A DNA stretch of 64,000 nt from Neoaquamicrobium sediminum. GTDB lineage: Bacteria > Pseudomonadota > Alphaproteobacteria > Rhizobiales > Rhizobiaceae. The notes under the pieces were generated by a model. It was given only the letters and a program-made list of their open reading frames with translations, searched no databases and was not told the origin of the DNA. Positions 1-64,000 of this stretch are shown in pieces. Position numbers and translations under genes: made by a program. Positions within the stretch are counted from its first letter, which is position 1; every line of letters starts with the position of its first letter. The DNA lies in contig NZ_JABETK010000001.1 of the NCBI RefSeq assembly GCF_013240295.1, positions 1,984,001 through 2,048,000 of the forward strand, in the 5' to 3' direction.

Positions 1-671
1 CGACGGCAGCAGGGGCACGATGGCGGGATAATCGCCGCCGAAATCGTCGACACCACGAATGCCGGCATCGTAGATTTCGGCAACGAGATCGCATTTGCGC
101 ATGCCGACTTCCGCCTTGTCGAGAATGCGGGCATGCATCGCCTCGACGATGCGCGCCGCCTTGCGCATATAGTCGATCTCGGTCGGGCTCTTGACCGCGC
201 GCTGCCAGTTGACGAGCGCTGTGACATCCACGAAGCGTGCGTTGGGCAGCCCTTTCTGGAGTGCTGCGAAGGCTGCGGCCGAGAACCAGTAATTGTCCAT
301 CTCGATGCCAATCGCCAGACCGTCGAGACGACGGTCGCGCAGCACCTGCGTGAGGAAATCCATCGGGTGGCGCTCGGTGGACTGCACGTAGTGGTCGGCA
401 TAGCCGATGATGTTCTCGTGGCCGAGATAGGCCGTGCGCTTGGCGCCGTTGGCATCCTGGCCCGTCCGTACCAGATCGGCTCGCCCTGCGGCGGCACGAT
501 CACAGCCTGGTGCACGTAGAACGACCAGCCGTCATAGCCGGTTAGCCAGGCCATGTTCGACGGGTCGCTGACGATGAGAACGTCGATGCCACGCCGTTCC
601 ATCGCGCGGCGCGTCTTGGCCAGACGCTGGGCATATTCCTCACGCGTGAACTTGAGATTAGGCGAACTCAT
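1..671 (-). CDS. eutD: Ectoine hydrolase EutD/DoeA, M24 peptidase fold (5' part only; frameshifted)
   Basis: EutD/DoeA opens the ectoine ring to give N-acetyl-diaminobutyrate in the cytoplasm. The gene starts with ATG at 671, just downstream of eutC, and leaves the window at base 1, so about 223 N-terminal residues are present. They read as the creatinase-type N-terminal domain of M24 peptidases (MSSPNLKFTREEYAQRL, then SDPSNMAWLTGYDGWSFYV, later VKSPTEIDYMRKAARIVEAM leading into the catalytic domain). The frame breaks around 461-463, where three C on the plus strand would need to be four: before it the protein reads WYGR, after it QDANGAKRTAYLGHENIIGY. The metal ligands and the expected eutE/doeB lie beyond the left edge. 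The assignment rests on the domain start plus the surrounding eut/ueh genes. Confidence 0.85.
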   Translation of the reverse strand, partial: MSSPNLKFTREEYAQRLAKTRRAMERRGIDVLIVSDPSNMAWLTGYDGWSFYVHQAVIVPPQGEPIWYGRARMPTAPSARPISATRTSSAMPTTTCSPPSATRWISSRRCCATVVSTVWRLASRWTITGSRPQPSQHSRKGCPTHASWMSQRSSTGSARSRARPRSTICARRRASSRRCMPAFSTRRKSACANAISLPKSTMPAFVVSTISAAIIPPSCPCCR

Positions 672-693
672 GAAGTGGGGGTTCCTCGCTTGG

Positions 694-1686
694 TCAGCTT
701 TCGAAAATCGTTCCTGCCCGGGCCGCCGCCGCGCGCTGCCGGGCAAGTGTGGCGATGGCGGTGTCCTGCGCACCGGTGCCTGTCAGGTCGCAAAGGGTGA
801 TCGCCGTCGGCGACCGGCGCCCGCGCATCTTACCTGCCACGATTGCCCCTAGTTCGGGGAAGGCGGCATCGCCGGCAACCGCGCCCGCCTCGATGGCGTG
901 GTGCAGTTCGCCCAACCGTCTGGTCTGTTTCAGGCTGTCCGCGACATAGGGTTCGGCGCGCTTGACCACAGCCGGGTCGATCTCGTTCTTGTGCTCCGCA
1001 TCAGAACCCATGGCCGTGACATGCTGGCCGGGAGACAGCCAGTCGGCATTGATGAGCGGCTGCTCGGAGGGCGTGGTCGTTACCAACACATCTGCACCCG
1101 ATGCCGCCTTCTTCGGGTCGGCTTCAGCGCGAACAAGGATACCCAGTTCCTCGCGCAGCCTTGCTGCCAGCGCCTCGGCCCTGGTCGCGTCTCGCGCCCA
1201 GATGCGCGCCTCGGCGATCGGCCGCACCAGCATCAACGCCTTGAGCTGCAGGCGCGCCTGCACGCCGGCTCCGAAGATCGCCGCGACGGTCGAATCCGCC
1301 CGCGACAGGTGCTTTGCAGCGACCGCACCGGCCGCCGCCGTGCGGATGTCGGTCAGGTAGCCGTTGTCGAGCAGCAGCGCTTCGGTCAGTCCGGTCTTTG
1401 CCGAGAGCAGGACCATCATGCCGTTGACGCTCGGAAGACCGAGCTTCGGATTGTCGAAGAAGCCGGGGCTGATCTTGATGGCGAAGCCGTCGACACCGGG
1501 AACATAGGCGGTCTTTACATCGACCTCCCCGCGATGCTCGGGAATGTCGAGCCGCAGGATCGGCGGCATGGCGACCGGCAGGGTGGCCAGCGCGCGGAAG
1601 GCGTTCTCTACGCAGTCGACGGCTTCCAGGTCGAGCGGCACGAGGTTCCGCAATTCGGCTTCGGTGAGGATGGTCATGCGGGTCAT
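694..1686 (-). CDS. eutC: Ornithine cyclodeaminase/mu-crystallin family protein EutC
   Basis: 330 residues, full length for the ornithine cyclodeaminase/mu-crystallin family. It has a central Rossmann fold (AAIFGAGVQARLQLKAL, about residues 134-150) and a C-terminal DLTGTGAQDTAIATLA segment typical of the family. EutC accompanies EutB in ectoine and especially 5-hydroxyectoine catabolic operons, where the two are thought to help convert the hydroxylated intermediate; the exact reaction is not settled. Its ATG at 1686 overlaps the eutB stop by four bases (ATGA), implying translational coupling. The next gene, eutD, starts 22 bases after its stop. No defect is visible. Confidence 0.87.
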   Translation of the reverse strand: MTRMTILTEAELRNLVPLDLEAVDCVENAFRALATLPVAMPPILRLDIPEHRGEVDVKTAYVPGVDGFAIKISPGFFDNPKLGLPSVNGMMVLLSAKTGLTEALLLDNGYLTDIRTAAAGAVAAKHLSRADSTVAAIFGAGVQARLQLKALMLVRPIAEARIWARDATRAEALAARLREELGILVRAEADPKKAASGADVLVTTTPSEQPLINADWLSPGQHVTAMGSDAEHKNEIDPAVVKRAEPYVADSLKQTRRLGELHHAIEAGAVAGDAAFPELGAIVAGKMRGRRSPTAITLCDLTGTGAQDTAIATLARQRAAAARAGTIFES

Positions 1687-2680
1687 GCTGCGGGCTCCCC
1701 GGCAAAGGGGTTGTCGCCGCAGACGATGCGGCGGTGAAGTTCCATGTCGATGTTGCGGCCGGACAGGATAAGAACCGTCGGTCCGGCCGGCTTCACCCTT
1801 GCCGACAAAAGCGCCGCTATGCCGACGGCACCCGCACCTTCGACGATCTCGCGCTCTGCCTCATAGGCATGCGCTATGCCCGCGGCGATCTCTTCCTCCG
1901 ACAGCAGCACAACCTCGTCGAGCAGGTCGCGGCACATGGCGAAGGTCAGCCGGTTGTCGAGGCCGATGCCGCCGCCGAGCGAGTCGGCCAGCGAGGCGAC
2001 TTCCTCGACCTGCACCGGCGCGCCCGCGTCGAGGCTCGCCTTCATGGCCGCGCCCCGCGTCATCGAAACGCCGATCACCCGTGTCGATGGCGACCTGCCC
2101 TTGACGGCGGCCGCGATGCCTGCCGCAAGCCCGCCGCCCGAAAGCGGCACCAGCACTGTCTCGACCTCTGAAAGCGCGTCGACGATTTCGAGGCCGAGCG
2201 TTCCCTGACCCGCGATGACGCCGGGATGATCGAAGGGGGCACCATCGTCATGCCTTCATCGGCAACGAGGCGCTCCACCTCGACCTGGGCATCATCCTGG
2301 CTGTTGCCGACAATGCGGATCTCCGCACCCAGCCTGCGGATTTCGGAGACCTTGTTGTCGGGCACGAGGCGCGACATGCAGATCGTGGCGCGGATGCCTT
2401 CGGCCTTCGCTGCATGGGCAAGCGCGCGGCCGTGGTTGCCGGTGGACGCCGCCACGACACCGTGTTTGCGCTCTTCTTCGCCGAGCAGCGTTATCGCATT
2501 GGTCGCGCCGCGCAGCTTGAAGCTGCCGGTCGTCTGCCGGTGCTCCAGCTTCAGATGGACAGGAACGCCAAGGGTCTCCGACAGTGTCGATGACGTCACG
2601 AGCGCGGTTTGCTCGATCCTGCCGGCGATGCGTTCGCGGGCGGCGAGAATGTCGGAGAGGCTGATTGCGGCCGGGGTCAT
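1683..2680 (-). CDS. eutB: Threonine dehydratase-like PLP enzyme EutB (frameshifted)
   Basis: A fold-type II PLP enzyme of the serine/threonine dehydratase family. The N-terminal part carries the substrate and PLP-lysine region (TTGSFKLRGATNAI) and the STGNHGRALAHAAK loop. The C-terminal part carries the glycine-rich phosphate-binding loop PLSGGGLAAGIAAAV. The two halves are in different frames. The break is at the G run 2235-2239: the first half ends MTMVPP and the other frame continues FDHPGVIAGQGTLGLEIVDA without loss. One extra C on the coding strand, six instead of five, restores about 330 residues. In the ectoine pathway EutB is proposed to act with EutC on the hydroxyectoine-derived intermediate. 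The stop overlaps the eutC start. Confidence 0.86.
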
Positions 2681-2688
2681 GGCGCGGC

Positions 2689-3408
2689 TCAGCGGGTAGG
2701 CAAAGGCAGCGTCATAAGACGCCCGTATTCGGGTTTGGCGGTTTCGTCACCGCAGAGGCGCAGGCATGTCCATGCCGTCGCCTGATTGCTGGTGACGACC
2801 GGCCTGCCGATCGCATCCTCGATGCGGGCAGCGACAGAGGCCGAACGCAACGCCGTGCAGGAGATGAACAGCGCCTCGGCGTCGGGCGCAGTGGCCTGCC
2901 TTGCCGCCTCCACGATCGAATCCAATGCGATCCGCGCCATCTTGCGATCGTCCTCGTAGCCGAGGCAGGTGAAGCTGGCAATGTCGAAGCCGTGCGCGGC
3001 AAAATAGTCCGCCATCGGCCTGCTGGTCTCGACGGTGTAGGGCGTAAGCACGCTGATGCGGCGCGCGCCGAGCGCTGCAAGAGCGGCCACCGCTGCAGTT
3101 GTGGGCGTGACCACTTTCGTGCCGGGCTTGCCGGCTGCGATGGAGTGCTCGATCTCGGCATCGCCGATGACGACCGACGCCGATGTGCAGGAATAGCAGA
3201 TCGCATCGAGTGGTTCGTCCGGCAGGATCAGGGCGGCCGCTTCGCTGAGCGCCGGCTGCATGGCGCGCAGGTTCTGCGGCGTCGTCGGATTGGCATATGC
3301 GACGCGCGCGACATAGGTGCCGATGCCAGGGCCGGCGACCATGCGCGCGAAGTCCGGCTCGGTCGTGTGATCAGTGGCGAGAATGATCAGCCCGACCCGC
3401 CTTTCCAT
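2689..3408 (-). CDS. eutA: EutA, Asp/Glu racemase - maleate isomerase superfamily protein
   Basis: 239 residues from ATG 3408. The fold is that of the Asp/Glu/hydantoin racemase superfamily with arylmalonate decarboxylase and maleate isomerase members. Two active-site cysteines are visible, in DAICYSCTSASVVIG and in EALFISCTALRSA. EutA is the first catabolic gene in many ectoine operons and has been proposed to act on the stereochemistry of hydroxyectoine intermediates; this is not proven. The start is uncertain. In-frame codons upstream read PIRLAYGRVSIDPEP before a stop, and an out-of-frame ATG at 3487 lies only eight bases after the usp stop. The true gene may begin there with a one-base error near 3440-3455. 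Confidence 0.82.
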   Translation of the reverse strand: MERRVGLIILATDHTTEPDFARMVAGPGIGTYVARVAYANPTTPQNLRAMQPALSEAAALILPDEPLDAICYSCTSASVVIGDAEIEHSIAAGKPGTKVVTPTTAAVAALAALGARRISVLTPYTVETSRPMADYFAAHGFDIASFTCLGYEDDRKMARIALDSIVEAARQATAPDAEALFISCTALRSASVAARIEDAIGRPVVTSNQATAWTCLRLCGDETAKPEYGRLMTLPLPTR

Positions 3409-3494
3409 CGGCTCGGGGTCGATCGAAACCCGTCCGTAGGCAAGACGGATCGGTGCTGCCTTCGATGATCGAAGACTGCGAACGCATTAGTGGC

Positions 3495-3934
3495 TCACTT
3501 CACGGTAAGGCAGGGGCAGGAGGCAAGGCTCGTCACCTTGTGCGATACGCTGCCCAGCAGGAAACCTTCTACATCTCCCAACCCGCGGCTGCCGAGCACG
3601 ATCAGATCGAAATTCTCGTCGCGAGCGACGTTCACTATGGTGCGCGCAGGGGGCCGCGCTTGACCATGGTGCGCACCTTGCTTACGCCCAGCCGCTCCAG
3701 TTCTTCGGCAGCGACGCGCACCACCTCGCGTGCATGCTCTGAGAGTGCCTTGTCTGGCGGGGATGGATCGGTAGCCCTCACCATAGACAGCGAACTTTCC
3801 AGCGGGCTGTGGTGTCGATAGACGCAGATCACGGCCATCTCGGCGTCGTAGCGGCCGGCGACATCGGCAGCCACGGCGAGCGCGCGCATGGCCGGCTCGG
3901 AGCCGTCGACCGGGAGCAGGATCTTGTTGAACAT
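3495..3934 (-). CDS. Universal stress protein of the ectoine TRAP operon (TeaD-like; frameshifted)
   Basis: A single-domain UspA protein of about 146 residues. It starts MFNKILLPVDGSEPAMRALAV and ends with the ATP-binding signature LGSRGLGDVEGFLLGSVSHKV. In Halomonas the equivalent protein, TeaD, binds ATP and tunes activity of the ectoine TRAP transporter TeaABC, so a regulatory role on UehABC is inferred. The gene sits 26 bases downstream of uehC. The frame breaks at the G run 3649-3653: one frame ends VKRGPLRAP, the other continues PARTIVNVARDENFDLIVLG. One additional G restores a normal Usp. The stop at 3495-3497 was found by reading the second frame. Confidence 0.85.
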
Positions 3935-3960
3935 GGCCGTTTCCCCCTTCCTTTTACCTA

Positions 3961-5244
3961 CTAGCGGAACGCCAGGTCACGCAGGAACAGCGCGATCTGC
4001 GGGAAGAAGATAAGCGCCACCGACACGCCCAGAAGCATGATGATGAAGGGCGGAGTGCCGCGAACGACTTCGAAGTAGGGGCGCTTGAAGACCGCAATCG
4101 CGGTGAAGATATCGCACCCGAAGGGCGGGGTCGCCGAACCGATCGCAACCTGTAGCGTGATGATCGTGCCGACGAGCACCGGATCGAGACCGACCGAATC
4201 CACCACCGGAGCAAAGATCGGCACAAGGACGAGGATGACCACGATCGGGTCGACGAACATGCAGCCGATGAAGAATGCAATCGAGATGACGAACAGGACG
4301 CCGATCTGGCCCATGTCGGCGATGCCGACGGATTCGAGGATTTGCTGGGGGATTTGCGCGAACGAAATGACCCACGAGAAGGCAGCTCCCGCACCAACGA
4401 GGATGAAGACGACCGCCGTGATCAGGCCCGTCGACTTTGCCGTCGCATAGACCTCCTTGAGGCCCATCGTCCGGAAGATGACCAGTTCGAGGATCAGCGC
4501 GTACAGGACACAGGCCGCCGCTGCCTCGGTGGGGCTGAACACGCCGCCATAGATGCCGCCGACGATAATCGCGGGGAAGCCGAGCGGCCACAGCGCCTGC
4601 TGGACGGCCGTCGCGCGTTCGCCCCAGCTTGCCTTCGGCTCGGTCGGCACATTGTGGCGCGTCGCATAGATGACCGCGTAGATCGAGAAGATCGCCAGGA
4701 TCAGAAGGCCGGGGCCGATGCCCGCAATGAAGAGCTCGGCTATGGAGGTGCCCGACACCACGCCATAGATGATCATGCCAATCGATGGCGGGATCAGGAA
4801 AGCGATGTCGGACGAATTGACGATCAGCGCCAGAACGAAGCTGTCCTTGTAGCCGGCCTTGAGCATGCGCGGGCGCAGCGGGGTGCCGACGGCGACGACG
4901 GTCGCCTGGGTGGAGCCGGAAACGGCGCCGAACATGGTGCACGCGGCGGCGGTGGAGACGGCGAGACCGCCGCGGATGTGGCGCACGAACGCCATCACCA
5001 TGTCGATCAGTCGCCCGGCGGACGTGCCGCGTGTCATGATGTCGGCGGCGAATATGAACATCGGCACGGCGATCAGCGAGGCCGGGCGGATGCCGGCCAG
5101 CATCTGCTGGACCATGGTCTCCAGTTGCCCGAAGCCGCCGAACAACACGAAGAAGCCAGCGAAGGCGGCCGCGATAAGCGGGATCATCATCGGAAAACCG
5201 ATGAGGAGCAGCACGATCATGATGAGGAAGATGGTGAGTGCCAT
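3961..5244 (-). CDS. uehC: Ectoine TRAP transporter large permease subunit UehC
   Basis: 427 residues, the usual length for a DctM-type TRAP large subunit with about twelve hydrophobic segments. It begins MALTIFLIMIVLLLIGFPMM and contains the family-typical PPSIGMIIYGVVSG and ATPPFGCDIFTA stretches. With UehB it forms the sodium-driven membrane complex that takes ectoine or hydroxyectoine from the periplasmic binding protein UehA. It follows uehB by ten bases and precedes the usp gene. Substrate assignment comes from the adjoining enuR and eut genes, not from residues in this subunit. Confidence 0.9.
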   Translation of the reverse strand: MALTIFLIMIVLLLIGFPMMIPLIAAAFAGFFVLFGGFGQLETMVQQMLAGIRPASLIAVPMFIFAADIMTRGTSAGRLIDMVMAFVRHIRGGLAVSTAAACTMFGAVSGSTQATVVAVGTPLRPRMLKAGYKDSFVLALIVNSSDIAFLIPPSIGMIIYGVVSGTSIAELFIAGIGPGLLILAIFSIYAVIYATRHNVPTEPKASWGERATAVQQALWPLGFPAIIVGGIYGGVFSPTEAAAACVLYALILELVIFRTMGLKEVYATAKSTGLITAVVFILVGAGAAFSWVISFAQIPQQILESVGIADMGQIGVLFVISIAFFIGCMFVDPIVVILVLVPIFAPVVDSVGLDPVLVGTIITLQVAIGSATPPFGCDIFTAIAVFKRPYFEVVRGTPPFIIMLLGVSVALIFFPQIALFLRDLAFR

Positions 5245-5254
5245 GTCGGGATCC

Positions 5255-5833
5255 TCAGACCTGATTGTCTTCCTCGTAGCCCTCGAGCACGAGCGTCGAG
5301 AGCCAGATGTCCTTTTCTGTCAGGTTCTTCACTGCAGTCAGCGCATATTGCGCGCCGGTCATGAAGAAGCCGACAGGCACCCAGACGTACATCCACCACA
5401 CAGGTATCTGCAGCGCAGGCAAAAGCCTGCCGCGTCCGGCCAGCGTGATGACGTAGCCGGTGGCATACCAGCACAGACCGAACATGAAGATCGCAGTGAC
5501 CACGGCGATCAGCACCATCGCGGCCCGGCGCGCGGGCGCCGGCAGCGTGTCGAAGATCGCCGACATACGGATATGGCGCCCGTGCCGCGCGGCATAGCTG
5601 ATGCCGGCGAACGTGATCAGCACGATGAGGATCGAGTTGAGTTCCTCGGAAAAATAGATGCTCCTCTGAAGGACGAAGCGGCCGATCACATTGGCGATCG
5701 TGTTCGCCGCCATGAGCAGCACGCCGGCCGCAAGCATCACGGCTTCGATGCGCGCGATGGCTGTATCGATCACGCCGAGGAGGCCCGGCAGGTTTGATTC
5801 AGTCTGCGTGCCGGTGACTGTCTGGTCGCTCAC
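5255..5833 (-). CDS. uehB: Ectoine TRAP transporter small permease subunit UehB
   Basis: 192 residues with four predicted membrane segments, matching DctQ-type TRAP small subunits ([80 protein letters not shown]). The start is GTG at 5833, preceded by a GGAGAAG ribosome-binding site. It lies between uehA and uehC in the conserved ueh order. The small subunit holds the large subunit in place and takes part in docking of the binding protein. Confidence 0.88.
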
Positions 5834-5907
5834 GGCGCTTCTCCACGGCGAGAGTGGACGGAATGCGGCGCGTCCGGAACGCTAGGCCCCGGACGCGCAA
5901 CGAGCCT

Positions 5908-6924
5908 CTAGTCAACCGCTGCGAGATCGGCCTTCATCTGGTCGAGGATCGCCTTGCCGCCGTCGCCGGTCATGCCGATAAATTCCTTCTCGACTTCCGC
6001 CGCGGCTTCCATGAACGGCTTGCGCTCTTCCTCCGACAGGATGTTGATCTGCATGTCGGGCTTGGCTTCCTTGATCTTCTCAAGCGACTCCGCCTGGAGG
6101 CCCTTCTGGTAATCCAGGATGTAGTCAAATGCCGACTGGGTCGCGGCCTGAACCAGTTCCTGGTCTTCCGCGCCGAGGCCGTCGAAGAAGTCCTTGTTGG
6201 CCATCATCGCCGTCGTGAAGTTGTTGTGGCCGAGACAGGTGATGACGTTCGTCACCTCGTACATCTTGGTCGATTCTAGGAAGAAGCCGGGATTTTCCTG
6301 GCCCTGGATGATGCCGGTCTGCAGCGCGCCGTAGACCTCACCCCAGGGCAGCGGCGTCGGCGTCGCGCCCCAGGCGGCATAGGCTTCGACCAGAAGCGGG
6401 TTGGTCATGACACGGAACTTGACCTCGTTGAGATCGGCCGGCGACTTCACCGGCTCCTGCGTGGTCAGGCAGACCTCGCCTTCCGGGAACATGGTCAGCA
6501 GCTCGAGACCCTGCTGGGCGTAGAGCTCAGGGAACATCTCGTTGATCGCCTTGGACGTGCGGAAGAACTCGAACAGCTTCGTCTCGTCCTGTGGCAGCAG
6601 GTAGGGCACGAAGAAGACCTGCGCCTCGGGGATCAGCGCGCCGGTGAAGCCCGGCGACTGGTCGACGAACTGCAGGATGCCGGCCTGCGCCTGCTCCATG
6701 ATATCGGCCGACTCGCCCAGCGTGCCGAACGGGAACAGCGTCACGGTGTGATCCGAGTTCTCCTCGATGTACTCCTTGAACTTGGTCGCGTAGACGCCCT
6801 GGACCTCGTTCAACGCTTCCTCGAACGCGTAGCGCCACTCGTCCGCATGTGCGGAAAGCGGCATTACCGCGAGCGCGACGCCGGCAAGCAGGCCGCGTGA
6901 AATGGTCTTCGAAAGATTGCGCAT
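5908..6924 (-). CDS. uehA: Ectoine/hydroxyectoine-binding periplasmic protein UehA (TRAP DctP family)
   Basis: 338 residues from ATG 6924, preceded by a GGGGAA site; in-frame codons upstream are ignored because they precede the signal peptide. Residues 1-27 (MRNLSKTISRGLLAGVALAV, then SAHA) form a Sec signal peptide. The mature protein has DctP-family features: LTTQEPVKSPADLNEVKFRV, the conserved substrate-carboxylate arginine in that segment, and QTGIIQGQENPGFFL. UehA binds ectoines in the periplasm and delivers them to UehBC. It is the first transport gene after enuR, and the AT-rich gap upstream carries the putative promoter and operator repeats. Confidence 0.9.
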   Translation of the reverse strand: MRNLSKTISRGLLAGVALAVMPLSAHADEWRYAFEEALNEVQGVYATKFKEYIEENSDHTVTLFPFGTLGESADIMEQAQAGILQFVDQSPGFTGALIPEAQVFFVPYLLPQDETKLFEFFRTSKAINEMFPELYAQQGLELLTMFPEGEVCLTTQEPVKSPADLNEVKFRVMTNPLLVEAYAAWGATPTPLPWGEVYGALQTGIIQGQENPGFFLESTKMYEVTNVITCLGHNNFTTAMMANKDFFDGLGAEDQELVQAATQSAFDYILDYQKGLQAESLEKIKEAKPDMQINILSEEERKPFMEAAAEVEKEFIGMTGDGGKAILDQMKADLAAVD

Positions 6925-7092
6925 GAAGGTTCCCCTTGTTTTGGCCGAGTCTGATGCCGTTCGGCTTGAAACGCCCGCTCGGCGTGCCGATCGAGACATG
7001 GCCTTACTTCAGGGAAGATTGTAAATCATGTCAATCAGAAAATAATATCATGACAATTATTGCTTAGCCGCACAATTGGCGGGCAACAGCGC
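6925..7092 (-). promoter_or_regulatory. uehA upstream region with paired TCATGWCAAT repeats, candidate EnuR operator
   Basis: The 168 bases between enuR and uehA contain a markedly AT-rich block (about 7018-7060). In it, TCATGTCAAT (7027-7036) and TCATGACAAT (7048-7057) lie in the same orientation with starts 21 bases apart, two helical turns. MocR/GabR-type regulators such as EnuR bind paired direct repeats, so this is a reasonable operator. The same ten bases occur once more, inverted, across the enuR start codon (8471-8480). No convincing -35/-10 pair could be fixed. Confidence 0.4.
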
Positions 7093-8478
7093 CTATATCG
7101 CGAGCAGAAGATGCTCGGGGTCGGCGAGCAGAAGTTTCGCGACAACGCCTAGACCGGTCCGCAACTCTGCCTCGTCGGTCGAGCCGAGCGAAATGCGGAC
7201 CGCGGGCGCCCATGGCGCTTCGGAGGTGCGGAAGGAAAGGCCGGGCGCTATCGCAACGTTCTGTAGCCGCGCCTGCGATACGAAGCTTTCCTCGCTGCGG
7301 CCGGGCGGCAGGGGGAGCCAGATGTGCAGGCTTTCAGCATGTGAATGGAACCGTGCATCCGCCAGCACCTCGGCGGCGATGGAGTGGCGCTTGCGGATTG
7401 CCGCGCGCTGCCACTCGACAAGCTGCATCGCCGTGCCGTCCTGAACCCATTTCGTGGCGATCTCGGCGACGACGGGCGTCGCCATCCAGTTGGAGACGAG
7501 GTGGCGGTTGGCAACAGCGGCAACGAAGCGGTCGGGCGCCGCCAGATAACCGATCCTGAGACCCGGAACGGTGATCTTGGTGAAGCTTGTGACGTAGAGC
7601 GTGCGCTCCGGCGCGAGTGCTGCGAGCGGCGGCGGCCGGTCTTCTATCAGCGGCCCGAGAACGTCGTTCTCGATGATGGTGATGTCGTGCCGTCGCGCCA
7701 CCTCGATGATCGCGGCGCGGCGCGCCTTGCTCATCAGCGTTGCGGTCGGGTTGATGACCGAGGGCTGAACGAAGACGGCGCGGATGTCTGAGTGCCTGCA
7801 AAGCTCGTCGAGCGCATCCGGTATCAGCCCGTCTTCGTCGATCGGCAGGCCTTCCAGATTGAAGCCGAGATAGGTCGCGAGCGGTACGAGCGTATGGTGG
7901 CCGATGGCCTCGGCCGCGACGGTGGAGCCGGGCGGAGCAGCAGCCATCAGCGCCACCGTCATGCCGGCGGTCGCGCCGTTGGTCACGCTGACGTTGAGTT
8001 GCGAGGTTTCCAGACCGCAATGGCCCAGCCACTCGACCGCAGCGGCGCGGTGGCGCGGGAACACGACATTCGGGCGGAAGGACAGTGCCGCGCTGGCCGG
8101 CAGGTTCTCGGCGAGCCAGCCAAGCGCCTGCTTCATCTTGTCGTGATGCATCGTCTCGCAGACGGGTTTCAGGATCGAGAGGTCGATCACTTCTCCCAGC
8201 CGCTCGGGCAGATAGGGTGGGACGGGCTCGGGCTTGCGCGTCTGCACGAACGTACCGCGGCCGATCTCGCCTGCCACCAGGCCGCGGCGGATCAGCTCCT
8301 CATATGCGCGGCTGACGGTCTGCACAGAGAGGTGCAATTCGTCCGCGAGCCGCCTGTGGGTCGGCAGGCGCGTGCCGTTTTCCAGCCGCCCGTCATGGAT
8401 CGCCCGCGCGAACTGGTCTGCAAGCGATAGATATGCAGGGCGTCGTATGAGGGCAGGATCGGGGCGCCAGATTGTCAT
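7093..8478 (-). CDS. enuR: EnuR, MocR/GabR-type regulator of ectoine uptake and use
   Basis: 461 residues from ATG 8478. Residues 1-75 are a GntR-type winged helix (RPAYLSLADQFARAIHDGRL, THRRLADELHLSVQTVSRAY). Residues about 105-450 are a fold-type I aminotransferase domain. The PLP-binding lysine is Lys301 in SFTKITVPGLRIGY, almost the same position as Lys302 of characterised Ruegeria EnuR. That protein represses the ectoine operon and is relieved by N-acetyl-diaminobutyrate and diaminobutyrate. Here enuR heads the leftward cluster and is divergent from the AsnC-type regulator. A longer in-frame reading exists upstream, but the domain starts at MTIW. Confidence 0.9.
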   Translation of the reverse strand: MTIWRPDPALIRRPAYLSLADQFARAIHDGRLENGTRLPTHRRLADELHLSVQTVSRAYEELIRRGLVAGEIGRGTFVQTRKPEPVPPYLPERLGEVIDLSILKPVCETMHHDKMKQALGWLAENLPASAALSFRPNVVFPRHRAAAVEWLGHCGLETSQLNVSVTNGATAGMTVALMAAAPPGSTVAAEAIGHHTLVPLATYLGFNLEGLPIDEDGLIPDALDELCRHSDIRAVFVQPSVINPTATLMSKARRAAIIEVARRHDITIIENDVLGPLIEDRPPPLAALAPERTLYVTSFTKITVPGLRIGYLAAPDRFVAAVANRHLVSNWMATPVVAEIATKWVQDGTAMQLVEWQRAAIRKRHSIAAEVLADARFHSHAESLHIWLPLPPGRSEESFVSQARLQNVAIAPGLSFRTSEAPWAPAVRISLGSTDEAELRTGLGVVAKLLLADPEHLLLAI

Positions 8479-8560
8479 GACTTCATTAGAGAACACAATC
8501 AGTGCAATTGACAATCGAAATCGCGCGCCATCATGGTGTCGCCGCAACAGGCTCGCATCC
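8479..8560. promoter_or_regulatory. Divergent enuR / asnC-type regulator promoter region
   Basis: The 82 bases separating enuR (leftward) from the AsnC-family gene (rightward). On the minus strand TTGTCA followed by 17 bases and CTCTAA (plus coordinates about 8486-8514) is a plausible promoter for enuR. The segment holds TTGACAAT (8508-8515), related to the TCATGACAAT repeats upstream of uehA, and TCATGACAAT itself covers the enuR start codon. Autoregulation by EnuR is an inference. Confidence 0.4.
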
Positions 8561-9052
8561 ATGACCGCATCCAGACTCGACGCAATCGACCTCAAGATCC
8601 TCGACGCGATCCAGCGCGACGGGCGGATCACGAAGCTGGCGCTTGCGGAAAAGGTGGGGCTTTCGCCGACGCCTTGCTGGATGCGGCTGCGGCGGCTTGA
8701 GAAGGCCGGCATCATCTCGGGCTATCACGCGAGGGTCGATTTGCGACTGGTCGCGCCGGTGGCGACGGTGCTGGTCGAAGTGACGCTCGCGAGCCACCGG
8801 CAGGCCGACTTCGACCGCTTCGAACGCGCGGTGCGCGGCAGCCCGGAAGTCATCGCCTGCTGGTCGGTCGGCGGCGGTATCGATTACATGCTCAAGGTCG
8901 CCGCGCGCGACATCGACGCTTATCAGCGCTTCATCGATGCCATGCTGGAGCGCGAGATCGGCATCGACCGCTATTTCACCTACATCGTCACCCGCACGGT
9001 GAAAGAGGAGATCGCGCTGCCGGTGGCCACGTTGCTGCCGCCCGAGGCATGA
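8561..9052 (+). CDS. doeX: AsnC/Lrp-family regulator of the ectoine cluster (DoeX-like)
   Basis: 163 residues from ATG 8561, the usual Lrp/AsnC size; longer upstream readings run into enuR and are rejected. The N-terminal helix-turn-helix reads LDAIDLKILDAIQRDGRITK then LALAEKVGLSPTPCWMRLRR. The C-terminal half is the RAM/AsnC ligand domain (VIACWSVGGGIDYMLKVAARD). Orthologues sit in ectoine loci as asnC or doeX, beside the genes converting diaminobutyrate to aspartate. It probably controls doeCD and responds to an amino acid in the pathway, but the ligand cannot be read from sequence. Confidence 0.85.
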   Translation: MTASRLDAIDLKILDAIQRDGRITKLALAEKVGLSPTPCWMRLRRLEKAGIISGYHARVDLRLVAPVATVLVEVTLASHRQADFDRFERAVRGSPEVIACWSVGGGIDYMLKVAARDIDAYQRFIDAMLEREIGIDRYFTYIVTRTVKEEIALPVATLLPPEA

Positions 9053-9089
9053 CAGGGTAGAGAGAATCTCCCCTTCTGGTCGTTCCACA

Positions 9090-9104
9090 CAGACGATCTG
9101 TCTG
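9090..9104. promoter_or_regulatory. Inverted repeat CAGAC-N5-GTCTG upstream of doeC
   Basis: A perfect 5-bp inverted repeat with a 5-base centre in the 131-base gap between the AsnC-type gene and doeC. The architecture (15 bp, AT-containing centre) is compatible with an Lrp/AsnC-type operator, and the adjacent regulator makes that attractive. It could equally be a weak RNA hairpin. Confidence 0.28.
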
Positions 9105-9183
9105 CGCGGCGGCACAGGAACAGTCTCACTCTCTTCCTCTTCGTGGCTACCGTTGCCGTCGAACCCTATCGAGAGGCTCGACC

Positions 9184-10677
9184 ATGTCCGCCCGTTTTGC
9201 TCCCACATTGCGTCACGACGCACTCGACAGTCTGGCCGACCGTCGGCTTCACCGGGAACTCGCTTATGTTGATGGCCACTGGACGGCGGGGGATGCCGGC
9301 GAGACGTTCGAGGTCACGGACCCCGCCACTGGTGAAAGCCTGGCATGGGTTGCATCGCTTGGCGAAGCGGAAACCGGTCGCGCGATCGACGCGGCATCTG
9401 CGGCGTTGTCCGTCTGGCAGGCGAAGCTGCCGCAGGAGCGGGCGGCAGTGCTGCGAACGTGGTTCGACCTGATCAAAGTGGCACGGGATGACCTTGCCCT
9501 GCTGATGACGCTCGAACAGGGCAAACCCCTGCAGGAATCTCTTGGCGAGATCGACTACGCCGCCTCCTTCGTCGAGTGGTACGGCGAGGAAGCCCGGCGC
9601 GTGAACGCCGAGAGCGTGACCAGCCACCTGCCCGGCGCGGAGATGATGGTGCGGCGCGAGCCACTGGGCGTCGTCGGACTGGTGACACCCTGGAACTTCC
9701 CTTCGGCAATGCTGACGCGAAAGGCCGCCGCTGCTCTGGCCGCCGGTTGCACGGTCGTGGCGCACCCGTCTTCCGAGACGCCGCTTTCGGCGCTCGCGCT
9801 GGCGGAGCTGGGCGAACGCGCGGGTCTGCCCGCCGGCGTGTTCAACATCGTTACCGGCGATGCTGCGACGATCGTTGGCGCACTATGCGCCGATATGCGC
9901 GTCCGGGCGCTGAGCTTTACCGGATCGACGGAGATCGGACGGCTGATCGCGAGCCAATGCGCGTCGACGATGAAACGGCTCGTGATGGAGCTCGGCGGCC
10001 ATGCGCCGCTGATGATCTTCGACGATGCCGACATCGACAAGGCGGTGCGGATCGCAGTGGATGCGAAGTTCGCGACGTCTGGGCAGGACTGCCTTGCCGC
10101 CAACCGCATCTATGTGCAGCGCTCGATCTACGGGCGTTTCTGCGAGGCCTATGCAGCGCGGATCGACGCGCTCAAGGTTGGGCACGGGCTCGATCCAGGC
10201 GTCGAGATCGGACCGCTGATGCACGAGCGCGCGGTGCGCAAGGTCGAGGAGCAGGTGGCGGACGCGATTGCAAACGGTGCGCGGCTGCTTGCCGGCGGTG
10301 AGCGTGGCCAAGCCGGATCGCTTTTCTATCACCCGACGCTTCTGGTCGATGTTCCCGACAGCGCCGCGATCATGCGCGAGGAAACCTTCGGCCCCGTTGC
10401 GGCGGTGACGCCCTTCGACACCGAAGCCGAGGTCGTGGCCCGCGCCAACGCGACCGAATACGGGCTCGTGGCCTATGTCGTGACCGAGAACGGCGCGCGC
10501 CAGCTTCGCATGGGCAGGGCGCTCGACTATGGCATGGTCGCGATCAACCGGGTGAAGATCACCGGCGCGCCGGTGCCGTTCGGTGGCGTCAAGCAGTCCG
10601 GCCTCGGCCGCGAAGGCTCCCGCCACGGGCTCGAAGCCTTTACAGAACTCAAATATCTCTGCCTCGACGCAGCCTGA
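9184..10677 (+). CDS. doeC: NAD(P)-dependent aldehyde dehydrogenase DoeC/Ssd (aspartate-semialdehyde oxidation)
   Basis: 497 residues, a full-length ALDH of the succinate-semialdehyde dehydrogenase type. The cofactor loop GSTEIG is at about 247-252, the general base is Glu269 (VMELGGHAP) and the nucleophile is Cys303 (SGQDCLAANRIY). In ectoine catabolism this enzyme oxidises L-aspartate beta-semialdehyde to aspartate, the last step. GAGAGG precedes the ATG. One oddity: at the NAD-binding KPSxxTP motif the lysine is replaced by histidine (VVAHPSSETP, residue 194), which could alter cofactor preference. doeD follows by 19 bases. Confidence 0.88.
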   Translation: MSARFAPTLRHDALDSLADRRLHRELAYVDGHWTAGDAGETFEVTDPATGESLAWVASLGEAETGRAIDAASAALSVWQAKLPQERAAVLRTWFDLIKVARDDLALLMTLEQGKPLQESLGEIDYAASFVEWYGEEARRVNAESVTSHLPGAEMMVRREPLGVVGLVTPWNFPSAMLTRKAAAALAAGCTVVAHPSSETPLSALALAELGERAGLPAGVFNIVTGDAATIVGALCADMRVRALSFTGSTEIGRLIASQCASTMKRLVMELGGHAPLMIFDDADIDKAVRIAVDAKFATSGQDCLAANRIYVQRSIYGRFCEAYAARIDALKVGHGLDPGVEIGPLMHERAVRKVEEQVADAIANGARLLAGGERGQAGSLFYHPTLLVDVPDSAAIMREETFGPVAAVTPFDTEAEVVARANATEYGLVAYVVTENGARQLRMGRALDYGMVAINRVKITGAPVPFGGVKQSGLGREGSRHGLEAFTELKYLCLDAA

Positions 10678-10696
10678 AGAAGAAGGAAGAAAGACG

Positions 10697-12076
10697 ATGC
10701 TCGACCGCTCCAACGAACTCGCAGCCTGGGACCGCGACCATTTCTTCCATCCCTCCACCCATATGGGTATGCACGCGCGGGGAGAAGCTCTCAACCGCGT
10801 GATCGCCGGTGGCGAGGGCGTCTACATCACCGATGCGAACGGCAAGACGAGCCTCGATGCCTTTGCCGGCCTCTACTGCGTCAACGTCGGCTACGGGCGC
10901 CAGAAGATCGCCGATGCGATCGCGGAGCAGGCGCGCGAGCTTGCCTATTACCACGCCTATGTCGGCCACGGCACGGAAGCCTCGATCCGGCTTGCCAAGA
11001 TGATCATCGACCGGGCGCCGGAAGGCATGAGCCGCGTCTATTTCGGCCTTTCCGGTTCCGATGCCAACGAGACCAACATCAAGCTGATCTGGTACTACAA
11101 CAACGTGCTGGGGCGGCCGGAGAAGAAGAAGATCATCTCGCGCTGGCGCGGCTATCACGGCTCGGGCGTCATGACCGGTTCGCTGACGGGGCTCGAACTC
11201 TTCCACAATGCTTTCGACCTGCCGCGCGCGCCGATCCTGCACACCGAGGCGCCCTATTATTTCCGGCGCGAGGACCGCTCGATGTCGGAGGAGCAGTTTT
11301 CACAGCAATGCGCAGACAAGCTCGAGGAAATGATCCTCGCCGAGGGGCCGGACACGATTGCCGCCTTCATCGGTGAACCGATCCTTGGCACGGGCGGTAT
11401 CGTGCCGCCGCCGGCCGGCTACTGGGAGAAGATCCAGGCGGTGCTGAAGAAGTACGATGTGCTGCTCGTCGCCGACGAGGTCGTCACAGGCTTCGGCCGG
11501 CTGGGCACCATGTTCGGTTCCGACCATTACGGGATGAAGCCCGACCTCATCACCATCGCCAAGGGCCTCACCTCGGCCTATGCGCCGCTCTCCGGTGTGA
11601 TTGTCGGTGATCGTGTCTGGAAGGTGCTGGTCGACGGATCGGACAAGCTGGGTTCGCTCGGCCATGGCTGGACCTACTCGGCGCATCCGATCTGCGCGGC
11701 GGCGGGCGTCGCCAATCTGGAACTGATCGATGAACTCGATCTCGTCACCAATGCCGGAGAGACGGGGGCCTATTTCCGGGCCGCGCTTGCGGATGCGGTC
11801 GGCGGGCACGCGAATGTCGGCGAGGTGCGCGGCGACGGGCTGATGGCGGCGATAGAGTTCGTCGAGGATCGCGACGATCGCAAGTTCTTCGATGCGTCGC
11901 GGAAAATCGGGCCGCAGGTTGCAGCCGCGCTGCTCGATCGCGGCGTCATCGGCCGGGCCATGCCGCAGGGCGACATACTGGGCTTCGCGCCGCCGCTCTG
12001 CCTGACGCGCGAGGAAGCCGACATCGTGGTTGCCAAGACTGCCGAGGCGGTCAAGAGCGTGTTCGACCAGGGCTGA
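10697..12076 (+). CDS. doeD: Class III PLP aminotransferase DoeD/Atf (diaminobutyrate transaminase)
   Basis: 459 residues from ATG 10697, preceded by GAAGAAGGAAG. A class III (omega) aminotransferase with PLP aspartate Asp260 (LLVADEVVTGFGR) and Schiff-base lysine Lys289 (ITIAKGLTSAYAPL). In ectoine degradation it removes the gamma amino group of L-2,4-diaminobutyrate to give aspartate semialdehyde, the substrate of doeC just upstream. In the absence of the cluster it could have been called an omega-amino acid--pyruvate transaminase. An intrinsic terminator follows at 12103-12128. Confidence 0.88.
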   Translation: MLDRSNELAAWDRDHFFHPSTHMGMHARGEALNRVIAGGEGVYITDANGKTSLDAFAGLYCVNVGYGRQKIADAIAEQARELAYYHAYVGHGTEASIRLAKMIIDRAPEGMSRVYFGLSGSDANETNIKLIWYYNNVLGRPEKKKIISRWRGYHGSGVMTGSLTGLELFHNAFDLPRAPILHTEAPYYFRREDRSMSEEQFSQQCADKLEEMILAEGPDTIAAFIGEPILGTGGIVPPPAGYWEKIQAVLKKYDVLLVADEVVTGFGRLGTMFGSDHYGMKPDLITIAKGLTSAYAPLSGVIVGDRVWKVLVDGSDKLGSLGHGWTYSAHPICAAAGVANLELIDELDLVTNAGETGAYFRAALADAVGGHANVGEVRGDGLMAAIEFVEDRDDRKFFDASRKIGPQVAAALLDRGVIGRAMPQGDILGFAPPLCLTREEADIVVAKTAEAVKSVFDQG

Positions 12077-12102
12077 ACCCAGGTTCAATCACCAGATAAT
12101 AA

Positions 12103-12128
12103 AAATGGCGGGCCGAGGCCCGCCATTT
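12103..12128. terminator. Bidirectional intrinsic terminator between doeD and rpsP
   Basis: An 11-bp perfect stem, AAATGGCGGGC paired with GCCCGCCATTT, closed by a CGAG tetraloop, 26 bases after the doeD stop and 26 bases before the rpsP stop. A and T runs flank both sides, so it can terminate both convergent units. Confidence 0.85.
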
Positions 12129-12153
12129 GCTTATGCAGCAGTGAAAACCGCGA

Positions 12154-12582
12154 TCAGGAAGCGGCTTCTTCCGAAGCTGCTTCCTCGGCCGGAGCGGCGG
12201 CGGCTTCGGCAGCAGCAGCGGCCTCTTCCGCGGCCTTTGCGGCGGCGGCTTCCTCTGCCTGCTTGGCGGCTGCGACGCGCTCCTGCGCCTTCTTGCCGGG
12301 CTGCGCCTTGGTCGGGTTGTTGCGTGCGTCGCGCTTGGCGAGGCCGGCTTCGTCAAGGAAGCGGGCGACGCGGTCGGTCGGCAGCGCGCCGTTGGCGAGC
12401 CAATGCTTGATGCGCTCCTCGTTGAGCTTCACGCGCTCGCCGTCCTTGGGCAGCATCGGATTCCAGGAACCGATCTGCTCGATGAAACGGCCGTCGCGGG
12501 GCGAGCGGACGTCGGCAACGACGACGTGGTAGTAAGGGCGCTTCTTGGAGCCCGCGCGGGCAAGACGGATTTTCAGTGCCAT
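12154..12582 (-). CDS. rpsP: 30S ribosomal protein S16
   Basis: 142 residues. Residues 1-85 are the conserved S16 core ([20 protein letters not shown], then [12 protein letters not shown]). Residues from about 95 form a low-complexity Ala/Glu tail. Such C-terminal extensions are common in rhizobial S16. The gene follows chorismate mutase and ffh on the same strand. In related genomes rimM, trmD and rplS normally follow directly; here a terminator and the ectoine genes do, so the usual ribosomal block is interrupted. Confidence 0.95.
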
Positions 12583-12623
12583 GTCATTTCTCCTAAAGTT
12601 TGGCCTGCGGCGTTCGGTTGATT

Positions 12624-12944
12624 TCAGGTTTCGGCATCCGCACCGGAGGCGATCGCCTCGTGGTGGCGGATGACCTCGCGGATGACGAAGTTCAGGAACT
12701 TCTCCGCGAAATCGGGGTCGAGGTTTGCATCGTGAGCAAGCTGACGAAGGCGCGCGATCTGCTGGCTCTCGCGCGCAGGGTCGGCCGGCGGCAGGTCGTG
12801 CTTCGCCTTGAGAACGCCGACCGCCTTGGTGCAGCGAAACCGCTCGGCAAGCATGTGGATCAGCGCCGCATCGATGTTGTCGATCGAGGCGCGGTATTCG
12901 GCAAGCTGCGCGCGGGCCGCGTCCATGGGTGTCGCGTCGTTCAT
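12624..12944 (-). CDS. AroQ-type chorismate mutase
   Basis: 106 residues, an all-helical monofunctional AroQ chorismate mutase, which converts chorismate to prephenate for phenylalanine and tyrosine synthesis. Visible are the N-terminal arginine region ([22 protein letters not shown]), the K-AVGVLKA segment and the C-terminal helix [14 protein letters not shown]. It lies between ffh (stop 7 bases before its ATG) and rpsP, the usual arrangement in Rhizobiales, and is probably cotranscribed with them. Confidence 0.9.
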
Positions 12945-12951
12945 CCTCGCC

Positions 12952-14523
12952 TCACTTCTTCTTGCCGCCGGGCAGCCCTGGAAGCTTCATGCCGCCTGGA
13001 AGGCCCGGCAGCCCTCCACCCGGCAGGCCGGGCAGACCGCCCGGCAGACCTTTCGGCATGCCGCCACCAAGACCGGCGGCTTCCGCCTGCTTCTGCAGCG
13101 CTTCGAGCTGCTTGGGGTCCATCTTCGACAGGTCGGGCATGCCGCCGCCCGGCATCATGCCGCCGAGGCCCATCTTGTTGGCCATGCCGCCCATCAGGCC
13201 GCGCATCATTCCGCCGCCCTTACCCTTGCCGCCCATGGCCTTCATCATGTCGGCCATCTGGCGGTGCATTTTCAGAAGCTTGTTGATCTGCGCCGCGTCG
13301 GTGCCCGAGCCGGCCGCGATGCGCTTCTTGCGCGAATGCTTGAGCAGGTCGGGATTGGCGCGCTCGGCTTTCGTCATCGACTGGATGATGGCGATCTGGC
13401 GGCCGAACATCTTGTCGTCGAGGCCCGCGGCGGCGATCTGGTCCTTCATTTTGCCCATGCCGGGCATCATGCCCATGATGCCGCCCATACCGCCCATCTT
13501 CTGCATCTGGCGGAGCTGGTCCGCGAGGTCGTTCAGGTCGAACTTGCCCGACTGCATCTTCTTCGCCATCGCCGCGGCCTTTTCCGCGTCGATGGTTTCG
13601 GCTGCCTTCTCGACGAGCGAGACGATGTCGCCCATGCCGAGGATGCGGTCGGCGATGCGCTTGGGGTGGAACTCCTCCAGCGCATCCATCTTTTCGCCGG
13701 TGCCGATGAGCTTGACCGGCTTGCCGGTCACCGCGCGCATCGACAGCGCTGCGCCGCCGCGGCCGTCGCCGTCCATGCGGGTCAGCACGAGGCCGGTGAC
13801 GCCGACTCGCTCGTCGAAATTGCGGGCGAGGTTGACGGCGTCCTGACCGGTCAGCGAGTCGGCGACCAGCAGAATTTCGTGCGGGTTCGAGACCTTGCGG
13901 ATATCCGCCATCTCGACCATCAGCGGCTCGTCGATATGCGTGCGGCCGGCGGTGTCGAGGATGACCACGTCGTGGCCGCCGAGCTTGCCCGCCTGCACGG
14001 CGCGGCGCGAGATGTCGACGGGGGTCTGGCCGGCGATGATGGGCAGCGTGGCAACGCCCGTCTGCTCTCCGATCTGGCGAAGCTGTTCCTGCGCGGCGGG
14101 GCGGCGCGTGTCGAGCGACGCCATCAGGACCTTCTTGCCCTGGCGCTCGGTCAGCCGCTTGGCGATCTTGCCGGTGGTGGTGGTCTTGCCCGAGCCCTGC
14201 AGGCCGACCATCATGATGACGACCGGGGCGGGCGCGTTGAGGTCGATGGTCGCGCCTTCGGCGCCGAGCATCTCGACGAGTTCGTCGTGGACGATCTTGA
14301 CGACCATCTGGCCGGGCTTGATCGACTTCAGCACCTCGGCGCCGACGGCCTTCTCGCGCACCTTGTCGACGAAGGAGCGGACGACCTCGAGCGCGACGTC
14401 GGCCTCGATCAGCGCACGACGCACCTCGCGCAGCGCTGCCGAGACATCGGCCTCCGACAGCGCGCCGCGGCCGGTGAGGCCGTTCAATATCGAACCGAGT
14501 CTTTCCTGTAGGCTCTCAAACAT
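12952..14523 (-). CDS. ffh: Signal recognition particle protein Ffh
   Basis: 523 residues from ATG 14523 (MFESLQERLGSILNGLTGRG); an upstream in-frame methionine lies before the ribosome-binding site and is not used. N domain about 1-90, then the G domain with P-loop GLQGSGKTTT, DTAGR and TRMDGD motifs. The methionine-rich M domain binds SRP RNA (MGGMGGIMGMMPGMGKMK, later RGLMGGMANKMG). The end is a long glycine/proline/leucine-rich tail of repeated GLPG units followed by KKK. Ffh targets nascent membrane proteins to FtsY and the translocon. Confidence 0.96.
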   Translation of the reverse strand: MFESLQERLGSILNGLTGRGALSEADVSAALREVRRALIEADVALEVVRSFVDKVREKAVGAEVLKSIKPGQMVVKIVHDELVEMLGAEGATIDLNAPAPVVIMMVGLQGSGKTTTTGKIAKRLTERQGKKVLMASLDTRRPAAQEQLRQIGEQTGVATLPIIAGQTPVDISRRAVQAGKLGGHDVVILDTAGRTHIDEPLMVEMADIRKVSNPHEILLVADSLTGQDAVNLARNFDERVGVTGLVLTRMDGDGRGGAALSMRAVTGKPVKLIGTGEKMDALEEFHPKRIADRILGMGDIVSLVEKAAETIDAEKAAAMAKKMQSGKFDLNDLADQLRQMQKMGGMGGIMGMMPGMGKMKDQIAAAGLDDKMFGRQIAIIQSMTKAERANPDLLKHSRKKRIAAGSGTDAAQINKLLKMHRQMADMMKAMGGKGKGGGMMRGLMGGMANKMGLGGMMPGGGMPDLSKMDPKQLEALQKQAEAAGLGGGMPKGLPGGLPGLPGGGLPGLPGGMKLPGLPGGKKK

Positions 14524-14604
14524 CCGCTTTTCCCGTTCCCTGACTTTTTCGTTCGCCAGAGAGGTAGTGCCTGTGCTTCGACATGCCAAACGCCAAAACC
14601 GAAA

Positions 14605-14714
14605 AGCACCCGGGGGCGCATCGCGCTGCCGGGTGTTGACCTCCGGGATCAGCCTGCTTTGAGCAGGTTTCGCCCCGGTCGGCGGCTCGGAGTTGTCACT
14701 CGTCGCTGATTTCA
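14605..14714 (-). ncRNA. Candidate small structured RNA upstream of ffh
   Basis: The roughly 300-base gap between ffh and the SH3 gene is not empty. Read on the minus strand it shows a promoter-like TTGACT-N17-TCTAGA, then a 5-bp hairpin (14704-14717), a CCGGG...CCCGG stem enclosing CCTGCT-CAA-AGCAGG, and a final GC-rich hairpin followed by a T-rich tail. This three-hairpin layout of about 110 nt is what a trans-acting sRNA, or an attenuated ffh leader, would look like. It lacks the GGAAGCAGCC-type core of SRP RNA. No Rfam family is recognised. Confidence 0.35.
14607..14635 (-). terminator. Terminator-like hairpin 84 bases upstream of ffh
   Basis: CACCCGG (14607-14613) pairs with CCGGGTG (14629-14635), with an inner GCGC/GCGC helix around a three-base loop. 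On the minus strand it is followed by CTTTTCGGTTTTGG. It would end the candidate small RNA or attenuate ffh transcription. Confidence 0.5.
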
Positions 14715-14720
14715 GCGCGC

Positions 14721-14749
14721 TCTAGACAGGAAAAGTGCTTCGGAGTCAA
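14721..14749 (-). promoter_or_regulatory. Sigma-70-like promoter upstream of the candidate sRNA/ffh
   Basis: On the minus strand TTGACT (plus 14744-14749), 17 bases, then TCTAGA (plus 14721-14726). This resembles the rhizobial housekeeping consensus CTTGAC-N17-CTATAT; the base before TTGACT is also C. It lies downstream of the SH3-gene terminator, so it would serve the sRNA and/or ffh. Confidence 0.45.
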
Positions 14750-14771
14750 GGAGAATGCCTTGAAACGGGAA

Positions 14772-14802
14772 GGGCCGCCTGCTTTCGCAAAGCGGGCGGC
14801 CC
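14772..14802 (-). terminator. Intrinsic terminator of the SH3/DUF1236 gene
   Basis: A 14-bp stem (one T-G wobble) with a CGC loop, 5' arm GGGCCGCCTGCTTT and 3' arm AAAGCGGGCGGCCC, 26 bases beyond the stop at 14828. It is the strongest hairpin seen in the window. Confidence 0.75.
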
Positions 14803-14827
14803 AATATCCCATTGGTGGTTCGTGCAA

Positions 14828-15520
14828 TTAGCGCACGATGTAGACGACGCGGTTCGTACCGGGTTCGACGAGGACCGGCTGTCCGTTCACATAGACATAG
14901 CGATACTCGTAGTCCGGAATTTCACGAACCTCGACGGTCTCGGGCAGTGTAGCACCTACCACGACCTCGCCTTCCAGATAGACCGGCTCCACGGGATTCT
15001 CCTCGACGTAGGTGCGGACCTGCGGAGCGGGGTCGATAATGCTGCCCGTTACGCCGCCGCCAGCCGCGCCGGCTATACCGCCAACCGCCGCGCCGACCGG
15101 GCCGCCGATGATCGCACCGGCGATCGCGCCGGTCACACCACCGGTTACGCCACCCACGGTACCGCCATCGGCAGGCGCAGGTTCAGCGGGGCGCTCATAG
15201 ACTGCAACCGGAACCTGCATTTCGGCCGGGCGCTCGGTGACGATGACTTCCACGCCGGAATTGTCGGCGATCAGATAGTCGGAGTAAGCCCAGCCGGAGA
15301 GGTCTCCGTAGCTCACTTCACACCATTTGCTGCCCTCGATGCAGCCATTGAGCGTTGCCTGGTCATCGACTGCAATAGCGCCCACCACCGGATACTGGGG
15401 GCCGGGGCCGGAGCGGACGTTGAGGTCGGTGGTTGCCACGACGGATGTCTGAGCCGCAGCCAGAGAAGCGGAGGCCAGAAGCGCGCCGGCTGCTACCGAC
15501 AGAAAAAGACGAGATTTCAT
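14828..15520 (-). CDS. Exported SH3-domain / DUF1236 protein
   Basis: 230 residues from ATG 15520. A Sec signal peptide (MKSRLFLSVAAGALLASASL, then AAAQ) is followed by a bacterial SH3 domain (ATTDLNVRSGPGPQYPVVGA ... WAYSDYLI). Next come a proline/glutamate linker, a glycine-rich hydrophobic hairpin-like segment (GAIAGAIIGGPVGAAVGGIA) and a C-terminal DUF1236 unit (YEYRYVYVNGQPVLV ... RVVYIV). Proteins of this build are common in Rhizobiales and are probably envelope-associated; no reaction is known. Confidence 0.8.
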   Translation of the reverse strand: MKSRLFLSVAAGALLASASLAAAQTSVVATTDLNVRSGPGPQYPVVGAIAVDDQATLNGCIEGSKWCEVSYGDLSGWAYSDYLIADNSGVEVIVTERPAEMQVPVAVYERPAEPAPADGGTVGGVTGGVTGAIAGAIIGGPVGAAVGGIAGAAGGGVTGSIIDPAPQVRTYVEENPVEPVYLEGEVVVGATLPETVEVREIPDYEYRYVYVNGQPVLVEPGTNRVVYIVR

Positions 15521-15640
15521 AGCGATGTTCTTTTTGAGGTTTTCCCCTTCGGCGGCAATAACGAGCCAGGAACGGCAACGTTCCAAAATCTTGACCGCAC
15601 CGGGATCACGATTCCCTACGGCGCTTTGCCGGATATGAAG

Positions 15641-16885
15641 TCAGGAAAGGTGGGCGATGACCTTGTCGGCCACATCTTCGCCTGAAAGACGGGCGCCGCC
15701 GCATGTCTGGATGAGCGGTCCTGCCAGATGTTCGCCAGCGAACCAGATGCGTTCGCCGACAGGGGCGGACAGTGCCGCGCGCGCGGCGGACTTGCCGGGC
15801 CGGGCCGCTGCATATGCGCCGCGTACATAGCGCTCGCCGCTCCAGCGCGTCATCGTCGTGCGCCCGACATATTTGCGCGCATCGTTGCCGAACATCGCGC
15901 AGAGCCGGTGCACAACATAGTCAACGCCCGCATCCTCGCCCGCCGCTTCCATTTCCCAGGCAAAATCGCCGCCGACGAAACCGACCATGAGGTCGATGTC
16001 GAACGGAAAGCACAGAAAGAAGAGGTCGTGGCGGGCATGACCTTCGATGAGAAGGTCATCGAACGGGCTCAATCCGAAGCGGCCGCCGCTGATCTCGACA
16101 GGGATCTTGGTCAGCATGCCCATCGGCAAGTCGAAGATCGCTTCGCGGTGACCGAGCGGCAGGCCCGGCAGGAATTCGATCTCGTCGAAGGCCAGCACTG
16201 CTGGAGAAGCTGTCACGATCACGGCGCGGGCACGTATGGTGCCACGGTCGGTGCCGACGGCAACACCCGGACCGCCCCAGCGAATGTTGCGTACCGGCGT
16301 CGACAGCTCGACGGATATGTCCGCGCCAAAGCGGGCGACGAGCGCGCCGAAGCCCTCGCGGGTGAAATAGTTGGGGTCGAGGCAGGCGGCGGCCTTGAAG
16401 TCGGCGATTGAAATCTCGTCGTCGTCCTTGCCGAAGTCCATCGGCCCGGAGAACGTGGTCGCGGCGCGCAGCGCGTGGCCTTGCCGCAGCAACGATGAGA
16501 GGCGGTCTTCCGGTACCGCGTGGGCCTCGATGAGCGCCTGCATCTCCAGGTCGGCGGCCTTGACAGCCTCGACTTCGGCGACGCTGGCAGCCCGGTCGTC
16601 GAAATAAAGCCGATCCAGCGCCATGTCGTGATGGAACAGGGTCCATCCGGCGTCCTGCGCTTCCTGGAAGTACGGGTTGCGGTCGGCTGCGTGAAGCCAG
16701 GCGCAGCCGATGTCGAAAGGAATGCCGAAATGTTCGCTCGACGTGAAGGCGCGTCCGCCGATGCGGTCCATGGCCTCCAGCACCGTGACGCTCTTGCCGG
16801 CCGCTCGCAACCGTCTGGCGGCGGCCAGTCCGGCAGAGCCCGCGCCGACGATCACCACATCGACATCGCCCACAGCCCCCTCCAT
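15641..16885 (-). CDS. FAD-dependent amine oxidase-like protein
   Basis: 414 residues. An N-terminal FAD-binding Rossmann fold is clear (VVIVGAGSAGLAAARRLRAA, then VLEAMDRIGGRA). The C-terminal flavin-contacting segment reads GERIWFAGEHLAGPLIQTCG. This is the flavin monoamine oxidase/phytoene dehydrogenase-related family (NAD(P)-binding Rossmann-like plus amino_oxidase). No signal peptide, so it is cytoplasmic. It stands alone between divergent and convergent neighbours, so the substrate is unknown. GGAG lies seven bases before the ATG. Confidence 0.75.
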   Translation of the reverse strand: MEGAVGDVDVVIVGAGSAGLAAARRLRAAGKSVTVLEAMDRIGGRAFTSSEHFGIPFDIGCAWLHAADRNPYFQEAQDAGWTLFHHDMALDRLYFDDRAASVAEVEAVKAADLEMQALIEAHAVPEDRLSSLLRQGHALRAATTFSGPMDFGKDDDEISIADFKAAACLDPNYFTREGFGALVARFGADISVELSTPVRNIRWGGPGVAVGTDRGTIRARAVIVTASPAVLAFDEIEFLPGLPLGHREAIFDLPMGMLTKIPVEISGGRFGLSPFDDLLIEGHARHDLFFLCFPFDIDLMVGFVGGDFAWEMEAAGEDAGVDYVVHRLCAMFGNDARKYVGRTTMTRWSGERYVRGAYAAARPGKSAARAALSAPVGERIWFAGEHLAGPLIQTCGGARLSGEDVADKVIAHLS

Positions 16886-17037
16886 GTAAGGCTCCGGTAA
16901 TAATGGCAGGTTATTGAAGTTCAGCGCCCTGCGCCAGCGTTTTGCATTTCGCGAGAACTTAGCTGTGCAGGTGACAAGGCGCCGTCAGGCTGGCAAAGTC
17001 GCTGGCAACGTAGAATCGTTCTATCAAGGAGAAACGA

Positions 17038-17852
17038 ATGGCGGCCAAAGCTAAGGGCAAGGTGCTGGCTGTGTTGATGCTGGCTCTGGGGCTGTCAGGC
17101 GGCGTCGCGCATGCGCAGCAATGCGGCAACAATGCCAACGGCTTCAACACCTGGAAAGCGGAGTTCCGTCAGCAGGCGGCGGCCCGCGGTGCGGGGCAGC
17201 GCGCTCTCGCGGCGCTTGAAGGCACCCGCTACAACAACGCCACGATCAAGGCGGATCGGGGCCAGAAGAGCTTCAAGCTCTCGCTCGACCAGTTCATGCA
17301 GCGCCGCGGGCGCCGGCGATCGTGCGCAAGGGACGCCAGCTCAAGCAGCAGAACGCGCAGCTTTTTGCCAGCATCGAAAGCCGCTACGGCGTGCCGCCCG
17401 GCGTGCTACTCGCAATCTGGGGCATGGAGACGAATTTCGGCGGCTTCATGGGCAACCAGAACATCGTCTCGGCGGTTGCGACGCTTGCATATGACTGCCG
17501 GCGCTCCGAGTTCTTCACCCGGCAGCTTCATGCAGCGCTGCAACTCGTGGATCGCGGCTCGCTGCGGCCCGATTCCATCGGTGCGGCTCATGGCGAAGTC
17601 GGCCAGACGCAGTTCCTGCCGGAAAACGTCGTCAAGTTCGGCGTTGACGGTGACGGCGACGGTCGCATCGACCTGATCCGCAGCAAGGCCGATGCGCTTC
17701 ACTCGACCGCCAACTTCCTGCGCGGCCATGGATGGCGGCCGGGCGGTGGCTACCAGCCCGGCCAGGCGAACTATCGTGCGATCCAGGGCTGGAACGCCGC
17801 CAGCGTCTACCAGCAGGCAATCGCCATCATGGCGGCCGATATCGACGGCTGA
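17038..17852 (+). CDS. Lytic murein transglycosylase, MltB family (frameshifted)
   Basis: About 271 residues with a Sec signal peptide (KGKVLAVLMLALGLSGGVAH). The catalytic region, LLAIWGMETNFGGFMGNQN with the catalytic glutamate in GMET, and VGQTQFLPENVVKFG are typical of SLT-family MltB enzymes that cleave peptidoglycan to 1,6-anhydro-muropeptides. The two halves are in different frames. The first reads LDQFMQRRG and the second continues APAIVRKGRQLKQQNAQLF; one missing base in the GC-rich stretch 17306-17314 explains the shift. AAGGAG lies six bases before the ATG. Convergent with argG. Confidence 0.83.
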
Positions 17853-17869
17853 CCTATTGTTGATTTCCC

Positions 17870-17893
17870 TCCCTCCCTCGCGCGAGGGAGGGA
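17870..17893. terminator. Bidirectional terminator between the transglycosylase and argG
   Basis: TCCCTCCCTC pairs with GAGGGAGGGA around a GCGC loop, exactly between the two convergent stops (17852 and 17900). A purine/pyrimidine tract rather than a T run follows, so efficiency is uncertain. Confidence 0.6.
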
Positions 17894-17899
17894 AGTCGC

Positions 17900-19123
<1,224 letters not shown>

Positions 19124-19363
19124 ATCGCCCCCGGTTCGTTTCATGCGCGGCGGCAGGCCGCCGCGCGAGGATCGGCGGCACTTTTATCAGGAATGCAGGG
19201 CCGGGCAAGCGCGCTCGCGCAATCGGGACCCAAGCCGTTCATCCGATTGTGAGATAGCGATGTCTTGCCGCCCGTTTTGCCATCGATAGACTTGCCGGGG
19301 CTGATTCTATGCGTTGAAGAGGGGAAGGAAGACTTGTCGTATCAAGCAGGCGGCGTTGCGCGT

Positions 19364-20341
19364 ATGCAAGGGCTGGTCGGCAATGCGTGGCGCCGACGAC
19401 TGGCACTGTCCTGCGCGGCGCTGGCCGTTGCGATTGCCTGGCAGCCCGCTACGGCACAGCAGCCGGACCGCTGGGTTGCGGACGAGACGCTGGCGCGCGC
19501 GACGCTGCCCGCGCCGAGCACCGGCGAAGTGGTGTCCGCCACGCTTTCCTGCGAGGCGCAGCGCTGGTCTCTGGTGCTAGATCTGGGCGAAGACGCGAAT
19601 GCCAAGTCGGGATCTGCAAGGATCTCGGTCGGCAGTCAGCGGTACGAACTCGATATGCGAGCGGACGGCAATCTGCTGACGGCAAGGCTGCCGAGGGAGG
19701 CGCTTGAGCCGCTCAAGAACGGCTCGCGGCTGGAACTGGCGCCGGCGGCGACTTCGGGTGAGGAGGCTGCGCCGCTGGTCTTTTCGCTGCGCGGATCGAA
19801 GCTTGCCATCACCAGTGCTCAGGAACGATGCAGCCTGCGCGACATGTCGGCCTATCAGCCGGTGACCTTCACGCCCTATTCCTCGTACATCAATCTCGCC
19901 AGGACGCTGCGCGCAGCCGATATCGCCGCATTCGCGCAAGCGACCGCATCGCAACCGAAGCTGGACGTGGCGATGGTGGAACTGGACGACGGCAGGCGCG
20001 TGCTGTTTGCCCGGCTGTGCGGTTCATCATGGTATTACGGTCTGTCCGGCTGCAACATAACCGGCTTCGCGCCGAAGCCAGTAGGGTCGGCAGAGGGTGG
20101 CGAGGACGATCAAGCTGCGGAAGCCGCGTGGCAAACAGTCTACGATACGGAGAACGTGCTCCTGTATCTCGACCAGAACTCGCTTTCCCATGGCTGGCCC
20201 GACGTCGTCACGCTGCCGGCCGGAACCCCGGGCACCGGCCTTGTCTGGCGCTGGGACGGCTGGTCCTACGCCCTGAAGGGCGAGCTTCCCGAAGAGGCGG
20301 ACGATTTCGACCCGCAAGCGCTGCGGCAAGGACGCGATTGA
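19364..20341 (+). CDS. Exported protein of unknown function
   Basis: 325 residues from ATG 19364. The N-terminus is a signal peptide with an RRR segment (NAWRRRLALSCAALAVAIAW, then ATAQQ). The mature part has two cysteine pairs' worth of positions and a C-terminal segment rich in W, Y and D (GLVWRWDGWSYALKGELPEE). No domain family is recognised. An alternative TTG start at 19334 has a better GGAAGGA site seven bases upstream and would add ten residues. No partner gene is apparent, as the next unit is convergent. Confidence 0.6.
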   Translation: MQGLVGNAWRRRLALSCAALAVAIAWQPATAQQPDRWVADETLARATLPAPSTGEVVSATLSCEAQRWSLVLDLGEDANAKSGSARISVGSQRYELDMRADGNLLTARLPREALEPLKNGSRLELAPAATSGEEAAPLVFSLRGSKLAITSAQERCSLRDMSAYQPVTFTPYSSYINLARTLRAADIAAFAQATASQPKLDVAMVELDDGRRVLFARLCGSSWYYGLSGCNITGFAPKPVGSAEGGEDDQAAEAAWQTVYDTENVLLYLDQNSLSHGWPDVVTLPAGTPGTGLVWRWDGWSYALKGELPEEADDFDPQALRQGRD

Positions 20342-20345
20342 GGCT

Positions 20346-20522
20346 CTAGCGACGAGCTGAACGCCTTTTGAAAAGTTGCGTTCCGAAATCGTAGGCCGCA
20401 AGCGCTATGCCGATCAACGCGACGACGATCAGCATGGGGTGCGCAACCGAGACGACGATCACGCCCAGGAAGCCCGCGAAGAACAGGAAGGCGATTGCCG
20501 CCATCATGCGGTCCGCTGTCAT
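20346..20522 (-). CDS. 57-residue two-span membrane protein at the end of a TRAP operon
   Basis: From ATG 20522, with AAGGAG six bases upstream, the frame encodes MTADRMMAAIAFLFFAGFLG then a second hydrophobic span (MLIVVALIGIALAAYDFG) and a basic tail (KRRSARR). It begins 36 bases after the large TRAP subunit on the same strand and is probably cotranscribed. Size and topology suggest an accessory membrane protein for the transporter; no named family is recognised. Confidence 0.6.
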   Translation of the reverse strand: MTADRMMAAIAFLFFAGFLGVIVVSVAHPMLIVVALIGIALAAYDFGTQLFKRRSARR

Positions 20523-20558
20523 TTTCTTCTCCTTGCCTTCCACATCGCGCCAGACCTG

Positions 20559-21911
20559 CTAGCGGCCATACATCAACTGCGGCAGCCAGTAGATGATGGC
20601 CGGCACGTTGTAGACCACGATCATCGTCAGGAACACCATCGCCACATAGGGCAGCGAGCCGGAGAAAATCTCCGTCAGCTTCACATGCGGCGGCGCAATA
20701 CCCTTGAGGTAGTAAGCCGACATCGCCATCGGCGGCGTAAGGAACGATGTCTGGAGGTTCAGCGCGATCAGGATACCGAAGAACAGCGGATCGATGTCGA
20801 ACAGCGGCAGCAGCGGCAGGAATATCGGCACGAAGATGATGATGATCTCCGACCATTCGAGCGGCCAGCCAAGCAGGAAGATGATAAGCTGCGCGAGCAG
20901 CAGGAACTGCAACGGGGTCAGTGACAGGCCTTCGACGAACTCGCGGACAACCTGCTCGCCACCGAGATAGGAAAAGACCGAGGCGAAGACCCAGGATCCG
21001 ACAAACAGCCAGCACACCATCGCTGTCGTGCGTACGGTGAGATAGACGGATTCCTGCAAACGCGCCCAGGTCAGCGCGCGGTAGGCGGCTGCAAGCAGCA
21101 GCCCGCCCAGAGCGCCGATGGCGGCAGCTTCCGATGGTGTTGCCAGCCCGAAGAGGATCGCTCCAAGCACCGACAGGATCAGGATTGCCAGCGGGAAGAA
21201 CGATGTCAGCATCATCCACAGGATGTGGGTAACCGGCACCTTTTCGTCGCTCTGAGGCGGGCGCGGCGCAAGGTTTGGCTGCAGCGTGGCCCGGATGATG
21301 ATGTAGACGAGATAGGACCCGGCCAGCAGGAAGCCGGGCAGAAGCGCACCGGCATAAAGCCGGACGATCGATACGCCGGACGACGCCGCATAGACGATCA
21401 GCATGATCGAAGGCGGAATGAGAATGCCTAGCGTGCCGCCGGCGCAGATGACGCCCGACGCGAAGCGGGAATCGTAGCGTGCCTTGAGCATCGCGGGGAA
21501 GGCAAGCAGGCCCATCAGCGTGACGACCGCGCCGACGATGCCGGTCGCGGTTGCGAACAGCGCGCAGGTGATGAGCGCCGCAACCGCCATCGAGCCGGGC
21601 AGGCGGCGCGTGGCGACGCTCAGCGTCTCGAAAAGCCGGTCGACGATATTGGCGCGTTCGACGATGTAGCCCATGAACAGGAAGAGGGGGATCGCCGTCA
21701 GCACGTCGTTCGCCATGACCGAATAGGTCTGATTGACGAACAGGTCGAACACGCGGTTGTCGAAGATGTGCCGCATGCGATCGGCATCGAAATAGGCGTA
21801 GTAGCCGAAGCCGATGCCCATCGCCATCAGCGTGAAGGCAATGGGGAAGCCGAGCATGATGATGAAGATGAACAGACCCAGCATCAGGATCGCGATTTGC
21901 GGATCGGTCAT
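20559..21911 (-). CDS. TRAP transporter large permease subunit (DctM family)
   Basis: 450 residues, about twelve membrane spans, with the conserved GGTLGILIPPSIMLIVYAAS motif and a C-terminal SFLTPPMAMSAYYLKGI segment. It belongs to the subgroup accompanying TakP/FcbT3-like binding proteins for alpha-keto acids and other organic anions. Start ATG 21911 overlaps the stop of the small subunit by four bases. The transporter is separate from the ectoine system 15 kb away. Confidence 0.88.
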   Translation of the reverse strand: MTDPQIAILMLGLFIFIIMLGFPIAFTLMAMGIGFGYYAYFDADRMRHIFDNRVFDLFVNQTYSVMANDVLTAIPLFLFMGYIVERANIVDRLFETLSVATRRLPGSMAVAALITCALFATATGIVGAVVTLMGLLAFPAMLKARYDSRFASGVICAGGTLGILIPPSIMLIVYAASSGVSIVRLYAGALLPGFLLAGSYLVYIIIRATLQPNLAPRPPQSDEKVPVTHILWMMLTSFFPLAILILSVLGAILFGLATPSEAAAIGALGGLLLAAAYRALTWARLQESVYLTVRTTAMVCWLFVGSWVFASVFSYLGGEQVVREFVEGLSLTPLQFLLLAQLIIFLLGWPLEWSEIIIIFVPIFLPLLPLFDIDPLFFGILIALNLQTSFLTPPMAMSAYYLKGIAPPHVKLTEIFSGSLPYVAMVFLTMIVVYNVPAIIYWLPQLMYGR

Positions 21912-22528
21912 CGACGCGGCTCCCTCGGCTCGACCACGTCTATTGCTTCGCTGCCATGCGCGATGGCCGAAAGTCCTTCCTTCTGCAGCACGGCTTCCAG
22001 TTCCTCCACGTCGTCATCGGGCTTCAGCCACTCGCCGGTGCGGATCGCCAGGATGCAGCGGAACACCTGGGCGATGCCCTGGATGACCAGCAGCACGCCG
22101 GCGGCGACAATGACGCTCTTGAATTGATAGATCGGTATGTTTGCCGGGCTCATCACGCTGACCTCGAGGTAGCGCCACGAGCGGCCGGCATAACGCCAGC
22201 CGGCGAAAACGAGCGCCAGCACGCCGGGAAAGAAGAAGATGAAGTAGAGCACCAGTTCGACGGTGGCCTGCGTGCGGATCGACCAGAGGCGATAGACGAA
22301 GTCGCCGCGGACATGCGCGTCGCGCGACAGCGCGTAGGCGCCCGCCATCATGAACATGGTGCCATACATCATGTAGGTGAGATCGAAGGCCCAGGCCGTG
22401 GGCCTGTTGAAGAGATAGCGCGCGAAGACCTCGTAGCCGACGCCGAGGGTCATCACCATCACGCACCAGGCGAAAGCCTTACCGAACCATGCAGAAAGCT
22501 TGTCCGCCAGTCGAATATAGCGTTCCAT
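21908..22528 (-). CDS. TRAP transporter small permease subunit (DctQ family)
   Basis: 206 residues from ATG 22528, preceded by AAGGA at four bases; a GTG at 22540 is the alternative. Four membrane spans are visible (FAWCVMVMTLGVGYEVFARY; YMMYGTMFMMAGAYALSRD; ATVELVLYFIFFFPGVLALV; IYQFKSVIVAAGVLLVIQGI). The C-terminal cytoplasmic tail is acidic and longer than usual. It sits between the binding protein and the large subunit. Confidence 0.85.
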   Translation of the reverse strand: MERYIRLADKLSAWFGKAFAWCVMVMTLGVGYEVFARYLFNRPTAWAFDLTYMMYGTMFMMAGAYALSRDAHVRGDFVYRLWSIRTQATVELVLYFIFFFPGVLALVFAGWRYAGRSWRYLEVSVMSPANIPIYQFKSVIVAAGVLLVIQGIAQVFRCILAIRTGEWLKPDDDVEELEAVLQKEGLSAIAHGSEAIDVVEPREPRR

Positions 22529-22609
22529 ACTGTCCTTCACCGCACCTAGGACGCTGAGAACGGGGCAGTCAAACCGCCCCGTTCATTCATGCGTGACGCT
22601 TCCAGGCGA

Positions 22610-23734
22610 TCAGATCTTGCCCGGGAAGTAGTGCTGGTAGGCGAGCCTGTAGTCGGGTGCATTCTGGAGGGTGTAGAATACCACCCGCTCGCACCACGCC
22701 TTCTGGCTCTCCACAACCTTGGCGAAGAATTCATCTTCCATCAGCGGCGGCAGGATCTGGTCCCAGGCAGCGAGCTGCGCCTTGAGGACGTCGTCCGGCG
22801 TGCGCATGACGTTAACGCCGGACTCGTTCTGCAGCTTGGCTAGATCGCTGGAGTACTGGTCCATCGCCAGCGCTGTGTTCGACAAATGCACCGATTCGAC
22901 GGCGTATTTCAGAATCGCCTGCAGGTCGTCGTCGAGGCTCTCGAACTTGTCCTTGTTGAAGATAAACTCGAACGATTCCGACGCCTGATGGTAGGAGGCG
23001 AGCATGTAGTTCTTGGCCACGTCCTGCGCGCCGAAACGCATGTCGGAGGTGGGGTTGTTGAACTCGAACGCGTCGATGACACCGCGCTCCATCGCTGGCA
23101 CGATTTCGCCGCCCGGCAACTGCGCGACGGCGCAGCCCATAGCCTGGAAAAGATCGGCGGCGAGGCCGACCGTGCGGTATTTGAGGCCGGCGAGCTGGTC
23201 GGCGCTCTCGATGGGGTTCTTGAACCAGCCGAGCGGCTGGGCCGGCATGCCGAATGCAAAGAAGCCGACGACATTGAGACCGAGAATGTCCTGGGTCAGC
23301 TCGCGATAGAGCTCGTTTCCGCCGCCATGATACATCCAGGCAATCATCTGCGTGGCATCGGCGCCGAAGACCGGACCGGTGCCGAAGAGCGAGGCAGCCT
23401 TGTTCTTGCCGTACCAGTAGACCGGAACGTCGTGCGCGGCGTCGAGGACGCCGTCATGGCAGGCGTCCTGCACCTGGAACGCGCCGACGACCGCGCCGGC
23501 AGGCAGCAAGTCGATCTTCAGCCGGCCGCCGGACATCATCTCGACGCGCTCGACATATTGTTGCGCCATCTCCTGGAACACGTCGGAAGACGGCCAGGAC
23601 GATTGCATGCGCAACAGTACCGGTGCCTGCGCCAGCACAGCAGGCGCGGCCAGTGTGGTTGCTGCAGCGGCAGCACCCGCACCCAGGGTCGAGTTGCGCA
23701 GAAACCTGCGGCGAGAAATCGCAGCTTCACTCAT
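22610..23734 (-). CDS. TRAP transporter substrate-binding protein, TakP-like DctP family
   Basis: 374 residues with a twin-arginine type signal (SRRRFLRNSTLGAGAAAAAT, then LAAPAVLAQA). The mature sequence (LLRMQSSWPSSDVFQEMAQQ; AWMYHGGGNELY; ERGVIDAFEFNNPTSDMRF) follows the TakP/lactate-binding branch of DctP proteins, which bind small 2-oxo or hydroxy acids, often with a cation. Tat export hints that it folds before export. The ligand is inferred only to class. GGGAGGAG precedes the ATG. Confidence 0.85.
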   Translation of the reverse strand: MSEAAISRRRFLRNSTLGAGAAAAATTLAAPAVLAQAPVLLRMQSSWPSSDVFQEMAQQYVERVEMMSGGRLKIDLLPAGAVVGAFQVQDACHDGVLDAAHDVPVYWYGKNKAASLFGTGPVFGADATQMIAWMYHGGGNELYRELTQDILGLNVVGFFAFGMPAQPLGWFKNPIESADQLAGLKYRTVGLAADLFQAMGCAVAQLPGGEIVPAMERGVIDAFEFNNPTSDMRFGAQDVAKNYMLASYHQASESFEFIFNKDKFESLDDDLQAILKYAVESVHLSNTALAMDQYSSDLAKLQNESGVNVMRTPDDVLKAQLAAWDQILPPLMEDEFFAKVVESQKAWCERVVFYTLQNAPDYRLAYQHYFPGKI

Positions 23735-23757
23735 TCTATCTATCTCCTCCCAAATAA

Positions 23758-23821
23758 GCTGAAACTTATATTTTTTGTGAATTCAGCCTGCATACATTAT
23801 GACATCTTGTTGCTGTTGCAA
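23758..23821 (-). promoter_or_regulatory. Promoter and candidate operator of the TRAP operon
   Basis: On the minus strand TTGCAA (plus 23816-23821), 16 bases, TAATGT (plus 23794-23799) form a plausible promoter. Just downstream lies an inverted repeat GCTGAA-N18-TTCAGC (23758-23787), placed between the promoter and the ribosome-binding site where a repressor could block elongation. No regulator gene is adjacent. Confidence 0.35.
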
Positions 23822-23951
23822 CCGTTTTCGACTCGTGTGATTTCAGAGGTAGTGCTGCCCCAGTCGAGGGCGCTTTCGTGATCCTGGCGCACGCATTGCC
23901 AAATGCGCTATCAGCAAGGCTCAACGTCGCCCAAAAGAAGAAGCCCTGCCG

Positions 23952-24593
23952 ATGGCATACATTCCGGAGTTCGCGATCATCGCGCAGTTCGCGCTCGCCA
24001 CGCTCATCATTGCGATCACGCCCGGTCCCGACATGACGCTGTTCGTGGGCCGGACGCTTTCGCAGGGCCGCGCGGCGGGCCTTGCCTGCATGGCAGGCGC
24101 GATGAGCGGCATTCTCGTTCACACGCTGCTTGTTTCACTGGGGCTCTCGGCGCTGATCGTGGCTTCGCCGCAGGCCTTCCTCGCGCTCAAGATATTCGGA
24201 GCGGGCTATCTGATCTGGCTGGCGGTGCAGGCGATCCGCCGGGGTGCTGCGTTCTCGCCGGAAAAGGCCGCAGGGCCGCGGCGGTCGCTGGCGGGCAACT
24301 GGGCGATGGGCATCGCCATCAACCTGCTCAATCCGAAGATCGTGCTGTTCTTCATGACCTTCCTGCCGCAATTCGTCTCGGCAACCGATCCTTATGCGCC
24401 GCAGAAGCTTCTCTTCCTGGGTCTGCTCTTCATCCCGATCTCTTTGCCGGTCACCGTGCCGATGGTGCTTGCGGCAGACAGCTTTGCCTCGATGCTCAAG
24501 CGCATGCCGCGCGTCATGCGCGTCGTCGACTATCTTTTCGCGGGGATATTCTCGGCCTTCGCGCTGCGGATACTGACCGCATCGGCCCGATAG
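23952..24593 (+). CDS. LysE/RhtB-family amino-acid exporter
   Basis: 213 residues with six hydrophobic segments. The family hallmark ITPGPDMTLFVGRTLSQGR is at about residues 23-41, and GIAINLLNPKIVLFFMTFLP at 120-139. LysE/RhtB proteins export amino acids or their analogues across the inner membrane. It is divergent from the TRAP operon and probably monocistronic. The substrate cannot be told from sequence. Confidence 0.85.
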   Translation: MAYIPEFAIIAQFALATLIIAITPGPDMTLFVGRTLSQGRAAGLACMAGAMSGILVHTLLVSLGLSALIVASPQAFLALKIFGAGYLIWLAVQAIRRGAAFSPEKAAGPRRSLAGNWAMGIAINLLNPKIVLFFMTFLPQFVSATDPYAPQKLLFLGLLFIPISLPVTVPMVLAADSFASMLKRMPRVMRVVDYLFAGIFSAFALRILTASAR

Positions 24594-24605
24594 CAGCGGC
24601 GCGGT

Positions 24606-25046
24606 TTAGCGACCGTGCAGCCAGACGCCCGAAGAGCGTCCCGCCACGGCCCAGTAGGCGATTCCGGCCACCAGGCCGCAAGCAACCATGATCAGGAACG
24701 GCCACGTGTCGGCGCTCGAGACGGGAACGCTATGCTCCCAGGCCAGCAGAGCGGCGGCGGCTGCCACGCCGGCACCCGCAAGCGCGTGAAACAACCAGTC
24801 GCGGCGGCCAAGAAGCTCGGCGACCAGGATGGCGGCCAAGGCCGGGGCAAAGGCATAGTAGGCGAACAGGGCGGCCAGCACGGACACCATCAGGTAGAAC
24901 GGGCCGTCCAGCACGGGCAGCGGGCTGTCCGGTTCTCCGCTTCCGGCAAGCAAAACCGCGCCGAAGGCGCTTGCGACAAACGCGGCAAAGGCAAAGCCAA
25001 CGATGATGACTGCGAAGCGCCAGAGATAGCCCAGTACGCGGCTCAC
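24606..25046 (-). CDS. Four-span membrane protein of unknown function
   Basis: 146 residues starting with GTG at 25046, which overlaps the rlmN stop by four bases (GTGA), so it is translationally coupled to rlmN. Four hydrophobic segments are visible ([77 protein letters not shown]). Genes of this type often follow rlmN in Rhizobiales. No function is known. Confidence 0.65.
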
Positions 25047-26273
25047 GCTTCGCCGTGTCCGGCGATCATCATCGCTTCGAGCGCAAGGCGCTCGGATTTG
25101 CGCATGCGCTCCGATTCCGACTTAAGCTGGCCGCAGGCGGCCAGGATGTCGCGCCCGCGCGGGGTGCGGATCGGCGATGCATAGCCGGCCTGGTTGATGT
25201 AGTCGGCAAATTTCTCGATCGTTTCCCACTCGGAGCACTGGTAGTTTGTGCCCGGCCACGGGTTAAAGGGGATCAGGTTGATCTTGGCGGGGATGCCGCG
25301 CAGCAACCGCACCAGTTCCTTCGCGTCGTCCAGCGAATCGTTGACGTCCCGCAGCATCACATATTCGAAGGTGATGCGGCGCGCGTTGGAGAGGCCCGGA
25401 TAGTTGCGGCAGGCGTCCATCAGCGCTTCAAGCGGATACTTCTTGTTGATCGGCACCAGCATCGCGCAGGTCGTCGCGCACGGCATGCAGCGAAATTGCC
25501 AGCATCACGCCGATCTCTTCGCCGGTGCGCGCGATCTCGGGAACCACGCCGGAAGTCGACAGCGTGATGCGCCGCTTCGAAAGCGAGAGGCCATCGCCGT
25601 CGGATGCAATCAGCAAAGCCTTTTTGACATTCTCGAAATTGTAGAGCGGTTCGCCCATGCCCATCATGACGATGTTGGAGACCTTGCGACCCTCGGCCGG
25701 GACGATCGCGCCGTCGGGCGTATCACGCTCCGGAAAATCGCCCAGGCGGTCGCGTGCGGTCAGCAACTGCGCGAGGATTTCCTCGGCGGTGAGATTGCGC
25801 ACGAGCTTCTGGGTGCCGGTGTGGCAGAATGAGCAGGTGAGCGTACAGCCGACCTGGCTCGAGATGCACAGCGTGCCGCGCCCTTCCTCGGGAATGTATA
25901 CCGTTTCGACCTCGACAGGGCGCCCGGCGCCGCGCGGGGGAAAACGGAACAGCCACTTGCGGGTGCCGTCGTTCGAAATCTGCTCTTCGACAACTTCTGG
26001 TCGGGCTACCGTGAAATGGCGGTCGAGTTCGGAACGCAGGTCCTTCGAGATGTTGAACATCTGCGAGAAATCGGAAACGCCGCGCACGTAGAGCCAGTGC
26101 CAGAGCTGCTGCACACGCATGCGACGCTGACGCTCCGGGATGCCGGCGACGGCCAGGGCCTTGGCCATCTCCTCGCGGCTGAGGCCGACGAGCGAGGGCT
26201 TTTCAGGCGTGCGCGCATTGGCGCCGAGAGCGGCGCGGGTCTGCGCGGAGGTGAGGTCGAGCGTCAGTGTCAT
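25043..26273 (-). CDS. rlmN: 23S rRNA (adenine2503-C2)/tRNA methyltransferase RlmN (frameshifted)
   Basis: A radical SAM methyltransferase of about 409 residues from ATG 26273. The 4Fe-4S motif CTLTCSFC (Cys143, Cys147, Cys150) and the C-terminal catalytic cysteine in [10 protein letters not shown] are both present. It methylates A2503 of 23S rRNA and A37 of some tRNAs. The frame breaks at about 25459-25463. The first part ends [12 protein letters not shown] and the other frame resumes [20 protein letters not shown], needing one base fewer or two more. Longer in-frame starts upstream are not used because MTLTLDLTS matches the family. Confidence 0.88.
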
Positions 26274-26401
26274 GATCGGAAAGAGATAGTGGCGGCCGTG
26301 GCCGCGCGCCAGTGTTGGGCGCGACATAGCAGAAGAAGCCCGTCACGTCACGGGGGCGGGCGCTTCATGCCGTTCGCCAAGGCGGCCAGGGCTGCAAACG
26401 A

Positions 26402-26428
26402 AAAGGCCGGGCGCATGGCCCGGCCTTT
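26402..26428 (-). terminator. Intrinsic terminator of the IalB-family gene
   Basis: AAAGGCCGGG pairs with CCCGGCCTTT around a seven-base loop, 19 bases after the stop at 26447. On the minus strand a T-rich stretch (CCTTTTCG) follows. Confidence 0.75.
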
Positions 26429-26446
26429 CGAATCCCGTTCTGCCCG

Positions 26447-26950
26447 CTACTGGCAGTTCTGGATCGAGTTGAGTGCTGCGGTAATGCCGCGCAGCGAGAA
26501 CGTATAGCTGGTCGCGTTGCCGCGCCCGGACGTGGCCTGAATCCGCATGTCGGCGCCGGCACGCATCGAAGCGATGAGCTGCGGTTCCTCTGCGGCGTTT
26601 TCCATCCAGGCCGACTTGCCGCGCGTGAACATCGAATAGTTCTTGTCGCCGATCGTGACCTGCACCTTCGAATTCGACTGGAAGTCGTAGGACGCGATGA
26701 ACTGGGGCTCGTAGGACACGTTCTGCCCCGGCTTCTGGCTGACGAAGAAATAGATGTCGCCGTGATCGAGGCTGGCGGGCTGCTTTTCGGTGGGCACCGT
26801 CAGCACGTAACAGACCTTGCCGTTGTTGGCCTGGTAGGAATAGGTGCCCCAGGCATTGTGCTGGCCGATCTTGGTTGCCGATTGGGCTACCGCCGGCGTC
26901 GCCGCCGCCAGCATGGCGAGGCAGGAGATTGTCAATATTGTTCCGCGCAT
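26447..26950 (-). CDS. Invasion-associated locus B (IalB) family exported protein
   Basis: 167 residues with a Sec signal peptide (MRGTILTISCLAMLAAATPA, then VAQS). The mature protein matches the IalB family: WGTYSYQANNGKVCYVLTVP, an SYDFQSNSKVQVTIGDK beta region and the C-terminal SYTFSLRGITAALNSIQNC with a conserved cysteine. In Bartonella IalB aids erythrocyte entry; free-living Rhizobiales carry several paralogues with unknown periplasmic roles. The position upstream of rlmN is common in the order. Confidence 0.8.
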   Translation of the reverse strand: MRGTILTISCLAMLAAATPAVAQSATKIGQHNAWGTYSYQANNGKVCYVLTVPTEKQPASLDHGDIYFFVSQKPGQNVSYEPQFIASYDFQSNSKVQVTIGDKNYSMFTRGKSAWMENAAEEPQLIASMRAGADMRIQATSGRGNATSYTFSLRGITAALNSIQNCQ

Positions 26951-27202
26951 CGTCGTAGCGTTATCCCTGTGCGTGGTCGTGTACGGGTGTTCGAACTGGT
27001 TCCAAATCAGGTTCCAATCGCTTCATGTTAATTTAATCAGGGTTACCAAAGCGTGAACCGCACCGATCCGCAGCGCCCCGAAACTTTGCCACCCGACTGC
27101 CACACGAACCCATTGCAGGCCCGTGACCTGGCTGCCTCATCCCTTGCACTGTTTTGAAAAGGGGAAAAGCGGCGAGAGTTTGACTTGATCCGACTGGAAA
27201 GA

Positions 27203-27592
27203 TCAGTCCAGTTCCCGCTCCAGCGCCTCGCGGGCAGCAGCGCGGTGCGTGGGCTTGATGTGCCCCTGGATGGCCGTTACGGCTGCGGTCAGCACCGCCA
27301 GATCATCGGTAAACCCGAAGCCGATCAGGAAGTCCGGGATCATGTCGACCGGCATCACGAAGTAGGCAAGCGCGGCCAGCAGGATGCCGCGCACTCTCGT
27401 CGGCGTATTGCGGTCGGTGGCCGCATAGTAGCTCGCCACCACGTCTTCCATGAACGGGATATGCCGCGCAGCGCGTTTTGCCGTGCGCCAGAAATTCTCG
27501 CGCACGCGCCGTTCCCGCTGCCGGTCTTCATCGGCGGAAACCGGCTTGAGAATCTCTCCGACCTTGGCCTGGCTGATGACGCTCTTGTTCAT
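27203..27592 (-). CDS. YkvA family (DUF1232) membrane protein
   Basis: 129 residues. The DUF1232 core TRVRGILLAALAYFVMPVDM followed by IPDFLIGFGFTDDLAVLTAA is clear at about 66-108, with the typical PxDxIPDF motif. The C-terminal is amphipathic. The family is small, membrane-associated and without an established function. It precedes no obvious partner on the strand; the phosphatase gene upstream ends 52 bases before it. Confidence 0.8.
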   Translation of the reverse strand: MNKSVISQAKVGEILKPVSADEDRQRERRVRENFWRTAKRAARHIPFMEDVVASYYAATDRNTPTRVRGILLAALAYFVMPVDMIPDFLIGFGFTDDLAVLTAAVTAIQGHIKPTHRAAAREALERELD

Positions 27593-27643
27593 AACCTTGA
27601 GATGGGCGGTCTTATCTTGCGTTGCAAGAGCCGCCCCGCTCTG

Positions 27644-28222
27644 TCAGGCCGCCATCTCCACTTCGCGGGCGCGCCCGATGGTCCTGATCCACTCTGCGAA
27701 TTCCGGGCGGGCCTTCGCCTGATGGCCGTAATGGCGGCGCAGGGCCGCGACCAGCCGGCCTTCGCGTCCCAGCATGTCGTCAGCCATGCCGACCATGACC
27801 GAATTCGGCCACGCCTGAGACCTGATCTCGCGCAGGCGTGCGAAGAGGACATCCTCGTCGGTGTCCGGCTCGGTCTGCGCCATCAGCGTGAGCATCGCGG
27901 CGGTGGAGCGCGATATGCCCATATGGCAGTGCACCAGCAGATGGCCGTTCGGGCCTTCGCCGCGCCAGCCGCGCAGCCCCGTCCCGAAATCGAGGATCGC
28001 TCCCACATGTTCGCGGGCCGGCATCACCATGCCGGCGGCCGGGTCGATGATATCGTGAAAGTGCAGCGTCGTGCGATGATGGTCGCCATAGGCGGCGAAG
28101 GCATCGATCTCGGCGCGGCCAGGATCGAGCACCGAGAGCACATGCGATACCGAGCGCGAACCCTGGGCGGGCAGTTCGTCGATGCCGCAGATCGTCAGGA
28201 CGGAAATGGAGGCGGGGATCAT
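27644..28222 (-). CDS. Protein tyrosine phosphatase family protein
   Basis: 192 residues. The P-loop [13 protein letters not shown] carries the CX5R motif, with nucleophile Cys99 and Arg105. An upstream aspartate in [10 protein letters not shown] may be the general acid. This cytoplasmic family occurs widely in Rhizobiales with unknown targets. The ATG at 28222 overlaps the stop of the pterin dehydratase (ATGA), so the two are coupled. Confidence 0.78.
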
Positions 28223-28596
28223 GGCTCGGCACCTGTCGCTGGAGGAATCGCGGAGAGGTCCCTACACCAGAATTGCCGATTCGGGCAGGTCTGCCCGGGT
28301 TCAACTTCCGCGACGCGGTCCATTCGGCGCGCCAGATCGAAATCGAGCCCGGTCAGCCCGCCTGCGTCATGCGTGGTCAGGCGCACGTCGACTTTGTTGT
28401 AGACGTTGAACCATTCCGGGTGATGGTCGAGCTTCTCGGCGGCCAGCGCCGCCCGTGTCATGAACCCGAACGCCTCGCTGAAGGTCTTGAACGCAAAGCG
28501 CTTCTCGATCGCGGCGCCGTCTTCGGTCCGGGTCCACCCATCGAGCCCGGCAAGGGCCTCCGCGATCAATGTTTCGTCCAGTTTTTCGCGCGCCAT
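28219..28596 (-). CDS. phhB: 4a-hydroxytetrahydrobiopterin dehydratase (PCD/PhhB) with a C-terminal tail
   Basis: 125 residues from ATG 28596. Residues 1-97 are the complete PCD/DCoH fold with the active-site motif [20 protein letters not shown] and [17 protein letters not shown]. It recycles 4a-hydroxy-tetrahydrobiopterin for aromatic amino-acid hydroxylases. Family members usually end near RRMD; here about 27 more residues follow ([15 protein letters not shown] ...) and carry the start of the next gene in another frame. The tail may be real or come from a late frame error. Confidence 0.85.
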
Positions 28597-28601
28597 GACC
28601 G

Positions 28602-29198
28602 CTACCGCATGAATTGCGATGCGTCGAAGGCTTCTTCGCCCGAACCTGGACGGGTGGTGTCCCGACCCAGCAGCGGCCATGCCTCCTCGACTATGTAAGG
28701 GCCGCCGCCAACCGAATCGCGCGAGGACATCAGCACGAAGCGACCGACCTTGAATGGCATGGCGGCAAAGTTCCCGCGCGAGGACAGGTATCCTGCGACC
28801 TCGATCGGGCTCGGATTGCGCAACCGCGCAAGCGTCACATGCGGAACGAACTTTCGTGGATCCGCCGGCAGGCCGAGGCGCTGGCAGATGCGTTCGATCT
28901 CGCCTTGGAGGGCGGCAAGATCGGGCGACGCGACGACGCCTGCGTAAAGGGAATGCGGTTTCTTGGAGCCGAAGGCCCCAACACCGGAAAGTGTCAGGCT
29001 GAAGGCCGGACGGCGCACCCTGTCCAGCGCATTGGCGACCTCGTCGGCCACGTGGCCTTCAACATCTCCGATGAAGCGCAGTGTCAGGTGGTAGCTTTCG
29101 ACGTCGATCCAGCGTGCGCCCGGAAGGCCGCCACGCAGGAGCGACAAGGAAAGGGCGGCGTCGCGCGGTATCTCGAGGGCGGTGAAAAGTCGCGGCAT
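28602..29198 (-). CDS. thpR: RNA 2',3'-cyclic phosphodiesterase ThpR
   Basis: 198 residues from ATG 29198, with GAGGAGG upstream. The two HxTx motifs of the 2H phosphoesterase superfamily are present: His37 in YHLTLRF and His120 in PHVTLAR. The family hydrolyses RNA 2',3'-cyclic phosphate ends or ligates tRNA halves. It lies six bases upstream of phhB and is probably in one operon with it. Confidence 0.88.
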
Positions 29199-29306
29199 TG
29201 CTACCTCCTCGAATCGACTGCTCAAGGGCAGCGAATCATCGATCGGGCCGACGGGCAAGCGCTTTTGTGAGCACATGCCATTCCGTTGGGGAATTGTTGC
29301 TGCGGA

Positions 29307-29951
29307 TCAACTTCCCTGCCCGGCGCCGGCGAGCGTGGTTTCCATCAGCGGCATAAACTCCTCGACCATGCGGTCGACGCCTTCCGCGTTCGGGTGCATC
29401 CCGTCTCCCAGCAGCAAGGAGCTCTGGGCCGCTACGCCTTCCAGAAAGAAGGGATAAAGCGGCAGATCGTAGGTTTCGGCCAGGCGCGGGTAGATCGCTT
29501 CGAATGCCTCGCCATAGTCGCGACCCAGGTTAGGTGCCGCCAGCATGCCCACGAGCAGCACGTCGATGTCGCGTTCCTGCAGCCTCTCGATCATTGCGAC
29601 GAGGTTCTTTTCGGTCAGTTCCGGCGAGATGCCGCGCAGCATGTCGTTGGCACCGAGTTCCAGAATCACGAGGTCGGTTTCGTCGGGCACCGACCAGTCG
29701 AGCCGCGAAAGGCCGCCAGCCGTGGTGTCGCCGGAAACGCCGGCGTTGGCTATCACGACATCGTGACCGTTGGCCTTCAGCGCCGCTTCAAGCTTTTCGG
29801 GGAAGGATTGGCCCGCTTCAAGCTGGTATCCGGCCATCAAACTGTCACCGAAACCCACGATTCGCACGGGATCGGCGGCACTTGTCGTCACTACCAGCAG
29901 CAACAGTGTGCCCGTTGTAAGCAAAAGGTCCCGGAACCGTTTGAAAGCCAT
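29307..29951 (-). CDS. tesA: Arylesterase / lysophospholipase TesA (SGNH hydrolase)
   Basis: 214 residues from ATG 29951; a TTG three codons upstream is possible. A signal-like hydrophobic N-terminus (LLLTTGTLLLLVVTTSAA) leads to the GDSL block (IVGFGDSLMAGYQL, Ser37). Blocks II, III and V follow (NAGVSGDTTAGGL, LGANDMLRGI, GDGMHPNAEG). It is a periplasmic esterase/thioesterase. It is divergent from an ABC pair equivalent to E. coli ybbA-ybbP, the same layout as tesA-ybbAP in enterobacteria. Confidence 0.9.
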   Translation of the reverse strand: MAFKRFRDLLLTTGTLLLLVVTTSAADPVRIVGFGDSLMAGYQLEAGQSFPEKLEAALKANGHDVVIANAGVSGDTTAGGLSRLDWSVPDETDLVILELGANDMLRGISPELTEKNLVAMIERLQERDIDVLLVGMLAAPNLGRDYGEAFEAIYPRLAETYDLPLYPFFLEGVAAQSSLLLGDGMHPNAEGVDRMVEEFMPLMETTLAGAGQGS

Positions 29952-30014
29952 GTTATCCAACCCATATCTGACCGACGCCGTCGCCGACGATCACACATAT
30001 AGGAAAGCTGCCCC

Positions 30015-30712
30015 GTGACAGAAACCGTCATCCAGATGAAGGACGTATCGCTGACCCTGGGTGAAGGGGCTTCCTCGGTACATGTGCTGAAGGGCGTCAG
30101 CCTCGAGGTGCTGCGTGGAGAGGCGACCGGGATCGTGGGCCCGTCCGGTTCGGGCAAGTCGACGCTGCTGATGGTGCTGGCGGGTCTGGAGAAGGTCGAT
30201 GCCGGCGAAGTCTGGATCGCGGGTGAACGCATCGACGGGCGCAGCGAAGATGCGGTTGCGGCCTTCCGGGGACGCAATGTCGGCATCGTGTTCCAGTCGT
30301 TCCATCTGATCCCGAACATGACGGCGCTGGAAAATGTCGCTGTGCCGCTGGAACTCGCCGGCCATGCCGATCCGTTCGCAGTTGCACGGGAGGAGCTTGC
30401 CGCCGTCGGGCTTGCAGAACGGATAACGCATTACCCGGGCGAATTGTCGGGGGCGAGCAGCAGCGTGTGGCCATCGCCCGTGCGCTTGCACCCGACCCGA
30501 AAATACTGATCGCCGACGAGCCAACCGGAAATCTCGACCAGGCGACCGGACGACAGGTCGCGGATCTCCTGTTTTCCAAGGCGCAGGAGCGCGGTATGAC
30601 GCTGGTACTTGTCACGCACGATCCAAGCCTCGCCGCACGCTGTGCACGGCAGATCGCGATGCGCTCGGGCCGCATCGAGACATCGTCGGCGCTTGCCGCC
30701 GTGCCGGCCTGA
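30015..30712 (+). CDS. ybbA: ABC transporter ATP-binding protein YbbA/LolD-like (frameshifted)
   Basis: About 232 residues from GTG 30015. Walker A is GPSGSGKST (42-50), the Q-loop is VFQSFHLIPNM, the signature is LSGGEQQRVAIARA and Walker B is LIADEPTGNLD. It belongs to the MacB/LolD group that works with FtsX-fold permeases, extracting molecules from the membrane rather than importing. The frame breaks at the G run 30449-30453, inside the signature: one more G gives LSGGEQQ. The permease gene follows by ten bases. Confidence 0.87.
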
Positions 30713-30722
30713 GTCACGGCGC

Positions 30723-33272
30723 ATGGGGGCTTTAGACACGCTTCGCCTTGCCGTTCGTTTTTCACTTCGCGAGATGCGGGGCGGGCTTTCGGGATTCCTG
30801 ATCTTCATAACCTGCATCGCCTTGGGCGTGGCTGCGATCGGCGGGATCAACTCGGTCGCGCGCGCCATTACCGTCGGCGTCGAATCGCAGGGGCGGGAAC
30901 TGCTCGGCGGCGACATACGCTTCCAACTCATCCACCGCGAGGTCGATGAGCGGGAGCGCGCCTTCCTCGATGAGCTGGGCACGGTGGCGCAAAGCGCCAA
31001 TATGCGTTCTATGGCCCGGCTGGCGGACGGTTCCGACCAGACGCTGGTCGAGGTCAAGGCGGTGGACGGGCTCTATCCGCTTTACGGCACGTTCGTGGCT
31101 GAGCCAGCCATGCCGCTCGACGAAATCCTGGCGGAAACCGACCGCATCCATGGTGCTGCGGCGGCGGATATCCTGTTCGACAGGTTGGGCCTTTCCATCG
31201 GCGACCGGGTGAGTTTGGGCAATGCCGAATTTGAGCTGCGCGCGCAGGTGGTCAGCGAGCCGGACGCGATCTCCGATGGGTTCGGCCTTGCGCCGCGCCT
31301 TCTGGTTTCGCTCGACGGGCTACGCGCTTCGGGGCTGATACAGCCGGGAAGCCTCGTGGAACATGCCTACAAGGTGAAGCTGCCGGAGCCGACGAGTGAA
31401 GCCGCGCTGCGCCAGATCGCCGAGCGCGCGACCGAAGCGTTTCCCGAGGCCGGCTGGAGCATACGTTCGCGCACCAATGCCGCGCCGGCGCTATCGTCCA
31501 ATGTGGAGCGGTTCTCACAGTTCCTGACGCTGGTCGGGCTGACGGCGCTGGTTGTCGGCGGTGTGGGCGTCGCCAACGCGGTGCGCGCCTATCTCGACAG
31601 CAAGCGCGGGGTGATCGCGACGTTCAAGAGCCTCGGTGCTTCGGGGCGTTTCGTTTTCACCGTTTATCTGGTCCAGATCCTGGCTATCGCGGGTATCGGC
31701 ATCGCCGTCGGCCTGGTGCTGGGCGCATTGATGCCGCTGGCGGCCAGCGCGATGCTGTCGTCCGTGCTGCCGGTGCCGGCCGCGGGTGGTCTTTATCCAG
31801 GCGCACTGGCCCTTGCAGCGCTGTTTGGGGTGCTGGTGACGCTGGCCTTCGCCCTGCTGCCGCTGGGACGCGCGCGCGACGTGCCGGCCACGGCGCTGTT
31901 CCGCGAAATGGGGTTCGATCCCCGCGGCCTGCCGCGTCTGGTCTATGTCTTTGCAACACTCGCGGTCGCGGTCGCGCTGGCGGCGCTCGCCGTGTGGACG
32001 TCGACCGACCGGCGCATCGCGATCATCTTCGTCGGCGCCGCGATTGTCGCGTTCCTGGTGCTGCGCCTCGTCGCATCGCTGGTGCAATGGCTTGCCCGCC
32101 ACAGCCCGCGTGTGCGCTCCACCGCGTTCCGGCTCGCCATCGGCAACATCCATCGCCCCGGGGCGCTGACGCCATCCGTCGTGCTGTCGCTGGGGCTGGG
32201 GCTTACGCTGCTCGTCTCGCTCGCGCTGATCGACGGCAATCTGCGGCGTCAGATCGCGGGCAACCTGCCCGAACAGGCGCCGAATTTCTTCTTCGTCGAT
32301 ATCCAGAGCGGCGACGTGGATGCGTTCGCCGATCTCGTCCAGGCAGAATCGCCGGAAGGAAAGCTCATTCGCGTGCCGATGCTGCGTGGCCGGGTGATGG
32401 CGCTCAACGACGTCGATGTGCGTGAGCTTCAGGTGCCGCCGGAAGGCGCCTGGGTGCTGCGCGGCGACCGCGGCATCACCTATGCGCGCAATGTGCCTGA
32501 GAACTCTACGCTGACGGCCGGCGAGTGGTGGCCCGACGGATATGAGGGCGAGCCGCTGGTCTCCTTCGCTGCGCAGGAAGCGGGCGAGCTCGGGCTGAAA
32601 CTGGGTGATACGGTCACCGTCAACGTGCTTGGGCGCAACATAACCGCGCGTATCGCCAATTTGCGCGAGGTGCAGTGGGAATCGCTCGGCATCAACTTCG
32701 TGATGGTGTTTTCGCCCAATACGTTCGCAGGCGCGCCGCATTCCTGGCTCGCCACCCTGGCGGACGAGCAGGCGACATCCGCCGACGAGGCGCGGTTGCT
32801 GAATGCCGTCACGCGTGCCTTTCCGGGCGTGACCAGCGTGCGCGTCAAGGACGCGCTCGAGATCGTCAACACGATCGTCGCGCAACTTGCGGTGGCGATC
32901 CGGGCGGCGGCGGCGATTGCTCTTGTCGCTTCCGTGCTGGTGCTTTCCGGTGCGCTGGCAGCCGGAAATCGTGCCCGGGTCCACGATGCCGTGGTGTTGA
33001 AGACGCTGGGCGCGACACGGCGCACGCTAATCCAGGCTTTTTCGCTGGAATACACGATCATCGGCCTCGCGACTGCCCTGTTCGCGCTTCTGGCGGGTGG
33101 TGCGGCCGCGTGGTTCGTCGTTTCCCGCATCATGACGCTGCCTTCCGCCTTCCTGCCGGAGGTCGCTGTCTCGACAGTTGTGATCGCGCTGGTGCTTACC
33201 GTCGGATTCGGCTTGATCGGCACGTGGCGGGTTCTGGGCCACAAGGCAGCACCCGTGCTGCGCAATCTGTGA
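30723..33272 (+). CDS. ybbP: ABC transporter permease YbbP-like (FtsX/MacB family)
   Basis: 849 residues from ATG 30723. An N-terminal span (SGFLIFITCIALGVAAIGGI), a periplasmic MacB-like domain, and two copies of the FtsX permease unit follow: about 260-400 (FLTLVGLTALVVGGVGVANA) and about 730-845 (AIRAAAAIALVASVLVLSGA). The C-terminal end reads GTWRVLGHKAAPVLRNL. This large YbbP type pairs with YbbA; the exported molecule is unknown, possibly a lipid or signalling molecule. Confidence 0.87.
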   Translation: MGALDTLRLAVRFSLREMRGGLSGFLIFITCIALGVAAIGGINSVARAITVGVESQGRELLGGDIRFQLIHREVDERERAFLDELGTVAQSANMRSMARLADGSDQTLVEVKAVDGLYPLYGTFVAEPAMPLDEILAETDRIHGAAAADILFDRLGLSIGDRVSLGNAEFELRAQVVSEPDAISDGFGLAPRLLVSLDGLRASGLIQPGSLVEHAYKVKLPEPTSEAALRQIAERATEAFPEAGWSIRSRTNAAPALSSNVERFSQFLTLVGLTALVVGGVGVANAVRAYLDSKRGVIATFKSLGASGRFVFTVYLVQILAIAGIGIAVGLVLGALMPLAASAMLSSVLPVPAAGGLYPGALALAALFGVLVTLAFALLPLGRARDVPATALFREMGFDPRGLPRLVYVFATLAVAVALAALAVWTSTDRRIAIIFVGAAIVAFLVLRLVASLVQWLARHSPRVRSTAFRLAIGNIHRPGALTPSVVLSLGLGLTLLVSLALIDGNLRRQIAGNLPEQAPNFFFVDIQSGDVDAFADLVQAESPEGKLIRVPMLRGRVMALNDVDVRELQVPPEGAWVLRGDRGITYARNVPENSTLTAGEWWPDGYEGEPLVSFAAQEAGELGLKLGDTVTVNVLGRNITARIANLREVQWESLGINFVMVFSPNTFAGAPHSWLATLADEQATSADEARLLNAVTRAFPGVTSVRVKDALEIVNTIVAQLAVAIRAAAAIALVASVLVLSGALAAGNRARVHDAVVLKTLGATRRTLIQAFSLEYTIIGLATALFALLAGGAAAWFVVSRIMTLPSAFLPEVAVSTVVIALVLTVGFGLIGTWRVLGHKAAPVLRNL

Positions 33273-33395
33273 GGCGGGCGATTGCGTTAACCTTCGGCGC
33301 GGTTCGATGTCGCAGATGAACGCTTTGTGAGCCTCACGAAGCGTTTCCGCGTGCAATTGCTCTTGTCCGAACGATGGGGAATGAGCATATTTCAT

Positions 33396-33443
33396 GTCAG
33401 GCATGCTGGAGTTCCGCCAGCGGCGCCTGGGCGTATGCCCGAC
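33396..33443 (+). ncRNA. Candidate ybhL leader RNA upstream of the BAX-inhibitor gene
   Basis: In the 204-base gap before the BAX-inhibitor gene, GTC-A-GGCAT (33396-33404) pairs with ATGCC-C-GAC (33435-33443). Inside is a CTGG-N7-CCAG hairpin (33406-33420). A structured ybhL leader of unknown function is described upstream of ybhL homologues in Rhizobiales, and the gene here is such a homologue. I match it by position and a paired stem, not by a covariance model. Confidence 0.4.
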
Positions 33444-33476
33444 ACCCGACGGAACATGAGCAGAAAAGAGGAAATT

Positions 33477-34256
33477 ATGGCTGACCTTCGCAACTATCAG
33501 GCTCGCGTGGCGACCGCCGGTTCGCGCGCTGACGCCTCGATCGACGAGGGGCTGCGCGCTTACATGATCAGGGTTTACAACCTGATGGCGCTGGGCCTCG
33601 CGATCACCGGCATTGCCGCACTCGGTACCGTCATGCTGGCAACCACGAACGACCCGTCCGCTGCCGTCGCGCAGCTCGGCAACGGCAAGATGCTGACCGG
33701 GCTCGGCACCGCGCTCTACGGCTCGCCGCTGCGCTGGGTGGTTATGCTCGCCCCGCTGGCGATGGTGTTCTTCCTGTCGTTCCGCGTGGAAAAGATGAGC
33801 CTTTCGGCCGCACAGACCACGTTCTGGGCCTTCGCCGCCGTGATGGGCATCTCGCTGTCGTCGATATTCCTGGTCTACACCAGCGCTTCGATCGTGCAGA
33901 CGTTCTTCATCACCGCCACGGCGTTCCTGGCGCTGTCGCTATTCGGTTACACCACCAAGCGCGACCTGTCGGGCATGGGCTCGTTCCTGATCATGGGCGT
34001 CTGGGGTCTGATCCTGGCGTCGATCGTGAACATCTTCCTTGGATCGTCCGCGCTTCAGTTCGCCATCTCGGCGATCGGCGTGCTGGTGTTTGCGGGCCTC
34101 ACCGCCTACGACACCCAGCAGATCAAGGAGATGTACTACGAGGGCGATGGTGCTCTGGTCGCTGGTCGCAAGGCGATCATGGGCGCCCTGCGGCTCTATC
34201 TCGACTTCATCAACATGTTCATGTTCCTGCTGCAGTTCCTGGGCAACCGCGAATAG
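33477..34256 (+). CDS. BAX inhibitor-1/YccA (YbhL) family membrane protein
   Basis: 259 residues from ATG 33477, with AGAGGAA upstream; a longer in-frame opening over the leader is rejected. Seven hydrophobic segments follow an N-terminal cytoplasmic stretch. The family end, GALRLYLDFINMFMFLLQFL then GNRE, is intact, as is FAGLTAYDTQQIKEMYYEG. Bacterial members act as pH-sensitive calcium leak channels or as membrane stress proteins. It is monocistronic, with a strong terminator. Confidence 0.93.
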   Translation: MADLRNYQARVATAGSRADASIDEGLRAYMIRVYNLMALGLAITGIAALGTVMLATTNDPSAAVAQLGNGKMLTGLGTALYGSPLRWVVMLAPLAMVFFLSFRVEKMSLSAAQTTFWAFAAVMGISLSSIFLVYTSASIVQTFFITATAFLALSLFGYTTKRDLSGMGSFLIMGVWGLILASIVNIFLGSSALQFAISAIGVLVFAGLTAYDTQQIKEMYYEGDGALVAGRKAIMGALRLYLDFINMFMFLLQFLGNRE

Positions 34257-34277
34257 CAGTCGGCAGAACCAAAAAAG

Positions 34278-34305
34278 AAAGGGCGGCTCTCGAGCCGCCC
34301 TTTTT
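34278..34305 (+). terminator. Intrinsic terminator of the BAX-inhibitor gene
   Basis: GGGCGGCT (34281-34288) pairs with AGCCGCCC (34293-34300) around CTCG, preceded by AAA and followed by TTTTTCTTG. A textbook Rho-independent terminator 24 bases after the stop. Confidence 0.9.
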
Positions 34306-34325
34306 CTTGCCGGTGTTTCCCGCGC

Positions 34326-35153
34326 TCAGTGCGACAGCAGCGTGGGGCGAAGCGGGTTCTTCAACACGTGAGCGGTAGCGCTGCCGAGGAAGAAGTCGCG
34401 GATGCGCGAGTGCCCGAACGCGCCCATGACGAGCAGATCTGCGTCCGCCGCCACCTTGTCGAGGGTCTTGCCGACCGTTTCATTGCCACGATCGACATGC
34501 TCCAGCGTCACCTTCACGTCATTGCGCGCAAGATGGGCGGCCAGCTCAGGCCCGGTTGCATTGTCGGGCATGGCCTTGTCCTTGTTGACCGTGACGAGGC
34601 GCACATCCTTTGCGCGCCGCAGCAGCGGCATGGCGTCGCCGATCGCGCGCACCGATGCCCGGCTGGCATCCCAAGCCACCACGACGCTGTCGAGGCTGAA
34701 CGTGTCCTGCTTGCCCTCCGGCATCAGCAGCACCGGCCTGCCTGACTCGAAGACCAGCGCCTGCACCAGATCGATGCAGGCCTGACTGTCCGAGATGGCG
34801 GGCACCACCGTCAGATCGCGCATGCGTGCGTAGTCCATCGCGGGATGGGAGCTTCCTTCCGAAACTTTGACGATGATGCCCTGGCGGGCGATGCCCGCGC
34901 GTTCCGCCTCTGCCTCGAAGGCGTCGAGCTGCGCCTGGGCAACCGTATGAACTTCGCTCTGCCGGGTCTTCAGCTGCGTTTCCAACTCGGTGCTGAACGG
35001 ATGGAAACCCACCGGCATGGGCACCGCGGTCTCCACGACCAGACCTGTCAGGTGCGCCTCCAGCAGCCTGGCCATGTCCACGGCCCGTCGCAACTCGTTG
35101 GGAGACGCGGTCTTGGGGTAGGAGGGCAGTGGCAGCAGAATGTCTTTGATCAT
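34326..35153 (-). CDS. Tandem-domain universal stress protein in the FixLJ-FixK island
   Basis: 275 residues made of two UspA-like domains. The N-terminal one (MIKDILLPLPSYPKTASPNE ...) is degenerate in the nucleotide loop. The C-terminal one carries a good signature (LLVMGAFGHSRIRDFFLGSA then HVLKNPLRPTLLSH). Such proteins are typical targets of FNR/FixK-type control in low-oxygen metabolism. It follows fixK by 120 bases on the same strand and may be cotranscribed. No FixK box was found in that gap. Confidence 0.85.
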   Translation of the reverse strand: MIKDILLPLPSYPKTASPNELRRAVDMARLLEAHLTGLVVETAVPMPVGFHPFSTELETQLKTRQSEVHTVAQAQLDAFEAEAERAGIARQGIIVKVSEGSSHPAMDYARMRDLTVVPAISDSQACIDLVQALVFESGRPVLLMPEGKQDTFSLDSVVVAWDASRASVRAIGDAMPLLRRAKDVRLVTVNKDKAMPDNATGPELAAHLARNDVKVTLEHVDRGNETVGKTLDKVAADADLLVMGAFGHSRIRDFFLGSATAHVLKNPLRPTLLSH

Positions 35154-35273
35154 GTCGTCCTCGATTGGGCTTTCGAACGTTCGGCCGCCATTATCAGAGG
35201 CCGAAGGCCTGCTGTCACCCTCGCCTGTGGCCAGATGCGAAAATTAGGGTCAGCATCGACACTGCGACGTCGC

Positions 35274-35909
35274 CTATTCGCTCATTTCACGCAAGGCATG
35301 CCACCTTACGATCTCGACGCAACGCAGGCTTGCAAGCCTGATGACGCCCTTTTCCTTCAGCTTGGTGAAGACGCGCGACACGGTTTCTATGGTGAGGCCC
35401 AGATAGTCGGCGATATCCATGCGCGACATCGGCAGGTCGAACCGAGTGTCGCCGCCCTGGCGCTCGGCCATATCGACGAGAAAAGCCGCGACGCGCTCCG
35501 GCGCGTGCTGCCGGCCAAGCACCAGAAGATGCTCCTGGGCCCGCACCAGACTCTTCAATGCCAGCGGCAGGAGCGCTCGTGATACGTCGCCGGCCGAGGC
35601 CAGCCGCATGATGCGGATACCCGTTGTGCCGATCGCCTCGGCGAAGAAGTGGTGGGAGCCGTCGGTCTCGAACCCGAACACCTCGCCAGCCATATGAAAT
35701 GCGGCGATCTGGCGCCTGCCGTCGGCCAGCAGGCGATAGACCCGTACCGCCCCGAATTCCACCTGGTAGAGGCAGTCGGCCTTTTCGCCCTGCGCATAGA
35801 TTTCGGCTCCGGGGTCAAAACAGGTGACCGGCTGCAGCGCGTTGCCGGAGGCATCGGCGACAGCGAAGGGAAAGGCATCGAAGCCTGTGGGCAGCGGGTG
35901 GATGGTCAT
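35274..35909 (-). CDS. fixK: Crp/Fnr-family regulator FixK
   Basis: 211 residues. A cyclic-nucleotide-type beta barrel (CFDPGAEIYAQGEKADCLYQ) is followed by a helix-turn-helix of the Fnr/FixK type: MDIADYLGLTIETVSRVFTK, with the E-xx-SR residues that read TTGAT half-sites. There is no N-terminal cysteine cluster, so it should not sense oxygen through an Fe-S centre as Fnr does but depend on FixLJ. A FixJ-like site lies 72-89 bases upstream of its ATG. A matching FixK box lies at 39143-39156. Confidence 0.88.
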   Translation of the reverse strand: MTIHPLPTGFDAFPFAVADASGNALQPVTCFDPGAEIYAQGEKADCLYQVEFGAVRVYRLLADGRRQIAAFHMAGEVFGFETDGSHHFFAEAIGTTGIRIMRLASAGDVSRALLPLALKSLVRAQEHLLVLGRQHAPERVAAFLVDMAERQGGDTRFDLPMSRMDIADYLGLTIETVSRVFTKLKEKGVIRLASLRCVEIVRWHALREMSE

Positions 35910-35980
35910 GGCGGTTTCCCCATCTGTATCGTGAGACAGAGATCGCGCGGATCGCGCCGTGGCGAAATTCGGTTATGTCC

Positions 35981-35998
35981 CTACGGGAAACTACGTAG
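35981..35998 (-). promoter_or_regulatory. Candidate FixJ-binding site upstream of fixK
   Basis: On the minus strand this reads CTACGTAGTTTCCCGTAG: two CGTAG units ten bases apart, with the TACGTAG core described for FixJ targets in rhizobial fixK promoters. It is 72-89 bases before the fixK start, a usual activator distance, and it overlaps the stop of the upstream receiver gene. The cognate fixL-fixJ pair is adjacent. Confidence 0.6.
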
Positions 35999-36413
35999 CG
36001 CTGGCCTTTGGCTCGTTGCCGACCAGAGCTACCACCGTGTCGACGAGCCTTCGGCCGAGCAGGGGCTTGGTCAGGATCGCGATTTGCGATGTGGTCTCTG
36101 GTACGTTGCGCAGGCGATCGACCAGGAGCACGATCGGTCGCGGGACCGGGTCCAGCCGATCCGCAATGCCGCTGCGGCCGGACACGGCATTCTCATCCAC
36201 CACGCTGCACACCATCTGCCCGGCTGTTGCCGCCTGCAACGCTGCAGCGAGCAGGGCGTGCGAATCGACGCGGAATCCCTCCGCCTCCAGCGCAAACTCC
36301 ACCGATCTGCGCAGCTCCGGATCTGGAACAACGACGAGCACTTTATGCTGCGGATGCAACGCGACCTTCTCCACGGCAATCGGGATGGCTGATCCATCCA
36401 GCGTGCCCCTCAC
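35991..36413 (-). CDS. Stand-alone degenerate receiver domain protein
   Basis: 140 residues from GTG 36413. The first strand KVLVVVPDPELRRSVEFALE and the C-terminal ILTKPLLGRRLVDTVV show a CheY-like fold, including the conserved lysine-proline. The acidic pocket is incomplete: only one aspartate (PDPE) stands where two acids are usual, though an aspartate in CSVVDENAV may be at the phosphoacceptor position. It may be a phosphate sink or a non-phosphorylated partner for FixL/FixJ. It lies between fixJ and fixK. Confidence 0.6.
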   Translation of the reverse strand: MRGTLDGSAIPIAVEKVALHPQHKVLVVVPDPELRRSVEFALEAEGFRVDSHALLAAALQAATAGQMVCSVVDENAVSGRSGIADRLDPVPRPIVLLVDRLRNVPETTSQIAILTKPLLGRRLVDTVVALVGNEPKASAT

Positions 36414-36462
36414 TAGGCCGTGTCGCGAGCCAGCGCTTTGCGCGAGGTCAAATTGTCGCGGC

Positions 36463-37080
36463 TCAAACCGGGCCGAAGCCGGCGGCCAACGCCATGCGCA
36501 CCAGTTCCGGCAGGCTGCGCGCCTCCATCTTGAACATCACGTTGGCGCGATGGACCTCGACAGTGCGCGGGCTAATGTCGAGATCGTAGGCGATCGTCTT
36601 GTTGGGCAGTCCCGCGACGACACCGGAAAGCACTTCGCGTTCACGCTCGCTCAGTCGTTCGAGGCGGGTCCGGATGGCGGCTACGTCTTCTCCGCCCGGC
36701 TCGCTGGAAAGCTTCGCGGCGGCACGTTTGATGGCCTCGATCAGCACCTCGTCCTCGAAGGGCTTTTCGATGAAGTCGAGCGCGTCGGCTTTCATGGCTG
36801 CAACGGCCATCGGTACGTCGCCATGCCCGGTGATGACGATCGAGGGGATATGCGCTGACATGGCGCCAAGCTGGCGGAGCAGTTCCACACCGCTCATGTC
36901 GGGCATGCGCAGGTCTGTAACCAGGCAGCCTTTGCGGATCGATGGCGCGGCCTCGACGAAAGCGGTCGCCGATTCGTGGACCCGTACGGTGAAGCCGGCC
37001 ATGGTCAGCAGGAAGGCCAGCGATTTTCGAACAGGCTCCTCGTCATCCACTATGTGGACGGTGTAGTCTGCGATGTCCAT
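36463..37080 (-). CDS. fixJ: Two-component response regulator FixJ
   Basis: 205 residues. Receiver domain 1-120 with acidic pair Asp12/Asp13 (HIVDDEEPVRKSLAFLL), phosphoacceptor Asp56 (VTDLRMPDMSG) and Lys in FIEKPFEDE. A LuxR/NarL-type helix-turn-helix follows (LSEREREVLSGVVAGLPNKT ... ISPRTVEVHRANVMFKM). Phosphorylated FixJ activates fixK at low oxygen. Its ATG directly follows the fixL stop (TGAATG). Confidence 0.92.
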   Translation of the reverse strand: MDIADYTVHIVDDEEPVRKSLAFLLTMAGFTVRVHESATAFVEAAPSIRKGCLVTDLRMPDMSGVELLRQLGAMSAHIPSIVITGHGDVPMAVAAMKADALDFIEKPFEDEVLIEAIKRAAAKLSSEPGGEDVAAIRTRLERLSEREREVLSGVVAGLPNKTIAYDLDISPRTVEVHRANVMFKMEARSLPELVRMALAAGFGPV

Positions 37081-38585
37081 TCAGCTCTGCTCCTCGTATG
37101 CGGGCAGGGTAAAACGGAAGGTGGCGCCCCCGTTCTCGTTGCGGACCACGTCGATCTCGCCGCCATGCGCCTCGATGATGCGCTTGGACAGCGAGAGGCC
37201 TATGCCCATGCCGCCTGCCTTGGTGGTGACGAAGGGGCGGAAAAGCTGGGGGCGACCTCCTCCGAAACACCCGGCCCGGTGTCCGCGACTTCAACCACGA
37301 TTTCGCCCGGCGTGCCCGGCGCGACGCGCACATTGAGGTTGCGGCGCTCGCTGTCGCGCATTGCGTCCATGGCGTTGCGCATCAGGTTGATCAGCACCTG
37401 CTGGATCTGGACCCTGTCGGCCATCACTATCTCGGCGCCCGGTTCGAAATCGAAAACCGAACGCACGCCGCGTTCGCGCGAGCCGACCAGGGCCAGCGCG
37501 CCGGCTTCCTCGACCAGTTTGCGGATGTCTTCGGGCGCCTTCTCGGTTTCTCCGCGCATGACGAACTCGCGCAGGTGGCGGATGATGCGCCCGGCGCGCA
37601 GCGATTGCCGTGAAATCTCCTCGAGCGCCTCGCGCATGCGTACCGATACCGCTTCGTCCATGTCGCGAAGCAATCTGGTGCAGCCCTGGGCGTAATTGGC
37701 GATCGCCGAAAGCGGCTGGTTGAGCTCGTGGGCGAGGGTGGAGGCCATCTCCCCGAGTTCGTTGAGGCGCGCCAGCCGCGCCAGTTCACCCTGGATTTCC
37801 TCCAGGCGTGCCGCAGATTCCTGCCGCTCGGTGAGGTCACGGATAAAGCCGGTGAAATAGGTGGTTCCGCCGGACGACACCTCGCCGACCGCGAGCTTCA
37901 TCGGAAAGGTGGAGCCGTCCTTGCGGCGACCCACCACGACGCGGTCTATGCCGATGATGCGCTTCTCCCCGGTCTCCTGATAGCGCTGGATGTAGCCGTC
38001 ATGGCCACTGCGGTAAGGCTCCGGCATGAGGATGTTGACGTTGCGGCCGATGACTTCCTGCTCGGTGTAGCCGAACTGGCGCACCGCTGCGGCGTTGAAA
38101 GACGATATGCCTCCCTTGGCGTCGATAACTACCGTGGCGTCGGGCACCGTGTCGAGTATTGAGCGCAAATGCGCCTCGCGATCCACCAGCGTGACCCGCG
38201 TCTCCTCGATCTGGCGTGCAGTCCGATGAAACGCACCGCCGATCCAGACGATCATGGCGCCGGCAAGCGCGAACAGTCCGAGTTCCAGGATACTCGCCAG
38301 CGTTGCGCTTGCAGGGCCGCGCGCATAGACGGACGCGGCAAGCGACAGTGCCAGCGAAAGCAGGCCCGCGCCCGAACCACCGGCGACAGCCGCGATCAGG
38401 ATCGCGGGCGCAAACAGCACGAATACCGCGTGGTCGTTCAATATGCCGCGCAGCAGAAGCTGCGCAGCCAGCGCGATCGCGACCACGACAATGGCCAGGC
38501 CATAGCCCGTCCACCCGCCGAATCGGTTGGCAAGCACAGCTTCGAAAAAGCGGCTTGAAGGTCTCGCGTTGGAATGGTCGAGCAT
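37081..38585 (-). CDS. fixL: Oxygen-sensing histidine kinase FixL (frameshifted near its end)
   Basis: About 501 residues. Four membrane spans occupy residues 25-120. The haem PAS domain (136-255) has the proximal histidine His195 in [15 protein letters not shown], aligned with His194/His200 of rhizobial FixL, and the arginine in [10 protein letters not shown]. The kinase H-box is [16 protein letters not shown] (His286). The N box [12 protein letters not shown] and [11 protein letters not shown] follow. The frame breaks at the G run 37248-37252; with one more G the end reads [20 protein letters not shown] to AYEEQS. Haem-bound oxygen inhibits autophosphorylation and hence FixJ. Confidence 0.9.
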
Positions 38586-38703
38586 GGGCGGGCATCGATG
38601 GCTGAAGCGGGCGTTGCGGCCACGCTTGCGCGACCGTCACGCGAACCTTAGCGATGAGCCCAGTTAGCGCAAGCGCGGCGGCATGCCGCGCCGGACAGAC
38701 AAC

Positions 38704-39090
38704 TCAGGGTTTCTCGACCCGCGACACCTGATAGGTATGCATTTTACCAGCGCGACCGATCGAAACATATTCGCCGGTGACGAAGCGCTCGTCGCCGAGC
38801 TTGAAGCCGATCTCGTCGTCCTGCTCGCCCTCGACATAGTCGAAATACCAGGTTCCGCCGGGCTTGCGACGCAACCGGCCGACCTTTTCGGTGTTGCCGT
38901 TGCTGAAGTGCCGGACCCGGCAGGCGGCCTGATGGGTTTTCCAGTCTCCGGCATCCAGACGCCCCTCGCCATCCAATGGAACGAGCAGGTCGTAGCCTTC
39001 CTCCGTGTCGCCGGCGGGATGGCCGCTTTCGCGGGCCAGCAGCAGCCGTACGTGGCGGAAACGCGGTGTGAGGTCCTTCATCTCTGTCAT
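38704..39090 (-). CDS. Conserved protein of unknown function under a FixK box
   Basis: 128 residues from ATG 39090. No membrane span or signal peptide. Charged and beta-rich, with FRHVRLLLARESGHPAGDTE near the start and TWYFDYVEGEQDDEIGFKLG then SIGRAGKMHTYQVSRVE. It is divergent from a Usp gene, and a perfect FixK/FNR box lies 53-66 bases upstream of its ATG, a position giving activation from about -41. A role in low-oxygen metabolism is inferred from this context only. Confidence 0.65.
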   Translation of the reverse strand: MTEMKDLTPRFRHVRLLLARESGHPAGDTEEGYDLLVPLDGEGRLDAGDWKTHQAACRVRHFSNGNTEKVGRLRRKPGGTWYFDYVEGEQDDEIGFKLGDERFVTGEYVSIGRAGKMHTYQVSRVEKP

Positions 39091-39142
39091 GGGGTGCTCC
39101 AATCGTTGCCTGTTGGCTATCCCAGTGGACAGGATCGGGTCC

Positions 39143-39156
39143 TTGATCACGATCAA
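39143..39156. promoter_or_regulatory. Perfect FixK/FNR box TTGAT-CACG-ATCAA
   Basis: An exact palindrome matching the anaerobox consensus TTGAT-N4-ATCAA, located between two divergent genes (ATG 39090 leftward, GTG 39251 rightward). FixK, encoded 3.2 kb away, has the residues that read this half-site. One box could control both genes. Confidence 0.8.
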
Positions 39157-39250
39157 GGCGGCCAGGGCCACCTTACCGCATTGGTGGCACGACGGTCCTG
39201 CGCGGGAGCCTCCGGGCCTGATGAATTCGGCTCGACAAAGGAGATCAGCC

Positions 39251-40083
39251 GTGAAGATGGAAGCCTTCGTTCCCCTCGTTACTTATCTCGATCCCAATTC
39301 CGACGCGGTCGCCGCTAATGTCGTGGCGATGGCCGGTCATCTCGAGCAACGCTTCATGCGCTTGCGATCAACGCGGATATTCCGCCGGTCTCCAATGCCT
39401 TGTCGCATTTCCTGCTCGACGTGCCGGAAATGATCCGCGAGGCGGAGAAGCTGAGCCGGGAGCGCGGGGATCACCTGCTCACGCTCATTGTGGAGAGGGC
39501 GCAGGCGGCCGGTTTGACCGCCTCCACCAACGCGATCGCAGTCAAGCCCGCGCTGCTGGCCGAAACGGCCGCCGTCCATTCACGCTACCACGACATAAGC
39601 CTGCTGGGCTGGGAGGCTGGTAATCCGACGTCACGCCTTACCGCCGAGACCGTCATCTTCGGCGCCGGCCGTCCGACCGTTCTGTTGCCCGAACTCTCAC
39701 CTGTTGGCGCGCTTGAACATGTTGCCGTCGCCTGGGATGGCAGCCGTGTGGCCGCGCGCGCGGCCGCAGATGCAGCGCCGCTGCTGGCTCGCGCCACGCG
39801 CGTCTCCGTTCTTTCGGTTGTCGACGACAAGCCGTCCAGCCGCGACGCGGCAGAGCGTTTTGCCGGCGGGCTCGTGCGCCGAGGCGTCGAGGCGGCGGCA
39901 ATTCCGCTTCGCGCGCAGGGCGCGCCAATCGCCGAGACGTTGCAGCAGACGGCGCTGGAACGCGGCGCCGGCCTGCTGGTCATGGGCGGCTATGGGCACT
40001 CCCGACTGCGCGACTTCGTGCTTGGCGGCGCGACGAAGGGCGTGCTGGACGATCTTCTGATGCCGGTTCTGCTCTCGCACTGA
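39251..40083 (+). CDS. Tandem-domain universal stress protein (frameshifted)
   Basis: About 277 residues from GTG 39251, with AGGAG seven bases upstream; ATG 39257 is the alternative. It is a two-domain Usp paralogue of 34326-35153. The C-terminal signature LLVMGGYGHSRLRDFVLGGA then VLDDLLMPVLLSH is intact. The frame breaks near 39354: frame one reads AGHLEQRF, and the other frame continues ALAINADIPPVSNALSHFLL if one C is restored in CTTCATGCG. A FixK box lies 95-108 bases upstream of the start. Confidence 0.83.
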
Positions 40084-40092
40084 CCCGTTGCA

Positions 40093-41192
40093 TCAACCGC
40101 GCGGTTTTCCGCGCAGGATGACCGAGCGGAGTTCCAGGTTGCGATCGAGCACGACGAAGTCTGCTACCGCGCCCGGCGCGATCCGCCCGCGATCCGTCAG
40201 GCCGAGATAGTCCGCGGCGATCGTGGCCGTGCGTCGCGAGGCTTCGTCGATGCCAAGACCGATCGAGACGAGATTGCGGAAGGCTTGAAGCATGGTGAGG
40301 CTGCTTCCGGCCAGCGTCCCGTCGGCGAGGCGCACGCCGTTGCCGCATTTCTTCACATGCTGGGTGCCAAGCCGATAGTCGCCGTCGGGCATGCCGGATG
40401 CCGGCGTGGCGTCCGTCACGGCGTAGAGGTTGGGGATGGCGCGCAGCGCGGCGCGGATCGCACCGGGGTGCACGTGGAGGAGGTCCGGAATCAGCTCCGC
40501 ATGCTCGGCATGGGCAAGCGCCGCGCCGACGATGCCCGGCTCGCGGTGATGCAGGCCGGACATGGCGTTGAACATGTGCGTCACGCCGTGGCGTCCGCTC
40601 TCGAAACAGCGTGCCGCCGTCTCATAGTCGCAGGACGAGTGGCCGATCTGCACACGCACGCCGCGTTCGTTGAGATAGCGGGTGAGTTCCCCCTCCGGAT
40701 CTGCTTCCGGCGCAAGTGTCACCACGCGGATGCGAGCGAGGCCCATCAAGTGCTCCATCAGGGCCGTGTCGCCGTCGATAACGAAATCGGGCTGTGCGCC
40801 CAACCGGCTGCGGCTGATGAAGGGACCTTCGAGGTGGACGCCCAGAACGGCCGCTTCGCCGTCGCCTGGCTCGAGTGCTGCGCGGTTGGCGGCTGCCAGC
40901 GCCTGTTCGATGTCGGGCACCTCGGCCGTCATCGTGGTGGCGAGCAGGGCCGTCGTGCCTGCTGCCGCATGGGTCGCTGCCACTGTATGCGGCGCGTTGC
41001 CGGCCTCCATGATGTGTCGGCGCCGCCGCCGCCATGACAATGCAGGTCGATGAAGCCCGGCAGCACGATCGCGCCGTCATTGCCAGTATCCGTCTCCTCC
41101 ACCGCCTCGATCCGCCCATCCCGCCAGCGCACGCGCCCCTCGATCCAACCGGTTGGCGTCAGCACGCGGCCTGCGATCTCACCTGTCTGCAT
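40093..41192 (-). CDS. nagA: N-acetylglucosamine-6-phosphate deacetylase NagA (frameshifted)
   Basis: About 365 residues. The N-terminal metal motif is PGFIDLHCHGGGGAD. The second half has LGVHLEGPFIS, GVTHMFNAMSGLHHREPG and the catalytic aspartate in YAVTDATPASGM. NagA deacetylates GlcNAc-6-phosphate to GlcN-6-phosphate. The frame breaks at about 41011-41017 just after GGGGAD; the second frame resumes IMEAGNAPHTVAATHAAAGT. Two extra or one missing base there would explain it. It is divergent from the sugar ABC operon and shares its promoter region. Confidence 0.9.
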
Positions 41193-41293
41193 TTCCGATC
41201 CGTTCCATGATTGCCAAATGGATTATGATGTTATAACCAATTCTCCGCGAGGATACCACATAACTCTGACACAGAGGCTTCCGGAGGTTGATC
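41193..41293. promoter_or_regulatory. Divergent nagA / sugar-ABC promoter with palindrome GTTATAAC
   Basis: The 101-base gap holds a perfect 8-bp palindrome GTTATAAC (41230-41237) in an AT-rich setting (TTATGATGTTATAACCAATT). HutC-type GntR regulators of amino-sugar genes bind TA-centred palindromes, and such a regulator is encoded at 45276-46019. The site is near the nagA side. GGAGG (41283-41287) serves the binding-protein gene. Confidence 0.4.
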
Positions 41294-42583
41294 ATGATGA
41301 AACTGACGCGACTGAAACTGGCGCTTGCCGCAGCCGTTGCGCTGCCCGCCTCGGCATTCGCCGAGCCCGTGAATATTTCCTACCTGACCCATTGGTCGCC
41401 CGAGACCGTCGCGCTGCTCGAAGCTGCGGCGGCCAGCTACAGCGAGGCCAATCCCGATGTCACGATCACCGTGCAGGCGGTGCCGTTCGGTGACCTGCTG
41501 ACGACCATCCGCTCGCAGGGCGGCGGCGCGGGTGGACCGACCATTGCCAGCATCTACGATCTGTGGCTGCCGGAACTCGCGCGCGATGGTCTTGTCGAGA
41601 AGGCGCCCGAGGCGGTCTCCGGTGACGTCGGCGCCGCATGGCCGGCGGGCATTGCCGCAGCCGCCAGCGTCGACGGCGCGGTCTACGGTATTCCCAACGA
41701 GATCAACGTCTACGCGCTGAACTACAACAAGGCGCTGTTCGAGGAGGCGGGCATCGCCGAGCCGCCGGCCACCTGGGATGCGCTGAAAGAGGCCGCCGCC
41801 GCAATCACCGCCAGCGGTGAAGGCCGCCAGGGCTTCGGCATGATCAACTCGTGGGCTGCCGGTGTCGTACATCCGTTTTCATCGCTGCTGGTTTCCAATG
41901 GCGGCGACCTCGTGGTCGACGGCAAGCCGGCGCTCGACAGCCAGGCCGCTGGCGAGACGTTCGCGCTCTACGAGGAAATGATCAAGGAAGGTTATACCGA
42001 TCCTTCCATGGGCACGGCCGACGCCAACACCACCGGACCGTTCCTCGACAATTTCGTGTCCGGCAACACCGGCATGATCATCATGGCCAACTGGTGGGAA
42101 AGCGCGCTGCGCGCCGGCATGGGCGACCGCTTCGACACGATTGGCACCGCGCCGATCCCGGTCGGACCCAGCGGCGACACCGCCCGCTCGATCTCCTATT
42201 CGTGGCTGACCGTGGTCAATGCGGGCGCGGCCGATGCGGAGCGCGAGGCGGCATGGGATTTCCTGTCCTGGCTCAACGGTGCTGAATCCGGCGAGAACGG
42301 CGCGTCGGCGATGTCGGGCATCCTGATGTCGATGGGCATCCTGCCGTCGCGCAGCTCCGACGTCGAAGCCTATCAGGACGATCTCGGCCGAGACTTCCTT
42401 GCCGGTTATGTCGATGTGCTCGAGAATGCCAAGGCATTCCCGGTCGTGCTTGGCGGGCAGGAGTTCTCCGAGGCCCTGCAGCAGGTGATTGAATCCCTGC
42501 AGTACGGCCAGGTCGACGCCCAGGAAGCGCAGGCCAACGCACAGGCCGACGCCGAGTCGATCCTGGAGCGGGCCAAGCAGTAG
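41294..42583 (+). CDS. ABC sugar transporter substrate-binding protein (amino-sugar type)
   Basis: 429 residues from ATG 41294, six bases after GGAGG. Sec signal peptide (LKLALAAAVALPASAFA). Extracellular solute-binding family 1 with the YGIPNEINVYALNYNKALFE and IMANWWESALRAGMG regions. The neighbours nagA, a ROK kinase and SIS enzymes point to GlcNAc, chitobiose or a related amino-sugar oligosaccharide as the ligand. Binding residues were not assigned. Confidence 0.85.
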   Translation: MMKLTRLKLALAAAVALPASAFAEPVNISYLTHWSPETVALLEAAAASYSEANPDVTITVQAVPFGDLLTTIRSQGGGAGGPTIASIYDLWLPELARDGLVEKAPEAVSGDVGAAWPAGIAAAASVDGAVYGIPNEINVYALNYNKALFEEAGIAEPPATWDALKEAAAAITASGEGRQGFGMINSWAAGVVHPFSSLLVSNGGDLVVDGKPALDSQAAGETFALYEEMIKEGYTDPSMGTADANTTGPFLDNFVSGNTGMIIMANWWESALRAGMGDRFDTIGTAPIPVGPSGDTARSISYSWLTVVNAGAADAEREAAWDFLSWLNGAESGENGASAMSGILMSMGILPSRSSDVEAYQDDLGRDFLAGYVDVLENAKAFPVVLGGQEFSEALQQVIESLQYGQVDAQEAQANAQADAESILERAKQ

Positions 42584-42659
42584 CAATGAGAATAGCCGGG
42601 TGCGGCGGTGCCGCATCCGGCTAGATACCCGCCTTCGTCATGGATTTGCGTATCTCCAT

Positions 42660-43550
42660 ATGGCCACGATGACCAGAAGCACGATCACGGTGATGCTCGC
42701 GCCGGCGGTGACGCTGATCGGCGTGTTCATCCTCGTGCCGATGGCGCTGACCGTCTGGCTGTCGTTTCACGACTGGTCGACGCAGACCGGCTTCGAGACG
42801 GCGCGTTATGTGGGGTTGCGCAACTATCAGGACATCGTCGGCCCGATCTCGGTGGGCCGCGATTTCAAGCGCGCATTCGTCAATACGGCGATCTACACCG
42901 CGCTGTCGGTCGCCATCATCCTGCCGCTGTCGGTGATGCTGGGCCTGCTCGTCTACCAGACGCGCGTGCGGGGCGGGCACCTGCTGCGGGCGGTGCTGTT
43001 CTCTACCTATATGGTGCCGATGGTCGCGGTCGCGCTGGTGTGGTCGAAGCTCTATTCGCCGGCCGAAGGGCCGATCAACCAGATGCTCGGTTGGGTGGGC
43101 GTGGCGCCCGGCACTTGGCTTTCCTCGCCGGATACGGCGCTTGTCTCGATCGTTTTCCTCAATGTCTGGCAGCAGGTCGGTTATTTCACGGTGCTGATCA
43201 TCGCCGGCCTGACCCAGATACCCAACGCCCTCTACGAGGCCGCGCGCATCGACGGCGCGAACCCGGTGCAGGAATTCTTCGGCATCACGCTACCGCTGCT
43301 GCGGCGAACACTGCTTTTCAGCGCGGTCATCGCCGTCATCAACGCCGTGCAGGTTTTCGAGCCTGTGGCGCTCATCACGCAAGGCGGGCCGGCAGGGTCG
43401 ACCAACGTGCTGACCTATCACATCCGCCGCGTCGGCATCGAGCGGGCGCAGGGCGGGCTGGGTTCCGCCATGGCTGTCACGCTGATGCTGTCGCTGATCG
43501 TCGTCGTCGTCGCGCTGTTCGCGTTTGCCCGCAAGGGAGAGCGCGAATGA
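42660..43550 (+). CDS. ABC sugar transporter permease 1
   Basis: 296 residues from ATG 42660 (ATG 42669 is possible). Six spans, with the binding-protein-dependent permease EAA loop near the C-terminal half (ALYEAARIDGANPVQEFFGI). This is the MalF/UgpA-type partner of the next gene, which starts four bases inside its stop region (ATGA). It carries the sugar across the inner membrane with permease 2 and the ATPase at 47921. Confidence 0.88.
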   Translation: MATMTRSTITVMLAPAVTLIGVFILVPMALTVWLSFHDWSTQTGFETARYVGLRNYQDIVGPISVGRDFKRAFVNTAIYTALSVAIILPLSVMLGLLVYQTRVRGGHLLRAVLFSTYMVPMVAVALVWSKLYSPAEGPINQMLGWVGVAPGTWLSSPDTALVSIVFLNVWQQVGYFTVLIIAGLTQIPNALYEAARIDGANPVQEFFGITLPLLRRTLLFSAVIAVINAVQVFEPVALITQGGPAGSTNVLTYHIRRVGIERAQGGLGSAMAVTLMLSLIVVVVALFAFARKGERE

Positions 43551-44407
43551 GCGGTACGACAAAACCCTTCCGGCGCAACAATCCGAGCGGCTTCGACGCC
43601 CTGCTCATGCTGCTGATCGTCGTCGCGGCCGTGGTTGCGGCGTTCCCCCTCGTCTGGATGGTGCTTTCCAGTTTCAAGACGCCGGCCGAAAGCATGCAGG
43701 TTCCGCCGGTCTGGCTGCCTAAGACGCCGAGCCTCGATTCCTATGCGGAGGTCGCGGGTGTCATCAATGCCGGACGCTCGTTCTGGAATTCGGCCGTCAT
43801 CGCCACGGTGACTACGGCGGGCATTCTCGTTACCAGCCTGATGGCCGGCTACGCCTTCGCGAAATATCGCTTCCGCGGCCGCGATGCGCTGTTCGCGCTG
43901 CTGATCGCGACGATGTTCCTGCCGCCGATCGTGACGCTGATCCCGCTCTACCGGCTGGTGAGCTATATCGGACTCAACGGAAGCCTGTTCGGCGTCATCG
44001 TTCCGCATTTGGCCAATGCCTTCGGCATCTTCCTGATGCGCCAGTTCATCGCCGGCGTGCCGGACGACCTGATCGACGCGGCGCGCGTCGACGGGGCTTC
44101 GGAGCTGCGCATCGTCTTTTCGGTGGTGGCACCAGCCGTCGTGCCGGCGCTTGCTGCGCTGACTCTGTTCGCCTTCGTCTATCACTGGAACACCTATCTG
44201 TGGCCGCTCACCGTGCTGCAGGGCAATACCGACGACTACCCCATCGTCATCAGCCTGAGCCGGCTCCTCTCCTACAATCGCGGGGCGATGAACACGCATC
44301 TGGTGATGGCCGGCGCAACGCTCGCCGTACTGCCGCCGCTGGTCATGTTCGTGCTGCTGCAACGCTTCTTCGTCGACAGCATCGTCAGTTCGGGGGTCAA
44401 GGGATGA
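43547..44407 (+). CDS. ABC sugar transporter permease 2
   Basis: 286 residues, MalG/UgpE type, with six spans and the EAA loop LIDAARVDGASELRIVFSVV. ATG 43547 overlaps the previous stop and its own stop overlaps the ROK kinase start, so permease 1, permease 2 and the kinase are translationally coupled. Confidence 0.88.
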   Translation: MSGTTKPFRRNNPSGFDALLMLLIVVAAVVAAFPLVWMVLSSFKTPAESMQVPPVWLPKTPSLDSYAEVAGVINAGRSFWNSAVIATVTTAGILVTSLMAGYAFAKYRFRGRDALFALLIATMFLPPIVTLIPLYRLVSYIGLNGSLFGVIVPHLANAFGIFLMRQFIAGVPDDLIDAARVDGASELRIVFSVVAPAVVPALAALTLFAFVYHWNTYLWPLTVLQGNTDDYPIVISLSRLLSYNRGAMNTHLVMAGATLAVLPPLVMFVLLQRFFVDSIVSSGVKG

Positions 44408-45279
44408 GCCGGCTGCTAGCGCTCGACCTCGGCGGCACCAACCTGCGCGCGGGCGTGGCCGATGCCGGCCGGCCCAGCGTCGTCGAATCAATCGGCCACT
44501 GGCCGGCGCCGGCGAACCTGGCCGGTTTCGAGACCCTCTTGCGTGAGCTTGTCGAGAGGGATGACCCGGCCCGCATTGGTATCGCGATCCCGGGGCTCGC
44601 CACTGGCACCACCTGCACCTGGGTGCCGAACCTGCCGTGGCTGGATGGCGTCGACGTTGCCGCAATGTTTCCAGGCCTGCCGCTTGTGCTTGGCAACGAC
44701 GCCCAGCTTTCATTGCTGGCCGAAGCAACCGGAGGCGCGGTTTCGGAACTCGAAGACGCGATCCTGCTGGCGATCGGCACCGGCATCGGATCGGCCGTTC
44801 TATCCGGCGGCCGTGTCGTGCGTGGCGCAGGGGGTGGCGCGACGTCGTTCGGCTGGGCCTGCGCCGACCCTTCCGATGCAGGGGACGACCGGGACGGCTG
44901 GCTGGAGCGCCATGCGTCCGGGCGCGCCCTCGATCGGCTCGCGGCAACCATCGGGCTTGCCGATGGAGCCGGGCTGATAGAGGCGGCACGCGGAGGCAAT
45001 GCGCAGGCACAGCACCTTCTCGAAGGGCCGGCATCTGCACTGGGCACTGCGCTGGCCGGTGCCGTGGCGCTGCTGGATGTGCGCGCCATCGTCTTCGCGG
45101 GCGGGGTGGCCACGGCGCTCGATGTTCTGGAGAAGCCCATCATTGCCGCGCTGCAACGACAGCTTCCGCCGCATCTGCGCGCTGTCAGGTTGCTAGCCGG
45201 TCAGTATGGGCCGGGGGCCGCGCTGGCCGGCGCTGCCATTGCCGCAGCAGGAAGTACGCTTTGGAAGGATCGGAAATGA
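44404..45279 (+). CDS. ROK-like sugar kinase / N-acetylglucosamine kinase
   Basis: 291 residues. The N-terminal phosphate loop LALDLGGTNLRAGV and the central AIGTGIGSAVLSGGRVVRGA are ROK/ASKHA features. The zinc-binding CxCGxxGCxE motif of typical ROK proteins is absent; the equivalent region reads SFGWACADPSDAG. By context it phosphorylates an incoming amino sugar at C6, giving the NagA substrate. It is coupled by overlap to permease 2 and to the GntR regulator. Confidence 0.78.
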   Translation: MSRLLALDLGGTNLRAGVADAGRPSVVESIGHWPAPANLAGFETLLRELVERDDPARIGIAIPGLATGTTCTWVPNLPWLDGVDVAAMFPGLPLVLGNDAQLSLLAEATGGAVSELEDAILLAIGTGIGSAVLSGGRVVRGAGGGATSFGWACADPSDAGDDRDGWLERHASGRALDRLAATIGLADGAGLIEAARGGNAQAQHLLEGPASALGTALAGAVALLDVRAIVFAGGVATALDVLEKPIIAALQRQLPPHLRAVRLLAGQYGPGAALAGAAIAAAGSTLWKDRK

Positions 45280-46019
45280 CCGAAATCGCACCGATAGCCA
45301 AACCGGACCGCAACCGCCCCGAACCGCTGTGGCATCAGGCCGAACAGGCGCTGCGCGGGTTGATCGCAGACGGCACCTGGACAGACGGCATGCAGATCCC
45401 CAATGAGGAACGGCTGAGCACGATGCTTGGCGTCAGCCGCATCACCATCCGCCACGCACTGCGCAACATCGAGGATTCCGGCCTGCTGCGACGCGAACAC
45501 GGGCGCGGCACTTTCGTACGTTCATCTACGGTCATTGCCGGCGTGCGCGGGCTGACCAGCTTCACACAGGAGATGGCGGGGCTCGGCCTCATCGTCGGTT
45601 CGCGCATTCTCGAACGCGACGAGCAGGCCGCCTCGGCCGAGGTGGCGAGCGCGCTGGAAATCCGCCAGGGCGAACCGGTCGTGCGGCTGCGTCGCCTGCG
45701 CATGGGCAATGACGCGCCGATCGGCGTCCAGACGGCGTACATGCCGCTGGCGCGGGTTCCCGGATTTCTCGCACTGGAGCCATCGGCATCACTCTATCAG
45801 ACGCTGAGCGCGCATTTCGGCATTGCGCCGCGCGAGGCCCGGGAGGTCTATCGCGTCGGCACCGTCGCTGCGGAGGACGCCGCCCTGCTTGGCATCGAAA
45901 CCGGCAGCCCTGCCTTCGTCGTCGAACGCATCACCTCGGACGCCATCGGGCCGTTCGAATTCGTCCACTCCATCATGCGGGGCGATCGCTACGAGATTCG
46001 TTCCCGTCTCCACATCTGA
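45276..46019 (+). CDS. GntR/HutC-family regulator of the amino-sugar cluster
   Basis: 247 residues from ATG 45276; a much longer frame upstream is antisense-like overlap with the kinase. Winged helix at 18-85 (GMQIPNEERLSTMLGVSRIT then IRHALRNIEDSGLLRREHGR). UTRA ligand domain at 95-240 (EPVVRLRRLRMGNDAPIGVQ ... FVVERITSDAIGPFEFVHSI). DasR/NagR-type members respond to GlcN-6-P or GlcNAc-6-P and repress nag genes. Likely operator at 41230-41237. Confidence 0.85.
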   Translation: MTEIAPIAKPDRNRPEPLWHQAEQALRGLIADGTWTDGMQIPNEERLSTMLGVSRITIRHALRNIEDSGLLRREHGRGTFVRSSTVIAGVRGLTSFTQEMAGLGLIVGSRILERDEQAASAEVASALEIRQGEPVVRLRRLRMGNDAPIGVQTAYMPLARVPGFLALEPSASLYQTLSAHFGIAPREAREVYRVGTVAAEDAALLGIETGSPAFVVERITSDAIGPFEFVHSIMRGDRYEIRSRLHI

Positions 46020-46045
46020 TCCCAAGCGAAAGGCAGAACATCACC

Positions 46046-46840
46046 ATGTCGACCCTCTATATCAGCCGTCTCACCAAGCTTGCCGAAGAGGCAGCACAGA
46101 CCAACGAAGCCGCGTTCGAGACCGTCTCGACGAAGCTCGCAGATTCGCTGCAGGGCGGCGGTCTGGTGCACCTCTACGGTTCGGGCCACTCGGTGCTGCC
46201 GTGCCAGGAAACCTTCCCGCGCTACGGTTCCTATGTCGGCTTCAACCCGCTGACCGACCCGCGCGTGATGTGGCACAACGTGCTTGGCGCCGGCGGCGTG
46301 CGCGAGCTTCTGTGGCTGGAACGCACCGAAAACTACGCGGAGAAGTTCCTCGACCATCAGCCGTTGAATCCCGGCGATTCGATCATCATCTTCGGTCATA
46401 GCGGCCGCAATGCATCTGGCATCGATACCGCGCTCTATGCCAAGAAGCGCGGGTTGTTCGTCACCGCGATCACCTCGACCCACAATCTGGACAAGCCGGC
46501 CACCCATTCTTCGGGCAAGCGGCTTGCCGACGCCGCCGACGCGGTCATCGATACGCGTTCGCCGATCGAGGATGCGGTGGTGCCGGTGGAAGGCTGGTCG
46601 CGCCCCGTGGCCGGGTCTTCGACAGTGCTCGCGATGATCCTGATGCACGAGCTTGTCGCGCGCACCGCGCAGAAGCTTGGCGAGCGCGGTGTGGAACTGC
46701 CGACCTTTGCCTCACCGACCATCGCCGGCGTGACGCTGCACGACACGGACGTCATCTACGGCAAATATCGTGAGCGCATGATCGACGCCCAGCAGAAGCA
46801 TCTGGACTTCTTCAAGGGAAGGATGCAGGGCGAGGCCTGA
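46046..46840 (+). CDS. SIS-domain sugar isomerase-like protein (UPF0309 type)
   Basis: 264 residues with one SIS fold: the phosphosugar motif LVHLYGSGHSVLPCQETFPR at about 40-60 and IIIFGHSGRNASGID at about 115-130. It resembles the UPF0309/MurQ-related group that handles hexosamine or muramate phosphates. It is one of two SIS proteins in the operon; the second (46874-47898) is the deaminase-like one, so this may act on an epimer or an N-acetylated phosphosugar. Intact. Confidence 0.75.
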   Translation: MSTLYISRLTKLAEEAAQTNEAAFETVSTKLADSLQGGGLVHLYGSGHSVLPCQETFPRYGSYVGFNPLTDPRVMWHNVLGAGGVRELLWLERTENYAEKFLDHQPLNPGDSIIIFGHSGRNASGIDTALYAKKRGLFVTAITSTHNLDKPATHSSGKRLADAADAVIDTRSPIEDAVVPVEGWSRPVAGSSTVLAMILMHELVARTAQKLGERGVELPTFASPTIAGVTLHDTDVIYGKYRERMIDAQQKHLDFFKGRMQGEA

Positions 46841-46873
46841 TCAGCAAACGGGCATGACAGGGAGACACGAACA

Positions 46874-47898
46874 ATGACGCAGACGATGATGGCGCGCGAG
46901 ATCGCGGAGATACCGGCAGTGACCGCGCGTCAGCTCGGCGAGGGCCTTTCCGCCTATCAGGCCATCGGCCGGATCCTGCGTGACCGTGCCCCCTGTTTGC
47001 CGCTACATCGGCGCGCGGCACGTCGGACCATGCCGCGACCTACCTGAAATATCTGGTGGAAACGCGGCTCGGTCTGCCGGTCGCGTCCATCGGGCCGTCG
47101 GTGGCCTCGATCTACAAGGCGCCGCTGCATCTGGAGCAGGCGGCACTGTTTGCCGTCTCGCAATCCGGCGCCAGCCCGGACCTGCTGGCGCTGCTCGAGG
47201 CCGGGCGGAAGAGCGGAGCCGTCACCGTCGCGCTGCTCAATGCCGAGGGCTCGCCCGCCGCGAGCGTCAGCGAGCATGTGGCGCCACTGCTGGCTGGTCC
47301 GGAAAAGGCGGTCGCCGCCTCCAAGAGCTATGTCGCTTCGCTCGTTGCCATGGCGGCGATCGTCGCGGAATGGACCGGTGACGAGGAGTTGACGCGCGCG
47401 CTTGCAATGCTGCCCGACGCTTTCGCAGACGCTTTGCGCTGCGATTGGAGCGCGGCGGACGAGGCCTTTGTTGCGGCGGAGTCCGCATACTGCCTCGGCC
47501 GTGGCCCGGGTCTGACGATTGCGGCAGAGGCAGCACTGAAGTTCAAGGAAACCTGCGCGCTCCACGCCGAGGGGTTCAGCAGTGCGGAGGCAATGCACGG
47601 TCCGCTGGTGCTGGCTGGCGAGGGGCTGAAAGTGCTCACCTTCGTACCCGGCGACGTCGCGCGCGCTGGCGTGCTCGACACCGCGCAAAAGATGGCGCAG
47701 GCCGGCGCCGACGTCTGGCTTGTCGACCAGGAGCAGGCGGAGAAGAATTCGCTGCCGGCGGCACGCGCACCGCATCCGGCGCTAGTGGCTCCGGTGCAGG
47801 CGGTGTCCTTCTATGTCTTTGCCGAGCGGCTGTCACGCCTGCGCGGCCACGATCCCGACCGGCCGATGCATCTCAAGAAGGTCACCGAGACCGTCTGA
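46874..47898 (+). CDS. SIS-domain glucosamine-6-phosphate deaminase-like protein, NagB-II/AgaS type (frameshifted)
   Basis: About 342 residues with two SIS domains, as in the isomerase half of GlmS. N-terminal [20 protein letters not shown]; then [40 protein letters not shown] and [20 protein letters not shown]. NagB-II enzymes convert GlcN-6-P to fructose-6-P and ammonia, completing the pathway begun by NagA. The frame breaks at the C run 46989-46993; six C would give [16 protein letters not shown]. ATPase gene follows by 22 bases. Confidence 0.82.
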
Positions 47899-47920
47899 CG
47901 AACACAGGGATTATTGCCGC

Positions 47921-49024
<1,104 letters not shown>

Positions 49025-49031
49025 TCGCCCG

Positions 49032-49901
49032 CTACAGTGCCGGCTGCCGCCGGTTCATGATCCAGACCGCGATGCCGCCGACGATGTAGGCGACGAGCCC
49101 GTATGCGGCAGGCGGAATGGCGAGCTCGGGATCGTTGAGCATGAATTCGCTCATCGCCAGCGCGATGACAAGCGCGGCATTGCGGATGCTCATCGACATG
49201 GAGAGCGCGACGGCCTGGCGTCGTTCGACGCCCAGCAAGCGCGGCAGGAAATACCCGACTGCCAGCGCGATCAGGTTGAAGGCAACTACGACAGTGCCGA
49301 CGGTCGGCCCCCAGGAGGAGAGCAGGCTCCACTGGCTGATGAGCGCGAAGATCACGACCAGAGCCAGGAAGATCGTGGCGAGCGCCTTCACCGGTCGGTC
49401 GAGCTTTGCGGCGAGGTCTGGGTACCGGCTGCGAATGAAAACGCCGATGAGTGCCGGCACGATTGCGATGGCGAAAATCTGCAAGACCTGCACGATTTCC
49501 AGCCGGACATCGGTCGTTTCATTATAGAAAGCGAAAAGCGACAGGTTGACGATGACCGGCAGCGTCAGCAGCGCCAGCATCGAGGTGAATGCCGCCATGG
49601 ACAGGCTGAGGGCGACGTCGCCGCGCGCGAGGTGCGTGTAGAGAGCGGCAGATGTGCCGCCGGGGCTTGCCGCCAGCAGCATCATGCCCATGGCGACGGC
49701 CGCGGGCACGCCGGCGACCTTCACGAGCGCGAAACAGAGTGCGGGTAGAAGCAGGATATGGCAGAAAAGGCCGATGACGACCGGCCATGGCCTGGCGAGG
49801 ACGCGCGTGAAATCCTCGAGCCTGAGGGACAGCCCGAGCCCCAGCATGATAATGACGAGCGCCGCCGGCAGGCCGACACTCAAGGCCAGACTGGATTGCA
49901 T
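49032..49901 (-). CDS. Bile acid:sodium symporter (BASS/SBF) family protein
   Basis: 289 residues with eight to ten membrane spans. The BASS family loop MGMMLLAASPGGTSAALYTH (about 72-91) and SMSMSIRNAALVIALAMSEF (about 225-244) are the crossover regions that bind sodium and substrate. Bacterial members move organic anions such as pantoate, keto acids or bile acids. It is convergent with the ABC ATPase and stands alone. Confidence 0.83.
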   Translation of the reverse strand: MQSSLALSVGLPAALVIIMLGLGLSLRLEDFTRVLARPWPVVIGLFCHILLLPALCFALVKVAGVPAAVAMGMMLLAASPGGTSAALYTHLARGDVALSLSMAAFTSMLALLTLPVIVNLSLFAFYNETTDVRLEIVQVLQIFAIAIVPALIGVFIRSRYPDLAAKLDRPVKALATIFLALVVIFALISQWSLLSSWGPTVGTVVVAFNLIALAVGYFLPRLLGVERRQAVALSMSMSIRNAALVIALAMSEFMLNDPELAIPPAAYGLVAYIVGGIAVWIMNRRQPAL

Positions 49902-50020
49902 ATGACCATCCCCGATTTCGGCGCGAATATTAGCGGAAAGTCATCTATGAAGTCTTACCATGCGGCGAATGCACAGCGGACCATTGCAATGACGGCGGGA
50001 CGCGCTAGCTTGATCATCCG

Positions 50021-50575
50021 ATGACGTCACCCAGGCCCACCTCGCAGGACATCACCAAGCTTATCGTTCGCGTGTCCATGAAGGACAGGGCGGCATTCGA
50101 TTTGCTTTACCGACGAACGAGCGCGAAACTCTTCGGCGTTTGCCTTCGTGTCTTGAGCGACCGGGGTGAGGCTGAGGAAGCGTTGCAGGACGTCTACGTC
50201 AAGATATGGACCAAGGCGGATCGTTTCGCGGTATCCGAGCTGAGCCCGATCTCGTGGCTCGTCGCGATAGCGCGGAACCATTCGATCGACCGGATACGCG
50301 CGCGTCGTGAGCGGACGACGGCGATCGATGCCGCGCTCGAGGTGCCGGACGAAAAGCCGGACCCGGAAGCGGAGGCGGTTGCGGGCGGCGAGCGGGATAG
50401 AATTCATTCCTGCCTCCAGGAGCTGGAGCAGGACAGGGCAGCGGCTGTGCGAGCAGCCTATCTGAACGGCGATAGCTATGCAGAGCTTGCCGAGCGTTTC
50501 TCGGTGCCGCTCAACACGATGCGAACCTGGCTGCGACGCAGCCTGATGAAGTTGAAGGAATGCCTGGAGCGATGA
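50021..50575 (+). CDS. ECF sigma factor (SigK-like)
   Basis: 184 residues. Region 2 (about 20-90): DRAAFDLLYRRTSAKLFGVC, AEEALQDVYVKIW, SWLVAIARNHSIDRIRARR. Region 4 (about 125-180): RAAAVRAAYLNGDSYAELAE then VPLNTMRTWLRRSLMKLKEC. It belongs to the SigK/ECF19-like group paired with RskA-type anti-sigmas. The adjacent anti-sigma gene overlaps its stop, the usual sign of a controlled pair. Confidence 0.9.
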   Translation: MTSPRPTSQDITKLIVRVSMKDRAAFDLLYRRTSAKLFGVCLRVLSDRGEAEEALQDVYVKIWTKADRFAVSELSPISWLVAIARNHSIDRIRARRERTTAIDAALEVPDEKPDPEAEAVAGGERDRIHSCLQELEQDRAAAVRAAYLNGDSYAELAERFSVPLNTMRTWLRRSLMKLKECLER

Positions 50576-51294
50576 CGCCGGCTGACGACAGAGATCTGGA
50601 ACACGGAGGCGACGATGCACTCGCCGCCGAGTACGTTCTGGGCGTGTTGCCTGGCGACGAGCGGCTGGCCGTCGCGCGGCGTATCGAGGAAGACGCAGCG
50701 TTTTCCATCCTCGTTGGCGCCTGGGAGGAGCGGCTTTCGCCCCTTAACGCGGGGTACGAGGATGTTGAGCCGCCTGCCTCGCTCAAGACGCTTGTCGACG
50801 CTCGATTGTTCGAGCGGCCGGATCGTAAGCCGAAGCCTAGGCCCAGTTTCTCTGAGAGCCTTGCCTTCTGGCGGGGCCTTGCCGGTGCGGCTGTAGCTGC
50901 TCTTGCCATCGCGATCGCCCTGCCGTTTTTGCAGCCTGCGGCAGTGCCAGAGGCTGCGCCACGTCTTGTGGCGTCGCTGGCAGATGACGGGACCGACGTG
51001 CGCTATCTTGCGGTTTACGATGGACACTCCGGCGACATCGGCCTGTCCCATGTGACAGGCGACAGGGCGCAGGGGCGCGATTTCGAACTCTGGTTGATCG
51101 AGGGCAATGCGGCTCCGGTGTCGCTCGGTGTGGTGCCGGTCGGTGCCAGCGTGCATGTTCCCGTGGCGCCGGCGCACCGTCAGATGATTGCGTCCGGCGC
51201 GCTCTTTGCGATCAGCCTGGAGCCGGAAGGCGGTTCGCCGACCGGCCAGCCGACGGGACCGGTCGTGGCGGCGGGCGACCTGCGCTCCATCTAA
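50572..51294 (+). CDS. RskA-type anti-sigma factor
   Basis: 240 residues from ATG 50572, which overlaps the sigma-factor stop (ATGA); GGAG precedes it. The N-terminal cytoplasmic part has the LAAEYVLGVLPGDERLAVAR signature of this anti-sigma group. One membrane span follows at about 98-122 (GLAGAAVAALAIAIALPFLQ). The C-terminal half is the periplasmic RskA domain (GRDFELWLIEGNAAPVSLGV). Loss of the anti-sigma releases the ECF sigma factor. Confidence 0.88.
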   Translation: MTPADDRDLEHGGDDALAAEYVLGVLPGDERLAVARRIEEDAAFSILVGAWEERLSPLNAGYEDVEPPASLKTLVDARLFERPDRKPKPRPSFSESLAFWRGLAGAAVAALAIAIALPFLQPAAVPEAAPRLVASLADDGTDVRYLAVYDGHSGDIGLSHVTGDRAQGRDFELWLIEGNAAPVSLGVVPVGASVHVPVAPAHRQMIASGALFAISLEPEGGSPTGQPTGPVVAAGDLRSI

Positions 51295-51445
51295 GCGACT
51301 TAACGTCTTTCCGGCTGCTGCCTGTCGCGCCCGAGATCAATCGCCCGCATCTTTTTTCACAATGTCTGAAACTTCCGGAAAGTGGTGTCCGTAGCTCTGT
51401 GCGTCCCCATCAGAGGGATTGAAAATTCGAGAGGAGTATCAGGAC

Positions 51446-52006
51446 ATGCACAAGATCACATCCACCATCCTCGCTGGCGCATTTGCCGCCACTTCGGTTG
51501 CAGGCTTCGCCTTCGCCAAGGACAACCCGATGGTCGGCGGTGCCGCCATGTATGCGGACAAGAACATCGTCGAGAACGCGATGAACTCGGCCGACCACAC
51601 CACGCTCGTCGCAGCGGTCAAGGCCGCCGGCCTCGTCGAGACGCTGCAGGGCGAAGGACCGTTCACGGTTTTCGCGCCGACCAACGAAGCTTTCGAAGCA
51701 CTTCCGGCCGGCACGGTCGATGAACTGCTGAAGCCCGAGAACAAGGACCAGCTCGCCAAGGTTCTGACCTGCCATGTCGTGGCTGCGGATGCGATGTCCG
51801 ACGCAATCGGCAAGATGATTGCCGACGACAATGGCGATCACCCGGTGAAGACGGTGGGCGGCTGCACGCTGCAGGCCAAGATGGACGGCGACAAGATCAC
51901 GTTGACCGACGAGACCGGCGGTGTGGCCACCGTCACAATCGCCGATGTGGACCAGTCCAACGGCGTCATCCATGTCATCGACAAGGTTCTGCTGCCCGCT
52001 GGCTAA
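51446..52006 (+). CDS. Exported fasciclin-domain protein (MPT70/83-like)
   Basis: 186 residues from ATG 51446, after GAGAGGAG. Sec signal peptide (STILAGAFAATSVAGFAFA). One FAS1 domain with the FAPTNEAFEALPAGTVDELL and VIHVIDKVLLPAG motifs. The linkage ECF sigma - RskA anti-sigma - fasciclin mirrors the mycobacterial SigK/RskA/MPT70-MPT83 system, where the sigma factor drives the fasciclin genes. Control by the adjacent sigma factor is therefore inferred. A strong terminator follows. Confidence 0.9.
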   Translation: MHKITSTILAGAFAATSVAGFAFAKDNPMVGGAAMYADKNIVENAMNSADHTTLVAAVKAAGLVETLQGEGPFTVFAPTNEAFEALPAGTVDELLKPENKDQLAKVLTCHVVAADAMSDAIGKMIADDNGDHPVKTVGGCTLQAKMDGDKITLTDETGGVATVTIADVDQSNGVIHVIDKVLLPAG

Positions 52007-52095
52007 TTGCGGGGGTCGCAGGCCGGCGGAGCGTCGCTACCCGACCCTTCAGCGCCGCAAATCAAGCCGGCAGATACCTGCGCGATGACAGGAAG

Positions 52096-52123
52096 AGGCC
52101 CGGGACGCTGTCCCGGGCCTTTT
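52096..52123 (+). terminator. Intrinsic terminator after the fasciclin gene
   Basis: AGGCCCGGGA pairs with TCCCGGGCCT around CGCTG, then TTTTCTG. A strong Rho-independent terminator 90 bases after the stop; the oppositely oriented lipoprotein gene ends 14 bases beyond. Confidence 0.88.
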
Positions 52124-52136
52124 CTGTATCCGATTT

Positions 52137-52532
52137 CTATTTGACGTATCTGCGCTCACTGGTCACGTGCGGCTTGCAACCGCGATGATGGGCAGCGTTG
52201 TCCCACAGGCGGATCGGCGGTGCGAGGCTGACCAACTGCGACGAACCACCCTGCAGCAGAACGCGGTAGGGTCGCATGCCCGGATAGCCACCGTTGATCG
52301 CTTTCGAGTTGACCATGCCACACACGGTCACGTCGCCATAGGCATTGTCGCGCACTGCGATCATGTGGCTCCAATGGGCGGAGCGCGGGTCGAGAAGATG
52401 GCCGGAAACGGTTGCTTTCGTCACTTCGATGTCTGCCGGTGTCAATTCGTGAATCCAACCCGTTTCGACGGTTGAGCAGCCGCTTAGCGCAAGCAATGCC
52501 GCAGCGAGCGTGGCGTTCTTGAATTTTCCCAT
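52137..52532 (-). CDS. Small lipoprotein of unknown function
   Basis: 131 residues from ATG 52532; longer frames upstream cover the next gene's leader and are rejected. A lipoprotein signal peptide with lipobox LSGC (FKNATLAAALLALSGC, Cys about 18) is followed by a globular domain. Its features include YGDVTVCGMVNSKAINGGYP, recalling small exported Rhizobiales proteins, and a C-terminal cysteine (HHRGCKPHV). No function is known. Confidence 0.65.
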   Translation of the reverse strand: MGKFKNATLAAALLALSGCSTVETGWIHELTPADIEVTKATVSGHLLDPRSAHWSHMIAVRDNAYGDVTVCGMVNSKAINGGYPGMRPYRVLLQGGSSQLVSLAPPIRLWDNAAHHRGCKPHVTSERRYVK

Positions 52533-52694
52533 TAGGCCGGTCCTCGAAGTTGCAGCGTCATTCTCCCATGGAATGGCTTGCGCAAGGCTGGTCAGTTCCG
52601 TAATGACGCCAGAGGGGCCGATTGCAATCGAAGCTGCCTGGCCGCGACAGGGTGGCATGTCACGGGCGGGAAGACAGGTCGTATCGGAAATAGC

Positions 52695-53938
52695 TTGACG
52701 TACAAGAATGCCTTCGAGCGCAACAACGCGATCTCGGTCTTTCTGATGGGCGCACTTCCCGCGGTCGCCGGCAGTGCGATCTCGGTGATGCTCGTCAGCT
52801 TCATGGTCTGGGCTGTCATATCCCTCGCATTCCGGCGGTTCGAGTTTCATCTCACTCCCGGTGACCGGCTTGTCGCGTGGACGTTTACCGCCTTCGTTGG
52901 GCTGGTGCTTGCAACCGCTCTGTTCGGCGAGAACCTGGAGCAGATCCCATGGCATACGCTTTGGCTGCTGCCGTTTCTTTCGGTCTGGGTTGTGATACGC
53001 GGCTGCGAGCCACACCCGATCTTGATTATCTGCACATATTCGCGGTTGGAGCCGCGGTTGGCGCGGTTGGAGCGCTTATTATCGGTCTCGTCCAGGTCGT
53101 GGGGTTCGATCAACGGGCCGAAGGAGGAGCTGGGAACGCGGCCGTCTTCGGCATCATATCTCTATGCCTTGCCGCAATCGCGAGCCTCAACCTTGACGAT
53201 CCACGCAGGAACTACCGCATGCTGGCCGTCGCGGGCATCGTTGCCGGTCTGCTTGCGGTCGTTCTGTCGCTGACGCGAGGGGTGGCCATCGTGGCTATCG
53301 GCGTGCTGATCGTCATCGTCATCTATGCGCCGCGTCAGCGGTTGACCAATGCTACGCGGGTGGCTTGGCTTGGCCTTGCCGTCGCCGTCGCCGCCGCGCT
53401 CTATGGCGCGGCCGACCTTATCGCCGACCGCCTGTTGCTTACCGTCGAAGAGCTCAACAGCGTGGTCTCCGGCGAAAACTCGGCCAATATCGGCGAGCGG
53501 TTGCGTCTGTGGATCGCGGGATGGAGTGCAATAGGCGAGTCGCCGCTTTGGGGTCACGGCATCCAGAATCGCATGGCGAAGGTTTCCGAGCTGCTGCTGC
53601 GCGACGGCTTGCCTGTCCAGCATTATAGCCACGCCCACAATGCATTTATCACCTTTGCGATTGACGGCGGAATCGTCGTCCTTGGCGCGGTGATTGCGGT
53701 GCTGATCGTGCCGGTCTTCGTTGCGTGGCGCGCCCCGCGGGACATACGTCACCGCAAGCGCTTTTTCCTGGCGTTGCAGGTCAGCCTTATATTCGGTCTG
53801 TGCGGCCTGACCCAGATCATGTTCAAGCACGACATCATGGATGCCTTCTACATCTTCTCCGCCATTCTGGTGGCAGCCAGCATTACGGATATGCGGGTGC
53901 GAGACGGTGCTAAGGCCCCGATGCCGTCCGAGGACTGA
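52695..53938 (+). CDS. O-antigen ligase / Wzy-like polysaccharide polymerase family protein (frameshifted)
   Basis: About 414 residues with ten or more membrane spans. The large periplasmic loop carries LSGENSANIGERLRLW-like sequence with GWSAIGESPLWGHGIQNRM and the conserved histidine region HYSHAHNAFITFAIDGG, typical of WaaL/Wzy. The start is uncertain; TTG 52695 (LTYKNAFERNN) is preferred, ATG 52746 is possible. The frame breaks near 53000: VWVVIR then RLRATPDLDYLHIFAVGAAV if one C is restored. It begins the polysaccharide cluster. Confidence 0.75.
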
Positions 53939-53940
53939 AC

Positions 53941-54894
53941 TCAGTTCGCCTGCCGCCCGGCCATGTATGCCGCAAGGCGTCTGCTGGTATCGTCGGCCGG
54001 CTGCCACCCCGTCGCTGCCAATCGATCCGGTGAGACTACCAGCGGTCCGGACAGCCGCTGCCATAGGTCGCGCCGCCCGACCATTGCCGACAGACCCGCA
54101 AGCAGAGGCTCGGAAACCGTGAAAATGCCAGGGCTCCGCCCGTTCCCCTCGCGCATGGTGGCAACGATCCCGGCTAATGTGAGTGGACTGCTGTCGCTGA
54201 CGATGTAGTTGCCGTCGGCGACCGGGTTCGACAGACAATGTAGGACCGCCGCGCCGAGCCGTTCGACGTCGAGCAAGGATCTGCGAGCCTGGATCCCGCC
54301 GAGCGGAAGCGGAAAGGGTGTATGTGCGAGGCGAAGCAGGCCGGCAAGCCCGCCGCGCATGCCTTCACCATAGACCGCGACCGGTCGGAACGTAACGAGC
54401 TGTCGGCTGTCGGCGGCGAAGATTTCAGCGAGCTTCTCCTCCGCCTCGAGCTTCGAACGCCCGTAGTCGTCACTGGGCCGGGCAGGGGAACTCTCGGTCA
54501 GCACTTCCGGGGATGTCGGGCCAGTGATGGCGCGGATCGACGAGAGAAAGACAAATCGCCCAGGCACATGGCGCCGAGCCGCCTTTGCGAGTTGAACTGA
54601 AAGATCGACATTGGCGACGCGATAGTCGTCGTATCCCAAACCGGCCGATGCATCCGCAATGCCGGCACAATGGACGACGTGGTCGACGCCGGAAACAAGC
54701 TGATCCCATGCTCCGGCGCCGTCTTTTGCGGCCGGCATCAGCGCCCGGTCTTCCTGCGGCAGGTCGAACTGATCGGGGTTCCGCGAGGCGGCGCGTACCT
54801 GATAGCCGCCGCTTCGCAGATGCGCTGTCACGGCACGTCCGATGAAGCCGCTGGCCCCGGTGACAAGCACCTTCTCGGACCGGTCTCCGCTCAT
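53941..54894 (-). CDS. NAD-dependent nucleotide-sugar epimerase/reductase
   Basis: 317 residues. Extended SDR with the GASGFIGRAV cofactor loop (13-22), the catalytic YGRSK motif at about 163-167 and FRPVAVYGEGMRGG. This type, beside a CapD/WbpM dehydratase and a PglC-like transferase, reduces or epimerises UDP-sugars to make the first residue of a glycan, for example UDP-QuiNAc or UDP-FucNAc. It is coupled to the upstream gene, whose stop overlaps its ATG. Confidence 0.83.
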   Translation of the reverse strand: MSGDRSEKVLVTGASGFIGRAVTAHLRSGGYQVRAASRNPDQFDLPQEDRALMPAAKDGAGAWDQLVSGVDHVVHCAGIADASAGLGYDDYRVANVDLSVQLAKAARRHVPGRFVFLSSIRAITGPTSPEVLTESSPARPSDDYGRSKLEAEEKLAEIFAADSRQLVTFRPVAVYGEGMRGGLAGLLRLAHTPFPLPLGGIQARRSLLDVERLGAAVLHCLSNPVADGNYIVSDSSPLTLAGIVATMREGNGRSPGIFTVSEPLLAGLSAMVGRRDLWQRLSGPLVVSPDRLAATGWQPADDTSRRLAAYMAGRQAN

Positions 54895-56780
54895 TTTTCC
54901 GTATATCTGAACAGAACCTCGACGGCGGCCTTGCGGTCCGCGTTCGCCACGGCGCCGCTCAGTTCGGCCAGCATGTCGGGAACGGTATCGCCACTGCCGT
55001 TCATCCTGTGCGCGCGCAGGATCTTCGAGTGAGCGGTCGGTGTCACACCCTCGGGATTGTAGAAAAGCTCCTCATGGAGCTTTTCGCCCTCGCGCATGCC
55101 GATTGTGACGATCTCGATATCGCCCTCGGGATTGCGCGCATCGCGCACACTGAGGCCCGCAAGGGCAATCATATCCTCGGCAAGATCCCGGATGCGGATC
55201 GGATCGCCCATCTCCAGGAGCAGGATGTCGCCGCTCTCGGAGAGCGCGCCCGCCTGCACGATCAATTCCGCCGCCTCGCGCACGGACATGAAATAGCGGG
55301 TCATCTTCTCGTCGGTGATCGTCACCGGGCCGCCATTGGCGATCTGTTCCTTGAATAGCGGGATCACGGACCCGCTGGATCCGATCACATTGCCGAAGCG
55401 GACGCAGGCGAAATTCCGTTCATAGGGCTTATCCAGCGTCCTCACGCCATGATAGCGGACGATTTTCTCCGCCCAGCGCTTCGTCGCGCCCATGACGCTC
55501 GCCGGGCGCACCGCCTTGTCCGACGAGATCAGGATAAAGTTGCGGACGCCGCAATCAGTTGCCGCCCTAGCCAGCGATTCCGTGCCGAGCACGTTGTTGC
55601 GGATGCCTTCGAGGCTGTTCTGCTCCACGAGATGAACATGCTTGTAGGCGGCGCAATGATAGATCGTCTCGATGTCGTTCTCGCGGATGATGCGACGAAC
55701 AAGGTCGCCATCCGTAATCGAGCCGAGCACCGTCACCAGCGGGAAGAGCGCCTCGCGCTGCAACTCCCGGCCTATCTGGTAAAGGCCGTGTTCGTTGGTA
55801 TCCAGCAGAACCAGTCGTGCCGGCTTGAGCTGCGCTATGATGCGGCAGAGAGCCGAGCCGATGGAGCCTGCCGCACCCGTCACCATCAGCGACCGCCCCT
55901 CGATCATGCCTCGCAGCAGCGCCGGGTCGGCCGGCACCTGCGAGCGGCCGAGCAGGTCGTCTATGTCGATGTCGCGAACACGGCTGACGATATATTTGCC
56001 TTCCGCCAGGTCGACGATGGACGGCAGGATCCTGATGTTGACGGGGGCAGTGCCGATCTCGGCAATCAGTTCACGACCGTCCTGCCCCGCAAGGGTCGGC
56101 GTGGTGACGATGATTTCCTCGACGCCGATATTCGTCACCAGGCGCTTCAGTTCGCTAGGCGCGTAGACGCGGATGCCGAGCACGTCGAGGCCATGCAGCG
56201 AGGCATCCTTGCCGATGAAGCCGATGACCTCGCGCTCGCCCGCCGAACGTAACGCTCCTGCGAGCTGCGTCGCGGCATCGCCTGTGCCGTAGATCAGCGT
56301 CTTGGTCAGCCCCTTGCTCGCGCGGCTGGTCCGCCAGATCAACCACTTGGCGCCGAAACGGCTGCCCGTGATCGTCAGGATCGAAAGGACCCAGAACACC
56401 GCGGGGATGCTGCGGGGAACGCCAGGTGCCCCGGTCATGGCCGTCAGGAACGCGAGTGCGACCCAGCTCAGCACAGCCAGCGTCACGACCTGCATGATGG
56501 TCCATACGGCGCGGTCGGGAAGATATTTCAGCACCGCTCGATAAAGGCCCATGCGCGCGAAAATGGGTATCGCAAGGGCTGGAGCTGCGAGGATGATGAA
56601 GACCTGAGAGGGGTTTGGCCGGAAAGGCTCGCCAAAGCGCAGCGAGAAGCTGAGCCAGCACAGAAACGTCAAGGCGACCGCATCGAAGAGGATCAGCACC
56701 CAGCGCTTGCGGTTGCGCGAGCTTCGCGAAATCCGATCCCGCAGGCGGTTCAGCGCTGGCGATACGGCAAACATCTTCAT
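54891..56780 (-). CDS. CapD/WbpM-family UDP-GlcNAc 4,6-dehydratase/epimerase (membrane-anchored)
   Basis: 629 residues, normal for WbpM-type proteins. Four N-terminal membrane spans (about 27-130) precede a CoA-binding-like domain. A catalytic SDR domain follows, with MVTGAAGSIGSALCRIIAQL (about 300), CAAYKHVHLVEQNSLEGIRN and FGNVIGSSGSVIPLFKEQI. It converts UDP-GlcNAc to the 4-keto-6-deoxy sugar used for O-antigen or capsule. The small reductase gene follows. Confidence 0.87.
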   Translation of the reverse strand: MKMFAVSPALNRLRDRISRSSRNRKRWVLILFDAVALTFLCWLSFSLRFGEPFRPNPSQVFIILAAPALAIPIFARMGLYRAVLKYLPDRAVWTIMQVVTLAVLSWVALAFLTAMTGAPGVPRSIPAVFWVLSILTITGSRFGAKWLIWRTSRASKGLTKTLIYGTGDAATQLAGALRSAGEREVIGFIGKDASLHGLDVLGIRVYAPSELKRLVTNIGVEEIIVTTPTLAGQDGRELIAEIGTAPVNIRILPSIVDLAEGKYIVSRVRDIDIDDLLGRSQVPADPALLRGMIEGRSLMVTGAAGSIGSALCRIIAQLKPARLVLLDTNEHGLYQIGRELQREALFPLVTVLGSITDGDLVRRIIRENDIETIYHCAAYKHVHLVEQNSLEGIRNNVLGTESLARAATDCGVRNFILISSDKAVRPASVMGATKRWAEKIVRYHGVRTLDKPYERNFACVRFGNVIGSSGSVIPLFKEQIANGGPVTITDEKMTRYFMSVREAAELIVQAGALSESGDILLLEMGDPIRIRDLAEDMIALAGLSVRDARNPEGDIEIVTIGMREGEKLHEELFYNPEGVTPTAHSKILRAHRMNGSGDTVPDMLAELSGAVANADRKAAVEVLFRYTEK

Positions 56781-57081
56781 GCCCGGGCTTCAGCTACTCG
56801 TATCGCGTTCTGATCACGCCGTTCAACCATCCCCAAGGACGGCCAGGCACTTGCCACCTCGATAAAGACGGCAACTCCTTGCTCAAGTCGCGCACCCACC
56901 GTCACGCCCCCGAAAGCCTTGAAATTGTGCGATGCCGCAGCGTTTCGCGATCATCTTCCTTGGCTTCCTCCACCTCGCCAGATAGCCAATTCACAACAGG
57001 AAGGCAACAACGGCGGTCCAGGCAGCGTCGGGCTGCTGTACGGGCCTGTGCTATATGCATCATTGCTGCTATGGCGAGACG
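56781..57081. other. Gap between CapD-like gene and sugar transferase gene
   Basis: About 300 bases between the divergent CapD-like (leftward) and transferase (rightward) genes. No convincing promoter, hairpin, small frame or repeat was found. The divergent promoters must lie here. Confidence 0.5.
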
Positions 57082-57645
57082 ATGAAGGAAGCCGCAGTTC
57101 AGATGGACCAGCCCGCTCTCGTCAAGCGCATGTTCGACCTCGCTCTGGCACTGCCGGGTCTTGTGGTCGCGGCGCCGATCGTGCTGGTGGCGATGGCGTT
57201 GATCCGTGCAACATCGCAGGGACCTGCAATCTTCGCCCAGGAACGGGTCGGCCGGCACGAGCAGCCATTCCGCTGCTATAAGTTGCGGACGATGTATGTG
57301 AACACACCGCATGTAGCTACACATGAGGTCGCCGTTTCCGCCATCACACCGCTCGGCGCGTTTCTCCGGCGCTTCAAGATCGACGAATTGCCTCAACTTT
57401 GGAATGTGGTGATCGGGCAGATGAGCATGGTCGGCCCGCGCCCGTGCCTTCCTGGACAGGAAGAACTGGTCCGCCATCGCAGGACGCTGGGGATCTTTTC
57501 ACTCAGGCCAGGCATTACCGGCCTCGCCCAGGTGCGCGGCATCGACATGTCCAATCCGCAACGCTGCGCGGAGACCGATGCTGAATACATGCACGCGATT
57601 TCGTTGCGCGAAGACCTGCGGCTGATCGTGCGCACGATCCTTTAA
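57082..57645 (+). CDS. PglC-like initiating sugar-phosphate transferase
   Basis: 187 residues from ATG 57082 (ATG 57103 possible). A single N-terminal hydrophobic re-entrant helix (RMFDLALALPGLVVAAPIVL) precedes the catalytic core with KLRTMYVNTP, FKIDELPQLWNVVIGQMSMV and GPRPCLPGQ, then RPGITGLAQVRG. It transfers a sugar-1-phosphate from UDP to undecaprenyl phosphate, starting the repeat unit whose sugar comes from the neighbouring dehydratase and reductase. Confidence 0.88.
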   Translation: MKEAAVQMDQPALVKRMFDLALALPGLVVAAPIVLVAMALIRATSQGPAIFAQERVGRHEQPFRCYKLRTMYVNTPHVATHEVAVSAITPLGAFLRRFKIDELPQLWNVVIGQMSMVGPRPCLPGQEELVRHRRTLGIFSLRPGITGLAQVRGIDMSNPQRCAETDAEYMHAISLREDLRLIVRTIL

Positions 57646-57733
57646 GTCACCGCCATATTTATGGTTAGCATCTCGTTAAGCCTTCCGGTGCAGAATTCAC
57701 CCTGCATCAATCTGCGTACGGAGAGCTCTACCG

Positions 57734-60700
57734 GTGGTAGTACGGGAGGGGCGGGGCGCACCCGAGACGACTGAAGCGGCGAGCAGTAGCGGCGGGCCCG
57801 GCGAAAACGCCGGGACGGATGCCGTTGCGCTCCTTTCGCTGGAGGCTGACTGGTTCTGGGAGACCGATGCGCAGCACCGGATCACCCATCTGTCGGAAGG
57901 CTATCGCGAGGCGACCGGTATCGATCCGGCTCGTGTACTTGGCCGGTCGAGGCTCGATCGCTGCTTGAAGGTACTCGGGCGGACGATCAACATGGCAGCC
58001 AGCTTGACGATCTGCGAGCCAAGCGGCCGTTTGCGGGCTATGTCTATTTGATCCGCGACGCCGGCGGCAACCGGCGATTGCTTTCCATTTCAGGCGTGCC
58101 CAGGGCTGATACGGATGGGACTTTCGTCGGCTACCGGGGGTAGGACGCAATGTGACCGCATTGGCTGAAACGCTGGGCGGCGCGACCCCACCCGGCGGAG
58201 CCGATTCGGCTCTGGATGCCGCGCGTGTGGAGGCCGAGCAGGCACGAAGCCGTATGCAGGCTGCCATCGACGCGCTGAGCGACGGCTTTGTCATATGGGA
58301 CAAGTCCGACCGGCTGCTGGCGTTCAACACAGCGTTTGCAAGGCAGTTTGCATTCCTACCCAATCTCCGGACTGGGCGCGGTTTTCGCGAATTGCTACTC
58401 GACTTCGCGCAGACTGGAATTGTCGAAGAAGCGAAGGGACGCGAGGAGGCGTGGGTCGAGGAACTGGTCGTCAACCGCTCTGCGGAACTCGGGCAGGATA
58501 TTGTCTTCCAGACCCATGACGGCCGCTGGATGCTGCGGCGCGACATCCTTGCCGAGAATGGCGACCGCGTCGGCATCCGCAAGGATATCACCGAATTCAA
58601 ACGCCGCGAGGCTGAGCTCGATAAGGCGAAGAAGCAGGCTGAAACCCTGCTTGGCGACTTGCAGAGCACGCTCGACTCTCTGGATATGGGCGTGGTTCTG
58701 CTCGATCCAGAGCTCAACGCGGAGATGATCAACAAGGCCTTTTACGACATCTGGAAACTTACGCCGGACGATGTTTCCGTCGGGAGCCCGTTTCGTGCCC
58801 TTATGGACATCAACCGGCATACAGGGATTTACAAGGTCGCCGATCAGGAGTGGGAGGATTATGTCGCCTACCGTCTCGACGAGATCAGGGGCGAAGGGGT
58901 AGAGCCAAGGGAGTTCCAGCGTGGCGACGGCCAGACACTCATCTATTCGGTGACAATTCTTCCGGCGGCAAGCGACTTGTCTCCTATTTCGACATAACTG
59001 CGATCAAGGATCGTGAAGAACAGCTTGCCAAGGCGCTGGAGCAGGCGCGCCTGGCCGAGGCAGTCATCAACAGCGTTCCCAATCCGATCTTCGTCAAGGA
59101 CGAAAAGCTCAATTTCGTAATGGTCAACGAAGCCTTCGCGGCGTTCCATGATGCGACGCCCGGCGAACTGATCGGACGGGGCGCCGCGGATATCGTTGGC
59201 GCCGACAATGCCGGATTGTTCGAAGATAGCGAAAAGCAGGTCTTGAGGACCGGCGAAATCTACGAAGTCCAGGAGGACTTCGACGTCTCGGGCAGCGAGG
59301 GCTCGCGGATCGTGCGCAAGAACCGGGTGCGCACCGCCAGCGGTCGCGACTACATCGCCGGCTCGATTTTCGACGTGACGGAGATGAAGCGGCGCGAGCG
59401 GGAGAGCCAGAAAGCGCGCGACTACCTCGCTGGTGTGCTGGAATCGTTCCCCGCCGGCGTCATCATCTATGACAGCAACGACCGGTTCGTGCTTGCCAAC
59501 CGAATGCTGCAGGACATGCTTCCCGAACTGGTGCCGACGTGGCAGCGCGGGTGCACCTATCGCGAGGCCATCGAGCTCGGACACAGCTTCGGCTATTTCC
59601 GTGCGTGCGGCGATCCGGAGGTCGATGCTCTTTACGACAGCGACTACGAGGGATGGGTCGCAGGATACATGCGACGCCATGAGCTTCCGCATGCCGTCTT
59701 CGAGCGCCGGAACCCGGACGGGCGCTGGTATCAGGCGCTCGATACGCGGATGCCCGATGGATCGTTCATTGGCATCCGGCTCGACATCACCGATCTGAAG
59801 GATCGCGAAGCCGCGCTCAAGGCGAGCATGGAGCAGATCGAGCTTTTCAAGCATGTACTCGACGACTTGCCTGTTTCCACCTACGTGAAAACGGATGCGC
59901 TCGCGTTCGAATTCGTCAACAAGGCCTGGTGCGAGATCACCGGTGTTGCCAAGGAAGAGGCGCTTGGCAAGACGGACCGGGACTTCTTCGGCGAGGAGGG
60001 CGAGGGGTTCGCCGGTCGTGACCTGAAGGTGCTCGAATCCGGCATAATGGATGAGACCGAGGAAATGCTTACGCGGCGAGACGGCACGGTGCGCCAGCTT
60101 ATCGCGAAGAAAAGCCGGCTTGTCGGGGGCAACGGCAAGGTTCACCTCATCGGGTCGAGCACCGACATCACCGAACTCAAGCAGCGCGAGGCCGAACTGC
60201 AGGAGGCGCAGCGCAAGGCCGTGCTGGCCGATCGCGCGAAATCCGAGTTTCTCGCCAATATGAGCCATGAGATCAGGACGCCCATGAATGGCGTGCTGGG
60301 CATGGCCGAACTGCTTGCCAAGTCCGACCTGGATTCGCGCCAGAAGACATTCACCGACATCATCGTGAAATCCGGCAATGCGCTGCTGACGATCATCAAC
60401 GACATCCTCGACTTTTCCAAGATCGATGCCGGGCAGCTGGTGCTCGATCCCGCGCCGTTCCATCTGGCCGAAGCGATCGAGGATGTTGCGACGCTGGTTT
60501 CCGCACGCGCAAAGGAAAAGGATCTGGAGCTGATCGTGCGGGTGCAGCCGGGGCTGCATGATCATTACGTCGGCGATGTCGGCCGGATCCGTCAGATCAT
60601 CACCAATCTGCTCGGTAATGCAGTCAAATTCACGGATTCGGGCCACGTGCTGGTCGATGTCACCGGCGAGGAAGCCGGTAACGATACGACGCTTCGCGTG

Positions 60701-61870
60701 TCGGTGACTGACACCGGTATCGGCATTCCGGAAGACAAGCTGGCTCAGGTTTTCGACAAATTCAGCCAGGTCGATGCGTCCTCGACCCGGCGGCATGAAG
60801 GCACCGGTCTGGGCCTCGCCATCACTTCGCGCCTCGTTGCGATGATGGACGGCGAGATGGGAGTGAACAGCAGGGAAGGCGAAGGTTCAACATTCTGGTT
60901 CACGATGATGCTGCCGCGGGCCGGAAAATCCGGAAAGGAAAGGGCCATGCCGATCGATGTTTCCGGGGCGAGGGTCCTCGTGATCGACGACAATGCGGTG
61001 AACCGGACGATTCTGCTTGAGCAGCTTGGAAGCTGGGGCTTCGACGCTTGCGCGGCTCAAAGCGGTCAGGAGGGCATCTCCGTGCTCAACGCCGTGGCGG
61101 GGTTGGGGCTGCACGTCGACTGCGTTGTTCTCGACTACCAGATGCCTGGCATGACCGGGGGCGACGTCGCCCGCGTGATCAGGGCAACGCCGCAGATCGC
61201 CGGAACGCCTATCGTGATGCTGACGTCGGTCGACCAGTCGCTCGGTCAGGCGACATACCGCAGCCTCGACATAGACGCACATCTCATCAAACCCGCCCGG
61301 TCGTCTGCATTGCTTGAAGCGCTCGTGTCGGCGATCCAGAAATTTCGGGGACACGCCCCAGATCCGGCAGCAGAGGCAGCTCCTGCGCCTGCACTGGAAG
61401 CAGCGGTCCCCGCCGTGGCGGCCCCGCGGCCCGAACTGCGCATCGCGCGCCGACCCGCAACTGGTGAACACCGCATCGACATTCTCGTTGCCGAAGACAA
61501 CGAGGTGAACCAGCTCGTCTTCACCCAGATACTCGGTGAAACCGGCCATAGCTACGAGATCGTCAGCAATGGCAAGCAGGCAGTCGAAGGCTATCGCACC
61601 CTGAAGCCGTCCATGATCCTCATGGACGTCTCCATGCCCGAAATGAACGGCCTGGAAGCCACGGCCAAGATCCGGGAGCTCGAGGCCTTGTCGGGCGAGC
61701 ATGTGCCGATCATCGGCGTGACCGCACATGCGCTCAAGGGTGACCGCGAACGTTGCCTCGAAGCCGGCATGGACGACTATCTTTCCAAGCCGATCAGCCC
61801 CAAGACATTGATGCAGAAGATCGAGCGCTGGATGGGCGGAACGCTCCAGGCGGGTCATCTGGCCGGATAA
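57734..61870 (+). CDS. Multi-PAS hybrid sensor histidine kinase (three frameshifts)
   Basis: About 1,379 residues from GTG 57734. Five or six PAS domains are visible: an initial one (EADWFWETDAQHRITHLSEG), then DALSDGFVIWDKSDRLLAFN, DSLDMGVVLLDPELNAEMIN, NSVPNPIFVKDEKLNFVMVN, FPAGVIIYDSNDRFVLANR and DDLPVSTYVKTDALAFEFVN. The kinase H-box is NMSHEIRTPMNGVLGMAELL, with VTDTGIGIPEDKL and GTGLGLAIT. Two receivers follow (VLVIDDNAVNRTILLEQLG; ILVAEDNEVNQLVFTQILGE with MDVSMPEMNGLEAT). No membrane span is seen, so it is a cytoplasmic sensor. Breaks at about 57960, 58136-58140 and 58971. Confidence 0.85.
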
Positions 61871-61957
61871 ATCCTTCGTCGGCTATCCGGCGGCGGCGTT
61901 CTTACATTTTTCGAGCTTTCCGCGCGGCGGTCGGGGTTTAATCCGACTGACGCAAAA

Positions 61958-61975
61958 CTGTCATCCGACTGTCAT
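61958..61975 (+). promoter_or_regulatory. Perfect Pho box upstream of pstS
   Basis: CTGTCAT-CCGA-CTGTCAT: two exact copies of the PhoB half-site with the canonical 11-base period, ending 68 bases before the pstS ATG. Phosphate-starvation control of the pst operon follows from this. Confidence 0.92.
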
Positions 61976-62043
61976 ACAGGGCCGTTATTGCCACTCCCGA
62001 CGCGTCAAGGCGTCCAACCGAATTCCGAGCAGGAGTAGGCCCT

Positions 62044-63084
62044 ATGAATAAATTCTTCCTCACGGCGTCGGCGGCTTCGATCGCTGTTGCCGCATCGGTC
62101 GGCGTTGCTGCGGCGCAGTCCCGCGACACGATCCAGATCGCCGGTTCATCCACCGTTCTTCCCTTTGCCAGCATCGTGGCAGAAGAGTTCGGCAACGCGT
62201 TTCCCGAGTTCAAGACCCCTGTCGTCGGCTCCGGCGGTTCGTCGGGCGGCCTTCGTCAGTTCTGTGGCGGCGTCGGCGAAAACACCATCGACATCGCCAA
62301 CGCGTCGCGCCGCATCCGCGCCGGCGAGATCGAGGCCTGCAACGCCGCCGGCGTCAAGGACATCCGTGAAGTCATGATCGGCTATGACGGCATCGTGTTC
62401 GCCACCGGCGCCGACAAGGAAGACTTCGCGCTCGAGCCGGTCCACGTCTTCAAGGCGATCGCCGCCAAGGTGCCGGTCGACGGCGAGCTGGTCGACAACC
62501 CCTACACCACCTGGAACGAAGTCGACGAGTCGCTGCCGAACCAGCCGATCGCCGTCGCGATCCCGGCTTCCAACCACGGCACCCGCGAAGTCTTCGAAGA
62601 GCGCGTCGTTCACGAAGGCTGCGAGAATGCCGGCATGCCGGAAATGGAAAAAGAGGCTCTCGAGGCTGCCTGCCTCGCGCTGCGCCAGGATGTCGTGGTC
62701 GAGATCGCCGGTGACTACACCGAGACGCTGGCCCGCCTGCAGGCCAATCCGGACACAATCGGCGTGTTCGGTCTGAGCTTCTACGACCAGAACCGCGACT
62801 CGCTCAAGGTTGCGACCATGTCCGGCGTGACCCCGTCGCTCGAGACCATCGCCGCCGGCGAGTATCCGGTTTCGCGTCCGCTGTTCTTCTACGTGAAGGG
62901 CGAGCACATCGGCGTCATCCCCGGTATCGAGGAATATGTCGAGTTCTTCTTGTCCGACCAAATGGCGGGCCTCGGCGGCACGCTTGAAAGCGCCGGCATG
63001 ATCCCGGCTCCGGCCGAAGAGACCGCTGAGGTTCTCGCCGCGTTCCGCGAGGGCAAGTCCCTTACGGCTGCCGACCTGCAGTAG
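62044..63084 (+). CDS. pstS: Phosphate ABC transporter substrate-binding protein PstS
   Basis: 346 residues. Sec signal peptide (FLTASAASIAVAASVGVAAA, then QS). The phosphate-binding motifs AGSSTVLPFASIV and GSGGSSGGLRQFC are clear, as are DIANASRRIR and SNHGTREVFEERV. PstS catches phosphate in the periplasm for PstCAB. It is a first-gene arrangement under a Pho box; a hairpin follows before pstC. Confidence 0.93.
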   Translation: MNKFFLTASAASIAVAASVGVAAAQSRDTIQIAGSSTVLPFASIVAEEFGNAFPEFKTPVVGSGGSSGGLRQFCGGVGENTIDIANASRRIRAGEIEACNAAGVKDIREVMIGYDGIVFATGADKEDFALEPVHVFKAIAAKVPVDGELVDNPYTTWNEVDESLPNQPIAVAIPASNHGTREVFEERVVHEGCENAGMPEMEKEALEAACLALRQDVVVEIAGDYTETLARLQANPDTIGVFGLSFYDQNRDSLKVATMSGVTPSLETIAAGEYPVSRPLFFYVKGEHIGVIPGIEEYVEFFLSDQMAGLGGTLESAGMIPAPAEETAEVLAAFREGKSLTAADLQ

Positions 63085-63094
63085 AGCCTGCAAT

Positions 63095-63126
63095 GGGCGG
63101 GGCGCTTCCATGGCGCCTCGCCCTTT
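63095..63126 (+). terminator. Hairpin in the pstS-pstC gap (partial terminator/attenuator)
   Basis: GGGCGGGGCGC pairs with GCGCCTCGCCC (one G-T wobble) around a seven-base loop, then TTTC. Structures here usually let most transcripts stop after pstS, so the binding protein outnumbers the permease. Confidence 0.65.
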
Positions 63127-63159
63127 CAGCCTTTCGATGATGTCTGGGGCACGAATCCG

Positions 63160-64000
63160 GTGAATACAGCTCTCGTTGCCGCCCTGCTGCTTGTGTTGCT
63201 TGGCTTCGCCTACCAGATGGGCTGGTCGCGCAGCCGATCGCTCGTCACGGGTGGAAGCAAACTCCATTCGCGCCCCTCCTACCACGGCTCCCTCGCAGCC
63301 ATATGGGCCTTGCTGCCCGCCCTCCTCATTCTCGGTCTGTGGGCGCTGCTCGGCACCACTGCCACACGGGCATACATCATTGCCCAACTGCCGCCCGAGA
63401 TCGCATCGCTGACCGGAGCAGACCTTGCAGGCGCGATTGCGCGCATCCGCCAGATCGAGACCGGCTTCGGTGTGCTTGGCGAAACCGCGCCGTGGGAAAA
63501 TGCCGCGGCGCAGGCGCTGCGCGAATTCCGGTTGCTCACCTATGCCGTGGTGCTTGCCGCCGCAGCGGGTACCGGCGCGCTTGGCCTCTTCATGGCGCGG
63601 CGGCGCATTACCGCGCGGCTCCGCGCCCGCAACGAGGTCGAGGGTGTCGTCCGTGTGCTGCTGATCGGCTGTTCCGTGGTCGCCATCCTGACGACAGTCG
63701 GCATCGTTGCCTCGCTGCTTTCAGAGGCGATCCGCTTCTTCACCTTCGTCAGCCCGGTCGACTTCTTCTTCGGCACGGTGTGGAATCCGCGCTTTTCTTC
63801 CGTGGGTTCGGGTTCCGGCGACTACGGGCTGCTGCCGCTGCTCTGGGGTACGCTGATGGTTGCGACCATCGCGATGATCGTCGCGCTGCCCATCGGCCTG
63901 ATGACCGCGATCTACCTGTCGCAATACGCACCGCCAAAGGTGCGCAGCACGGTCAAGCCGATTGTCGAGGTTTTGGCGGGCATTCCCACCATCGTCTACG
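63160..64000 (+). CDS. pstC: Phosphate ABC transporter permease PstC (3' end beyond window)
   Basis: 280 codons from GTG 63160 to the edge, with no stop. An N-terminal extended section with spans (LVAALLLVLLGFAYQMGWSR; LAAIWALLPALLILGLWALL) and a periplasmic loop precedes the usual PstC core (GLLPLLWGTLMVATIAMIVA, LPIGLMTAIYLSQYAPPKVR, VEVLAGIPTIVY). The long N-terminal extension of about 200 residues is typical of rhizobial PstC. The ATG at 63138 leads to a stop, so GTG is preferred. Confidence 0.87.
   Translation, partial: MNTALVAALLLVLLGFAYQMGWSRSRSLVTGGSKLHSRPSYHGSLAAIWALLPALLILGLWALLGTTATRAYIIAQLPPEIASLTGADLAGAIARIRQIETGFGVLGETAPWENAAAQALREFRLLTYAVVLAAAAGTGALGLFMARRRITARLRARNEVEGVVRVLLIGCSVVAILTTVGIVASLLSEAIRFFTFVSPVDFFFGTVWNPRFSSVGSGSGDYGLLPLLWGTLMVATIAMIVALPIGLMTAIYLSQYAPPKVRSTVKPIVEVLAGIPTIVY

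Follow-up and report, generated by a model that had tools for sequence, protein, structure and literature searches.

The alphaproteobacterial ffh RNA as a very probable leader of the rpsP-containing operon, with bS16 as its putative ligand

The "ffh motif" of 2009 was reportedly described by Meyer et al., the S. meliloti RNA sm5 is said to have been predicted by Valverde et al. in 2008, and SmelC778 is said to have been listed by Schlueter et al. in 2010. In PMC2704228 (2009), the ffh motif is a single hairpin whose bulge contains two conserved cytosines. It was located 5' of ffh in SAR11, in the then-sequenced Rhodobacterales, Sphingomonadales and Rhizobiales, and in marine metagenomes, and is given there as absent from Rhodospirillales and Caulobacterales. 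Regulation of ffh was suggested with caution in that paper, the main text of which contains 0 occurrences of "rpsP" or "S16". In S. meliloti, sm5 was predicted between dapF and ffh (dapF< Sm5> ffh>) and gave a microarray signal (PMC2573895, 2008); Sm5 is listed with a sigma70-type promoter and a predicted length of 108–258 nt (PMC2573895/PMC2873474), and SmelC778 as sequenced at 115 nt and of the type "trans-encoded" (PMC2873474, 2010). The RNA-seq data of Bartonella bacilliformis include an "ffH leader RNA" (PMC7717549), and the Rfam family RF01793, which we read as the ffh motif of PMC2704228, is named in an M. huakuii survey. Among leaders of ribosomal-protein genes, one found in Flavobacteria lies 5' of rpsP, usually also of rimM, and bS16 is its proposed ligand (PMC7247131). 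For E. coli, a 2024 review on bS16 states that there is no information on the regulation of the trmD operon (rpsP-rimM-trmD-rplS) and that this operon is a rare such case among ribosomal-protein operons (PMC10931766). No link of the RF01793 RNA to rpsP was found in one open-access library, as judged mostly from listings.

The window analyzed here is the whole stretch of 64,000 nucleotides from Neoaquamicrobium sediminum. Its ffh region contains the following features, listed in the direction of transcription.

14772..14802, minus strand: terminator-like hairpin of the upstream SH3/DUF1236 gene (-24.5 kcal/mol, z -3.78)
14744..14749, minus strand: -35 hexamer TTGACT, from the sequence and the TTGAC conserved in related loci
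14721..14726, minus strand: -10 hexamer TCTAGA after a 17-nt spacer, followed by a G+C-rich discriminator, from the sequence
14595..14712, minus strand: predicted leader RNA of about 111–118 nt, inferred from promoter and hairpin (5' end about 14712, 3' end 14602-14595)
14685..14706, minus strand: weak 5' hairpin P1, from the MFE fold alone
14639..14683, minus strand: middle hairpin P2, a CCGGG/CCCGG helix with a variable loop (fold, z -1.80)
14607..14635, minus strand: terminal hairpin P3 (fold, z -3.14; covariation)
14599..14650, minus strand: match to Rfam RF01793, ffh (65.8 bits, gathering threshold 35, E 2.5e-10)
14593..14606, minus strand: U-rich tail, including another U tract from about 10 nt past the stem (positional composition, 198 loci)
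12952..14523, minus strand: ffh (Pfam SRP54_N, SRP54, SRP_SPB)
12624..12944, minus strand: chorismate mutase type II gene (PF01817)
12154..12582, minus strand: rpsP (bS16), the last gene of the ffh unit (PF00886, E 3e-27)
12098..12127, minus strand: intrinsic-terminator-like hairpin 3' of rpsP (G+C-rich inverted repeat and U run, by eye)

The initial annotation had proposed a promoter TTGACT-N17-TCTAGA on the minus strand, some 110 nt ahead of ffh that form three hairpins, the last with a T-rich tail, and an upstream SH3 gene with its own terminator. The hexamers are present at 14749-14744 and 14726-14721, the RNA folds as described, and the hairpin of the SH3 gene lies at 14802-14772. The statement that there is no SRP RNA core also stands: RF00169 has no match at the gathering threshold in the window, nor up to E 1 in the leader stretch, and the SRP RNA of this genome is encoded elsewhere (G000:C1:1124039-1124136). 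The description as unannotated does not hold, given the Rfam match at 14599-14650, the 2009 ffh motif and Sm5. The RNA is thus a known one, and what is new is its probable assignment as the leader of the bS16 operon, the tie to ffh appearing secondary.

P3 is composed of 7 bp, a C-C mismatch (14628/14614), an A-C apposition (14627/14615) designated as the X-Y position, 4 bp, and a 3-nt loop. P3 clearly beats its shuffles (z -3.14), while the whole leader and P2 do so modestly (z -1.99 and -1.80); the 125-nt leader fold has an MFE of -52 kcal/mol, and 7 of 200 shuffles were as good. The scan for terminator-like hairpins by itself is close to chance, with 4 in a 4-kb stretch against 3.1 expected. 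The window promoter has no entry in the promoter scan, with 8 of 12 consensus matches at a scan threshold of 9. Elsewhere in the window, a ybhL leader (RF00520) is found at 33398-33459 on the plus strand (58.9 bits).

For comparison, 202 RF01793 matches were taken up and 198 loci were used (G369, G382, G432 and G482 were left out), 130 from the order of the window's genome and 68 from other orders. The 130 come from 130 of the 183 matching genomes and were chosen from among the matches listed, some of which were omitted. Enough flank for a diversity-filtered alignment was available in 197/198 loci, and the resulting alignment A1 includes 88 diverse loci (44 of the own order), from 120 of the 131 sequences past the diversity filter. 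A regular-expression hunt for P3 missed 75/199 loci, and Rfam coordinates were used instead. The related loci were gathered with models of the P3 hairpin, and the set is therefore biased towards that hairpin.

The promoter reading in the window is supported by this comparison. TTGAC is found 55–125 nt 5' of P3 in 182/196 loci, against 5/196 further upstream and 9/196 on the other strand. When 183 loci are aligned on TTGAC, the -10 hexamer starts with T in 74% and has A as its second base in 77%, the window itself having TC, and the G+C fraction is 0.85 in the discriminator, 0.65 in the spacer and 0.61 over whole loci.

P3 is well supported by the comparison. Its outer pairing is C(A/G)CCCG-N...N'-CGGG(U/C)G in the 198 loci, and its inner stem has four pairs, mostly GCG(A/C)/(U/G)CGC, closed by a short loop. 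The C-C mismatch is kept in 197/198 loci, and the X-Y position is A-C in 156/198, with standard pairs in 33 of the remaining 42. Double-sided changes occur at 11 of 12 P3 pairs in 88 sequences: 157 double-sided cells were counted against 43 in shuffled alignments, none of 500 shuffles was as high, and slid controls collapse. The X-Y position lacks a standard pair in 74 of the 88 sequences, which counts against the reading as an rpsP leader.

P2 is less sure than P3. Complementarity within loci exceeds that of permuted partners in each of two groups (0/2000 permutations), but only 16/129 and 12/68 loci beat 95% of foreign partners, and the RNAalifold consensus of 131 sequences contains P3 and not P2. 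An earlier test, in which the 4 nt beside P3 were forced to pair, gave means of 13.9 and 13.4 against shuffled means of 11.4 and 9.3; 0/20 shuffles attained the observed mean, and no such helix was present in 16/129 and 9/68 loci.

In the 198 loci, positions +5 to +8 past P3 are rich in U, and UU(U)G is conserved at +12 to +15, numbering from the outer stem of 4 bp. As the pairing extends two more positions, UU(U)G has its final U 11–12 nt past the stem. Some loci have a poor U tract, with AAAA after the stem, and this too counts against an rpsP leader. Inspection of the listed loci by eye revealed no mutually exclusive conserved antiterminator.

RF01793 matches 183/199 genomes of the own order and 75/289 genomes drawn from the class. 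The model R1, built from the related loci, matches 174/289 class genomes. In a draw from the phylum, R1 matched 71/299 genomes, all from the own family, order or class; among the matches listed, we infer that the draw consisted of 86 class genomes (71 matched) and 213 other Pseudomonadota without a match. These wide searches pass through filters that lose weak matches. Caulobacter vibrioides has no RF01793 match. Two R1 matches each were observed in G205, G214, G275, G277, G427 and G434.

The gene most constantly associated with the element is rpsP, found downstream on the same contig and strand in 157/160 genomes examined, usually with ffh in between. Of the first 80 genomes, 79 had an rpsP match, in every case downstream of the element; of the second 80, 79 had such a match, and in 78 it was downstream. 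The second set included 76 R1-matched genomes without an RF01793 match and 4 others; it took up the R1 genomes with a listed position and two others, and the remaining R1 genomes were omitted. Among the three misses, G369 has the element at a contig end and rpsP on another contig, and in G441, which gave no rpsP match, 756 nt separate the element from a contig end. The third, G426 (97% complete), likewise gave no rpsP match anywhere in the genome; its element (contig C222, locus L164) is 23 nt 5' of ffh, and the contig continues for about 25 kb. In G426, rpsP could be missing or diverged, or the genome could be a real exception; one assembly without a detectable rpsP fits either reading, and the balance between the readings is therefore unchanged. 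G276 and G396 carry a second rpsP on another contig and one R1 match each, which counts against an rpsP leader. In genomes of family f74, acetyltransferase-like reading frames were seen by eye between ffh and rpsP (L236 2326-5495 and L241 2667-4326, the latter counted on the reversed strand).

The ffh gene is 3' of the element in 130/130 loci of the own order and 63/68 other loci, 193/198 together. Two of the five remaining loci run to the edge of their contig, where a start resembling that of ffh can be made out by eye, and three, from family f101, have rpsP instead. These counts, the two contig ends included, as well as G426 with its ffh and no rpsP match, favor a leader that controls the signal recognition particle, with Ffh binding its own mRNA. 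This explanation is nevertheless the least probable of those considered, because the element stays before rpsP where Ffh and SRP RNA are not found, as in the f101 genomes, and where ffh is on another contig, as in G478. G478 (0.9 Mb, 99% complete) has ffh at the edge of that other contig, its upstream region being outside the assembly, while the element with an intact P3 precedes rpsP-rimM-trmD-rplS.

The three f101 genomes (G466, G371 and G247) are OCS116/PS1-type marine genomes, 95–97% complete, in which the element is directly 5' of rpsP, 53–58 nt ahead of the S16 domain match (3/3). Ffh was not found in any of the three, whereas the Ffh model matched 9/12 genomes of the same search. SRP RNA was likewise not found in the three, with matches in 4/7 genomes of the same search, one of them below the cut-off. 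They also lack the weaker second Ffh-model match shown by other genomes, which is taken for FtsY. The SRP pathway has apparently been lost in these genomes (loci L154/L240/L247 in G466, L169/L239/L245 in G371, L174/L235/L248 in G247). Among named genomes of OCS116/PS1 and relatives, rpsP is 3' of the element in 12/13 pattern matches, and the thirteenth lies in a gammaproteobacterial MAG with no operon genes in the locus. No Ffh match was found in the small alphaproteobacterial genomes G252 (1.7 Mb) and G215 (0.6 Mb, 88% complete), and G266 (0.9 Mb) has an Ffh match of 19 bits only. No open-access literature joining the PS1 clade with the signal recognition particle was found. The element loci draw attention to marine Alphaproteobacteria that gave no match to Ffh or to SRP RNA.

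Because the element outlives ffh, SRP-specific regulation was rejected as the main reading. The initial annotation had suggested an attenuator for SRP protein synthesis; the structured RNA, its own promoter, its terminator-like end and a role as leader or attenuator are retained, and the assignment to SRP is not, in view of rpsP downstream in 157/160 genomes and of the element kept without Ffh.

The distance from the element to the predicted ffh start is 8–687 nt in 193 loci, at most 30 nt in 26 of them and more than 200 nt in 22. The longest gaps include four loci of family f31 (L020, L025, L030 and L048), with 459–687 nt between element and ffh and short repeats in L025. The wide gaps, the own promoter with a terminator-like tail, and the discrete 115-nt RNA of S. 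meliloti agree with an independent trans-acting small RNA, the type recorded in Rfam, that is upstream of ffh by chance. We consider this unlikely, given the rpsP downstream in 157/160 genomes and the 26/193 loci with at most 30 nt to the start codon, where a second promoter hardly fits. In those 26 loci, transcripts from the conserved promoter have to cross P3 before reaching ffh, which makes the element a leader there. With the position of the element fixed, as near as 8 nt from the predicted ffh start, a role in cis is indicated, and the element very probably acts in cis, as the leader RNA of the operon that contains rpsP.

In other lineages, ffh is often followed by rpsP-rimM-trmD-rplS. 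In the window, the order is ffh, chorismate mutase and rpsP, after which come the strong hairpin resembling a terminator and a reading frame in convergent orientation; rimM, trmD and rplS were not found within the 64 kb. Nor were the three found in the 3–4 kb past rpsP in 9/13 relatives from the family, all three being present in 4/13. The usually conserved operon is broken in the window (12098-12582, minus strand) and in L257-L260, L262-L265 and L268, which have rpsP without rimM, trmD or rplS nearby. The PS1-type loci L244, L249, L250 and L253 have trmD 3' of rpsP and no rimM match.

Across these lineages, rpsP alone remains downstream of the element throughout. According to PMC7247131, every known leader of this type has the product of a regulated gene as its ligand, and a single regulated ribosomal-protein gene indicates the likely ligand; the same source cautions against relying on the nearest gene where several such genes are regulated. 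With rpsP as the sole constant gene, the rule for a single gene makes bS16 the first candidate, and we regard it as a putative ligand with a chance somewhat short of even. A leader that instead senses bL19, TrmD or RimM, other products of the long operon, would agree with the position of rimM, trmD and rplS 3' of rpsP in many of the loci followed further downstream, and bL19 could still act in trans. Such a leader is hardly more probable than a trans-acting RNA: the element is intact in the window and the 9/13 family relatives where none of the three genes was found after rpsP, and the ligand would be expected from a regulated gene (PMC7247131). A comparison of P3 with E. coli 16S and 23S rRNA gave no credible match (best E 0.4 with R1); a loose P3 motif scan had 0 hits in 16S and 2 in 23S against a shuffled mean of 0.63 (30 shuffles, joined). 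No mimicry of the rRNA site of bS16, a trait of some r-leaders though no requirement, was therefore found in E. coli rRNA. RF02541 detected no 23S in the window's assembly.

The proposed mechanism is as follows. The conserved promoter with its G+C-rich discriminator would drive the leader of the rpsP operon, and P2 and P3 would form in the nascent RNA. P3, with the conserved C-C mismatch beside an A-C or standard pair, may be the recognition hairpin. A U located 11–12 nt after the stem is the geometry of a hairpin pause or a weak terminator, and the last U of UU(U)G at this distance from P3 could serve as such. Free bS16 would bind P3 and increase pausing or termination, an excess of bS16 would lower the output of its own operon, and the RNA of about 115 nt would be the terminated leader product. 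The gap of 8–687 nt to the ffh start makes masking of one ribosome site unlikely as the common mode, and its variability, with at most 30 nt in 26/193 loci, suits transcriptional control more than translational control. An action of the leader on transcription is thereby slightly favored. Pausing or early termination fits a promoter-proximal hairpin with U tracts and the 115 nt of the S. meliloti RNA against the 111–118 nt predicted here.

The same spacing to the last U, and the discriminator G+C of 0.85 against 0.65 in the spacer, are also what a ligand-free, promoter-proximal pause or terminator would show, read by RNA polymerase and Nus factors and coupling the operon to growth rate. G+C-rich discriminators mark stringently controlled promoters. 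Such a pause is the strongest of the alternatives while still rather unlikely; the near-invariant C-C mismatch and the GCG/CGC core are unexplained by a pause alone.

The structure, the promoter, the position and the linkage to rpsP are established by comparison among loci. As a structured and conserved 5' leader of a ribosomal-protein operon, the element is a candidate member of the class of r-leaders, its co-transcription with rpsP being read from gene order. Taken whole, the best explanation is a leader of the rpsP operon that would sense bS16 and act by pausing or early termination, which we hold to be reasonably probable. Control may be shared by ffh, the first gene in most genomes. More tentatively, the "ffh sRNA" of Alphaproteobacteria may be an autogenous bS16 sensor of the trmD/rpsP operon, in which bS16 would recognize the C-C-mismatch hairpin of the nascent leader and halt transcription, a single valve for SRP and ribosomal protein output that has outlived the apparent loss of SRP in the OCS116/PS1 clade. 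Present in 174/289 sampled alphaproteobacterial genomes, the element is a candidate for control of the trmD operon, and the rpsP-leader reading, if true, corrects the label of the Rfam family RF01793.

Among known systems, the model for this type of control is the E. coli S10 leader, where the ribosomal protein L4 brings about attenuation by acting on a hairpin of its own leader at which transcription pauses or terminates; no sequence relation is claimed. The Flavobacteria leader belongs to another phylum and is likened by gene position and proposed ligand. Sm5/SmelC778 corresponds by place and size, with the same location, a sigma70-type promoter and 115 nt; it differs in having been classed as a trans-encoded small RNA, which counts against the cis-leader reading. 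The ffh motif is likewise a bulged hairpin with two cytosines located 5' of ffh in Alphaproteobacteria. In contrast to its description in PMC2704228, the element analyzed here is tied to rpsP, even where ffh is absent, and is recognized by R1 in 174/289 class genomes against 75/289 by the Rfam model.
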